A stretch of DNA of 40,172 nt from a virus: positions 1 to 40,172 of IMG/VR virus record IMGVR_UViG_3300020446_000024; one strand, written 5' to 3'. Below the pieces are notes generated by a model. The model was given only the letters and a program-made list of their open reading frames with translations. It was not told where the DNA came from and did no database searches. Shown here piece after piece: positions 1 through 40,172 of the stretch. The position numbers and the translations under genes are program-made. Each line of letters opens with the position of its first letter. Positions within the stretch are counted from its first letter, which is position 1.

Positions 1-1
1 A

Positions 2-46
2 TACTTAAAACATTTGGATATTTTGGATTTGAAAGATTTTGGATAA
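2..46 (+). CDS. 3' end of an upstream gene (partial)
   Basis: A reading frame open from the left edge ends at TAA 44-46, three bases before the next ATG. It gives only 14 residues (YLKHLDILDLKDFG), too few to identify. The spacing to the next gene fits the compact style of this genome. Another frame is open from base 1 to a stop at 79-81 and would overlap the next gene by about 30 bases, so the choice of frame is uncertain. Confidence 0.3.
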   Translation, partial: YLKHLDILDLKDFG

Positions 47-49
47 AAT

Positions 50-601
50 ATGAAAAACATTTTAATAATAGCAGAACCTAGATGTGGAAGTAGTAATTTA
101 CTTTATGCAATTTCAACTGCATACGGATATACTGCTCAATACGAAAGGGATTCAAATAAAATAAAGAAAAACTTAAAAATAGAAAACAACACAGTTGCTA
201 AAATACAAATAGGCCATCGTACTTTGGATATCAACTATTACAAAGATTTAGTATCTAAGTTTGATAAAACAATTTTATTAGCTAGAAGAGATTATAAAAA
301 ACAATGTCAAGCTTTATGGGCTTTGTTTAATATTAACGATAATCAATGGAATGAAAAGTGGCATGTAAAAGATTTACCACATAATGTAGAAGAGTTGGAT
401 AGTTGGAAATATGTTGATACCTTACTAAGAGAATGGAAAGAACTACAAATCAGACTCTCTAAGGAAACTGGGATACAAATTGAATACTATGAAGATGTTT
501 ATTCTAATAAATCATTGAATGATAAATCAATTAAATTAAATTTGAAATATTTCGGTAAGGAATTTAAATTGAGACATGAACAATCTCAAACTATTATATA
601 A
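50..601 (+). CDS. Sulfotransferase-like P-loop protein
   Basis: This 183-residue protein opens with a beta strand followed by EPRCGSSNL (residues 9-17), which matches the 5'-phosphosulfate-binding loop of PAPS-dependent sulfotransferases (PRSGTT/S type). A second family-like patch, LLARRDYKKQCQALW (76-90), sits where the 3'-phosphate-binding Arg region is expected. Sulfotransferases move sulfate from PAPS to hydroxyl or amino groups of glycans, lipids or proteins; the acceptor here cannot be read. The protein is shorter than typical members and may be a minimal version. A distant paralogue lies at 3924-4607. The start is the first ATG after the upstream stop. A nucleotide-kinase-like role is possible because the P-loop fold is shared, but PRCGSSN favours sulfotransferase. 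Confidence 0.6.
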   Translation: MKNILIIAEPRCGSSNLLYAISTAYGYTAQYERDSNKIKKNLKIENNTVAKIQIGHRTLDINYYKDLVSKFDKTILLARRDYKKQCQALWALFNINDNQWNEKWHVKDLPHNVEELDSWKYVDTLLREWKELQIRLSKETGIQIEYYEDVYSNKSLNDKSIKLNLKYFGKEFKLRHEQSQTII

Positions 602-616
602 AAACTAAAAAGTATA

Positions 617-624
617 TATTTATA
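617..624 (+). promoter_or_regulatory. Late-promoter-like TATTTATA
   Basis: TATTTATA lies 18 bases before the ATG at 643, in the 41-base gap after the previous stop. It is one of nine such intergenic copies in the window, all just upstream of + strand transcription units and without a TTTG element 20 bases upstream. It is inferred to be the -10 element read by the gp55-like sigma factor. Confidence 0.6.
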
Positions 625-642
625 ATAAACTTAGGATATTAA

Positions 643-2553
643 ATGAAAGGTACACTATTTTCAGCAGATTTTGTAATCGATGAATCATCAAATCTTAGAT
701 TACTAGAATTAAATACAGATACCGCATTTGTAAGTGTTGGTTTGTATAATCATTTTGATTTCACCGACTTTTTCAACTTGCTATCAAGTAATGGTATAAC
801 AGAAATGGCTGTTATACATAAACATTTCCAAAATAATTTTGTAGAACACTTAGAGCAAGCAGTAGCATCTGATGCAACTTTTATTACGAAGTTTGTTAAA
901 GTAAAAGAGTTCGCTAATACAGTTTACCCTACTGTTATAACTGATGAATCAAATAGATTTATTTTAAGATTAGCATATGATGAAAACGCAGTTTTTGATT
1001 CTACATATTGTAAAGATAGAGTAAATGTTCTAAAATTATTTAACGAAAATAGTGGAGGAACAAGCGTACCAGAAGCTTACTTTAGTAGTAGTGATGGAGT
1101 TATAAATACACTAACATCATCTATAAATAACAACGAAAGATATCCAGATATAGTTTCAAAACATAAGACACAATCACCACAACCATTAGTATTCAAAAAG
1201 TTTGGAGATGGGGTATTAGCTGAATCAAGCTCAGCAGATTTGTATTCAGATTATTTAAATAATTATTTAGATAAAGAAAATCTTTATATTGAAAAATTTC
1301 ACACATCACCAACTACAATAAGTGATGGTGTGGCTAAAAGTATTAGAACTTTCCAAATAGTATATGGTTCTAATTTGGACACACTACAATTAGGTGCATA
1401 CAAAATAGATTCAATGTTTGGATTACCATCCGATATCTCACAAGATACTACTGAAATGCTTTATAACATACCAGCTAAACACTACTTCGAATATACCACT
1501 AACTTTATGAAGGATAATTATTTTGAGGGGTTATTAGATAGTGAAGCATATAAAGAAGTAAATGATACATATACAAATATTGTAGATGCTAGAGTAAGTG
1601 GTTCAGTTAAATCGTATCATGTATCGGGTTCACCTGATACAGATAACAGAGAAATGTACGCTTCTTGGTCTTTTACTGGTAATACTTTAACAGATTCATT
1701 TCCAACCGAATCTGTAATTTATGCGGTAGAATCTCAATCATTTGAATATCCAGGTTTAATAGAAATAAACTTAGGTGATGGAAGTGATGCAATATATTGT
1801 GGTACACAAAAATCATTTTTAACATATAACACATCCTCAAACGTATGGAGTTATAAAGAAGCACATCAGCTAACATCATCTGTAGATTTCTTAACAAATG
1901 AATCAGGTAGCGCTGTTCCCATATCATCATCAAACTATGCTATATTAGAAAATCATACCGATAAACAATTAGTGAGAATAGATGTTGAAGATACTGATAC
2001 ATATTTTGTTAGTTCATCAGAATCAGTAGTAACTCACAACTTTCACTTTGGATGGAGGCACCCTGGTGGAGGTACTTGTTTCGCAGCTGGAACAAAAATT
2101 TCATTAGAAAATGGTGATACAAAAAATATAGAAGATATAGTAATAGGTGATGAAGTATTGGGTTGGGATGGTGAAGATATTGGAGTTGGGGTAGTAACAG
2201 CTATAGACCATAGGCATACTGTAGCTTCTCATGCTGAAGCTTGTGAGAGATTAGGAGATAAGCCATCACTATATACAATTAACAATACTGGTATAGAGTT
2301 CACACCAGAACATCCATTCCTTACAAAAGAAGGTTGGAAATCATTAGTACCTGAAATCAGACAAGAACCATATAAATCAGAAGCACCTGCTAGAGAATTA
2401 GAAGTTGGTGATTTTATTAATGTAAATGGAGATTGGGAAGAAATAAAAGAAATAAAAGTTGTAAGGTCAAATGAAGAAGAACCAGTCTACAACTTTACAG
2501 TTGATAAGTTACATTCTTACATAGCAAACGGGATAATAGTACACAATAAATAA
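643..2553 (+). CDS. Large protein with C-terminal Hint (intein-like) domain
   Basis: This 636-residue protein has two parts. Residues 1-478 have no function I can name; the first 30 residues (KGTLFSADFV ... LRLLELNTDTA) recall a family seen in marine phage genomes and faintly recall ATP-grasp proteins, and the middle is Ser/Thr-rich like the virion proteins here. Residues 479-636 form a Hint domain: Cys479 opens CFAAGTKI after a GGGT linker, the block-B motif TPEH is at 554-557, and the end is HSYIANGIIVHN plus one Lys (624-636). Hint domains catalyse N-S acyl shift, and hence cleavage or splicing, at their first Cys and last Asn. Here only Lys636 follows Asn635, so classical splicing of a C-terminal extein is not possible. 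A late-type promoter 18 bases upstream suggests virion expression. Confidence 0.75.
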   Translation: MKGTLFSADFVIDESSNLRLLELNTDTAFVSVGLYNHFDFTDFFNLLSSNGITEMAVIHKHFQNNFVEHLEQAVASDATFITKFVKVKEFANTVYPTVITDESNRFILRLAYDENAVFDSTYCKDRVNVLKLFNENSGGTSVPEAYFSSSDGVINTLTSSINNNERYPDIVSKHKTQSPQPLVFKKFGDGVLAESSSADLYSDYLNNYLDKENLYIEKFHTSPTTISDGVAKSIRTFQIVYGSNLDTLQLGAYKIDSMFGLPSDISQDTTEMLYNIPAKHYFEYTTNFMKDNYFEGLLDSEAYKEVNDTYTNIVDARVSGSVKSYHVSGSPDTDNREMYASWSFTGNTLTDSFPTESVIYAVESQSFEYPGLIEINLGDGSDAIYCGTQKSFLTYNTSSNVWSYKEAHQLTSSVDFLTNESGSAVPISSSNYAILENHTDKQLVRIDVEDTDTYFVSSSESVVTHNFHFGWRHPGGGTCFAAGTKISLENGDTKNIEDIVIGDEVLGWDGEDIGVGVVTAIDHRHTVASHAEACERLGDKPSLYTINNTGIEFTPEHPFLTKEGWKSLVPEIRQEPYKSEAPARELEVGDFINVNGDWEEIKEIKVVRSNEEEPVYNFTVDKLHSYIANGIIVHNK

Positions 2554-2555
2554 TT

Positions 2556-2693
2556 ATGGGTAAAGTAGATATATACAAAAGACAATCAACATCTGTTACT
2601 AGAACAACGACTGCATTATCAGGTGATGAGCAGACTAAAGTAAATAATATCCTTACAAATTTCTTTAGCTACTTCAAAGCAAAACATACATAG
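2556..2693 (+). CDS. Small hypothetical protein, 45 aa
   Basis: An ATG two bases after the stop of the Hint protein opens a 45-residue frame ending at TAG 2691-2693. The product starts MGKVDIYKRQSTSVTRTTT and ends in an aromatic and basic stretch (NFFSYFKAKHT). It has no signal peptide or membrane segment. Immediate coupling to the Hint gene and a new promoter directly after its stop support it as the last gene of that transcription unit. The function is unknown, and it may simply be a small virion or chaperone partner of the upstream protein. Confidence 0.5.
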   Translation: MGKVDIYKRQSTSVTRTTTALSGDEQTKVNNILTNFFSYFKAKHT

Positions 2694-2699
2694 TATTCA

Positions 2700-2707
2700 T
2701 ATTTATA
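2700..2707 (+). promoter_or_regulatory. Late-promoter-like TATTTATA
   Basis: TATTTATA lies 13 bases before the ATG at 2721, in a gap of only 27 bases. It matches the eight other intergenic copies of the motif and would drive the 2721-4607 cluster. Confidence 0.55.
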
Positions 2708-2720
2708 TAAAATAGTTTAT

Positions 2721-3281
2721 ATGGATAAAGAACAATTTTACCAAATGCGTCAGCATAGGGATAATTGGGATGGTGACTACAAAAGAGATACAGATTTTTA
2801 TTTTAAAGTAGTTGATAACAATAACCCACTTCATATTAGAGATAATAATTCTGATATTAAATTTATCTGTAAATCAATAAACAAAGAATTAGAAGATTGG
2901 CAAGATAAACCAACATTAGAAACTGCTCTAAAAAGATTACACACCATATCATCACTATTTTTATTTTTCCACAAAGATTTTAATAAAGCAATAGGTTGGG
3001 GTTGGTTTTCCAATGTTTTTACATACGATTGGATAAACGAAGTACACCCACTACCAACAGAAAACTCTTCTTACTTTGGAGGTGCATATATTCAAAAAAA
3101 TTTAGGGCTACCACCAAATGCAGGAATACAGTTATATTATCAAGCATTCTCATATTTGTTTTCAAAGAAAGAATGGATATATGGTTATGCGGATAAATGG
3201 AACAGAGCTTCAATTCTAATCTGTCATAGATTAGTACATGAGCGATATAATTTTATAAAGGATTATGGGAGAGAATATTAA
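2721..3281 (+). CDS. Hypothetical protein, 186 aa
   Basis: The protein has 186 residues and is not recognised. It is rich in aromatic residues, with a striking centre: KAIGWGWFSNVFTYDWINEVHPLP followed after a short gap by SSYFGGAYI. The C-terminal part is mixed helical and basic (YADKWNRASILICHRLVHERY). It has no signal peptide, membrane span or nucleotide-binding loop. The last 17 bases overlap the start of phoH, so the two are probably co-translated. The layout of an aromatic core with a GGAYI-like strand could fit an acyltransferase-like fold, but no diagnostic motif is present and no function is proposed. Confidence 0.6.
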   Translation: MDKEQFYQMRQHRDNWDGDYKRDTDFYFKVVDNNNPLHIRDNNSDIKFICKSINKELEDWQDKPTLETALKRLHTISSLFLFFHKDFNKAIGWGWFSNVFTYDWINEVHPLPTENSSYFGGAYIQKNLGLPPNAGIQLYYQAFSYLFSKKEWIYGYADKWNRASILICHRLVHERYNFIKDYGREY

Positions 3282-3927
3282 CAAAGTACCACCAAAAGGT
3301 AAGGTAAGGTTTTCAATAACACTATCGGAAGAACAAAAGATGGCAAAGACAAATATCTTATACCATCCATACAATTTTATTATGGGTAAAGCAGGTAGTG
3401 GTAAAACACTATTAGCAGTACAAATAGCATTGGATATGTTTTTTACTCGTAAGATAAATCAAATCATTATAACAAGACCAACAGTATCAAACGAAGATAA
3501 TGGATATCTACCAGGTTCACTTGATGAAAAGATGGAGCCTTGGTTAGTACCAATTCGTTCTAATATGAGAAAAGTTTACAATAAACCTAATATATTACAG
3601 AAGATGGAATCAGATGAAAATATTGAATTAGTATCACTATCTCACTTTAGAGGTAGAACATTTGATAACGCTTGTGTGATTGTAGATGAGTTTCAGAATC
3701 TTACTAAACAACAACTTGGAATGGTGTTAGGTAGATTAGGTAAACAATCAACTATGATTCTTACTGGTGACCCACAACAGATTGATTTAAAATTTCCAAA
3801 TGATTCAGCTATACATGAAGTACCGAAAGTAAAAGAATCAAAGTATGCATATGCGGTAAATCTTGTAGATAATCATAGACATGAAGCATTAGATGAAATA
3901 CTAAGGTTGTTACAACAATACGCATGA
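3265..3927 (+). CDS. phoH: PhoH-like ATPase
   Basis: The protein is 220 residues long and belongs to the PhoH family of P-loop ATPases, which are related to superfamily 1 helicases and common in marine phages. Walker A is GKAGSGKT (41-48), Walker B is VIVDEFQN (138-145), and the sensor-like TGDPQQ is at 167-172. The ITRP patch and GYLPGSLDEKMEPW segment (69-93) are typical of the family. The role in infection is unsettled; links to phosphate stress and RNA metabolism have been proposed. It overlaps the previous gene by 17 bases and the next by an ATGA junction, so it sits inside a translationally coupled set. The assignment is firm; the physiological role is not. Confidence 0.93.
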   Translation: MGENINKVPPKGKVRFSITLSEEQKMAKTNILYHPYNFIMGKAGSGKTLLAVQIALDMFFTRKINQIIITRPTVSNEDNGYLPGSLDEKMEPWLVPIRSNMRKVYNKPNILQKMESDENIELVSLSHFRGRTFDNACVIVDEFQNLTKQQLGMVLGRLGKQSTMILTGDPQQIDLKFPNDSAIHEVPKVKESKYAYAVNLVDNHRHEALDEILRLLQQYA

Positions 3928-4607
3928 AAGTATTAATTATAGGAAGTCCACGTAGCGGAACAACTTCATTGTTGAAAGGTATTGCTAAGCAAGGTTATTT
4001 TTCAAATGGTGAACCATACAATTATAATATAGGTCCTCATAAAGTTAATAACAAATATCCATTAGAAGGATTAGATGAACATAAAAATGTAATAATAAAA
4101 ACAATTGGATATCAAGTACCACACGAAAAAAAAGGAACAAAACCAATTGACTTTGGTATAGAGTTTTGTTCTCACTTTGATAAAGTAATATTATTAGATA
4201 GGTTGATATGGAATACTCATTGGGATGGATATGTAAATTTATTTAAAACACTTAAACAAAAATGGGATTATAATGAATCACTCGGTCTTCCTATTAACAC
4301 ACCACAACCTAAAAAGTGGGATACGCATGGTAAGTGGGTATTTGATTCTTTAACAAAAGAAGATTATGATTGGGCTATTGAAAAAGGATTAGATAAAGAA
4401 CTAAAAGAAGAAAAAGAAATCATAGCTGGTATTAGCGAAGGAACAAAAATCCCAATAACCTATTATGAGAAACTTTATGGTGAAGATAGAATGGAAGCTT
4501 TTGATATAATAAACAAATGGGGTTTGAAGGATATAGACCCATTTGAGTTGTTAGATTACTTAGACCCTTCTAAAAAATACAGAAAAGAAAGTAAAGATTT
4601 AATATAA
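3924..4607 (+). CDS. Sulfotransferase-like protein
   Basis: This 227-residue protein starts MKVLIIGSPRSGTTSLL, an almost textbook 5'-phosphosulfate loop (GSPRSGTTS, 7-15) of PAPS-dependent sulfotransferases. Residues 87-103 (KVILLDRLIWNTHWDGY) occupy the place of the 3'-phosphate-binding Arg region. The C-terminal half is charged and helical, with an ITYYEKLYG segment near residues 178-186 that resembles the ITYEDL element of the family. It begins inside the phoH stop codon (ATGA overlap). The acceptor is unknown; lipopolysaccharide, exopolysaccharide or virion sugar are all plausible. It looks more typical than the protein at 50-601, with which it shares the fold but little sequence. Confidence 0.75.
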   Translation: MKVLIIGSPRSGTTSLLKGIAKQGYFSNGEPYNYNIGPHKVNNKYPLEGLDEHKNVIIKTIGYQVPHEKKGTKPIDFGIEFCSHFDKVILLDRLIWNTHWDGYVNLFKTLKQKWDYNESLGLPINTPQPKKWDTHGKWVFDSLTKEDYDWAIEKGLDKELKEEKEIIAGISEGTKIPITYYEKLYGEDRMEAFDIINKWGLKDIDPFELLDYLDPSKKYRKESKDLI

Positions 4608-4624
4608 AATAATTCACTTTTTCC

Positions 4625-4655
4625 TTGGTTATATCATATTTTTTTCGTATATTTA
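4625..4655 (+). promoter_or_regulatory. Bacteroidetes-type promoter
   Basis: TTGG at 4625-4628 is followed after 19 bases by TATATTTA at 4648-4655, close to the Bacteroidetes consensus (TTTG near -33, TAnnTTTG near -7). The spacer ends TTTTTCG, as in three other promoters of this window. It lies in the 67-base gap before the small gene at 4675. Confidence 0.65.
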
Positions 4656-4674
4656 CTATGTAAATAATTAAGAT

Positions 4675-4860
4675 ATGATAGCAAAATTAAAATCTAAACT
4701 ACTTACTTATCTTTTTCAAGATTGGGTAAAAAACGAATATGATTTAGAAACCTTAGAACTTACAAAAGGTATGATTCACAATAGAGAAGTTATGTTAAAA
4801 ACCATAATCGATAAAGTAAATCATAAACCAATCATAGGATTTAGAGCTCATTGTAAGTAA
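4675..4860 (+). CDS. Small hypothetical protein, 61 aa
   Basis: This 61-residue basic, probably helical protein is transcribed alone: a Bacteroidetes-type promoter lies just upstream, and another of the same type separates it from the next gene. It has no membrane segment or known motif. Single small genes behind strong host-type promoters in phages are often early host-takeover factors, but that is inference from context only. Confidence 0.55.
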   Translation: MIAKLKSKLLTYLFQDWVKNEYDLETLELTKGMIHNREVMLKTIIDKVNHKPIIGFRAHCK

Positions 4861-4876
4861 AAAAACTAACAAAATA

Positions 4877-4908
4877 TTTGGATATATGAAAAATTTTTCG
4901 TATATTTA
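4877..4908 (+). promoter_or_regulatory. Bacteroidetes-type promoter
   Basis: TTTG at 4877-4880 and TATATTTA at 4901-4908 are 20 bases apart, with the spacer ending TTTTTCG. The downstream CTATGTAAATAA is identical to that of the promoter at 4625-4655. It serves the nucleotidase operon starting at 4928. Confidence 0.7.
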
Positions 4909-4927
4909 CTATGTAAATAAGTAATGA

Positions 4928-5410
4928 ATGAATAAAAAAATAGTTTACATTGATATGGATGGGGTCTTAGTTGACTTCGGTAAAGCAATTGATGATTGGT
5001 TTAAAAAACATCCACACTTAGTAGAAAGATACAAAACATTTCCTGACCACATACAAGGTTTATTCAGAATAGCTCCACCAATTAAAGGGGCTATTGATGC
5101 TGTTAAGAAACTACACAATAGTGGTAAGTATGAATTGTTCATAGCTACCTCAGCTCCTTGGGGTAACCCACAATCAAATACTGATAAAAGATTTTGGATA
5201 GAAGATTACTTTGGTGATATCTTCCACAAAAAAATGTTCATTACTCATAGAAAAGATTTACTAATGGGTGACTACCTAATCGATGATAGATTGAAGAATG
5301 GTGCTGGTGATTTCAAAGGTAAACTTTTGAGATTTGGATACGATTGGGAAAATGATAACAAACCAAATGAGTTTCCAACATGGGAAAGTATATTAGATTA
5401 TTTATTGTAG
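4928..5410 (+). CDS. 5'(3')-deoxyribonucleotidase (HAD family)
   Basis: This 160-residue haloacid-dehalogenase-fold phosphatase resembles the NT5C class that dephosphorylates deoxyribonucleoside monophosphates. Motif I is DMDGVLVDF (9-17) with catalytic Asp9 and Asp11, motif II is the ATSAP strand (73-77), the basic HRKD is at 107-110, and the acidic metal site LIDDR is at 118-121. The length matches small single-domain members. It opens an operon behind a Bacteroidetes-type promoter and probably adjusts nucleotide pools during infection, alongside the HD hydrolase at 6113 and ThyA at 12735. The lipoprotein gene overlaps its last 31 bases. Other small HAD phosphatases are possible, but the DMDGVL plus TSAP pattern fits this class best. 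Confidence 0.85.
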   Translation: MNKKIVYIDMDGVLVDFGKAIDDWFKKHPHLVERYKTFPDHIQGLFRIAPPIKGAIDAVKKLHNSGKYELFIATSAPWGNPQSNTDKRFWIEDYFGDIFHKKMFITHRKDLLMGDYLIDDRLKNGAGDFKGKLLRFGYDWENDNKPNEFPTWESILDYLL

Positions 5411-5805
5411 GATTACTATTATTATCTTGTAATGTAACAGATGATGATATAATTCGGCTTGAACCTACATTAAAGTTAGATGGTAGATTACCTATTGATA
5501 ACAATGGGTATTATCGTTTAGAATTAAATGATAGTTCATTTCAGACAATACATACAATTAGTGGTACAGTTGGTAATACACTTTATTGGGATGAACCTAT
5601 GAAGGTAGAGTGGGATAGTAATTTAGTTTGGTATCTACAAGATGAATTTGAGGTATCCACTGCTAATCCAGCATCATATGTTGTTGATGGGAAAGTAATG
5701 AACGTTATCGGTCCTGTACAAACAATGATAGGTGATACACTTATATTAACTGGTACTATTAGAGAACACTTAGTTAGTGATACTATAAAATTTATATTAG
5801 AATGA
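5380..5805 (+). CDS. Phage-encoded lipoprotein
   Basis: This 141-residue protein starts MGKYIRLFIVGLLLLSC: a basic residue, a hydrophobic stretch (residues 7-15) and a lipobox LLSC with Cys17. Mature residues CNVTDDDI carry an acidic patch right after the lipidated Cys, which resembles the export signal for surface lipoproteins in Bacteroidetes. The rest is beta-rich with short Gly and Thr turns, possibly an Ig-like fold, with no catalytic motif. The start lies 31 bases inside the nucleotidase gene; no later start would keep the signal peptide. Phage lipoproteins often block superinfection or act as spanin partners. The position away from the endolysin and the surface-type signal make a receptor-masking or exclusion role the better guess. 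Confidence 0.7.
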   Translation: MGKYIRLFIVGLLLLSCNVTDDDIIRLEPTLKLDGRLPIDNNGYYRLELNDSSFQTIHTISGTVGNTLYWDEPMKVEWDSNLVWYLQDEFEVSTANPASYVVDGKVMNVIGPVQTMIGDTLILTGTIREHLVSDTIKFILE

Positions 5806-6116
5806 AAGGACCTGTAACATTTCCTCAAACACCAATAACAGAGGAAACTTTTAAAAAGCAAGGTTGGAAAAAAGAGTATGATTCTGATAATGATATGGAA
5901 GAAGTATATCAGTATGTACTTAACTTACCAAAACAAAGTAGAGACCCATATGGATTACAACTTATATCTACAACAAATGTAGATAAGATAAGAGGAATCG
6001 AAGAAGGTTGCTTCGTTGTTCAACTATTAGATTGTAATGGATTAGGACAATGTACAACCGAAGAAGAAATAGAAGTATTATATAAAACATTAACACGTAA
6101 ATCAATTTATAAATGA
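5802..6116 (+). CDS. Hypothetical protein, 104 aa
   Basis: This 104-residue acidic protein is coupled on both sides by ATGA overlaps (lipoprotein before, HD hydrolase after). The N-terminal part contains a WKKEYDSDNDMEEVYQYVL stretch and the C-terminal part a CFVVQLLDCNGLGQC segment with two Cys residues near the LLD strand. It has no signal peptide. It looks like a small soluble cytoplasmic protein. No family is recognised; the patch GCFVVQLLD could be one strand of a small alpha/beta domain. Confidence 0.6.
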   Translation: MKGPVTFPQTPITEETFKKQGWKKEYDSDNDMEEVYQYVLNLPKQSRDPYGLQLISTTNVDKIRGIEEGCFVVQLLDCNGLGQCTTEEEIEVLYKTLTRKSIYK

Positions 6117-6796
6117 AAAATTATACCGCAGAACAATTACAACAAAATTATGATAAGTTTATAGAAGCACTTAAAAAAGTATTTAAGGGAGAACGATTAG
6201 AAAAACTATTACATATGTATTCTGAAAATGAATTAGGACAAGAATTAGCAGTAGCGCCTGCTAGTGGTAAACTTAATTTTCATAATGCTTATGTTGGTGG
6301 TTACATTGACCATATACTAAATGTAGCTAGAAATGCACATAAGATAAAAAAACTTTATGAAGAAGGTAACGGATTTATCAACTTTACCGATGAAGAAATG
6401 TTCTTTGCTGCATTCCATCACGACTTAGGTAAGCTAGGTGATGGTGTAGAACCTTACTACATACCACAAACTTCAGAGTGGCATCAGAAAAATAAAAAAG
6501 AATTTTTTGTACACAATCCAAAGTTACAATACTTTGATGTTACAGATAGAGCATTCTATTTACTTAACAAATATGGAATCTCATATACTCAGAAAGAACA
6601 ATTGGGTATTATGATGGCTGATGGGTTGTACAATGAAGCAACTAAGAAATATTGGATATCTTACAACGAAGATTTCCAACTTAAAACAGATTTACCATAC
6701 ATTATACATTGGGCTGATTGTATGAGTACTCGACAAGAAAACTCAGAATATAGAATTAAAAATGGAATATATGACAAAATGTCAGGTGGTTTCTAA
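6113..6796 (+). CDS. HD-domain phosphohydrolase
   Basis: This 227-residue protein has the HD-superfamily pattern: His57 and His67 in NFHNAYVGGYIDHILNV, the paired FHHDLGKLGD (101-110) with the metal-binding His103-Asp104, and a distal His199/Asp202 in IIHWADCMS. HD proteins cleave phosphate esters; phage examples include dNTP hydrolases and nucleotidases. Its place in an operon with a deoxynucleotidase suggests nucleotide turnover, though cyclic nucleotides or an RNA end cannot be excluded. Its final 26 bases, including the stop, lie within a long inverted repeat (6771-6817). The start overlaps the preceding stop by ATGA. Confidence 0.85.
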   Translation: MKNYTAEQLQQNYDKFIEALKKVFKGERLEKLLHMYSENELGQELAVAPASGKLNFHNAYVGGYIDHILNVARNAHKIKKLYEEGNGFINFTDEEMFFAAFHHDLGKLGDGVEPYYIPQTSEWHQKNKKEFFVHNPKLQYFDVTDRAFYLLNKYGISYTQKEQLGIMMADGLYNEATKKYWISYNEDFQLKTDLPYIIHWADCMSTRQENSEYRIKNGIYDKMSGGF

Positions 6797-6825
6797 AAAA
6801 ACCTGACAAATTGTCATACTTTTTG
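6771..6825 (+). terminator. Long hairpin over the stop codon, probable terminator
   Basis: Arms 6771-6787 and 6801-6817 are 17 bases each and pair at 15 positions (two central A-A/T-T mismatches), with a 13-base A-rich loop holding the TAA of the HD gene. A run of T follows at 6820-6824. This fits a rho-independent terminator or an RNase III site between the HD gene and hsp20. The T run is short, so read-through into hsp20 is possible. Confidence 0.55.
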
Positions 6826-6885
6826 GATTGGTACGCATTTGGTACTAATAGTAGTAAACAATTTAAAATTAAAAAAGGAAAAATT

Positions 6886-7269
6886 ATGTATAGTATAACA
6901 ACTTTTAATGATTTATTTGATGATGTGTTTAATGAACCCATCTTCAGAAGAAGTAGGAAATCCTACACAAACGCATATGGTAATTTTGATGCAACAGTTT
7001 TAGAAAACGGCAAACAACAAGTTACAATTAATACTACGGGACACAATCCTAAAGATATCAAAGTTGATGTTACGGAAACTGAAATCAAAATTATATCTAA
7101 GAAGGATGAGAAAAGTTCACGCTTTGTTTCTGATATCGATTTGACACTTACGGTAGGTACTGATTATGATGGTACTAAAACAGAAGCTAAGTTTGAAAAT
7201 GGTCTACTTACTCTCCTAATTGATAAGAAAGCTGATAAGAAAAGTAAATCTCTTAAAATCGCTTATTAG
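6886..7269 (+). CDS. hsp20: Hsp20 / alpha-crystallin small heat-shock protein
   Basis: This 127-residue chaperone is of the kind found in many T4-like marine phages; it binds unfolding proteins without ATP. The alpha-crystallin domain runs from about residue 30 to 110, with DVTETEIKI strands and the diagnostic FENGLLTLLIDK (A/F-x-x-G-x-L motif) near the C-terminus. The ATG at 6886 is chosen because AGGAAAAATT precedes it and the product starts MYSITTFNDLF, as in phage Hsp20. A longer frame from TTG 6811 is rejected. A clear terminator follows at 7289. No promoter could be found with confidence; the gene lies directly after the hairpin at 6771-6825. Confidence 0.85.
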   Translation: MYSITTFNDLFDDVFNEPIFRRSRKSYTNAYGNFDATVLENGKQQVTINTTGHNPKDIKVDVTETEIKIISKKDEKSSRFVSDIDLTLTVGTDYDGTKTEAKFENGLLTLLIDKKADKKSKSLKIAY

Positions 7270-7288
7270 CACTAATGTAGTAGATAAG

Positions 7289-7315
7289 AAAGGGGAGTTT
7301 TCTCCCCTTTTTTTG
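7289..7315 (+). terminator. Rho-independent terminator after hsp20
   Basis: A perfect 9-bp stem AAAGGGGAG/CTCCCCTTT with a TTTT loop is followed by a T run. It closes the hsp20 unit just before the late-type promoter at 7325. Confidence 0.9.
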
Positions 7316-7324
7316 TATATTCAA

Positions 7325-7332
7325 TATTTATA
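7325..7332 (+). promoter_or_regulatory. Late-promoter-like TATTTATA
   Basis: TATTTATA is placed 25 bases before the ATG at 7358 and directly after the hsp20 terminator. The position between a terminator and a new gene is strong support for promoter function. Confidence 0.65.
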
Positions 7333-7357
7333 TAAGTAAAACAAAATATATCAAGTT

Positions 7358-7537
7358 ATGAACGAAGCAAGAAAACTCAAAGCTTATTCCTTTATCGAAG
7401 GGATTGAAAGTAGAGCTAAGTTATTAGAAAAGGGAATTACTGGAGCACAGAAAGTAGACCCTAATATGGCTCAACGATTGACTCAAGAAATTCTCAACCT
7501 AAATACGAAAGTAAAAGAGTTGGTGGATATTTCGTAA
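7358..7537 (+). CDS. Small helical protein, 59 aa
   Basis: This ATG-started frame of 59 residues ends TAA 7535-7537, sharing the A of the next ATG (TAATG coupling). The product (MNEARKLKAYSFIEGIES ... LVDIS) is predicted to be almost entirely helical, with charged heptad-like spacing and no membrane segment. It is the first gene after a late-type promoter and is tightly coupled to the coiled-coil membrane protein, so it may be a partner or assembly factor of that protein. The function is unknown. Confidence 0.7.
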   Translation: MNEARKLKAYSFIEGIESRAKLLEKGITGAQKVDPNMAQRLTQEILNLNTKVKELVDIS

Positions 7538-8652
7538 TGAAATTCAGAACATTCTTATTAGGATTATCAGCATTATTTGTTGCTTTTAATGCTGCATTTT
7601 TTTCGGTAAGTGGATTATCTAAACTATTTGCTGGTGCTTCCTTATCAGTAATGTTAATGGCTAGTTCATTAGAATTAGCAAAACTAATTACTGCTGGATA
7701 TCTTTACAACTATTGGGAAAAGATAAACAGAGTATTTAGATGGTACTTAGTATCAGGTGTACTAATACTTGTACTAATAACTTCACTTGGTATCTACGGA
7801 TTCTTAACAGCAGCATTCCAAGATACCTTTAATATGTTCTCAGCAAATGAAAAACAAAAAACATTTTTACAACAAAAAGAAAAGTTCTATGCTGATGATG
7901 TTGCAAGATACGATGAGGAACTTAAAAGAATATCTAATAACATTAGTACTCTTTCCAATGCTAAATCACAACAAATCCAAGTACGGGACACATCGGTTGT
8001 GGGGGGTGTTAGAACCACAATATCCACGGCTGAGTTACGTTTGGCACAAAGTAGAATCAATGTGGAAGAGGATAATAGGAAAGGTGTTCAAGCGAAAAGG
8101 GAAATAGCAGCAGATTCACTACAATCCATACAATTAAAGATTTTAGATTTAGATACAGATTTAGAAGCTGGTTCTGAATTAGGTCCACTTCAATACCTTA
8201 GTGGATTGACTGGATATGGAATGGATAGGATTATCAATTGGTTAATCTTAATAATCATCTTTGTATTTGACCCGCTAGCAGTAGCGCTTATAGTTGCTTT
8301 TAACAATGCTTTACGAGTTGATAGGGGTATTGTAGATAAAGAAAAAGTAATTCGTAAGAGAGAGTTATATGATGAAAAACCTGATGATGAAGAGGAGGAA
8401 CTTACAGAACTACAAAAAACATTATTAATGGAAGTAGAAGAAGAAGAAGTTTTACCTGATGAAGCAAGAGGATTTGTACCACCAGAAGAACCTATCCAAC
8501 TTACTAAGGCAGATATCCGATTATACACACATCCTAATTTTAATTGGAGTGATAAAAAGAGTTGGCAGAATGACCCCAAAGCAGTTCAATATTGGATAAA
8601 GAATATAAAAGATAAAAGATATCCAGATAACTTTACTGAAAAAACTTACTAA
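7537..8652 (+). CDS. Multi-pass membrane protein with coiled coil
   Basis: This 371-residue protein has three hydrophobic spans near residues 5-27, 33-56 and 69-93, then a soluble coiled-coil block (about 100-215), a fourth span at 232-257 (IINWLILIIIFVFDPLAVALIVAF) and an acidic Glu-run tail (about 273-310) ending in an aromatic basic C-terminus. Proteins with this architecture recur in marine phages without a known function. Expression from a late-type promoter suggests a role late in infection, for example at the host membrane during assembly or lysis. It does not match holin size. The domain layout is visible; the role is not. Confidence 0.7.
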   Translation: MKFRTFLLGLSALFVAFNAAFFSVSGLSKLFAGASLSVMLMASSLELAKLITAGYLYNYWEKINRVFRWYLVSGVLILVLITSLGIYGFLTAAFQDTFNMFSANEKQKTFLQQKEKFYADDVARYDEELKRISNNISTLSNAKSQQIQVRDTSVVGGVRTTISTAELRLAQSRINVEEDNRKGVQAKREIAADSLQSIQLKILDLDTDLEAGSELGPLQYLSGLTGYGMDRIINWLILIIIFVFDPLAVALIVAFNNALRVDRGIVDKEKVIRKRELYDEKPDDEEEELTELQKTLLMEVEEEEVLPDEARGFVPPEEPIQLTKADIRLYTHPNFNWSDKKSWQNDPKAVQYWIKNIKDKRYPDNFTEKTY

Positions 8653-8656
8653 AAAA

Positions 8657-8688
8657 TTTGGATAATTAAAATATTTTTCGTATATTTG
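8657..8688 (+). promoter_or_regulatory. Bacteroidetes-type promoter for uvsE
   Basis: TTTG at 8657-8660 and TATATTTG at 8681-8688 are separated by 20 bases and match the Bacteroidetes consensus perfectly at both elements. The spacer again ends TTTTTCG. It starts 51 bases before the uvsE ATG. Confidence 0.8.
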
Positions 8689-8707
8689 ATATACAAATAT
8701 TAGATTT

Positions 8708-9658
8708 ATGAATTTAGGATACGCTTGTATTAATATGACCTTATCAGGTCAGAAACCAAAAGTTACAACCAATCGTAGTATGATTAAAAAAACCTTTACT
8801 GAAAAGGGTGTTACTTATGCTGGTGAGTTAGGTATGTTAAACGCTGCCGATTTAGGTAGAATCCTTAGATGGAATGTAGAGAACGGAATCAAAGTATTCC
8901 GATTATCATCGGAGTTTTTTCCGTGGGCATCAGAATATAAGTTCGAAGATTTACCACAATATCTTAGAATCAAAACTTTATTAGCTGGTGCTGGTAATTA
9001 TGCTCAATCAAATGGTATAAGGTTGACTTGTCATCCAGGTCCATTCAATGTATTGGTATCACCACACAAACACGTAGTTGATAATACAATTACTGATTTG
9101 AGAATACATGGTGAGATATTCGATATGTTAGGGTTGGAGCGTTCACCTTACAACAAAATCAATATTCATTGTAATGGTGTATATGGTGATAAACAATCCG
9201 CTATGGATAGATTCTGTAAGAACTTTGAGTTACTACCTGAATCAGTTCAAACTCGTTTGACTGTTGAGAATGATGATAAGGCATCTATGTACTCAGTAAA
9301 AGATTTGATGTACATACATGAAAGGATTGGTATTCCTATTGTGTTTGATTATCACCACCACAAATTCTGTACAGGTGATTTATCGGAGCAAGAAGCATTG
9401 GAGTTAGCAATCTCCACTTGGCCTGAGGGTATCAAACCAATCGTACACTACTCAGAATCAAAAGCTTTACATGAAGGTAATGAATCTTTAAAACCACAAG
9501 CTCATTCAGATTATATAAATGACTTACCTGATTTGTATGGTAACGATGTAGATGTTATGGTAGAAGCAAAAGCAAAAGAATTATCCATACTTCCATTCAT
9601 TAAATCAAACAAGTGTGAGTATAGTGGATTACTAAGTACAAGTAGTTATGCGAGCTAA
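8708..9658 (+). CDS. uvsE: UV-damage endonuclease (UVDE)
   Basis: This 316-residue TIM-barrel nuclease nicks DNA 5' to UV photoproducts and starts alternative excision repair. Candidate metal ligands appear in family order: His109 (TCHPGPF), His154 (IHCNGVYGDK), Glu187 (VENDD), Asp214 and His217 (FDYHHHKF), His247 (IVHYSES), His266 and Glu287. The start LGYACIN is typical. T4 uses the unrelated DenV for this task, so this is a functional substitute, useful to a sunlit-water phage. It has its own host-type promoter, so repair is probably an early function. The gene overlaps the next small gene by 11 bases. Confidence 0.93.
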   Translation: MNLGYACINMTLSGQKPKVTTNRSMIKKTFTEKGVTYAGELGMLNAADLGRILRWNVENGIKVFRLSSEFFPWASEYKFEDLPQYLRIKTLLAGAGNYAQSNGIRLTCHPGPFNVLVSPHKHVVDNTITDLRIHGEIFDMLGLERSPYNKINIHCNGVYGDKQSAMDRFCKNFELLPESVQTRLTVENDDKASMYSVKDLMYIHERIGIPIVFDYHHHKFCTGDLSEQEALELAISTWPEGIKPIVHYSESKALHEGNESLKPQAHSDYINDLPDLYGNDVDVMVEAKAKELSILPFIKSNKCEYSGLLSTSSYAS

Positions 9659-9821
9659 AGATTGGTTGGAGCAAGAAGAGTGGGAAAATGTTGCAGTTGA
9701 TTCTCAAAAGTTTTCTCATTATACGACCTTAGATATAATATTAGAAGAATATGCTAAGGTATATTTAAAAGATAAATTAAAAGAAATAGACAGAAATACT
9801 AAACTAAAAAAGTATCTATGA
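9648..9821 (+). CDS. Small acidic protein, 57 aa
   Basis: This ATG-started frame begins within the last codons of uvsE and ends TGA 9819-9821, overlapping the next ATG. The product (MRAKDWLEQEEWENVAV ... LKKYL) is charged and mostly helical, acidic in the first half and lysine-rich at the end. The paired overlaps on both sides support it as a real gene in the uvsE operon. The function is unknown. Confidence 0.6.
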   Translation: MRAKDWLEQEEWENVAVDSQKFSHYTTLDIILEEYAKVYLKDKLKEIDRNTKLKKYL

Positions 9822-9994
9822 TACACAGAGCACCAATGACAAAAAAAGAAATGACTGAAGAAGATTTTAAGTACAGACAAGGTAGAAGTAAAAAACAAGC
9901 GGATAATAATGAAAAAATAATGTTTGTTTCATGCATCGGATTGCTTGTTACTATATTAGGTTTAGTTATTTATGGATTATTAACAAATGGCTAG
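9818..9994 (+). CDS. Small single-span membrane protein, 58 aa
   Basis: The 58-residue product has a charged N-terminal half (residues 1-33, many Lys, Glu and Arg) and one C-terminal hydrophobic segment, about 35-54 (IMFVSCIGLLVTILGLVIYG). This is the layout of a tail-anchored or N-in/C-out small protein. It overlaps the genes on both sides, by 4 and 8 bases. Holin-like or membrane-stress roles are possible, but nothing decides between them. Confidence 0.6.
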   Translation: MIHRAPMTKKEMTEEDFKYRQGRSKKQADNNEKIMFVSCIGLLVTILGLVIYGLLTNG

Positions 9995-10760
9995 ATATCG
10001 TAAATTTTGGTATAACGATGATTGTATTTTAGATACTAAGTACAATGTTGTATTATATGAAAATGATAAAGGGTGGGAAAAATATGAGAAATGGAAATCT
10101 AAATATTCTGATTTAGAAAACGAAATTCAACAAGAAAAAGAAGCACTACTAAAATGGAATGGAGGAAAACCTACAGAAGTTAATGGGATTACAAGATATT
10201 ATCATCAAAACGGAAAAATATACAAGTATGAATCAGATGATGTTAAATTAGAATATAACATTGATGGTATATTAATTAAAAAAATAGATGAAAAATCTGA
10301 AGTACACTACTCAGCTGAGCTTCCAGATAAAATATACGAATCGTATAAAAAAAATAATTTAGTAATTGAAGAATATTTTGATAAAGAATATATTTACAAA
10401 TCATCTCTACAAAGAAATAATATAAAAGTTGTAAGAAAAAAACTACCAAATAGAAAAACCTCTGAAAAGAAAACTTACGTTGATGATGTTTTGGTAAAAC
10501 ACACAACTTACTATACAAATACCAATAGTGTAAATAGTCAAATCTATAATGACTATTATACTGAATATTTTACAAATAAAAAGTTAAGAGCTGAGGGATA
10601 TTTGGTTGATGATAAACCTGATGGGCATTGGAAGTTTTATCATATCAATGGTGAATTGGAATCTGAGCATTGGTTTATTAAAGGTAAATTTAAACCTAAG
10701 AGTAGGTCATCTGTTTACTTTGAAAATACAGAATTAAATTTTAATATAAAGCATGGTTAG
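9987..10760 (+). CDS. MORN-repeat protein (YwqK-like)
   Basis: The 257-residue product carries degenerate MORN-type repeats. The clearest are near the C-terminus (YFTNKKLRAEGYLVDDKPDGHWKFY and HINGELESEHWF, about 195-235), and a weaker copy is at about 60-90 (NGITRYYHQNGKIYKYE). Such repeats form beta-hairpin ribbons and occur in bacterial YwqK-like proteins of unclear role. An N-terminal coiled or charged region precedes them. It is cytoplasmic by sequence, with no signal. It overlaps the small membrane protein by 8 bases and the glycosyltransferase by 8, so it belongs to the uvsE-to-glycan operon. A binding or scaffolding role is inferred. Confidence 0.65.
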   Translation: MARYRKFWYNDDCILDTKYNVVLYENDKGWEKYEKWKSKYSDLENEIQQEKEALLKWNGGKPTEVNGITRYYHQNGKIYKYESDDVKLEYNIDGILIKKIDEKSEVHYSAELPDKIYESYKKNNLVIEEYFDKEYIYKSSLQRNNIKVVRKKLPNRKTSEKKTYVDDVLVKHTTYYTNTNSVNSQIYNDYYTEYFTNKKLRAEGYLVDDKPDGHWKFYHINGELESEHWFIKGKFKPKSRSSVYFENTELNFNIKHG

Positions 10761-11637
10761 TATTATTGTTCCATTTGCAGTGAAAGATAACAATGATGTA
10801 AATTTACATAATTGGCCAAACCAAGATATAGGTTATTATATTTACACTACAATACAATGTATTAAAAATATTAACAACACTTTAAATTTTGAAAAAGAAA
10901 TTATATTAGTTGATAATACTAATAATTTTCCAAAGATTAAAATGCCAAATCTCAAAATAATAAAAGGATGGCAATATCTTTCTGAGAGTAAATTAAAATC
11001 TAAAAAGAATTTTGATAAGTACAAAATTGATAATTTCAAAAACTTATCTATGTGGGTATCGATGGCTTATAATTTAGGTATAGAAAAAGCTAAAGGTGAT
11101 TATATAATATTACAACACAATGATATACATTATCACCAAAATGCAATTCCAAATTTAATTTATGAGTTAGAACTAAATGCATATGGATATATCTCAGTTG
11201 ATTATAAAAAGTTAAGTCTATCTGGTTATTTAGGACAAAAAGAAACAATCGATAATATATTAGATGATATTGAAGTTGGATATTCCGATGGTGGTTATAT
11301 AAAAACAAAAAAGTTGGGGTTTGCAGATTGTTATTTCTTTTTATGTAGGAAAGAATTCTTTGATGACTACACTGTAGATTGGAAATATGCTGATTCAAAT
11401 CATGGAGCTACAATTAAATGTTTACAGAACGATATACCATTTTTACATTTAGGTCCATATTATGATAATCCAAACTTTGAAACAAATAATAAACTAAGAA
11501 CATATTACTATAAGAATTGGAAGTTCATAACCCATTTAAAAGGTGGGTTTTCTGAAAACAAATTATCATATAAAAACCCAAAGACAGTAGAATATACAGA
11601 AGATATTGATAAATATATAAGTTTAATGCATGATTGA
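10753..11637 (+). CDS. Family 2-like glycosyltransferase
   Basis: This 294-residue GT-A-fold enzyme starts MVSIIVPFAV, followed by EIILVDNT (49-56) and MAYNLGIEKAKGDYIILQHNDI (104-125), the order of nucleotide-sugar-binding elements in GT2 enzymes. The usual DxD is replaced by HND (122-124), so the metal site is modified. The C-terminal half has an ADCYFFLCRKEFF acceptor-side strand. The substrate is unknown. It is immediately followed by a second glycosyltransferase (8-base overlap), which suggests a two-step sugar addition to a phage or host glycan or to modified DNA. Confidence 0.75.
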   Translation: MVSIIVPFAVKDNNDVNLHNWPNQDIGYYIYTTIQCIKNINNTLNFEKEIILVDNTNNFPKIKMPNLKIIKGWQYLSESKLKSKKNFDKYKIDNFKNLSMWVSMAYNLGIEKAKGDYIILQHNDIHYHQNAIPNLIYELELNAYGYISVDYKKLSLSGYLGQKETIDNILDDIEVGYSDGGYIKTKKLGFADCYFFLCRKEFFDDYTVDWKYADSNHGATIKCLQNDIPFLHLGPYYDNPNFETNNKLRTYYYKNWKFITHLKGGFSENKLSYKNPKTVEYTEDIDKYISLMHD

Positions 11638-12307
11638 AGCACATATTATAACTTTACCGAAATCGAAATACAGTATGGATTTAGCCAAAAGATGTATTAG
11701 TAATCTTAAAGATAAACTAAACATTGATGGAAATTTATTTAATGGTACAGATAGATATTCCGTATGGCAAAAATATATTGATTCTAATTTAAATCTTAAA
11801 ATAGATAAATTTGGTGTAGGAATGATAGATTCTGAGATAGCAACTTTTTTTTCTCATTTAAATTTATGGCAAAAATGTTTGGATAATTCAAAAAAATTTC
11901 TTATATTAGAGAATGATTCTTTTTTTACAAAAAATGTAGATATAGAAACATTATTGAATTTTGATGGTGATTTGTTAAATTTAGGACTTCCAAGTTGGAA
12001 AAATCATATGATAAAAGATAAAAAAGAAAATCCTGCTATTGGTTGGTTAGATAAAGAAGATGGTATCTTTCATAGAAAACAAAAAAGAAACTATACTGAT
12101 TGTTTATATGGAGCTCATTGTTATCTTTTAAATCCATCTGGTGCAAAAAAGTTAATAGATAATATTGATAAAGGAATAGAACCAGCAGATATGTACATTA
12201 GTATGGATAGGGTTGATATATATGATTTACTACCACATCCAGCATCTGCTTATAATGGCAAAAGTTTTATTCAAAGATATAGTAAAGAAAATCAATGGGA
12301 TTATTAG
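11630..12307 (+). CDS. Family 25-like glycosyltransferase
   Basis: The 225-residue protein matches the GT25 family (LPS galactosyltransferase type): ITLPKS at 7-12, GMIDSEIATFFSHLNLWQKCL (64-84) typical of the family's SH-x-W helix, FLILENDS (90-97) in place of the usual EDD, and YGAHCYLLNPSGAKKLI (160-176) near the acceptor end. GT25 enzymes transfer sugars to lipopolysaccharide cores or to protein hydroxylysine. It is coupled to the GT2-like gene upstream and overlaps the next gene by 13 bases. The target could be host surface glycan or virion protein. Confidence 0.8.
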   Translation: MIEAHIITLPKSKYSMDLAKRCISNLKDKLNIDGNLFNGTDRYSVWQKYIDSNLNLKIDKFGVGMIDSEIATFFSHLNLWQKCLDNSKKFLILENDSFFTKNVDIETLLNFDGDLLNLGLPSWKNHMIKDKKENPAIGWLDKEDGIFHRKQKRNYTDCLYGAHCYLLNPSGAKKLIDNIDKGIEPADMYISMDRVDIYDLLPHPASAYNGKSFIQRYSKENQWDY

Positions 12308-12738
12308 ATAATTTATTTATATACACACTTGCTAAAGTTAACAATGGATTAACAAAATATTCTATTAATAGTTCTTGTACAGAATCAAGTATAAAAGAAT
12401 TAGTAAGTGTAATAAATAAAGAAACTTATAAAAAAGTTGTTTTAGTTTGTAGAAGTGAAAATGAACCACATGCTGAACAATTTCCTAAAAAAGAATATAT
12501 AGAGTATATAAAACAAAATTCAAATAAAGAAGTAAAAATATTTTATCAAGACCCATTTCCATCGGTAGTACCAAACTTTTCAAATGAGTATATGGTAATT
12601 AGATTCGGATTTGATTCAGGTTGTGAGTTTGATAAATCAGTTAGTGAAGTATATAAAACTGATTTAAATGATGGTGTTAATACAATACTCTATAATAAAA
12701 ATAAGTACATTAATCTAAATAGAAAATCAATTTTATGA
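12295..12738 (+). CDS. Hypothetical protein, 147 aa
   Basis: This 147-residue protein lies between the GT25-like enzyme and ThyA, overlapping both. It has one plausible alpha/beta core (YKKVVLVCRSENEPHAEQF, about 45-63, then VKIFYQDPFPSVVPNF) resembling a nucleotide-sugar or phosphatase-type fold, but no complete motif. It has no signal peptide. A copy of TATTTATA at 12314 is inside its coding region and is not counted as a promoter. The function is unknown; the operon suggests a link to the glycan genes. Confidence 0.6.
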   Translation: MGLLDNLFIYTLAKVNNGLTKYSINSSCTESSIKELVSVINKETYKKVVLVCRSENEPHAEQFPKKEYIEYIKQNSNKEVKIFYQDPFPSVVPNFSNEYMVIRFGFDSGCEFDKSVSEVYKTDLNDGVNTILYNKNKYINLNRKSIL

Positions 12739-13619
12739 ACATAGTAGATAAACAATATCAAGGGTTTCTTAGAAAACTTATAATGTATGGAACAGAAAAA
12801 GGAGATAGAACCAATACAGGCACACTATCTTATTTTGGTGATACATTCAGACACAATATGGCTGATGGATTTCCACTCCTTACAACAAAGAAAATGGCAG
12901 TGAAAGCAATGGTTACAGAATTAAAATGGTTTCTTAAAGGAGATTCACATATCAAATATTTGTTAGATAATAACTGCCACATTTGGGATGGTGATGCTTA
13001 TAAAAAATATCAAAGAGTAGTTGATTGGGATTTAGATGAACCATTATCAAAGGAAGAGTTTATTGATAAAGTTCAGAACGATAAAGATTATTGGCACTAT
13101 GGATTGCTAGGTCCAATCTATGGAACGCAATGGAGGAAGTGGGGTAGTAAGCAATATATTGACCAAATAAAAGAACTAATAGAAAACTTAAAAACTAATC
13201 CGAATAGTAGAAGGCATTTAGTATCAGCTTGGAATGTGGAGGATTTAGAAAAGATGACTCTACCACCTTGCCACTATTCATTTCAATGTTATGTAGCAGA
13301 TGGTAAGTTATCACTAATGTGGAATCAAAGAAGTGTAGATGTATTCTTAGGATTACCATTCAATATAGCATCATATGGATTACTCCTATTACTATTATGT
13401 GAAGAGACAGGATATGAACCAGGTGAACTGATTGGTTCATTGGGTGATGTACATTTATATAAAAATCATTTGGAACAAGCACATGAACAAATAAAAAGAG
13501 AACCCAAAAAATTACCAAAAATTAAATTATCTAATATTCATATATTAGAGGGTGAGTTTGATTATGAGATTTTAGATTATGAATCACATCCAACAATTAA
13601 AGCACCATTAAACAATTAG
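12735..13619 (+). CDS. thyA: Thymidylate synthase ThyA
   Basis: This 294-residue enzyme converts dUMP to dTMP with methylene-tetrahydrofolate. Visible elements are RTNTG (25-29), the phosphate-binding NSRR (157-160), the catalytic Cys179 in LPPCHYSFQCYV, and MWNQRSVDVFLGLPFNIASY (195-214) with Asp202 and Asn210. The length is slightly above the bacterial average because of an insert near residues 95-120. It starts in the ATGA overlap with the previous gene. It supplies dTMP for phage DNA in an AT-rich genome and works with the deoxynucleotidase at 4928. The family assignment is certain. Confidence 0.97.
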   Translation: MNIVDKQYQGFLRKLIMYGTEKGDRTNTGTLSYFGDTFRHNMADGFPLLTTKKMAVKAMVTELKWFLKGDSHIKYLLDNNCHIWDGDAYKKYQRVVDWDLDEPLSKEEFIDKVQNDKDYWHYGLLGPIYGTQWRKWGSKQYIDQIKELIENLKTNPNSRRHLVSAWNVEDLEKMTLPPCHYSFQCYVADGKLSLMWNQRSVDVFLGLPFNIASYGLLLLLLCEETGYEPGELIGSLGDVHLYKNHLEQAHEQIKREPKKLPKIKLSNIHILEGEFDYEILDYESHPTIKAPLNN

Positions 13620-13621
13620 TT

Positions 13622-14005
13622 ATGAATTATCACGAAGATGATAGAGCACAAAGATTATTAGATGTATTTCCTTTAGAAAAAGGACAAGTAAATATATCGT
13701 ATATAAATTCAACTAAACATATAGTTGCGTGGCACAAACACGAAAAACAAACTGACTATTGGATTTGCCTCAAAGGTAGTTTAAAGGTAGGATGGGCAAC
13801 CGAAGAAGATGGTTGTGAATTTAAATACCTTTCAGATAAAAATCCACAAGTCTTAAAGATACCACCTGGTGTGTATCATGGTTATAAGGCATTAGAGCCA
13901 GGAACAATTTTAGCATATTATGTAACACATAAATACGACCCATCGGATGAGCATAGAAAACCTATAGGAGCATTCGATGAGGAGTGGAAAACTGAAAACA
14001 AATGA
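13622..14005 (+). CDS. RmlC-like cupin (dTDP-sugar epimerase type)
   Basis: The 127-residue single cupin domain shows AWHKHEKQTDYWICLKGSL (36-54) with His38 and His40, then IPPGVYHGYKAL (80-91) with His86, close to the order in dTDP-4-dehydrorhamnose 3,5-epimerases. The C-terminal YDPSDEHR (105-112) also recalls that family. It is shorter than full RmlC (about 180), so it may be an isomerase of a related sugar or a non-catalytic sugar binder. It ends in an ATGA overlap with the cytidylyltransferase-like gene, supporting a sugar-nucleotide role. Confidence 0.7.
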   Translation: MNYHEDDRAQRLLDVFPLEKGQVNISYINSTKHIVAWHKHEKQTDYWICLKGSLKVGWATEEDGCEFKYLSDKNPQVLKIPPGVYHGYKALEPGTILAYYVTHKYDPSDEHRKPIGAFDEEWKTENK

Positions 14006-14484
14006 GTAAAAAATATAAAGTAATATTAATAAGCGGTGGGTTTGACCCCGTACACAAAGGTCATATACAATGTATCCAAAACGCAAGAGAACTTGCAGAT
14101 GAGGTTTGGATAGGACTTAACAACGATAGTTGGTTAAGGAGAAAAAAAGGTAAATCATTTATGAAAGAAAGAGAAAGAGCTTTCATAATGGAGAATATAA
14201 AAGGAGTAGATTGGGTTTATATTATGAATCCAAAGATACACAATGATGATTCAGCATGTGATTTTATCGATGCATCAAGACACAAATGGATGAGAGAAAG
14301 AGGTGGAGAATGGAAAGAAGGAATAATAGCATTTGGTAATGGTGGTGATAGAGTTGCTGGTCAAGTACCATCTGTAGAAGAAGATGTTTGTAAAGGATGG
14401 GGTATAGAGTTAGTTTGGGGATTAGGTGATAAAGTACAATCCTCATCCTGGTTGTTAGAAAAATATAATAATATGGCAGTATAG
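14002..14484 (+). CDS. Cytidylyltransferase-like nucleotidyltransferase
   Basis: This 160-residue protein of the HxGH superfamily has SGGFDPVHKGHI (11-22, His18-x-Gly-His21), LNNDSWLRRKKG (39-50) and a MKERERA stretch (54-60), with a C-terminal VQSSSWLL (145-152) matching the ISTS-type motif. This pattern fits glycerol-3-phosphate cytidylyltransferase, RfaE-type ADP-heptose synthase or NadD/CoaD relatives. The ERERA and SSS features and the sugar-gene neighbours favour activation of a sugar or polyol phosphate. The next gene starts on GTG across its TAG. Confidence 0.8.
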   Translation: MSKKYKVILISGGFDPVHKGHIQCIQNARELADEVWIGLNNDSWLRRKKGKSFMKERERAFIMENIKGVDWVYIMNPKIHNDDSACDFIDASRHKWMRERGGEWKEGIIAFGNGGDRVAGQVPSVEEDVCKGWGIELVWGLGDKVQSSSWLLEKYNNMAV

Positions 14485-15038
14485 TGAGTTATAAGAAACA
14501 ATGGAAAGAATGGTTTGATGGTGGTAATACCATATGGAGTGAATATGGATACAATTATCATTCATACAAAATAGCATCAGAACTACTACCGACATTAGAT
14601 ATACCAAACAAAGGAGATATACTTCAGTTTGGTTGTGGTGTTGGTGTTTGTATTGAAAAGTTATGTGAACTATATGGAAGTGAAAGGGTTTATGGATATG
14701 ATATATTCAATCCATTAAATCATCCAAGAATATTTTCATTTGATGTATATAAAGAAGAACCTCCAAAAACAAACATAGCTTATTGTGATATAGATATTGG
14801 TTCAGTTGCTACTGATAAAAACATAAGATTTGATTTGTTTAGTTATGCTTGGGATTATACTATAACAGGTGGATATATTTTAATAAACAATTCTGTTTTA
14901 GATGAATTTAAAAAGAAACATCCTTTATCTATACAAAATTCGGAAATAAAAAAATTAAACGAATTTAATAACTCGGAGTTGTGGAAGAATCCACATCAAA
15001 ATAGACTAAATACAAAAACCTTAATTAAGAAATTATGA
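14484..15038 (+). CDS. Probable SAM-dependent methyltransferase
   Basis: The 184-residue protein has a Rossmann motif I (ILQFGCGVGV, 46-55) and a motif II-like strand VYGYDIF (69-75), then IAYCDIDIG (about 97-105). The start is GTG at 14484, sharing the G of the previous TAG; no ATG nearby would keep the fold. The C-terminal third (IKKLNEFNNSELWKN) is charged and lacks an NPPY DNA-methylase motif, so sugar or small-molecule methylation is favoured. It closes the sugar-gene run by overlap with 15035. Confidence 0.6.
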   Translation: MSYKKQWKEWFDGGNTIWSEYGYNYHSYKIASELLPTLDIPNKGDILQFGCGVGVCIEKLCELYGSERVYGYDIFNPLNHPRIFSFDVYKEEPPKTNIAYCDIDIGSVATDKNIRFDLFSYAWDYTITGGYILINNSVLDEFKKKHPLSIQNSEIKKLNEFNNSELWKNPHQNRLNTKTLIKKL

Positions 15039-15271
15039 ATGTAAATATTAAACCCTTAGTAGAAAAACATCCTAACGATGCAGAGTTAGGTGCGAAAGTT
15101 AGAGAAATATATTGGGATAGAATAGATAAGATTAACCAATATAATAAATGGGATGGCACAATCTATGAATCACCTGATGGTGGTGAAACTATTTATGAAA
15201 GACCATTTGGTTCTGATATATCAGAAAGAAAATTAGTTAAAGATAAATCACAATTAAACTTATTTGAATGA
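15035..15271 (+). CDS. Small hypothetical protein, 78 aa
   Basis: The 78-residue charged protein sits between the methyltransferase-like gene and peptide deformylase, with ATGA overlaps on both sides. It contains short repeats of the TIYESPDGGETIYERPFG type (residues 42-59), two TIYE units in tandem, suggesting a beta-hairpin. It has no signal or membrane segment. The function is unknown. Confidence 0.65.
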   Translation: MNVNIKPLVEKHPNDAELGAKVREIYWDRIDKINQYNKWDGTIYESPDGGETIYERPFGSDISERKLVKDKSQLNLFE

Positions 15272-15888
15272 GAAACATAGTTACAGATAAAATAAAATTA
15301 CAAAAGGTAGTAACAGATTTACCTAAAAATAAATCTGAAGAAGATGTTATATCAGCAGCATTGTTTACCGCATTAGAAAAAGAAAAAGGATTTGGATTAT
15401 CAGCAAACCAAATCGGTGTGGATAAAAGAATGTGTGTGATTAACATCAAACAACCTATGGTGTTGGTAAATCCAAAAATTGTTAAAAGAAGTGAAGAAGC
15501 AGTTCAGTATATTGAGAGTTGTTTATCTCTTCCCAAAACAATGAGAAAACCAAAGAACACAGTTAGAAGTATTTCTATTACTGTTGAAACAGATAACTTA
15601 GGTACAGTTGAGTTTGGACCTGATGAAGCTGATAAGATAGGTTCAGAAGGGCACAATTACTTTGCTGATGAAGGATTGTTAGAGTGTGTTGTTGCTCAGC
15701 ATGAGATAGACCATTTAGATGGGATATTAATTACTGATTCTGTAAGAGCATATAATATCCAAAGAGTATCTGAAAAGAAATTTGGTAGAAATGATAAAGT
15801 GATGGTTAAATCTCCTGATGGTGATACTGAGTTTATGAAGTACAAAAAAGCAGTACCATTATTAGAGAGAGGGTATGAAATTGTATAA
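15268..15888 (+). CDS. def: Peptide deformylase
   Basis: This 206-residue metalloenzyme removes the N-formyl group from nascent proteins. The three signatures are present: GFGLSANQIG (41-50), ESCLSLP (83-89) with metal ligand Cys85, and QHEIDHLDGIL (144-154) with His145 and His149. The usual EGCLS is ESCLS here, a small change beside the metal Cys. Phage deformylases are common in marine viruses and may favour processing of phage or photosystem proteins; no photosynthesis gene is present, so the benefit here is open. It starts in an ATGA overlap with the previous gene. Confidence 0.93.
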   Translation: MRNIVTDKIKLQKVVTDLPKNKSEEDVISAALFTALEKEKGFGLSANQIGVDKRMCVINIKQPMVLVNPKIVKRSEEAVQYIESCLSLPKTMRKPKNTVRSISITVETDNLGTVEFGPDEADKIGSEGHNYFADEGLLECVVAQHEIDHLDGILITDSVRAYNIQRVSEKKFGRNDKVMVKSPDGDTEFMKYKKAVPLLERGYEIV

Positions 15889-15902
15889 AAAGGAACGAAA
15901 CG

Positions 15903-16136
15903 ATGGCAAAATTAATATTTAAGTATAGTAACGGATGGAAGCAAAATGTAAGGGAAGCAAACGAAATAAAGTTTGATGTACCCGATGATATGAATATAAA
16001 TGAGTATAAAGCTATAATGATTAGATTAGCTCATTCGTTAGGTTACTCACCAAAATCCATACAAAAGGCATTTGGTGATTTAGAAGATAGTAAAGATGAT
16101 ATAAAAACTTTACTAAAGGATATAAAAGATGTTTAA
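15903..16136 (+). CDS. Small hypothetical protein, 77 aa
   Basis: This 77-residue protein follows an AAGGAACGAAACG leader with a clear purine-rich ribosome site. The sequence looks like a small alpha/beta domain (MAKLIFKYSNGWKQNV, then IRLAHSLGYSPKSIQKAFG), the second half resembling a helix-turn-helix-like segment but without a recognised family. It overlaps the next gene by 8 bases. The function is unknown. Confidence 0.65.
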   Translation: MAKLIFKYSNGWKQNVREANEIKFDVPDDMNINEYKAIMIRLAHSLGYSPKSIQKAFGDLEDSKDDIKTLLKDIKDV

Positions 16137-16383
16137 AGAAATAAAAGATAACTTACTACAAGTTAACCTACTTAATCAATCTATAATTGAGTTATTAGTT
16201 GAGAAAGAAATCCTTACTAAAGACGAGGTTAAGGAAAGGTTATTCCAAAATCAAAAGCTGTTTTTGGAAACAGCTAAAGAATTCGCAAAGCTCATCAACG
16301 AAGCAGATAAATTAAAAAGAAGGGTTCAAACTACTGATGAGGAATTATTGGACATGTATTTTGGTCCAATAGGACAAGCATAA
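16129..16383 (+). CDS. Small coiled-coil protein, 84 aa
   Basis: The 84-residue protein is helical with heptad-like hydrophobics (LLQVNLLNQSIIELLVEKEIL, then LFLETAKEFAKLINEADKL). It ends GPIGQA. It has no signal or membrane span. Coupling by 8-base overlap with the gene before it suggests a joint role. It ends just before the Bacteroidetes-type promoter at 16401. The function is unknown; a structural or regulatory accessory is possible. Confidence 0.6.
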   Translation: MFKEIKDNLLQVNLLNQSIIELLVEKEILTKDEVKERLFQNQKLFLETAKEFAKLINEADKLKRRVQTTDEELLDMYFGPIGQA

Positions 16384-16400
16384 AAAAAATTACGATTTTA

Positions 16401-16432
16401 TTAGGATATATGAAATATTTTTCGTATATTTG
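16401..16432 (+). promoter_or_regulatory. Bacteroidetes-type promoter for the lysis gene
   Basis: TTAG (16401-16404) replaces TTTG at the -33 place, followed after 20 bases by a perfect TATATTTG (16425-16432). The spacer ends TTTTTCG as in the other three. It serves the signal-peptide endolysin at 16463, which also has a strong AAAGGAG ribosome site. Confidence 0.65.
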
Positions 16433-16462
16433 TTATAGTTTAATCAAAAGGAGAAATACCGT

Positions 16463-17038
16463 ATGAGAAAAACAATAATATTTACGATGTGTATTACGAT
16501 ACTATCGTTTGGAATGATAGATTCCGCAACAACATCAGATATTAATTACGAACAATTAATGGAAGATGACAAACTCAGAAAAGAAGCTGAGGAACTTAGA
16601 ATCAAAAAATATCACGAAGATGAACTTAATAGATTCTTAAATGATATTGGATTCAGAGAAAGTGGTAATAGATATGATATTACAAACACTTGGGGATATA
16701 TGGGGAAGTACCAATTTGGTAAATCAACACTTAAAGGATTAGGATTCAAAGTGACCCGTAAAGAATTCCTTAACAACCCACAACTACAAGAAGAAGCAAT
16801 GATGGCTTTATTACTACACAACAAAGAGAAACTACAAACTTACATTGATACATTTGATGGAAAAATAATCAATGGTATGTATATCTCAGAAAGTGGTATA
16901 TTAGCAGCTGCTCATCTTGGAGGACAGGGTTCAGTAAAAAGGTATTTTAAAAGTGGTAGAGTTTTTAAAGATGCCTATGGAACAAAGATAACATCGTATA
17001 TGAAACAATTTAGTGGATACGATATTAAATTAAATTAG
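16463..17038 (+). CDS. Secreted lysozyme-like endolysin
   Basis: The 191-residue protein has a Sec-type leader (MRKTIIFTMCITILSFGMIDSA, residues 1-22). A lysozyme-like domain follows: FRESGNRYDITNTWGYMGKYQFG (64-86), with Glu66 as the likely catalytic acid and the SGN-x-Y and GKYQF patches of transglycosylase-type enzymes, and AAAHLGGQGSVKRYF (148-162) near the C-terminus. It would cut peptidoglycan glycan strands. A signal peptide means it can reach the periplasm without a classical large-hole holin. It is preceded by its own host-type promoter. It could also be a virion-associated or cell-entry muramidase, but no baseplate signature is attached. Confidence 0.7.
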   Translation: MRKTIIFTMCITILSFGMIDSATTSDINYEQLMEDDKLRKEAEELRIKKYHEDELNRFLNDIGFRESGNRYDITNTWGYMGKYQFGKSTLKGLGFKVTRKEFLNNPQLQEEAMMALLLHNKEKLQTYIDTFDGKIINGMYISESGILAAAHLGGQGSVKRYFKSGRVFKDAYGTKITSYMKQFSGYDIKLN

Positions 17039-17039
17039 A

Positions 17040-17303
17040 ATGGTTATAGAAATAATTTTAGGAGTATCAGCAGTTATCAACATTGGACTGCTGATAGGGG
17101 TTAGAAACCTACTTAAACAAAACGAACAATTAGAGGATGATTTAGTTGGTACGATTAATGGTGTTGTACAAACTATTACTGATGCTAATGAAAGAATGCA
17201 AGCAGCAGATATCAGAGGTTCATTTGAATCAGATGATGAAGTGGGTACTGTATTTACAGAACTCAAAGGTATAGTAAAAGAGTTAAACGAACAATTTAAA
17301 TAG
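17040..17303 (+). CDS. Small N-anchored membrane protein, 87 aa
   Basis: This 87-residue product has one N-terminal hydrophobic span (IEIILGVSAVINIGLLIGV, residues 3-21) followed by a charged, helical and acidic soluble tail. It starts one base after the endolysin stop. Short proteins of this layout, with an anchor plus an acidic coil that includes a FESDDEVGTVF-like patch, recur beside late genes in T4-like marine phages. A spanin-like or holin-accessory role is conceivable because of the endolysin neighbour, but not shown. Confidence 0.6.
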   Translation: MVIEIILGVSAVINIGLLIGVRNLLKQNEQLEDDLVGTINGVVQTITDANERMQAADIRGSFESDDEVGTVFTELKGIVKELNEQFK

Positions 17304-17306
17304 AAT

Positions 17307-18038
17307 ATGCCCAGACCGAGAAGAAAAAAATCCAAAATGTATTTTGGTACGCCTGCTCAAGATGCTATTATAGCATACAACAAATGTAAAGACCCTAAAG
17401 AGAGGAATAAAATATACAATGAAGGTATAAAATATCCTTTCGCAAAATTAGCTGAAAATGTTTTAAATACATTTAAGTTTACTTACTTTGATGTACCAAA
17501 ATCAGATATCAAAAAAGAAGTAGTATCTGCTATGGTAGAAAAAATACATATGTACAAAGAAGGTAAAGGAAAAGCATTTTCATACTTTACAATTATTGCA
17601 AAAAACTATTTGATTCTAAATAATAATGGTAATTATAAAAGATGGCAAAAAAACGCATTAATATCTGAAATGCCACAAACTTGGAATCCACAAAACGATT
17701 ATTATGAAGCTCAACAAAATGAAGAATATTCTGAGTTTAGAAAAATAATGTTAGAATATTGGGATAAAAATCTTACAGTTGTATTTACAAAGAAAAGAGA
17801 TATTCAAATAGCAGATGCGGTTTTAGAATTATTTAGAAGAGCAGATTATATAGAAAACTTTAATAAAAAACATTTATATCTACTTATTAGAGAAATGACA
17901 GATTGTAAAACTCACTACATCACAAAAGTTGTAAATGTAATGAAGCAACATCAAAAGAAAATGTTAAATTCGTTTTTAGAAGGTGAAGTGATAGATGACA
18001 ATCCAAATCAGTTTTGGAATGAAGAAGAACATTTATGA
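17307..18038 (+). CDS. 55: gp55-like late sigma factor
   Basis: The 243-residue protein resembles T4 gp55, the small sigma factor that directs host RNA polymerase to late promoters. After a basic start (PRPRRKKSK), a conserved core of about residues 40-120 (AKLAENVLNTFKF, DIKKEVVSAMVEKIHMY, KAFSYFTIIAKNYLILNNN) matches the sigma region-2-like part seen in marine T4-like relatives. The C-terminal NQFWNEEEHL is acidic and aromatic, as in the clamp-binding tail of gp55. The gp33 and gp45 partners are not in this window. It overlaps the next gene by 44 bases (or 20 with the later start). The nine TATTTATA sites are its inferred targets. Confidence 0.7.
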   Translation: MPRPRRKKSKMYFGTPAQDAIIAYNKCKDPKERNKIYNEGIKYPFAKLAENVLNTFKFTYFDVPKSDIKKEVVSAMVEKIHMYKEGKGKAFSYFTIIAKNYLILNNNGNYKRWQKNALISEMPQTWNPQNDYYEAQQNEEYSEFRKIMLEYWDKNLTVVFTKKRDIQIADAVLELFRRADYIENFNKKHLYLLIREMTDCKTHYITKVVNVMKQHQKKMLNSFLEGEVIDDNPNQFWNEEEHL

Positions 18039-19707
18039 TGATTATATCATTGGAATCTCTTTTGGATTTCATGATTCAGCAGTTGCACTAATACAAAATG
18101 GTAAAGTTTTAAACGCAGTAGAAGAAGAAAGATTTACTGGTATAAAACACGATAGTAGTTTTCCAATAAATTCAATTAATTGGATTTTAAAAAATAACAA
18201 AATTGTAGGTAAACAAATATCAGCCGTATGTTATTATGAAAATCCAAATCTTAAAAACGATAGAGATTGGAAATCTTATTGGAAATACTTTTGGAAGAAC
18301 CCATTTAAGTTTCCAAAGAAAACAAACCCGTTAGAACACTTTGATTACATATTTCCTAATGCAAAAGTTTTCATTGGTAATCATCACTTATCTCATTTAG
18401 CATATTCATACTTTACCTCAGATTTTGATGAATCAGCTATACTATCAGTAGATGGTGTTGGTGAATGGGATACTACTGTATTAGCGACTGGTAAAGATAA
18501 TATAATAAAAAGACATAGTGAAGTAGTGTATCCACACTCATTAGGATTACTTTATTCTACAATTACTGCTTTCTTAGGATTCAAACCAAATGAAGGTGAG
18601 TATAAAGTTATGGGATTAGCTCCATATGGTACTCATCTATTTCATCATAAAAAGTTTGATGAACTAATAAAAGAAACGGAGGATGGATTTGAACTAAATA
18701 TGGAATACTTCTCTTATCATTATTCCGATAAAATTATGTTCAATACAAAACTATCTAAACTATTTGGAATACCAAATAGATTATCCGAAGAACCAATAAA
18801 TGATATTCATAAAAATATATCAGCAGCTTTACAATACACATATGAAAAGCATTTCTTTAGATTACTAAATAAGCTGTATAAAAAAACAAAATCTAAAAAC
18901 TTATGTTTAAGTGGTGGGTGTGCATACAATGGAACTGCTAATGGTAAGATTCAAGATAGAACACCATTTAAAAACATTTGGATACCACCAGCTCCATCTG
19001 ATGCTGGTTCTGCTATTGGAGCAGCTCTAAACTATTGGAATCATATCACAAATGATAGAAAGGAAAATAAAACACCATTCTTAGGCCCATCTGAAAAACT
19101 ATTAGATATAGTAAAGATTGTAAAAGATAACGAAGATAAGATATTCTACGAAGCATTATCTGATGAGGAGTTGTTACCAAAAGTAGCTAAACTTATATCA
19201 GAAGGAAATATTATTGGTTGGGTTAGAGGTCAATTAGAGTTCGGTGCAAGAGCATTAGGTAATCGTTCTATCTTAGCAGACCCAAGAGACCCACAAATGA
19301 AAAAGAGAGTAAATATGGTTGTAAAGAAAAGAGAAGGTTTTAGACCATTTGCTCCTATAGTTTGTTACGAAGATATGAAAAGATTCTTTACTCCAAATGT
19401 AGAGATACCTTATATGAATCAAATAGTAAAGGTAAAACAAAATCACCAAACTAAATTACCAGCTATCACACACACCGATGGTTCAGCAAGAGTACAAACA
19501 CTTAGAGAAGATTTTAATCCTAAGATGTATAAACTTCTAAAAGAATATCAGAAGATTACAAAGTATCCAATACTACTAAACACATCATTCAATCTCAAAG
19601 ACCAAACTATGGTTAGAGATGCACAAGAAGCAATTGATACATTTATGAATTGTGATATGGATTTCTTAGTGATTGATAATATTTTTATTTCTAAGAAAAT
19701 AATCTAA
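17995..19707 (+). CDS. NodU/CmcH-family carbamoyltransferase
   Basis: The 570-residue enzyme has the family's two parts: an ASKHA-like N-terminal half with GISFGFHDSAVAL (20-32), GNHHLSHLAYSYF (128-140), the DGVGEWDT strand (153-160) and LSGGCAYN; and a YrdC-like C-terminal part from about residue 400 with GARALGNRSILADPRDP and FRPFAPIV. It forms carbamoyl-adenylate and transfers the carbamoyl group to a hydroxyl, usually of a sugar or natural product. Two in-frame starts exist (17995 and 18019); the later one has a shorter overlap with the sigma gene. With the sugar genes upstream, decoration of a glycan or modified base is the likeliest role. It ends one base before a late-type promoter. 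Confidence 0.9.
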   Translation: MTIQISFGMKKNIYDDYIIGISFGFHDSAVALIQNGKVLNAVEEERFTGIKHDSSFPINSINWILKNNKIVGKQISAVCYYENPNLKNDRDWKSYWKYFWKNPFKFPKKTNPLEHFDYIFPNAKVFIGNHHLSHLAYSYFTSDFDESAILSVDGVGEWDTTVLATGKDNIIKRHSEVVYPHSLGLLYSTITAFLGFKPNEGEYKVMGLAPYGTHLFHHKKFDELIKETEDGFELNMEYFSYHYSDKIMFNTKLSKLFGIPNRLSEEPINDIHKNISAALQYTYEKHFFRLLNKLYKKTKSKNLCLSGGCAYNGTANGKIQDRTPFKNIWIPPAPSDAGSAIGAALNYWNHITNDRKENKTPFLGPSEKLLDIVKIVKDNEDKIFYEALSDEELLPKVAKLISEGNIIGWVRGQLEFGARALGNRSILADPRDPQMKKRVNMVVKKREGFRPFAPIVCYEDMKRFFTPNVEIPYMNQIVKVKQNHQTKLPAITHTDGSARVQTLREDFNPKMYKLLKEYQKITKYPILLNTSFNLKDQTMVRDAQEAIDTFMNCDMDFLVIDNIFISKKII

Positions 19708-19715
19708 TATTTATA
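19708..19715 (+). promoter_or_regulatory. Late-promoter-like TATTTATA for an RNA
   Basis: TATTTATA directly follows the carbamoyltransferase stop. No coding frame follows within range; the inferred start site (about 6 bases on) matches the first base of the helix of the structured RNA at 19721. Confidence 0.6.
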
Positions 19716-19720
19716 TATTG

Positions 19721-19837
19721 TAGAGCTCAACAATTGTAGACAGATGTGTGGAGATTGACAAACTTAGTAGCTCTAAACAACCAGTCGTAATTCAAAGTGA
19801 TTGGATAAAACCCAACCCCGTAAGGTTGGGTTTTTTG
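19721..19837 (+). ncRNA. Putative structured small RNA
   Basis: This stretch holds no open reading frame of note and carries three ordered helices: TAGAGCT (19721-19727) with AGCTCTA (19769-19775), a perfect 7 bp with a 41-base inner loop; CCAGTC/GATTGG (19781-19786/19799-19804) with a 12-base loop; and the 11-bp terminator stem (19807-19834). A late-type promoter ends 5 bases before the first helix. The layout of promoter, helix and terminator fits a discrete RNA of about 116 bases. It is not a tRNA: the inner loop is too short for three arms. The function is unknown. Confidence 0.5.
19807..19837 (+). terminator. Rho-independent terminator
   Basis: The 11-bp perfect stem AAAACCCAACC/GGTTGGGTTTT has a CCGTAA loop and is followed by further T. 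It closes the structured RNA and probably also read-through from the carbamoyltransferase gene. Confidence 0.92.
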
Positions 19838-19984
19838 TTTGACACTCGATATAGTTCACACAATCGGTGTGAAAATTAAAAACATACTTTTTATTTAATA
19901 TATACTATAGTTATTTCTTGGACAGTCCGATGTTTTGTAATATGGAAAAGTTATTTTCATTAATTTTAAACAGAGGAGTAATAT
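19838..19984 (+). other. 147-base structured leader of the small membrane protein gene
   Basis: No gene is seen here. TTCACAC/GTGTGAA (19855-19861/19867-19873) is a perfect 7-bp repeat with a 5-base loop; GGACAGTCC (19920-19928) is a 9-base palindrome; and ATCGG (19863-19867) can pair with CCGAT (19927-19931), mutually exclusive with the first hairpin. No TATTTATA or clear Bacteroidetes promoter is seen. A strong AGAGGAG ribosome site ends the leader. Operator sites or a switching leader are both possible. Confidence 0.4.
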
Positions 19985-20221
19985 ATGGAATTTCTTAAAA
20001 AGATTGGCTCTTGGGCTAATCATCTAACAGAAATCGGTATAAGTGTTATCGCTTTGGGAGTAGTATTAGAAGTACTATTCAAAGGTGCTAATATTCCTTT
20101 CTGGCCTGAGGTATCTGTAGTGGACAACATTATGGGTATATTAGGTGGATTGAGTAACGAAGGTCTACTTGGATTAGTAGGTGCTGGAGTTTTATACCAC
20201 ATTCTTAAAAAGAAAGCTTAA
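19985..20221 (+). CDS. Small two-span membrane protein (holin candidate)
   Basis: The 78-residue product has two hydrophobic segments, about residues 16-34 (IGISVIALGVVLEVLFKGA) and 52-73 (ILGGLSNEGLLGLVGAGVLYHI), with a short charged N-terminus and a KKKA tail. This size and layout fit a class II-like holin, but similar small membrane proteins in T4-like marine phages have no tested role. It is a single gene between a long structured leader and a terminator, unlike the packed neighbours, so independent regulation is likely. A strong AGAGGAG ribosome site precedes the ATG. It does not lie beside the endolysin at 16463. Confidence 0.6.
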   Translation: MEFLKKIGSWANHLTEIGISVIALGVVLEVLFKGANIPFWPEVSVVDNIMGILGGLSNEGLLGLVGAGVLYHILKKKA

Positions 20222-20250
20222 GAATTAAAACCATAACCGGTTAAGATACT

Positions 20251-20279
20251 AAAACCTCTCAGAAATGGGAGGTTTTTTT
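20251..20279 (+). terminator. Rho-independent terminator
   Basis: AAAACCTCTC (20251-20260) pairs with GGGAGGTTTT (20267-20276) with one T-G wobble and an AGAAAT loop, followed by T. A 10-base palindrome TAACCGGTTA lies just before it (20234-20243). Confidence 0.85.
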
Positions 20280-20287
20280 ATTTTCAA

Positions 20288-20295
20288 TATTTATA
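20288..20295 (+). promoter_or_regulatory. Late-promoter-like TATTTATA
   Basis: TATTTATA lies between the preceding terminator and the ATG at 20317 (21 bases away). It opens the spike/baseplate operon. Confidence 0.65.
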
Positions 20296-20316
20296 GTCAG
20301 ATAATGTATAAAAATT

Positions 20317-20736
20317 ATGAGTACAGATTTTCAATTATTTCCTGGTAAAGATTTAAGTGGATTGTTTAAAGATATCTACGATAACCAGCAAAATAAAAAG
20401 ACAAGAATATCAGAATTGATTGCTGAAATGAAGAAGGTGATTAGGCATTCTGGTGATATGGCGGTAATAGGTCCAATCATAAAAGATTTAGTAGATACAT
20501 CAGTTAGAAACGATGAATCACTAATAAAGATGGCAGCTATCGCACAACGAATGATAGCTTCTAAGGATAAAACATTGGGTGAAGATGGATTCCTTACTGA
20601 TAAAGAAAAGGAGCAATTACTGAATCAATTAGAAGATGTAGTTGGTGAAGTTGCCGATGAGCAAGAAGCTAAGGTTGATGAATTAACAAATGAGGTTGAG
20701 GAATTAAAAGAAAAGGTAAATAATGGAAAGAAGTAG
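20317..20736 (+). CDS. Hypothetical virion-region protein with coiled coil
   Basis: The 139-residue protein is largely helical. Residues 1-20 (TDFQLFPGKDLSGLFKDIY) are followed by a helical middle (ISELIAEMKKVIRHSGDMAVIGPIIKDLVD) and a C-terminal coiled coil of about 100-137 (EVADEQEAKVDELTNEVEELKEKVN). It is the first gene after a late-type promoter and overlaps the spike gene by 14 bases, so it is probably a baseplate hub, spike chaperone or tail assembly partner. It does not match T4 gp26, gp28 or gp51 by eye. Confidence 0.6.
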   Translation: MSTDFQLFPGKDLSGLFKDIYDNQQNKKTRISELIAEMKKVIRHSGDMAVIGPIIKDLVDTSVRNDESLIKMAAIAQRMIASKDKTLGEDGFLTDKEKEQLLNQLEDVVGEVADEQEAKVDELTNEVEELKEKVNNGKK

Positions 20737-21961
20737 AGGTTCGTTTTTTTCAAGAAGATTGATGGATGCTATTACCGATAACGAAACAGAATCGTTTAAA
20801 GGTGTAGTAGTTAACGTTATCTTAGATGATGATAACGAATTAGTAAAGGATGGTAAAATTCCAAATGGTAGAACTGGTTGGATACAATTCCTACCGATGA
20901 ACAAAAAGTTCTTTTCAGGCACAAAAGGAGATTTATTTGCATCTCCTATGGATAAAAATTTTAACACCTTACCAATCAAAAATGAAAAGGTAGATATAAT
21001 AGAAACAGCAAGTGGGTACTTTTATAGGAGAGGTGGTGAAAACCTAAGTCCAAATGTTGATACTACTGATGATATCTTAGATAGATTATTTAAACCGAAA
21101 AAAACTAAATCAGGTAACACCTCAGCAAACTACCAATCAACATCTAATACTGGTATTGCTAATAAAGATACATCAGAAGATGAAAAAACTGGATATGGTG
21201 ATGTGTTTGAACAGCAAGGTAATTTTATTCATCCACTAAGATACTACGAAGGTGATTCTTTGATTCAAAGTAGATTTGGACAATCTTTAAGATTTAGTGG
21301 ATACAATAATACTGAAAACACCTTATCACCAACAATTATATTAAGAAATAGAGAAAATGATATATCTCAAAACGATATTGAAACTGGACTAATAACAGAA
21401 GAAGATGTAAACAGAGATGGTTCTACTATCGTACTATCATCAGCTGATTACAAATTAGATTTTCAGCCAGGTGTTATAGATGATGGTGGTTCATCAAACT
21501 TTGAACAAAAACCAAACTCTTTTGAAGAGTATCCATCGGAATTGACTGGAGACCAAATATTAATCAATAGTGGTAGAATCATACTTTCTGCAAAAGATTC
21601 TGAAATGATTTTTTATTCAAAGGGTAATTATGGTTTTATTTCGGATTCAACATTATCTATAGATAACAAAGGTGGTATGACTGTTAATACAGATGATAAT
21701 GTGTTATACATTACAAATGGTAGTGACTACACTATAGAAACTGAAACAGGTGAAATACATTTAGGTAATGGGGGTTCTGAAGAGCCATTAGTATTAGGTG
21801 ATACTTTAGTTGAGTTACTAAATGAACTTTGTACAGAGTTACAATCTATGACTCATCCAACACCCGCAGGTCCATCAGGCCCACCTGTAAATGCACCTAA
21901 GTTTGCAGCCATAGCGAGTAAACTATCCACAATACTAAGTACGAAAAACTTTGTAGATTAA
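20723..21961 (+). CDS. 5: gp5-like baseplate central spike
   Basis: The 412-residue protein looks like the membrane-piercing spike of contractile tails. The N-terminal 100 residues (FKGVVVNVILDDDNELV ... GRTGWIQFLPM) form an OB-fold-like domain. The middle (LRYYEGDSLIQSRFGQSLRFSG) is a typical hub motif, and residues 280-370 are repeating short strands (GRIILSAKDSEMIFYSKGNYGF ... GEIHLGNGGSEEPLVLGDTL), as in the beta-helical needle. T4 gp5 carries a lysozyme domain; none is seen here, so cell-wall cutting must come from another protein. The C-terminal PTPAGPSGPPVNAPKF tail is typical of this family in phages. Confidence 0.8.
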   Translation: MERSRGSFFSRRLMDAITDNETESFKGVVVNVILDDDNELVKDGKIPNGRTGWIQFLPMNKKFFSGTKGDLFASPMDKNFNTLPIKNEKVDIIETASGYFYRRGGENLSPNVDTTDDILDRLFKPKKTKSGNTSANYQSTSNTGIANKDTSEDEKTGYGDVFEQQGNFIHPLRYYEGDSLIQSRFGQSLRFSGYNNTENTLSPTIILRNRENDISQNDIETGLITEEDVNRDGSTIVLSSADYKLDFQPGVIDDGGSSNFEQKPNSFEEYPSELTGDQILINSGRIILSAKDSEMIFYSKGNYGFISDSTLSIDNKGGMTVNTDDNVLYITNGSDYTIETETGEIHLGNGGSEEPLVLGDTLVELLNELCTELQSMTHPTPAGPSGPPVNAPKFAAIASKLSTILSTKNFVD

Positions 21962-21962
21962 A

Positions 21963-22754
21963 ATGAGTTGGGGTATATTCAAAGCCAATATGAAGGGGTA
22001 TATGAGTAATCCTATTGGGGTTGCATCATTACAAGTCTTTGCTAAAAAACTTACTGTTGAATATGATATGTGTATGAGGAGGGGTATTCAAGGTATTAAT
22101 TTGTGTTCAATACAAAAAGGAAATACTTCTGTTATGGAATCGTTAGTGATTGTAGCTTTGATGAAATGTTTTGCAATACAAAAAGGACCTATTCCCCCAC
22201 CAACATCACCGATTATAAAAGAATTAGGTAATGCAGTAAAGGCATATTGGGCTGGTGCAACTATGAATCCGTTTCCTATTCCACCAATCCCAGCACCTGG
22301 TGCAATACAAAATATTGTAGTAACGAATAATATATGTATTAATCCTGGCACTTGGCCTGTTCCAATAGAATTACCAGCGGTTCTTTCACCAAACTTTTTT
22401 ATAGATATTTTTGTACTATCGGCACAGATACACTTACTAACACTTAAAGGTATGATTTATACTACATCAATGTACCCATCAGCACCATCACCAATACCAG
22501 GTCCTGGTATAATTAATTGGAGTATGTATGTAATACCTGGTGGTAGAATAGGTAGTAGAGATAATGATGATGACCAACTACCAATTTCAGATTGGCAATT
22601 TTTAGGTAATGAAAAACCACCATTTAAAAATACAAAAAAGTTTAGGTCTAATGAACCATACTTTACTGGTGATGTAATAGAATCAGGTGATAACTATTAT
22701 GTAGCACAAAACCCAGAAAAAAATGGACAAAGGTGTTGGAATATACCATTCTAA
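21963..22754 (+). CDS. Virion structural protein, unknown role
   Basis: The 263-residue protein begins SWGIFKANMKGYMSNPIG, followed by FAKKLTVEYDMCMRRG. The middle is rich in Pro and Gly (PFPIPPIPAPGAIQN) and the end is SNEPYFTGDVIESGDNYYVAQNPEKNG. It starts one base after the spike stop. Similar proteins occur next to spike genes of marine T4-like phages without a known role. No enzyme motif or membrane span is seen. A baseplate hub or tail-tube initiator role is inferred from position. Confidence 0.6.
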   Translation: MSWGIFKANMKGYMSNPIGVASLQVFAKKLTVEYDMCMRRGIQGINLCSIQKGNTSVMESLVIVALMKCFAIQKGPIPPPTSPIIKELGNAVKAYWAGATMNPFPIPPIPAPGAIQNIVVTNNICINPGTWPVPIELPAVLSPNFFIDIFVLSAQIHLLTLKGMIYTTSMYPSAPSPIPGPGIINWSMYVIPGGRIGSRDNDDDQLPISDWQFLGNEKPPFKNTKKFRSNEPYFTGDVIESGDNYYVAQNPEKNGQRCWNIPF

Positions 22755-22776
22755 AGACTAAAATATTATTAGTGTA

Positions 22777-22784
22777 TATTTATA
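22777..22784 (+). promoter_or_regulatory. Late-promoter-like TATTTATA
   Basis: TATTTATA lies 18 bases before the ATG at 22803 and opens the baseplate wedge operon, which then runs to 36291 with TAATG and near-zero junctions. Confidence 0.65.
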
Positions 22785-22802
22785 TTAAAACAGAAAACAA
22801 TT

Positions 22803-23360
22803 ATGGATTCGAAAAAATTAGTAAAAGTAATCAAAGCGTTAGTAGAAGCTGAGGTATCTAAAAGACAAGAAGTTTTTCTAAAGAAAACTTTTCCTAAGAT
22901 TTTAGATGAAGCAGTAAAGGCAAGAATGAAAACTATTACTTCCAACAAAACAGAAGAAGTAGACCCGTTTTCATTAGCTAATGCAGTATTAGATGAAGAT
23001 AGAAAAGAATCTCAACCAGTTGTTGAGAATCAAACATATACTAAGAACCCTATGTTAAACCAAGTACTAAACGAAACTCTACAGAGTGGTGTTACTGATA
23101 CGATGGATAAAACAGTTACATTTGGAACACACAATGTTGCAGCTGCTGGTGGAGGAACACCCGTAGGACAAAGTGGAATCCAATCTTTCAGAGAAGAGAT
23201 GGCTCAGAAGATGGGATTACAACCAATGGGACAACAATCAGCACCACAACCACAAGGTTTAGGAGTACAGACTGGTGTGCCTGGTTTAGATAAGATTCTT
23301 AACAGAGATAATTCAGAGCTTGTAAAAGCGATGACTAGAAAAAGAGGAGTAGGAGCATAA
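22803..23360 (+). CDS. Virion-region hypothetical protein, 185 aa
   Basis: This 185-residue protein has a helical, Lys/Glu-rich N-terminal half (KVIKALVEAEVSKRQEVFLKK) and a Gly/Gln/Pro-rich disordered C-terminal half (GGGTPVGQSG, QSAPQPQGLG). The layout suggests an assembly factor or a flexible internal protein. It is the first gene of the wedge operon and is followed one base later by the gp25-like gene. The start has an A-rich leader without a Shine-Dalgarno site, as is common in Bacteroidetes. Confidence 0.6.
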   Translation: MDSKKLVKVIKALVEAEVSKRQEVFLKKTFPKILDEAVKARMKTITSNKTEEVDPFSLANAVLDEDRKESQPVVENQTYTKNPMLNQVLNETLQSGVTDTMDKTVTFGTHNVAAAGGGTPVGQSGIQSFREEMAQKMGLQPMGQQSAPQPQGLGVQTGVPGLDKILNRDNSELVKAMTRKRGVGA

Positions 23361-23361
23361 G

Positions 23362-23793
23362 ATGGCTTATGAGTTAAATAAAAAGATTGTAATTGATACT
23401 GAAGAGTTTAATAACTTTGCAGTCGGTATTACTTTACCAATACAAAGAGGTAATGATGGATACTTTAGACAATCTTTTAGAACATTTGACCAAGTTCGTT
23501 CCAACTTAAAAAATTTATTACTTACCAAAAGGGGTGAAAGGTTATTACAACCTGATTTTGGAAGTGGGTTACATGATTTGTTGTTCAATCCTGCAACAGA
23601 GAAATTTGAAGAGGATTTAGAAACTACAATAAATAATGCAGTAGCTAAGTGGTTACCTTACATTACAGTAGAAGATATTGATATTGATATAAGTAAAGAA
23701 ATGACAGATAACAATCAAGCTAAAGTATCTTTGAAGTTTAAACAAGAAGGAGACCAAACATTAGATACATTAACATTTTTGGTAGAGGAATAA
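23362..23793 (+). CDS. 25: gp25-like baseplate wedge protein
   Basis: The 143-residue protein matches the gp25/W family, which nucleates sheath assembly on the baseplate wedge. The conserved core is FRTFDQVRSNLKNLLLTKRGERLLQPDFGSGL (39-70), holding the GERLLQPDFG version of the family's EPR-type motif, followed by LHDLLFNPATEKFEEDLETTI and a beta strand pair (ITVEDIDIDI). Length and order (gp25 then gp6) are the standard arrangement in contractile tails. It abuts the gp6-like gene with one base between. Confidence 0.93.
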   Translation: MAYELNKKIVIDTEEFNNFAVGITLPIQRGNDGYFRQSFRTFDQVRSNLKNLLLTKRGERLLQPDFGSGLHDLLFNPATEKFEEDLETTINNAVAKWLPYITVEDIDIDISKEMTDNNQAKVSLKFKQEGDQTLDTLTFLVEE

Positions 23794-23794
23794 T

Positions 23795-25846
23795 ATGGCA
23801 TTAAATAATCAAATAAAAAGTTTTAAGGATAAAGGTAGAGATATTAAATACCTTAACAAAGATTTTGTTGATTTTAGAACCAACTTAATTGAATTCGCTA
23901 AAACTTATTTTCCAACAACATTTAATGATTTTAACGAATCATCACCAGGTATGATGTTTATTGAAATGGCATCTTATGTCGGTGATGTATTGGGATATTA
24001 TATAGATGATACATTAAAAGAATCATTACTTACTACCTCCGAAGATAGAGAAAATATATTTGAACTATCTAAAATGATGGGGTATAGAGCCAAAGTTACA
24101 ACCCCAGCTACAACAAAATTAAGTGTATTTCAATTGATACCATCAAGAAGATTAACAAATCCTATTTCATCAGGTGATTTAGCATTTGAACCTGATACTG
24201 ATTATTACCTAAGAGTAAAAGAAGGTATGGAGTTAGATGCTGATGGTGTACAATTTAGAACGACAGAACTATTAGATTTCGCAGATGCAGAAGATAGAGA
24301 AATCACTGTATATGAAAGAGATATAGATACTAATAATCCCAAATTTTATTTAGTAAAAAAATTCGTTGATGTAATATCAGCTACAGAAAAACAAATAGAA
24401 ATTACATTTAGTAATACACAAGAAGAATATGCAAAAATTGATATACCTGATACAAATATAATTGACATATTCGATGTTAGAGATGCTAACAATAACAGAT
24501 ACTACAAAGTTCCATACTTAGGGCAAGAGATGGTTTATGTAGAATATTCAAATACTGAAGCACAAGATAAAGATTTATTTCAGTTTAGAGATTCAGTAGC
24601 ATCAATTCTTAAATTAATTAAAACACCAAGAAGATTTAAAGTAGTAACAAATCCAGATGGTACAACTACTATTCAGTTTGGTAGTGGTGATGGTGGTAAA
24701 AATGATGAACTACTAATCCCTACATTTAAAAATGTTGGGTTAGGGTTAAACAATTCTATAGATAAGTTAGGAGCATCATTTGACCCATCAAACTTTTTAC
24801 TAACTAAATCATATGGACAATCACCAAAGAATACTACAATGACTGTAAAATATTTAGTTGGTGGTGGTGTAGAATCAAATGTAGCACAAAATACAATACA
24901 AAGAATTACCAAAGTTGAATTTGATGAAGATTTATCAGCATTTGGTCAATCAGAGAGAAATCTTTATTCGACTGTTAAGAACTCATTAGCAGTAGATAAT
25001 GAACAACCAGCAACTGGTGGTAGGGGAGCAGAAACATTAGAAGAGATTAGAGAGAATGCTATAGCTAACTTCGGTTCACAAAACAGAGCAGTAACATCTA
25101 AGGATTATCAAGTAAGAGCATTATCAATGCCACCTAAGTTTGGTAATATCACAAAAGCATTTTGTGCAGCTGATGGTCAATTGGATGATAACTCACCAGC
25201 TTCTATACTAGCTTCACCAACCGCACTAAACGAATTTTCTAAGTTGGTACAAGATTTACAAGCTGATGGTAAGAATACTGATGAACAAATAAAAACACAA
25301 GTTTCAAAATTTTTATCAAATAAAAAATCAAATGTAAAAGAAAAGAATAATCCATTTGCAGTAAACTTATATGTGTTAGGATATGATTCTAATAAAAAAC
25401 TAACATCTCTTAATAGAGCAGTCAAAGAAAATCTAAAAACATATATGAATGAATTTAGAATGTTGACCGATGGTGTAAATCTTTTAGATGGATTTATTAT
25501 TAATATAGGTTTAGATTTTGAAATTAGAGTTTATAGAGATTATAATAAAAGAGAAGTATTAACAAATTGTATTACGGCTCTTAAAGATTATTTTGAAATA
25601 GATAAATGGACATTCAATATGCCAATCAATATTGGTGAAGTTGAAATGTTAATAGGAAATATTGAAGGAGTACAATCCGTAGTTAAAACAGAGTTTAAAA
25701 ACTTATGTGGAGGTACTTCAGGTTATTCACCAAATTCATATGATGTTGTTGGTGCAACGAAGAATAAACAAATTTATCCTTCATTAGACCCATCAATATT
25801 TGAATTTAAATTTCCTGATAAGGATATAAGAGGGAGAGTAGTATAA
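23795..25846 (+). CDS. 6: gp6-like baseplate wedge protein
   Basis: The 683-residue protein corresponds to T4 gp6 / P2 J, the main wedge subunit. The N-terminal DFRTNLIEFAKTYFPTTFNDFNESSPGMMFIEMASYVGDVLGYYIDD (about residues 28-73) is a strong signature. A J-like central region follows (GGRGAETLEEIRENAIANFGSQNRAVTSKDY, about 407-437) and a C-terminal AINIGLDF-type strand plus GEVEMLIGNIEGVQSV. The length matches T4 gp6 (about 660). It is followed by a TAATG coupling. Confidence 0.95.
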   Translation: MALNNQIKSFKDKGRDIKYLNKDFVDFRTNLIEFAKTYFPTTFNDFNESSPGMMFIEMASYVGDVLGYYIDDTLKESLLTTSEDRENIFELSKMMGYRAKVTTPATTKLSVFQLIPSRRLTNPISSGDLAFEPDTDYYLRVKEGMELDADGVQFRTTELLDFADAEDREITVYERDIDTNNPKFYLVKKFVDVISATEKQIEITFSNTQEEYAKIDIPDTNIIDIFDVRDANNNRYYKVPYLGQEMVYVEYSNTEAQDKDLFQFRDSVASILKLIKTPRRFKVVTNPDGTTTIQFGSGDGGKNDELLIPTFKNVGLGLNNSIDKLGASFDPSNFLLTKSYGQSPKNTTMTVKYLVGGGVESNVAQNTIQRITKVEFDEDLSAFGQSERNLYSTVKNSLAVDNEQPATGGRGAETLEEIRENAIANFGSQNRAVTSKDYQVRALSMPPKFGNITKAFCAADGQLDDNSPASILASPTALNEFSKLVQDLQADGKNTDEQIKTQVSKFLSNKKSNVKEKNNPFAVNLYVLGYDSNKKLTSLNRAVKENLKTYMNEFRMLTDGVNLLDGFIINIGLDFEIRVYRDYNKREVLTNCITALKDYFEIDKWTFNMPINIGEVEMLIGNIEGVQSVVKTEFKNLCGGTSGYSPNSYDVVGATKNKQIYPSLDPSIFEFKFPDKDIRGRVV

Positions 25847-26904
25847 TGTATTATTTTTTAACCGCATCTAAAGACGCTAGTATATTTCTACAACAACCAA
25901 CTCAAAACACTGGGTTGGATGAAATATTAGAAGTGTCTAAAGTTTATTATGGTTCACTTAAAGATACGGCTAGAAGTTTAATAAAGTTCGATACAGATTC
26001 ACTTTCTTCTAAACTTTCTGATGGTAGTGTAACAATGAGTGTAGCTGAAATGGTACTTAGAGAAACAGAACCAACAGAAATACCCTTATCATATTCATTA
26101 GAAATTAATCCTATTTCTCAAAGTTGGGAAATGGGTAATGGTACTAGATTTGATGATATATCAACAAGTGGTTGTACTTGGAATTACAGAGATAGTGGTT
26201 CTAATTGGTTACCAACCAACGTACCAAATAGTGGTAGTGCAACTGGTTCGTTTGATGGAAAGGGTGGTATGTGGTACACTGCATCTCAAGCTACTCGTTC
26301 TTATGATTATGAATCATCTGATTTAATTGTTGATGTATCTTCATCATTTTCATTTTGGTTAGATGAGGGATATTCAAATGAAGGATTTATTATTAAACAT
26401 GAATCATCAAAAGAAGATAATGATATTGATTATGGACAATTAAAATTCTTCGGTAAAGAAACACATACAATATATCAACCAAAGGTTAGAATCGGTTGGG
26501 ATGATAGTAGATATGAAACTGGTTCATTACAAGCACTACCAGAAGAATACAAAATATCATTAAAAAGATTAAAGAAATCATACAAAGCTGGTGGGAGATA
26601 TGATATAGAGGTATTCGCAAGAGAGTTGTATCCACAAAAAACTTTTCAAAACACATTTGGATACTCCACAGGCAGCTTACTTCCAACATCATCTTTCTAC
26701 CAAATTAAAGATAACGAAAGCGATGATATAATTATTCCTTTCGGTGAATATTCTAAGCTAAGTACTTATGGAAACAAAAGTAGAATCAGTTTAGATTTAA
26801 CAAACTTTGAAGTAAATAGAAGTTATAAGGTAGAATTAAAAGTAGAGATAAGTGGTTCTTCGGAATACTTTGATGATGATTATATATTTGAAGTAACAGA
26901 ATAA
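25846..26904 (+). CDS. Baseplate/fibre-region protein with DNRLRE-like beta domain
   Basis: The 352-residue beta-rich protein starts YYFLTASKDASIFLQQPTQNTGLDEILEVSK, a pattern like DNRLRE/CBM96 domains (a first strand with D-A-S-I, then SLIKFDTDSLS and an MSVAEMVLRETE strand, then LEINPISQSWEMG). The second half has repeated SGS-type turns and strands (YRDSGSNW, YSTGSLLPTSS). Such domains act in surface attachment or sugar binding. The position between gp6 and the coiled-coil tail protein is where T4 holds gp7/gp8, but no sequence match to those is seen. It is TAATG-coupled on both sides. Confidence 0.65.
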   Translation: MYYFLTASKDASIFLQQPTQNTGLDEILEVSKVYYGSLKDTARSLIKFDTDSLSSKLSDGSVTMSVAEMVLRETEPTEIPLSYSLEINPISQSWEMGNGTRFDDISTSGCTWNYRDSGSNWLPTNVPNSGSATGSFDGKGGMWYTASQATRSYDYESSDLIVDVSSSFSFWLDEGYSNEGFIIKHESSKEDNDIDYGQLKFFGKETHTIYQPKVRIGWDDSRYETGSLQALPEEYKISLKRLKKSYKAGGRYDIEVFARELYPQKTFQNTFGYSTGSLLPTSSFYQIKDNESDDIIIPFGEYSKLSTYGNKSRISLDLTNFEVNRSYKVELKVEISGSSEYFDDDYIFEVTE

Positions 26905-28274
26905 TGGCATTAGAAAAAGATGTAAGAATTGATGAACTAACTCTGAGTGGTTCAAAAGCTATAAAATCCATAGACCCATATGGAAGGCATAATTATTATG
27001 CTGAACAAATGAAGGAATCTAATGGTTCTATGGATGGTGAAATTAGCGGTAAACTTCGTAGACCAAAGTATGATGAAGAACAACTACTATTAGCAGTAGA
27101 TACAGAAGTAGATGAATTAATTCCTAATAAACCAAAAGATTTACCTGATGTAGTCTTACAAGAAGATTATGATGCACTTCAAAGAGCATTAGATGCTGCT
27201 AATAACACAATAGCTGATTTAAGAGCACAATTATCAGCTGCACAATCAAAGATATCAGAATTACAATCTCAAATAAGTGGGTTAAGAGCTGAATTAGATG
27301 CATCGCTATTAAGAGTTACTGTAGCTGAAAACTCAGCAGAAGCAGCTGCAGATAAATTTAAACAAACATCTATTGATTTACAACAAGCTATTCAAAAATC
27401 AGTAGCAGAAGCAATAGAGAGGGTTTCGTTGGAAGCGCAGGTAGAAGGTTTAACTGCACAAAAAGAAGCATTAGTACAACAAGTAAGTTCATTAGAATCG
27501 CAAGTGGCTGGTGTACAAGCTCAATTACAATCAGGTGGTGAATCTGCTGGTGGTAAGTGGACAGCTAGAATAAGTCCTGTAGCTGAGGATGACAAAGATG
27601 ATATATATTTTTATAGTCTCAAAAGAAATAATGATGGACGTACTGTTGGTTGGAGAAATGGACCAGACTTAATTTTACTAAATAGTACTACTGAACCAAT
27701 AAGCTTCCAATTTACAAACACAGCATCTTGGATGCGAACACCGAGTCCAGTAACATTACAATCTGGTGAAACAAAAACTATAAAACTCGTATCAAAACGT
27801 GCAGCAACGAATAATGGTGATAAAGATAAAGACTATGGAGGTACATTAACTATTAAAGGTGCTGGAGAAACTATAGCTTTTCCAGCCACTAATAGGAATC
27901 ACAAAGGTAAGAAAATAATTTGTGTAGAATTATACAGACAAGGATATCTACCATATGAAATATACAAAGCTGATGAAGAATGGGGTGATATGACATTTGA
28001 AAAAGACCCAAAATTAATTATTGGTTATCAAATGTGGGCAAGACCAGTAGTTGAGTTTATGAGAAAAAATCCACAATGGACACCTGTAATTTATTTCTTA
28101 CTTAAACCTTGGACAGAATGGATGGCAAATCAGATGGGATTAGAAAATTTGAATAAAAAAAGAATTTGGATTGGGGGATTATCACATAAATTAATTGTAC
28201 CATTCTGTCGTTATGTATATAATAACTTTGGTGGGGATAGATATTATCAATTAGCAAAACTTAGGAACAACTAA
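26904..28274 (+). CDS. Tail protein with coiled coil and C-terminal marine-phage domain
   Basis: The 456-residue product has three parts. The N-terminal 85 residues are charged (SIDPYGRHNYYAEQMKES). A long coiled coil spans about 85-215 (LQRALDAANNTIADLRAQLSAAQSKISELQSQI). After a beta domain (about 220-330), the C-terminal 120 residues (CVELYRQGYLPYEIYKADEEWG, PKLIIGYQMWARPVVEF, LLKPWTEWMANQMG) are a helical module that I recall from tail fibre-like proteins of marine phages, sometimes next to Hint domains. Here there is no Hint domain. It is probably a fibrous tail component. Confidence 0.6.
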   Translation: MALEKDVRIDELTLSGSKAIKSIDPYGRHNYYAEQMKESNGSMDGEISGKLRRPKYDEEQLLLAVDTEVDELIPNKPKDLPDVVLQEDYDALQRALDAANNTIADLRAQLSAAQSKISELQSQISGLRAELDASLLRVTVAENSAEAAADKFKQTSIDLQQAIQKSVAEAIERVSLEAQVEGLTAQKEALVQQVSSLESQVAGVQAQLQSGGESAGGKWTARISPVAEDDKDDIYFYSLKRNNDGRTVGWRNGPDLILLNSTTEPISFQFTNTASWMRTPSPVTLQSGETKTIKLVSKRAATNNGDKDKDYGGTLTIKGAGETIAFPATNRNHKGKKIICVELYRQGYLPYEIYKADEEWGDMTFEKDPKLIIGYQMWARPVVEFMRKNPQWTPVIYFLLKPWTEWMANQMGLENLNKKRIWIGGLSHKLIVPFCRYVYNNFGGDRYYQLAKLRNN

Positions 28275-30247
28275 TGGCAATTAAGAACTTTAAAGAAATA
28301 TTGCAAAAAGAAGCAAAAAGGATTGATTTCAAAGATAGAAATATTTTTGAAAGAGGAAAAATGCCTTCTTTCTTTGGTAGAGGTGTAACCGATACTATTG
28401 AGTTTATTCTTTATGATAATGGTGATAATCAATTACCACAAGGAGATGACGGTAAATTAGTAAGATACATTAATATTTCTGAGATAGATAATATTAGAAA
28501 CTATCTTATGATTGCTAGGGGAGCTGCTTCTAATCAATCACCTGAATATTTTGTTGATGTAGAAAAACTAATCAATGAAGCTGGATATAAGAATGGTTTA
28601 TTTAGAACTCAAATTACATTGTTAAATAAAAGAGTTGGTAGTGAGCATTTTCAAAATAAAGTATGGATACATGAAATATCACCATCAAGAACAGAAATAA
28701 GAGTTTTACCACTTAAAGTAGAAAATCAACTATTAGAAAAAGATTTAAAAGATAGATACAGAATACTTTTAGAAAACGGAGAATTTAAAGATGATGTTTT
28801 AAACAGATTAGATGGGTTTATAGATTCAATAGATGCAAATAATGTTATCAAAAAAGTAAGAGCATTATATGGACAGGATTGGATTGATAATCTTAAAAAA
28901 GAATTTAAAATTAATGATTTTGATGGATTTATAAATGATGTAACTGTGAAAGCTAAACAAGCTATAGGGTATTTTATTAGTAACAGAGGATACATTTTTG
29001 GAAAAGCTGATTATGGTAAAGCGTTAAAGCAAGATTTGACATCAAGCTTTACAGATAGAAAAAGAAGAAAATTTAGAGGAAGAAACAGAAAACCAAATTC
29101 TCAAAGATTGGACATTGCAACTTTACAAAGTAAATCTATGGAAATAATATGTGATAGTATTAGATTCCATTTACCACAAAGAAATTTACAAGTTGTAAAT
29201 ACACCAAAACTTAAAACATTAGAAAGTAGAGATAAGATTAGTACAATATTACAAAAATTTGGTACATCCAAAAAAATTGATACTAAAATAACAAAGGTAG
29301 TCAAAGTAGTTAAACCTGCTAAAGTTGTAAAAGCAACTGTAACATCAAGACCAAAAGAAAAACCAGCAGATGTTAAACCAATCAAAATACAAGCTGAAAC
29401 TAAAAAATATTATTTTTATGATGTACACTATAAGGGAAGGAGTGTAGCTGCAATAACTTATACTGATATGAGTGGTGATTCAAACTTTTTTGCTTTACCA
29501 AGTGGAAAACGAGTTAAAATATGTGCTTTAGAAGGAAGTGTAAAAGGTAAATCACATCCAAAGGAAACAATAATTACAAAAAAAGAACTTTGTAAAATTG
29601 ATACACCAGTTCCTAATTTTGTTACTCCAAAGCCAGAACCAGATATTACTCTTACTAAAGAACAAGTAGATGCAATAAATCAATTCGATTTAAGTGGTGT
29701 TGGTGATAAGATTAAGTTTGATATGGAAAAGATGCAGGATGAAATAACAGCTAATATAAAAAAGAGTTTTGAGGGATTACCAAAGATTAAATTTCCTCCG
29801 ATTGGTCCAATTGGTGTACCTAATTCTGCTACGGCAAATTCAAAAATACCATTTATACCTTTTAAACCAATAACTTTTACACCATTGTTTCAGAACGCCT
29901 TTGCTAATCTTAAACCACCTACAACGGTGAAACCACCACCAAAACCACCAAAAGCAGAACCAGTGGTCAATGTTAAACCATTTTCACCACCAAAACCAAT
30001 AATACCACCATTTAATAACCCTATATTAAAAAATTTAGCAAATCCAGTTATATCATTTAATAATAGAAATAATAATATTGTGGGAAGTGTACCATTTATA
30101 CAACCAATGGCAGTACAACCAAGAGCAGCTACTAGCGGTAGAGGGGGTGGATTTAGTCCATCTATGGTAACTGGAGGTAGTGGTGGATTCAATAGAGGTG
30201 GAATGGGAACGTTTGGTGGTTATAGGAAAGGAGGGAGTGGATACTAA
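28274..30247 (+). CDS. Baseplate/tail structural protein with Pro-rich and Gly-rich tail
   Basis: The 657-residue protein has a folded N-terminal half (residues 1-270: VTDTIEFILYDNGDNQL, VWIHEISPSRTEIRVLP, ALYGQDWIDNL) typical of virion proteins beside the wedge genes in T4-like marine phages. A basic linker (RKRRKFRGRNRKP, then KVVKVVKPAKVVKAT) follows, a second beta domain (about 375-440), then a Pro-rich stretch of about 500-590 (KPPPKPPKAEP) and a Gly-rich C-terminus (SGRGGGFSPSM, GGFNRGGMGTFGGY). The tail is probably flexible. It is TAATG-coupled to the giant protein. Confidence 0.6.
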   Translation: MAIKNFKEILQKEAKRIDFKDRNIFERGKMPSFFGRGVTDTIEFILYDNGDNQLPQGDDGKLVRYINISEIDNIRNYLMIARGAASNQSPEYFVDVEKLINEAGYKNGLFRTQITLLNKRVGSEHFQNKVWIHEISPSRTEIRVLPLKVENQLLEKDLKDRYRILLENGEFKDDVLNRLDGFIDSIDANNVIKKVRALYGQDWIDNLKKEFKINDFDGFINDVTVKAKQAIGYFISNRGYIFGKADYGKALKQDLTSSFTDRKRRKFRGRNRKPNSQRLDIATLQSKSMEIICDSIRFHLPQRNLQVVNTPKLKTLESRDKISTILQKFGTSKKIDTKITKVVKVVKPAKVVKATVTSRPKEKPADVKPIKIQAETKKYYFYDVHYKGRSVAAITYTDMSGDSNFFALPSGKRVKICALEGSVKGKSHPKETIITKKELCKIDTPVPNFVTPKPEPDITLTKEQVDAINQFDLSGVGDKIKFDMEKMQDEITANIKKSFEGLPKIKFPPIGPIGVPNSATANSKIPFIPFKPITFTPLFQNAFANLKPPTTVKPPPKPPKAEPVVNVKPFSPPKPIIPPFNNPILKNLANPVISFNNRNNNIVGSVPFIQPMAVQPRAATSGRGGGFSPSMVTGGSGGFNRGGMGTFGGYRKGGSGY

Positions 30248-33200
30248 TGATTAATAAATTTGGAAGTAGTAAGTTTAATAAATCACCTTTCGCTATGTCT
30301 TATGGAACAAGCTCAAAGAAGAGTTCCGTTGGGACATCATCTCCACTTGCTTTGATGAATAGTTCAATAAACAAAGGATTTAATAGTGTTGGTAAAAAAA
30401 GTACATCAGCACTTGTGCGTGATACTTTAACTACTGTTAAAAAACAAACTACTAATTATACTCCAAAAGCTAGTTCTTTTTCAATAAAGATTCCAGCGAA
30501 TGTAACATCTAATACTAAACCAAAGAAAACTGTTATAAAGGTCAAACAACAAAAACAAGCGCCTGTTGTAAACAAACCAAGTGTAACAAAACCTAAAAAT
30601 ACAGGACAGCAAACACCATCTGCATATGTAAAAACTGTTACACCAAAAACAACGAATCAAATAAAAACTTCTACTCCACAAAGTAGTTCACCAGCAGCTG
30701 CTTCTCTCCAACCAATGGGTATGTCAATGGGTATGGGAGGTGGAACAAATCCTCGACTTGCAACATTTGGTGATAAGGGATTTGAAGATGTAATGGTTAC
30801 AATACCACCTATCCAAAACAATAATAAAGGAAACACTGTAAAATCAAAACCAACAACACAAGCTGCAATTGGTACTGCTATTACAGAGAGTATTGCAAGA
30901 CAAAATCAATTAGATTATAGTAATATCAGACCAATGGGTGAGATTTTAGGGACGGTTTCTGATAGAATAGCAAAAGAACAAATATATAATCAAGGATTAA
31001 GTGCAGCTGAACAGATAAATAGTAGAGGTGTAATAGAAAATCAGATTGCACAATCTATGCAAAATGGTGTAGATAATTCTTTTTCTATTAGAGATAGAGA
31101 TTTAGCATTGGCTGGTGAAGAGTTAAGAACTCCAAGTGGAAACAGAATTACAAGTGGTGTTACTAAATTTGACCAAGGCCAACAAACAATACAAGTTATA
31201 CCAATAGTAAAACCTGTTGGTAACAAAGTTGTAACTGTAAGGGTTGTAACAAATCCTGGTAATTGTGAAGTATTAGTAAATGGACAAACTCAAGGATATG
31301 CAAAACTTACACCAAGCGTACTAACTTTTTCACATAAAGAAATATTAAATAATGGTAAATCAATAACAGTAAGAAGAACTGGATATACTTCAGATGAATC
31401 ATATAGAATTGTAGGGAGAATTGATGAAAAAGTAACTATTGTTGAAAAGCAAGTTTTAGATGATACTTTTGATGATTTTATTGACCCAAGCTTTATGACA
31501 GGTGGTTTAAAACCTTTAGAAGATAGAAGATTTACTCAAACTTTTGGTTTGTTAGGACAAGGTTCAGAAGCTAACACTGGTATGACTAACATGCTGAGAC
31601 AAAATCAGCAAGCTCAAAATCAAAGAAAGAGATATAAAACTGTTAAGGAAGAAATTAGAACACAAAAATTTGTATATGATTTCATATTTTATAAAAATGG
31701 TAAGGTAGTACCCACTTTAGATATTGAAGGATTATTCCAAATAGCTACATTTAATTTAACAAAAGAGATAGTAGTAGTTGATGATGATGTTAGTGATGAT
31801 GATACTACAAAGGATGATGGACCACCACCAAAGAAAGTACCTGAACTATTAGTATTGACTAAGGCTGGTGATAATTTAGATGGAACACAACTAACTCAAT
31901 TTTATTCTGCCGTTGTTAATGGTAACGATGTAAGAAGAATTAACAGTCATACGTTTAAAGGAAAAGCAGGAAGTGCATTTGATATTGTAATTAAATCAAA
32001 AGACCCATCAAATGTAAAAATTTCATATTTCGAAATACTAAAAGGAAGAATTGTAGATGAAGATGCTAAGGGATTTGAAAGAGTAAATGCCGAAGAATTA
32101 ACTTTAGATGTAACTGAACCAACAACTCTTTTAATAAACTTTGAAAAAGTAGTACCAATATTAGTACCATCAGTAACGATAAGTCCAACCAGCTTTAGAT
32201 ATAATATAGCAGCTCCACAAAAATTAAATTTAGGATATGATTCTAAAAATACTGATAAGGTAACTTTTAAATTAAACAAAACAAATAAATCAAGTACGGA
32301 TGAATCTGGTGTATTTACAATTAGTAATTCAATGTTTACTTCAGGAGTTGGACAATATGTTGGTTATGTTTGCCCTTACAATGATGGATATGGAGATGGG
32401 GAAGCTGCAAAATTTATAATTAATGTTGTAAATGAAGTTGAAGTAAAGACACCCGATATTGTTAATATTAATTATCCTGAGATATTAAAGGGGGCTGATT
32501 TTAAAGGATATGATGTAGATTTCACTGTAGCATACCAATCAGTAAATACAAATTTTGTAAAAATATATGTAGGTGATAAATCAAAACCTTATGGTCAATT
32601 TTCACCAACACAATCTGTAGATTTCAATGTACAAAGAATAATAAAACTATTAGGTACAAAAATAAAAGAAGATGATACTGAGTTAAAATTCAACATATTA
32701 TTACAACCACATAATACATCTACATCAAAAGAAGTAGTTGGTAAATTAGAATCAATACAAATAACATTTGTAAAATCAGATATAGATTTACCAAGAGAAG
32801 ATGTAGTTGACCAGCTTTGTGATGCATTTGAAATGGATTTAAATTTATTTGATGATGAAACTTCAAAGTATCTTACGCACTTAGCACATTTCGGTGATGG
32901 TAAAAATAAACTAATTTCAAATTGGGAAACAGATGATGTAACGTTTAGAAACTTTAAGTATGATGAACTAAGGGATAAATTTTTACCAGAATATACAGAT
33001 GGTGGATTTAACTCGTTAGTTCTTAAAATGTATGAACCATTAGGTAAAGAGATACAACCTAATCAAGAACTTTGGATTTCTAAAATTATTACACAACCAA
33101 TAATTGATGAGATTTCTATTGTAGATGATTCAGAAGAATATTGTGTACCACTTAAAGGACCAAACTTTGGTGTAAACGATTGTGGTTCTCCAGCTGATAC

Positions 33201-36200
33201 TGGATTTGAACTTATAGATGAATTAGTAGGTAGTGGTTCTGAATCATCGGCAAAGCTAATAGATACATTTGTATCTTCATCAGGCATCAATACACAAAAA
33301 CTAAATATAGAATATGTTTCATCATCTTTTGATTTTATAGAAACCGAATATGGATATTCTGTAGATGGAACTGTTAGAGAAGAATATAGATTTGATAATT
33401 TTGTACACTTTGGTTCAGCAGAAGAAAGAGCAAGAAACTATTTTTACAAATTATCATTATTAGAAACTTACAAAAATGGTATAGCTACAATAGAAAGTGG
33501 TAGTGGTTCATCTACTGGTTCGTTATCTTTACTTAGAGAAAAACAATCATTACAAAAGAAAATAAATGATGTTAAGGCTAACTTTGATGGATTTGAACAT
33601 TTCTTAACAGATTCGACATCATCATTAGCATTCCCAAAAGAATCAGATGGGGTATCACTTCAATCAACTGGTAGTGGTGATTCGATAGCATGGTATAACA
33701 CTTTATTGGTATCTTCATCAGCATACGATAAAGATAATGTAGATTATCTATCAAACAATATCCCTCAGTATATTAAGAATGATGAGGAACAAACTGATTA
33801 TATAATGTTCTTAGATATGATAGGACATCACTTTGATATCCTTTGGACTTATATAACAGCATTAAAGAAAAATATTAAAGTAGAAGAAAAACAAAGAATC
33901 GGTATTAGTGATGATATGTTAAAACATATACTGAAAAACTATAGCTGGATACCACATTCTTCTCAATCAACAAAAAGACTATGGGAATATGTTTTAGGAT
34001 ATAGAGATTCTAAACAAACATCTAAACTTGTAAAAAGTGGTAAAGAATATGAAAATACTATTTGGAGAAGAATATTAAATAACTTACCATACTTACTAAA
34101 ACATAAAGGTACAAGAAGAGGTTTAAGTGCCGTTCTTTCTACATATGGAATTCCATCATCACTTCTTACTATTATGGAGTTTGGTGGACCAAGACAAGAT
34201 TCAACACAAACATCTACATTTACATTTGATGATAGAACATCAGCAGTACAACTATCAAATGATACTGATGATTCAAAAGTATTAGTTGATTGGAAATTAG
34301 AAAATGGTGTATCATCATCACATGCAGTTGAGGTTAGATTCAAAACATCCAATCAACATACCCAATCTTTAATTACTAATGAACCATATTGGAACGTTAA
34401 ATTAGAACATCAATTTGGAAGTATCGGTAGATTAAACTTTTCATCATCTTTTGGTGAAGTAGTAACAACATCAGGTTCTTTATTTAATGATGAATTTACA
34501 CAATTCGTAATCAATGTTAATCATCATTCATCATCAGAAAATGGTACATCGGAATCTATTGAGTTAGTTGCTATGCAAGATTTCCAAAGTAGAATTAGAA
34601 TGCAGTTTAGTTCTTCTACTGATTTTACATCTTCAATAAACGAATTCTTTAGTGGTTCACAATTATCTGTTGGGGATGGATTTACAGGTTCATTAGATGA
34701 ATTTAGAATTTGGAGTTCATCATTATCATCATCAGTAATAGTAGACCATTCCTTATTTCCTGAAAAAATTAATGGTAATCATATTTCTTCATCTACTGAG
34801 GATTTGATGTTAAGATTAGATTTTGAAAAACCTAAAAATTTAGATTCAAACCCATCGATACCAAACGTAGCACCAGATACAGGTTCTAATGGATTGATTA
34901 GATATGCATCTGCAGCTACTGCAAGTGGATTTAGTGATAATCCAACATATCCATATCAGTATGAAGTATATGATAGACAAGTAACAGCAAAAGTTCCTTC
35001 AATGGGATTCGGACCAGCTGATAAGTTTAGATTTGAATCTGCTGATTTAGTACAAAACCTATCATATAAACAAAGAGCAACTAAGAAAGCATTTGATAGA
35101 GCACCATTGGATTCAAATCAGTTAGGTATATTCTTATCACCATCAAAAGAATTAAATATGGATATCATAAAATCATTACCTGATTTTAGTATCGATGATT
35201 ATATAGGACACGCTGGTGACCAATATAAAGATGATTATCCTGATTTATTAGAATTAAGAAAATATATTTTTGGTAGATATACTTTAAACATATATGAATA
35301 CATTAATATAATAAAATATATAGATAAATCATTGTTTGAAACAATCAAACAAATGATACCTGCTAGGGTTAAGGTAATGGATGGTTTATTAATAGAACCA
35401 CACTTATTAGAAAGAAACAAAGAAAGAAGAAGAGAACCAGTTGCTGAATTAATGGAATCTAAAGAAGGTGTTGAGGATATCTCCAGAGGTTCTATAATTT
35501 CGGTAACATCATCTGTTGAACAAAAAGATGCTAATTTAGATTTATCTGATACTATTAATTTTGAAGAAACGCTTCCATCTTATGAAACATCGATAAGTGA
35601 AACGCAGATAGAGGAACTAAATGTAAACTTTAATAACTACGAAGCTACACTAACAGATACTACGATAACAGAAATTTCTGGTAGTAAAATAGGTTTAGAT
35701 ACTTTAATTTCAGATGCAGCTGCATCTCAATCAAAACAACTTGAAGTTGATGTGTTGAATAGTGAAATTATTGGATTTGACCCAGATGGATTAGCAAAAA
35801 ATGGATTTGGATTAGGACCAGCAACAAATGGGTTTATTGTTAGAACTACAAGAGATAGTTTTAATAATTACAAAAAAGAAAAACTTAGAGTTTGGGTTGT
35901 TAAAAAAGAAAAGAAATTTAAACAAAAAGTACAATTAAATCCATTAGATAGTTCATTAGGTACAATTGTATCAGAATCAGCGGTAAGAACAAAAACAATA
36001 GTATCGTTTACCTCACCATCAGGTTCATTAGCAAATTCAGTTGGTAATGTTGACCCAGATGGAACTATAGTACAAGTAACAGCATTGAATGGTTACTTAC
36101 CAACACATAATAAATTTACCTCAGATTTAACAACTGGTATGGAAAATTTATATTTTAAAGGTTGTAAACAAACACAAGCTACAACCTTAGATGGAACACC

Positions 36201-36291
36201 ACCAGTTGAGGTATTTACTACTAATCCTAATACTCTAAAAGTATCAGATAGTGGTAGAGGAAGTGGTGAACCAATATTAGAGATAGAATAA
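30247..36291 (+). CDS. Giant baseplate/adhesin fusion protein, 2014 aa
   Basis: This multi-domain protein can be read in order. Residues 1-170 are Ser/Thr/Lys-rich and disordered. A PEGA-like domain (VVTNPGNCEVLVNGQTQGYA, about 326-385) is followed by beta-sandwich, Ig-like segments (about 530-860). A baseplate-like part has NNLPYLLKHKGTRRGLSAVLSTYG (about 1277-1300), resembling the HKGT signature of P2 gpI/T4 gp7-type wedge proteins. A LamG/concanavalin-like domain (about 1350-1500: AVEVRFKTSN, GSLDEFRIWSSSL) and a wedge-like helical end (YTLNIYEYINIIKYIDKSLFETIK, about 1677-1700) follow. It probably links the wedge to surface-binding domains. It occurs where T4 has gp7 to gp10. Confidence 0.65.
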   Translation: MINKFGSSKFNKSPFAMSYGTSSKKSSVGTSSPLALMNSSINKGFNSVGKKSTSALVRDTLTTVKKQTTNYTPKASSFSIKIPANVTSNTKPKKTVIKVKQQKQAPVVNKPSVTKPKNTGQQTPSAYVKTVTPKTTNQIKTSTPQSSSPAAASLQPMGMSMGMGGGTNPRLATFGDKGFEDVMVTIPPIQNNNKGNTVKSKPTTQAAIGTAITESIARQNQLDYSNIRPMGEILGTVSDRIAKEQIYNQGLSAAEQINSRGVIENQIAQSMQNGVDNSFSIRDRDLALAGEELRTPSGNRITSGVTKFDQGQQTIQVIPIVKPVGNKVVTVRVVTNPGNCEVLVNGQTQGYAKLTPSVLTFSHKEILNNGKSITVRRTGYTSDESYRIVGRIDEKVTIVEKQVLDDTFDDFIDPSFMTGGLKPLEDRRFTQTFGLLGQGSEANTGMTNMLRQNQQAQNQRKRYKTVKEEIRTQKFVYDFIFYKNGKVVPTLDIEGLFQIATFNLTKEIVVVDDDVSDDDTTKDDGPPPKKVPELLVLTKAGDNLDGTQLTQFYSAVVNGNDVRRINSHTFKGKAGSAFDIVIKSKDPSNVKISYFEILKGRIVDEDAKGFERVNAEELTLDVTEPTTLLINFEKVVPILVPSVTISPTSFRYNIAAPQKLNLGYDSKNTDKVTFKLNKTNKSSTDESGVFTISNSMFTSGVGQYVGYVCPYNDGYGDGEAAKFIINVVNEVEVKTPDIVNINYPEILKGADFKGYDVDFTVAYQSVNTNFVKIYVGDKSKPYGQFSPTQSVDFNVQRIIKLLGTKIKEDDTELKFNILLQPHNTSTSKEVVGKLESIQITFVKSDIDLPREDVVDQLCDAFEMDLNLFDDETSKYLTHLAHFGDGKNKLISNWETDDVTFRNFKYDELRDKFLPEYTDGGFNSLVLKMYEPLGKEIQPNQELWISKIITQPIIDEISIVDDSEEYCVPLKGPNFGVNDCGSPADTGFELIDELVGSGSESSAKLIDTFVSSSGINTQKLNIEYVSSSFDFIETEYGYSVDGTVREEYRFDNFVHFGSAEERARNYFYKLSLLETYKNGIATIESGSGSSTGSLSLLREKQSLQKKINDVKANFDGFEHFLTDSTSSLAFPKESDGVSLQSTGSGDSIAWYNTLLVSSSAYDKDNVDYLSNNIPQYIKNDEEQTDYIMFLDMIGHHFDILWTYITALKKNIKVEEKQRIGISDDMLKHILKNYSWIPHSSQSTKRLWEYVLGYRDSKQTSKLVKSGKEYENTIWRRILNNLPYLLKHKGTRRGLSAVLSTYGIPSSLLTIMEFGGPRQDSTQTSTFTFDDRTSAVQLSNDTDDSKVLVDWKLENGVSSSHAVEVRFKTSNQHTQSLITNEPYWNVKLEHQFGSIGRLNFSSSFGEVVTTSGSLFNDEFTQFVINVNHHSSSENGTSESIELVAMQDFQSRIRMQFSSSTDFTSSINEFFSGSQLSVGDGFTGSLDEFRIWSSSLSSSVIVDHSLFPEKINGNHISSSTEDLMLRLDFEKPKNLDSNPSIPNVAPDTGSNGLIRYASAATASGFSDNPTYPYQYEVYDRQVTAKVPSMGFGPADKFRFESADLVQNLSYKQRATKKAFDRAPLDSNQLGIFLSPSKELNMDIIKSLPDFSIDDYIGHAGDQYKDDYPDLLELRKYIFGRYTLNIYEYINIIKYIDKSLFETIKQMIPARVKVMDGLLIEPHLLERNKERRREPVAELMESKEGVEDISRGSIISVTSSVEQKDANLDLSDTINFEETLPSYETSISETQIEELNVNFNNYEATLTDTTITEISGSKIGLDTLISDAAASQSKQLEVDVLNSEIIGFDPDGLAKNGFGLGPATNGFIVRTTRDSFNNYKKEKLRVWVVKKEKKFKQKVQLNPLDSSLGTIVSESAVRTKTIVSFTSPSGSLANSVGNVDPDGTIVQVTALNGYLPTHNKFTSDLTTGMENLYFKGCKQTQATTLDGTPPVEVFTTNPNTLKVSDSGRGSGEPILEIE

Positions 36292-36315
36292 TTTATCTAT
36301 TTTTTAGAAAAGTTA

Positions 36316-36323
36316 TATTTATA
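36316..36323 (+). promoter_or_regulatory. Late-promoter-like TATTTATA
   Basis: TATTTATA lies 28 bases before the ATG at 36352, in a 60-base gap after the giant gene. It starts the last structural cluster. Confidence 0.65.
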
Positions 36324-36351
36324 TATTGTAAACATATAGGGAATAAACATT

Positions 36352-36978
36352 ATGGCATATTTAGATAACACAGAAATCACAGTAGATGCTATCCTTACCA
36401 AAAAAGGTAGAGAGAAGCTAGCAACAGGTGAAGGTCTTAATATTACGAGATTCGCATTAGGGGATGATGAAATTGATTATGGTTTATACGAACCAGCTCA
36501 TCCAAAGGGTTCTGCATTTTATGATGCAGCTATTAAAGCGATTCCAATCTTAGAGGCATCACCAGATGAAACACAAACATTAAGATATAAATTGGTAACA
36601 TTACCAAAAGGAACAACTAAGATTCCAAAAGTAGAATTTGGTATTCCTTCTATATCTGTAAATCAAAATAGTGGTGAAGTATCACTAAGTCCAACTACAT
36701 CACCTGCGGGTAATAGCGCAGCTGGATACACTGTAGTATTAGCAAATAAGAATGCTGGTACAGTTGTAGGTAGTGGATTGGCAGTATCAGCAGGTTCGGT
36801 ACCTGTATTCTTAGGAGATGAAGTAACAACAACTGCATCAGTAGAATCAGGATTAAAGTTTTCGTTTATTCCTAATCCGAACATTACTGAAACTATAAAA
36901 ACAACTATTACGGTATATGGTAACGAAACGGGTGGTTCACAAACTATCCCTGTAACGATTACATTTGTTAAAGAATAA
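36352..36978 (+). CDS. Virion structural protein, 208 aa
   Basis: The 208-residue protein opens AYLDNTEITVDAILTKKGREKLATGEGLNITRFALGDDEIDYGLY, a pattern common in marine phage tail or baseplate genes and resembling the start of several fibre-associated proteins. The rest is beta-rich (TLRYKLVTLPKGTTKIPKVEFGIP; TVVLANKNAGTVVGSG) with an Ig-like C-terminus. It has no enzyme motif. A late promoter and an AGGGAA leader precede the ATG. It is an unknown tail or fibre component. Confidence 0.65.
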   Translation: MAYLDNTEITVDAILTKKGREKLATGEGLNITRFALGDDEIDYGLYEPAHPKGSAFYDAAIKAIPILEASPDETQTLRYKLVTLPKGTTKIPKVEFGIPSISVNQNSGEVSLSPTTSPAGNSAAGYTVVLANKNAGTVVGSGLAVSAGSVPVFLGDEVTTTASVESGLKFSFIPNPNITETIKTTITVYGNETGGSQTIPVTITFVKE

Positions 36979-36996
36979 TAAAGAGGGTAAAAAATT

Positions 36997-38250
36997 ATGG
37001 CAGAAATAGCAGGACAACAGGGAGCAGCGTTAACCAATGAGTTAGCACAATACCTACAGAACGCTGATGGTCAAGTTTCTTCTGAGGAGTTAGCAGGTAT
37101 TATTAATGAATACCTAAGTGGTAATGACCAGCTAAACGCAGATGGAGCAGCAGTAGCATCAGGAATTTACAAAAGGTTCAATGAATTTGACCAAATAACT
37201 GGTAAAGTAGAAGTAGTAACTACAGGACTTTGGACAGGTGATACTGGTTCATTAGCAGAACATCACACTGGTTCACAAGCACAATCATCATCAGGTGATT
37301 ATTTTTATAATATCTTCAATACCGCATCAAATGGTGAAGTACAATACGCAGTAGCATACGGACATATTAGTGGTAGTGGTTCAGTTGCCCTCTCAACTAA
37401 CGATAACGCTAAGTTCCCTACAAAAGCAACATATATGCAGTATCGTTCTTTACTACTTGGACAAGAAGATTCTCACTTTACATTCGCATCCGCTTCTGGT
37501 ACGGGCCATAATACCGAAGATTTCTTTGTGATTAATGTAGCAAGAGCAAGATATAAAGAACAATTAGATGCTGGTAACTGGTCACTTAAAGTAAGTGGTT
37601 CAAGAGGACACATTACACTTATCGATGATAGTGGTAAGAAGTTCTCAGATACAGTTGGTAAATCTGGTAGAGTATTTGATGTTGTAAGTGGTTCACTTAA
37701 CTTAGGTTCTTCAGCAGAAGCAACTATAGATAGTAAATATACATCAGGTTCTACAGATGGTAATTCATTCTCAGTAGGACAAGGTTATGGTGTATTTTAT
37801 CCTGACCAAGGAATCATACTACTTAATCCTGGCGCATTAGAAGCTGAAATAGGTTTCTCAGCACATACAGGTTCAGCGGCATTGAATTACTCAACGACTA
37901 GTTCATTGTTTACTGGAGTAGATGCTGATAAGAAAGCACATCACTGGTTGTACGCAGCAATTAAGAACGGAGCAGATTTCGAAGCAAGAAGAACTGAGAA
38001 TGTATCTACATCACATTATTTTGTTAGAGCAAACAACAGAGAGTTTAACTTCTCTAACAACCCAACATTCGTAAGTGGTTCAGATAACGCATTTGCAGTA
38101 TCATCGTTTAAGAGAGACCCAAGAGTTTATATTACAACAATTGGATTATTCAATAATGCAAACGAAATGTTAGCAGTAGCTAAAACATCTCAACCGATTG
38201 CAAAATCGTTTGATAAAGAAATATTAGTAAAAGTTAAATTAGACTTTTAA
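36997..38250 (+). CDS. Late structural protein, paralogue A
   Basis: The 417-residue protein has a helical N-terminus (about 1-65), a beta-rich middle with many SGS turns (LKVSGSRGHITLIDDSGKKF; GVFYPDQGIILLNPGAL), and a conserved C-terminus (about 340-417): YFVRANNREFNFSNNPT, then VYITTIGLFNNANEMLAVAKTSQPI and VKVKLDF. The last module recurs in the next gene, so these are paralogues. Similar modules are seen in marine phage structural proteins of unknown role. A terminator follows at 38280. Confidence 0.65.
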   Translation: MAEIAGQQGAALTNELAQYLQNADGQVSSEELAGIINEYLSGNDQLNADGAAVASGIYKRFNEFDQITGKVEVVTTGLWTGDTGSLAEHHTGSQAQSSSGDYFYNIFNTASNGEVQYAVAYGHISGSGSVALSTNDNAKFPTKATYMQYRSLLLGQEDSHFTFASASGTGHNTEDFFVINVARARYKEQLDAGNWSLKVSGSRGHITLIDDSGKKFSDTVGKSGRVFDVVSGSLNLGSSAEATIDSKYTSGSTDGNSFSVGQGYGVFYPDQGIILLNPGALEAEIGFSAHTGSAALNYSTTSSLFTGVDADKKAHHWLYAAIKNGADFEARRTENVSTSHYFVRANNREFNFSNNPTFVSGSDNAFAVSSFKRDPRVYITTIGLFNNANEMLAVAKTSQPIAKSFDKEILVKVKLDF

Positions 38251-38279
38251 CCGTAGGCACGCATTTCAAACAAAGTAAG

Positions 38280-38305
38280 AACCTCATCAAAAGTGAGGTT
38301 TTTCT
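38280..38305 (+). terminator. Rho-independent terminator
   Basis: AACCTCA (38280-38286) pairs perfectly with TGAGGTT (38294-38300), with a 7-base loop and a T-rich tail. It closes the 36352-38250 unit just before a late-type promoter. Confidence 0.88.
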
Positions 38306-38313
38306 TTTTGTGA

Positions 38314-38321
38314 TATTTATA
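38314..38321 (+). promoter_or_regulatory. Late-promoter-like TATTTATA
   Basis: TATTTATA lies 17 bases before the ATG at 38339, which also has a strong AAAGGAG ribosome site. It follows the terminator at 38280. Confidence 0.7.
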
Positions 38322-38338
38322 TAAAGGAGTAATATCAT

Positions 38339-39613
38339 ATGTTAAAAGAAATTCCAGCAGAAAACGTAAACATTAGACCTATTAGGACTCATAAAACCTA
38401 TACACATGGTTCGGGTAGTTATGAGATTTACACTGCTCATTCAGCATCAGTAAAAGATGAAGTTATAGTACTGAATACTATACCGGGTGGTGCTTATGAT
38501 TTAGATACATTCTTTGACCCAATTAATGATGCAAAAACTAATGAATTTTATCAAAGGCAATTATATCAATCAACAAAAGCAAAATATTATCATCCATCAA
38601 ATAAATTATCACCATTAACAGGCGCAGGGAAACAACATCCACAATTTGCTTATGGTAATCAAAGAGTATTAACTAATCACATAGAGTTATTAGCAGTATC
38701 ACAATCACAATATGGTGAAGAAATAAAACCAGGTTCGGTAGAATTATTCATACACACACCTAAAGTAGAATCAAAAAGATTAAAGATTGTTGATGATGGA
38801 TATGGAAATTTGGTTGAAAGTACGAGATGTGCTAAGATTCTTTTATTAAATAATGAAACAGGTGAAATACACTTTGCTGATTTCGATGGAAATGAATATC
38901 ACGGAACAACTGATTTAACAAACTTTGAAAGTGGTTCGTTAAATGTTTTAACAATAGTTCCAATTGGTGGAGCAGATACGAGAGTAACTGCTATGAACGC
39001 TGTATCAATACTTACAATGGATTTTGAGTGTGGTATTATTAGATTTGCTGATGATGATAATCCATTTGGTCTAATTACAAATTGGAGTGCTTATATAGTT
39101 GGAAATGTTTTTTATGGTGAAGGCTTATTTGTTTTAAACGATGCTAATTGTACTTCACTACTAAATGGATATGATTTAACATTTAAAGGAACTCATACAA
39201 TTTATGAGCATGAGTTTTTCTTAGAAGTTGGAGATTGTGAATTTAATTATTCTCAGAACCCAACAGCAGTAACGGTATTTGAAAGTGGTTCTCAAAATTT
39301 TACAACAACACCAGTTGTAAGAGGTGAACCAGCTAAAACTGTAAAAATTAGAGATATATACAGTATAGATAGAAAACCATTTTATAGTGGTTCAGTTACA
39401 TCATCAGTAACTAACGAATATGTTAGTGGTAGTTGGGATGATTATTGGGAATCTGGTTCAACTGATTTGACTGGTTCTTATTTAGCACCATATATAACCA
39501 CAATTGGTTTATATAATAATGATAACGAAATGATGGCTGTGGCTAAATTACCAAAACCAATTAAAAACTTACCTGACTATCCAGTTAACTTTATAGTTAG
39601 AATTGATGTTTAA
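38339..39613 (+). CDS. Late structural protein, paralogue B
   Basis: The 424-residue protein shares its C-terminal module with 36997-38250: EHEFFLEVGDCEFNYSQNPTAV, then APYITTIGLYNNDNEMMAVAKLPKPI and NFIVRIDV. The N-terminal part differs: NIRPIRTHKTYTHGSGSYEIYTAH, a cluster of YQRQLYQSTKAKYYHPSNKLSP (about 70-91), and strands with acidic ends. It is beta-rich with few charged clusters, fitting a fibre or head/neck decoration. It has its own late promoter and ribosome site. The role is unknown. Confidence 0.65.
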   Translation: MLKEIPAENVNIRPIRTHKTYTHGSGSYEIYTAHSASVKDEVIVLNTIPGGAYDLDTFFDPINDAKTNEFYQRQLYQSTKAKYYHPSNKLSPLTGAGKQHPQFAYGNQRVLTNHIELLAVSQSQYGEEIKPGSVELFIHTPKVESKRLKIVDDGYGNLVESTRCAKILLLNNETGEIHFADFDGNEYHGTTDLTNFESGSLNVLTIVPIGGADTRVTAMNAVSILTMDFECGIIRFADDDNPFGLITNWSAYIVGNVFYGEGLFVLNDANCTSLLNGYDLTFKGTHTIYEHEFFLEVGDCEFNYSQNPTAVTVFESGSQNFTTTPVVRGEPAKTVKIRDIYSIDRKPFYSGSVTSSVTNEYVSGSWDDYWESGSTDLTGSYLAPYITTIGLYNNDNEMMAVAKLPKPIKNLPDYPVNFIVRIDV

Positions 39614-39625
39614 TTAAAAAACTTA

Positions 39626-39633
39626 TATTTATA
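39626..39633 (+). promoter_or_regulatory. Late-promoter-like TATTTATA
   Basis: TATTTATA lies 18 bases before the ATG at 39652, with an AGAGGAAAAA leader between them. Confidence 0.65.
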
Positions 39634-39651
39634 TAAAAGAGGAAAAATATT

Positions 39652-39831
39652 ATGGCTTCAATACTTGATTTATTTAAAGCTTCTGAGTTTTCAAAATTAG
39701 GAAAAGACTCAAAAGATAAAACTCCCATCTCATTGGATGGTGGAAAAGATATATCTACAAAACCAAACTTAGAAAAAGCAAGAGGCGGCAAACTGAACTT
39801 AAAAAAATACTCTGATTCAGTTGATTATTAA
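39652..39831 (+). CDS. Small late protein, 59 aa
   Basis: This ATG-started frame behind a late-type promoter ends TAA 39829-39831. The product (MASILDLFKASEFSKLGKDSK ... KKYSDSVDY) is Lys/Ser/Asp-rich with an amphipathic N-terminal helix. It has no signal or membrane segment. The strong promoter and its own ribosome site suggest high late expression; a small decoration or scaffolding protein is possible. The function is unknown. Confidence 0.6.
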   Translation: MASILDLFKASEFSKLGKDSKDKTPISLDGGKDISTKPNLEKARGGKLNLKKYSDSVDY

Positions 39832-39842
39832 ACTTTTTGACT

Positions 39843-40172
39843 ATGCCCACATGGAAATATGAAGGTAAACTGATTACCGAAATTTCCGATATGCCTGAAG
39901 ATTCAATAGGATTTATATACAAAATCCGAAAGAAAATATCAGGTGAATTTTATATCGGAAGAAAATCTTTGTACGCACACCGAACACTACCACCACTAAA
40001 AGGTACAAAGAGAAAAAGAAAGGTAGTAAAAGAATCAAATTGGAAAGATTATCAATCATCACACGCTGAAGTAAAGAAGTGGGATGGTGATGATATCGAA
40101 AAATTCATCTTACGATTCTGTAAAACAAAGAAAGCAATGACTTATTATGAGTTAGAAGAACAGATAAAACAT
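39843..40172 (+). CDS. GIY-YIG-like nuclease (partial, runs off the window)
   Basis: This frame of at least 110 residues continues past the edge. The pattern GFIYKIRKKISGEFYIGRKSL (about 23-43) matches the GIY-YIG nuclease start in the variant form F-I-Y ... Y-I-G, and the remainder (KGTKRKRKVVKESNWKDYQSSH, then FILRFCKTKKAMTYYELEEQ) resembles a conserved small T4-like marine phage protein. It could be a homing-type or restriction/processing nuclease. It starts 11 bases after the previous stop. Confidence 0.65.
   Translation, partial: MPTWKYEGKLITEISDMPEDSIGFIYKIRKKISGEFYIGRKSLYAHRTLPPLKGTKRKRKVVKESNWKDYQSSHAEVKKWDGDDIEKFILRFCKTKKAMTYYELEEQIKH

Follow-up and report, generated by a model that had tools for sequence, protein, structure and literature searches.

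An ATP-grasp-like protein of uncultured phages with a tandem Hint tail and a conserved lysine end

Closest described systems

Inteins have Cys, Ser or Thr at the +1 position, and this mark of the C-extein of class 1 inteins is absent from the Hint domain described here, which is followed by Lys and then by the stop codon. In type A BIL domains the thioester formed at Cys1 and the cyclisation of Asn mostly lead to cleavage, and ligation results if the thioester is attacked by the amine that has been set free (PMC4031507); cleavage and ligation by these domains are also covered in PMC7664689. BIL2, from the BUBL1 locus of Tetrahymena (PDB 6y75/6tmm), reportedly passes the partner at its N-terminus on to the amine of a lysine, forming isopeptide bonds, and serves as an ATP-independent ubiquitin-dispensing platform (PMC8616854).

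We analyzed a stretch of viral DNA of 40,172 nucleotides (IMG/VR record IMGVR_UViG_3300020446_000024, here called the window), in which one gene encodes a marine phage protein made of domains of known kinds, GSP_synth-like ATP-grasp and A-type-BIL-like Hint, in a new combination, that is, with a tandem Hint tail and a conserved lysine end (Table 1). The terminal Hint domain has the sequence features of A-type BILs such as the Clostridium thermocellum BIL (PDB 2lwy): Cys1, the block-B Thr-x-x-His (T554-H557), the C-terminal His-Asn and no Cys, Ser or Thr at +1; its site outside conserved enzyme cores and its variable position are shared as well. The phage family differs in that tandem copies are carried by an ATP-grasp-like ligase, the chain mostly stops one Lys past the Asn, and a dead Hint stands ahead of the live Hint.

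The profile of the family matched BIL2 (4e-22) and the C. thermocellum BIL (1e-18) ahead of inteins, and the fold search with the terminal Hint yielded the same ranking, with 6y75 and 2lwy as the best matches; the nearest neighbors in sequence and fold are BILs, not inteins or the Hog domain. BIL2 differs in being eukaryotic and flanked by ubiquitin-like domains, whereas no folded domain follows the Hint of the window. A comparison with Hedgehog proteins, made in the sequence-only reading of this DNA, fits less well than that with A-type BILs, which lead both searches: Hog shares the Hint fold and the N-S acyl shift at Cys, but its match is much weaker (1at0 at rank 23), and the phage protein has a terminal His-Asn and no sterol-recognition region, the chain ending at residue 636.

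Table 1. Features of the ligase-Hint locus and auxiliary genes of the window
Feature	Position	Strand	Remarks	Basis
Ligase-Hint ORF	643-2553	+	636 aa; stop codon 2551-2553	
N-terminal ATP-grasp-like domain	643-1503	+	aa 1-287 (~290); predicted amide ligase	AF2 models, fold and profile matches, invariant columns
Hint1, degenerate Hint	1528-2040	+	aa ~296-466; C-terminal His-Asn at 2035-2040	Alignment, second stretch of TIGR01443, second ATP-grasp family
Spacer between Hint1 and terminal Hint	2041-2076	+	12 residues, FHFGWRHPGGGT	Alignment, tree, pLDDT
Terminal Hint domain, A-type BIL-like	2077-2547	+	C479-N635	Pfam/NCBIfam; fold and profile matches to BILs
Codon of C479	starts at 2077	+		
T554-P-E-H557	2302-2313	+		
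V633-H634-N635-K636	2539-2550	+		
Lys636	2548-2550	+	Sole residue beyond the catalytic Asn	Sequence; K/R in relatives
45-aa partner protein	2556-2693	+	Directly downstream of the ligase-Hint gene; starts two bases past its stop	
PhoH	3265-3927		Auxiliary gene	
UvdE UV endonuclease	8708-9658		Auxiliary gene	
Family 2 glycosyltransferase	10753-11637		Auxiliary gene	
Thymidylate synthase	12735-13619		Auxiliary gene	
Peptide deformylase	15268-15888		Auxiliary gene	
NodU-type carbamoyltransferase	17995-19707		Auxiliary gene	

The gene and its two kinds of domain

The scores that identify the terminal domain as a Hint lie far beyond the chance level. In Pfam, both Intein_splicing (9.2e-10) and Hom_end_hint (9.2e-8) match the 636-residue protein above their curated cut-offs, as does TIGR01443 (intein C-terminal region; 3.8e-10), which was found in two stretches of the protein, while TIGR01445 reaches 26.8 bits with a cut-off of 24.5. 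These matches bear out the full catalytic set claimed from the letters alone (C479, TPEH at 554-557 and HN at 634-635); the single residue past the final Asn, with the stop codon directly after it, and the 45-aa gene two bases downstream were likewise confirmed. Another contig, of 103 kb (L001, IMGVR_UViG_3300030012_003189), carries this locus with DNA that is 99.9% identical along 7.55 kb, so an assembly accident is unlikely. The AlphaFold model of the full protein, built with 51 relatives, has a mean pLDDT of 87.9. Beyond what had been noticed earlier, the same protein contains a degenerate Hint upstream and an ATP-grasp-like N-terminal domain.

No Pfam or PHROG family accounts for residues 1-478. 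The AlphaFold model of residues 1-298 (47 relatives, mean pLDDT 86.7) had 11 matches below 1e-3 in the PDB, all of the GSS/GspS superfamily type, including YgiC (8e-7), YjfC, homoglutathione synthetase, yeast glutathione synthase and nematode glutathione-synthetase-like effectors; in a viral library the best match was 0.07. The TM-score to YgiC is about 0.43, hence the likeness is at the level of the fold class and not close. YgiC, YjfC and homoglutathione synthetase share with the phage domain the motif D-(x12)-E-x-N-x-D at identical spacing: the phage S-A-D9-(x12)-E22-L-N24-T-D26-T aligns with R-L-D102-(x12)-E115-N-N117-A-D119-T of YgiC. The predicted metal ligands D9, E22 and N24 (the Mg-binding D..E.N motif) are invariant in 47 relatives, and so are R109, E114, K173, K186 and R235. 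When the profile of the domain was compared with one built on three E. coli proteins (YgiC, YjfC and Gss), the score was 40 (E ~1e-4), while 20 column-shuffled controls scored at most 20.6.

The phage domain differs from these enzymes in being shorter, fused to Hint domains and below the Pfam cut-off: no family member passes the curated cut-off of GSP_synth (PF03738), the best value being 0.053 in one of 47 members, and this family has no match in the window record. Moreover, the Arg preceding the metal Asp in GspS/YgiC (R100 of YgiC) is replaced by Ser7, and therefore the substrate probably differs. From these observations we infer an ATP-grasp domain of the glutathionylspermidine-synthetase / YgiC / homoglutathione-synthetase type, a predicted amide ligase; YgiC and YjfC carry the RefSeq name peptide-spermidine ligase. 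A fungal enzyme without detectable sequence identity to characterized ATP-grasp enzymes was recognized through the same fold neighbors and is an amide-forming ATP-grasp (PMC12568646). Named cultured phages yielded no relative of the N-terminal domain of the family member L005, and no cellular relative was found in 97 genomes of one phylum, in a search run without a positive control.

These results change the description of the protein, which had been called virion-like. Its N-terminal domain resembles GSP_synth/glutathione-synthetase ATP-grasp ligases, and the gene lies amid auxiliary genes; we rejected the assignment as a virion protein, the N-terminal domain having no match to a structural family of Pfam or PHROG and the only recognized structural gene of the window, encoding a baseplate wedge protein (23795-25846), being far downstream. 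Apart from the 45-aa gene, the neighbors in the family are variable auxiliary genes (those of the window are listed in Table 1), and no tRNA genes were found at positions 1-40172 of the window. The protein may still associate with the virion. Since its layout recurs in dozens of related phages and in unrelated phage proteins, the Hint tail is more likely a functional module that cleaves or conjugates itself than a part of a virion protein.

Tandem Hint units, lysine end and partner gene

A search of IMG/VR with the N-terminal domain identified at least 80 loci, and the Hint units were counted in 54 distinct complete proteins among the matches listed. Three of these had no Cys-type Hint after Hint1, 21 had one, 24 had two and six had three; that is, 51 of the 54 carry one to three Cys-type Hints in tandem beyond Hint1, and the three relatives without any indicate that the protein can do without this tail. 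On the ligase tree the copy number changed at least six times. In the alignment of 51 sequences C479 and the C-terminal His-Asn are nearly invariant, and block B is present in most Cys-type Hints.

Hint1 ends in THN (464-466) and, as the alignment with relatives shows, has lost Cys1 and the block-B His, while N466 is invariant and H465 is conserved in more than 90% of the 51 aligned sequences. When Hint1 and the terminal Hint were compared directly by BLAST, no match appeared; what identified Hint1 was the motif at its C-terminus, the place it takes in the alignment and a second ATP-grasp-like family, where the equivalent place reads TFIEGT and matches Pfam Hom_end_hint, which supports the identity of Hint1 as a Hint. 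An extra Hint occupies the place of the spacer FHFGWRHPGGGT in the four full-length relatives of the initial alignment as well as in all other members of the window clade. Since this closest clade of seven otherwise has two Cys-type Hints, the window protein most simply lost the middle one; within the spacer, residues 470-476 are the only segment of three or more residues with pLDDT below 50 in the full-protein model. In eight relatives (L051, L062, L074, L077, L085, L086, L090 and L095) the Asn of Hint1 directly abuts the next Cys1 (gap 0), so that one peptide bond is both the C-terminal scissile bond of Hint1 and the N-terminal one of Hint2. The last Hint of L046, L051, L061, L086, L087, L089, L096 and L109 has no His-Asn, ends in ...SGLGDN... 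and resembles B-type BILs.

Among the matches listed, 43 relatives are of the HN type; the residue after HN of the last Hint is K in 40 and R in three of them, and the chain ends exactly at HN-K in 36. At unit-to-unit junctions, the +1 residue is R in about 19-21 cases, K in seven and another residue in eight (K versus R, last unit against internal junctions: Fisher p 3e-9, relatedness not being corrected for), and after Hint1 neither K nor R was ever found as the next residue in the family. The DNA pattern HN[FY][FY]A-x4-VHN, which leaves the +1 residue unbiased, had 66 closed-frame matches outside the family, of which 53 had C, S or T as the +1 residue and ten had K.

The recurrence of VHNK endings, stated in the earlier reading, was borne out by IMG/VR: H-x-[FY]-[FY]-A-x4-VHNK followed by a stop was found in 60 stretches, about 40 belonging to this family, ten to the second ATP-grasp-like family and ten to unrelated proteins. 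In the second phage family (L237, L239, L280) the D..E.N motif and the dead Hint1 are accompanied by a terminal LVHNK Hint. Unrelated phage proteins (L166, L236, L259, L251, L265, L283, L249) end in a (L/C)VHNK Hint, some with a Gly-rich GGSGG before Cys1. Two contigs of cellular MAGs (L110 and L111; Omnitrophota, Woesearchaeota) also encode Hint domains followed by HN-K, one after a type IV pilin-like N-terminus and the other after a secreted-looking TD-repeat linker.

A partner gene of 45-50 codons, with the pattern YK... KH[LST] in the product, was found in 53 loci, nearly all of those compared, and mostly starts 0-32 bp past the stop. It is kept in three loci without Cys-type Hints (L103-L105), which ties it to the ligase rather than to these Hints, and the second ATP-grasp-like family has no comparable downstream mini-ORF, so the partner belongs to the first family only. 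The 45-aa peptide is the first candidate substrate.

Possible chemistry of the tail

The conserved residues, the models and the analogy with BILs incline us, with slightly more confidence than doubt, to a GSP_synth-type ATP-grasp amide ligase with a self-processing tail composed of a dead Hint and one live A-type-BIL-like Hint. C479 would attack the T478-C479 bond, giving a thioester, and N635 would cyclise, freeing Lys636; by the precedent of type A BILs, water or an amine could then resolve the thioester, and the ligase part of 478 residues would leave the Hint, in some cases with Lys or another amine at its new C-terminus. Cleavage after N466 of Hint1 may also occur, and in the gap-0 relatives the cyclisation of the Hint1 Asn could resolve the Hint2 thioester. 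The earlier statement that splicing is impossible is too strong: the mechanism proposed for type A BILs has the residue after Asn, once its amine is free, attack the thioester at Cys1 (PMC4031507), and in the phage protein this residue is a single Lys. Against our reading stand the distant fold match of the N-terminal domain, its Pfam score below the cut-off, the Ser in place of Arg, the relatives without Cys-type Hints and the lack of an obvious use for freeing one lysine by Asn cyclisation.

In a rival reading Lys636 itself would be the acyl acceptor, either prior to Asn cyclisation, through its epsilon-amine, or later, as free Lys, so that a one-residue extein would give a lysine-capped ligase part, possibly with an isopeptide bond. 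The prevalence of K at the last unit (40/43) against the R-rich internal junctions (~K7:R21) agrees with this, as do the isopeptide bonds to lysine made by BIL2, the closest solved relative (PMC8616854), and the free amine used in type A BIL ligation (PMC4031507). We nevertheless find it unlikely, as R at internal junctions offers no equivalent nucleophile, Lys is frequent at protein C-termini generally, and the acceptor Lys of BIL2 sits in the adjacent ubiquitin-like domain rather than being demonstrated at +1. Its fullest version, in which the ligase and a string of Hints with a +1 Lys acceptor would make a lysine-capped or branched protein without C, S or T, possibly tagging or releasing the ligase in step with the 45-aa partner, appears rather improbable. 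The thioester might instead hand the ligase part over to a separate molecule that offers an amine, such as the 45-aa partner, a host protein or a polyamine. BIL2 as a ubiquitin-dispensing platform (PMC8616854), the polyamine amides formed in E. coli by enzymes of the N-domain type (by the annotation of YgiC/YjfC) and the partner gene in nearly all loci point in this direction; with no conserved Gly-rich tail before Cys1, a variable -1 residue (P, S, T, N, A, F) and the partner gene present also where Cys-type Hints are missing, such conjugation seems improbable.

The Hint units could also be intein relics or structural add-ons that stay uncleaved in the native protein, which would explain the variable copy number, the degenerate unit and the relatives with other endings or none. 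However, Cys1, the block-B His, HN and K or R at +1 are conserved across ligase domains that are about 35-50% identical, and a relic would lose these residues as Hint1 lost its Cys1; we regard this, too, as unlikely. An ordinary class 1 intein, or a half of a split intein with its C-extein in trans, would have the same Hint fold and both terminal motifs, yet Lys and a stop stand where 53 of the 66 non-family pattern matches have C, S or T, and no intein half was seen nearby, which makes this explanation very improbable.

In the open full-text literature, which mostly excludes subscription papers, we found no description of a ligase-Hint phage protein. The analysis replaces what would have been annotated as 'virion protein with intein'. 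In the reading given here, one protein that is widespread in uncultured phages would link two amide-making routes, Hint thioesters and activation by an ATP-grasp enzyme, and the 45-aa partner offers a concrete candidate substrate. Hint modules ending in HN-K-stop are found on many unrelated phage proteins. The role of lysine as acceptor is an attractive but unproved reading, and, if the tail works, the family would provide a compact natural test of whether a Hint domain can use lysine as its +1 residue.
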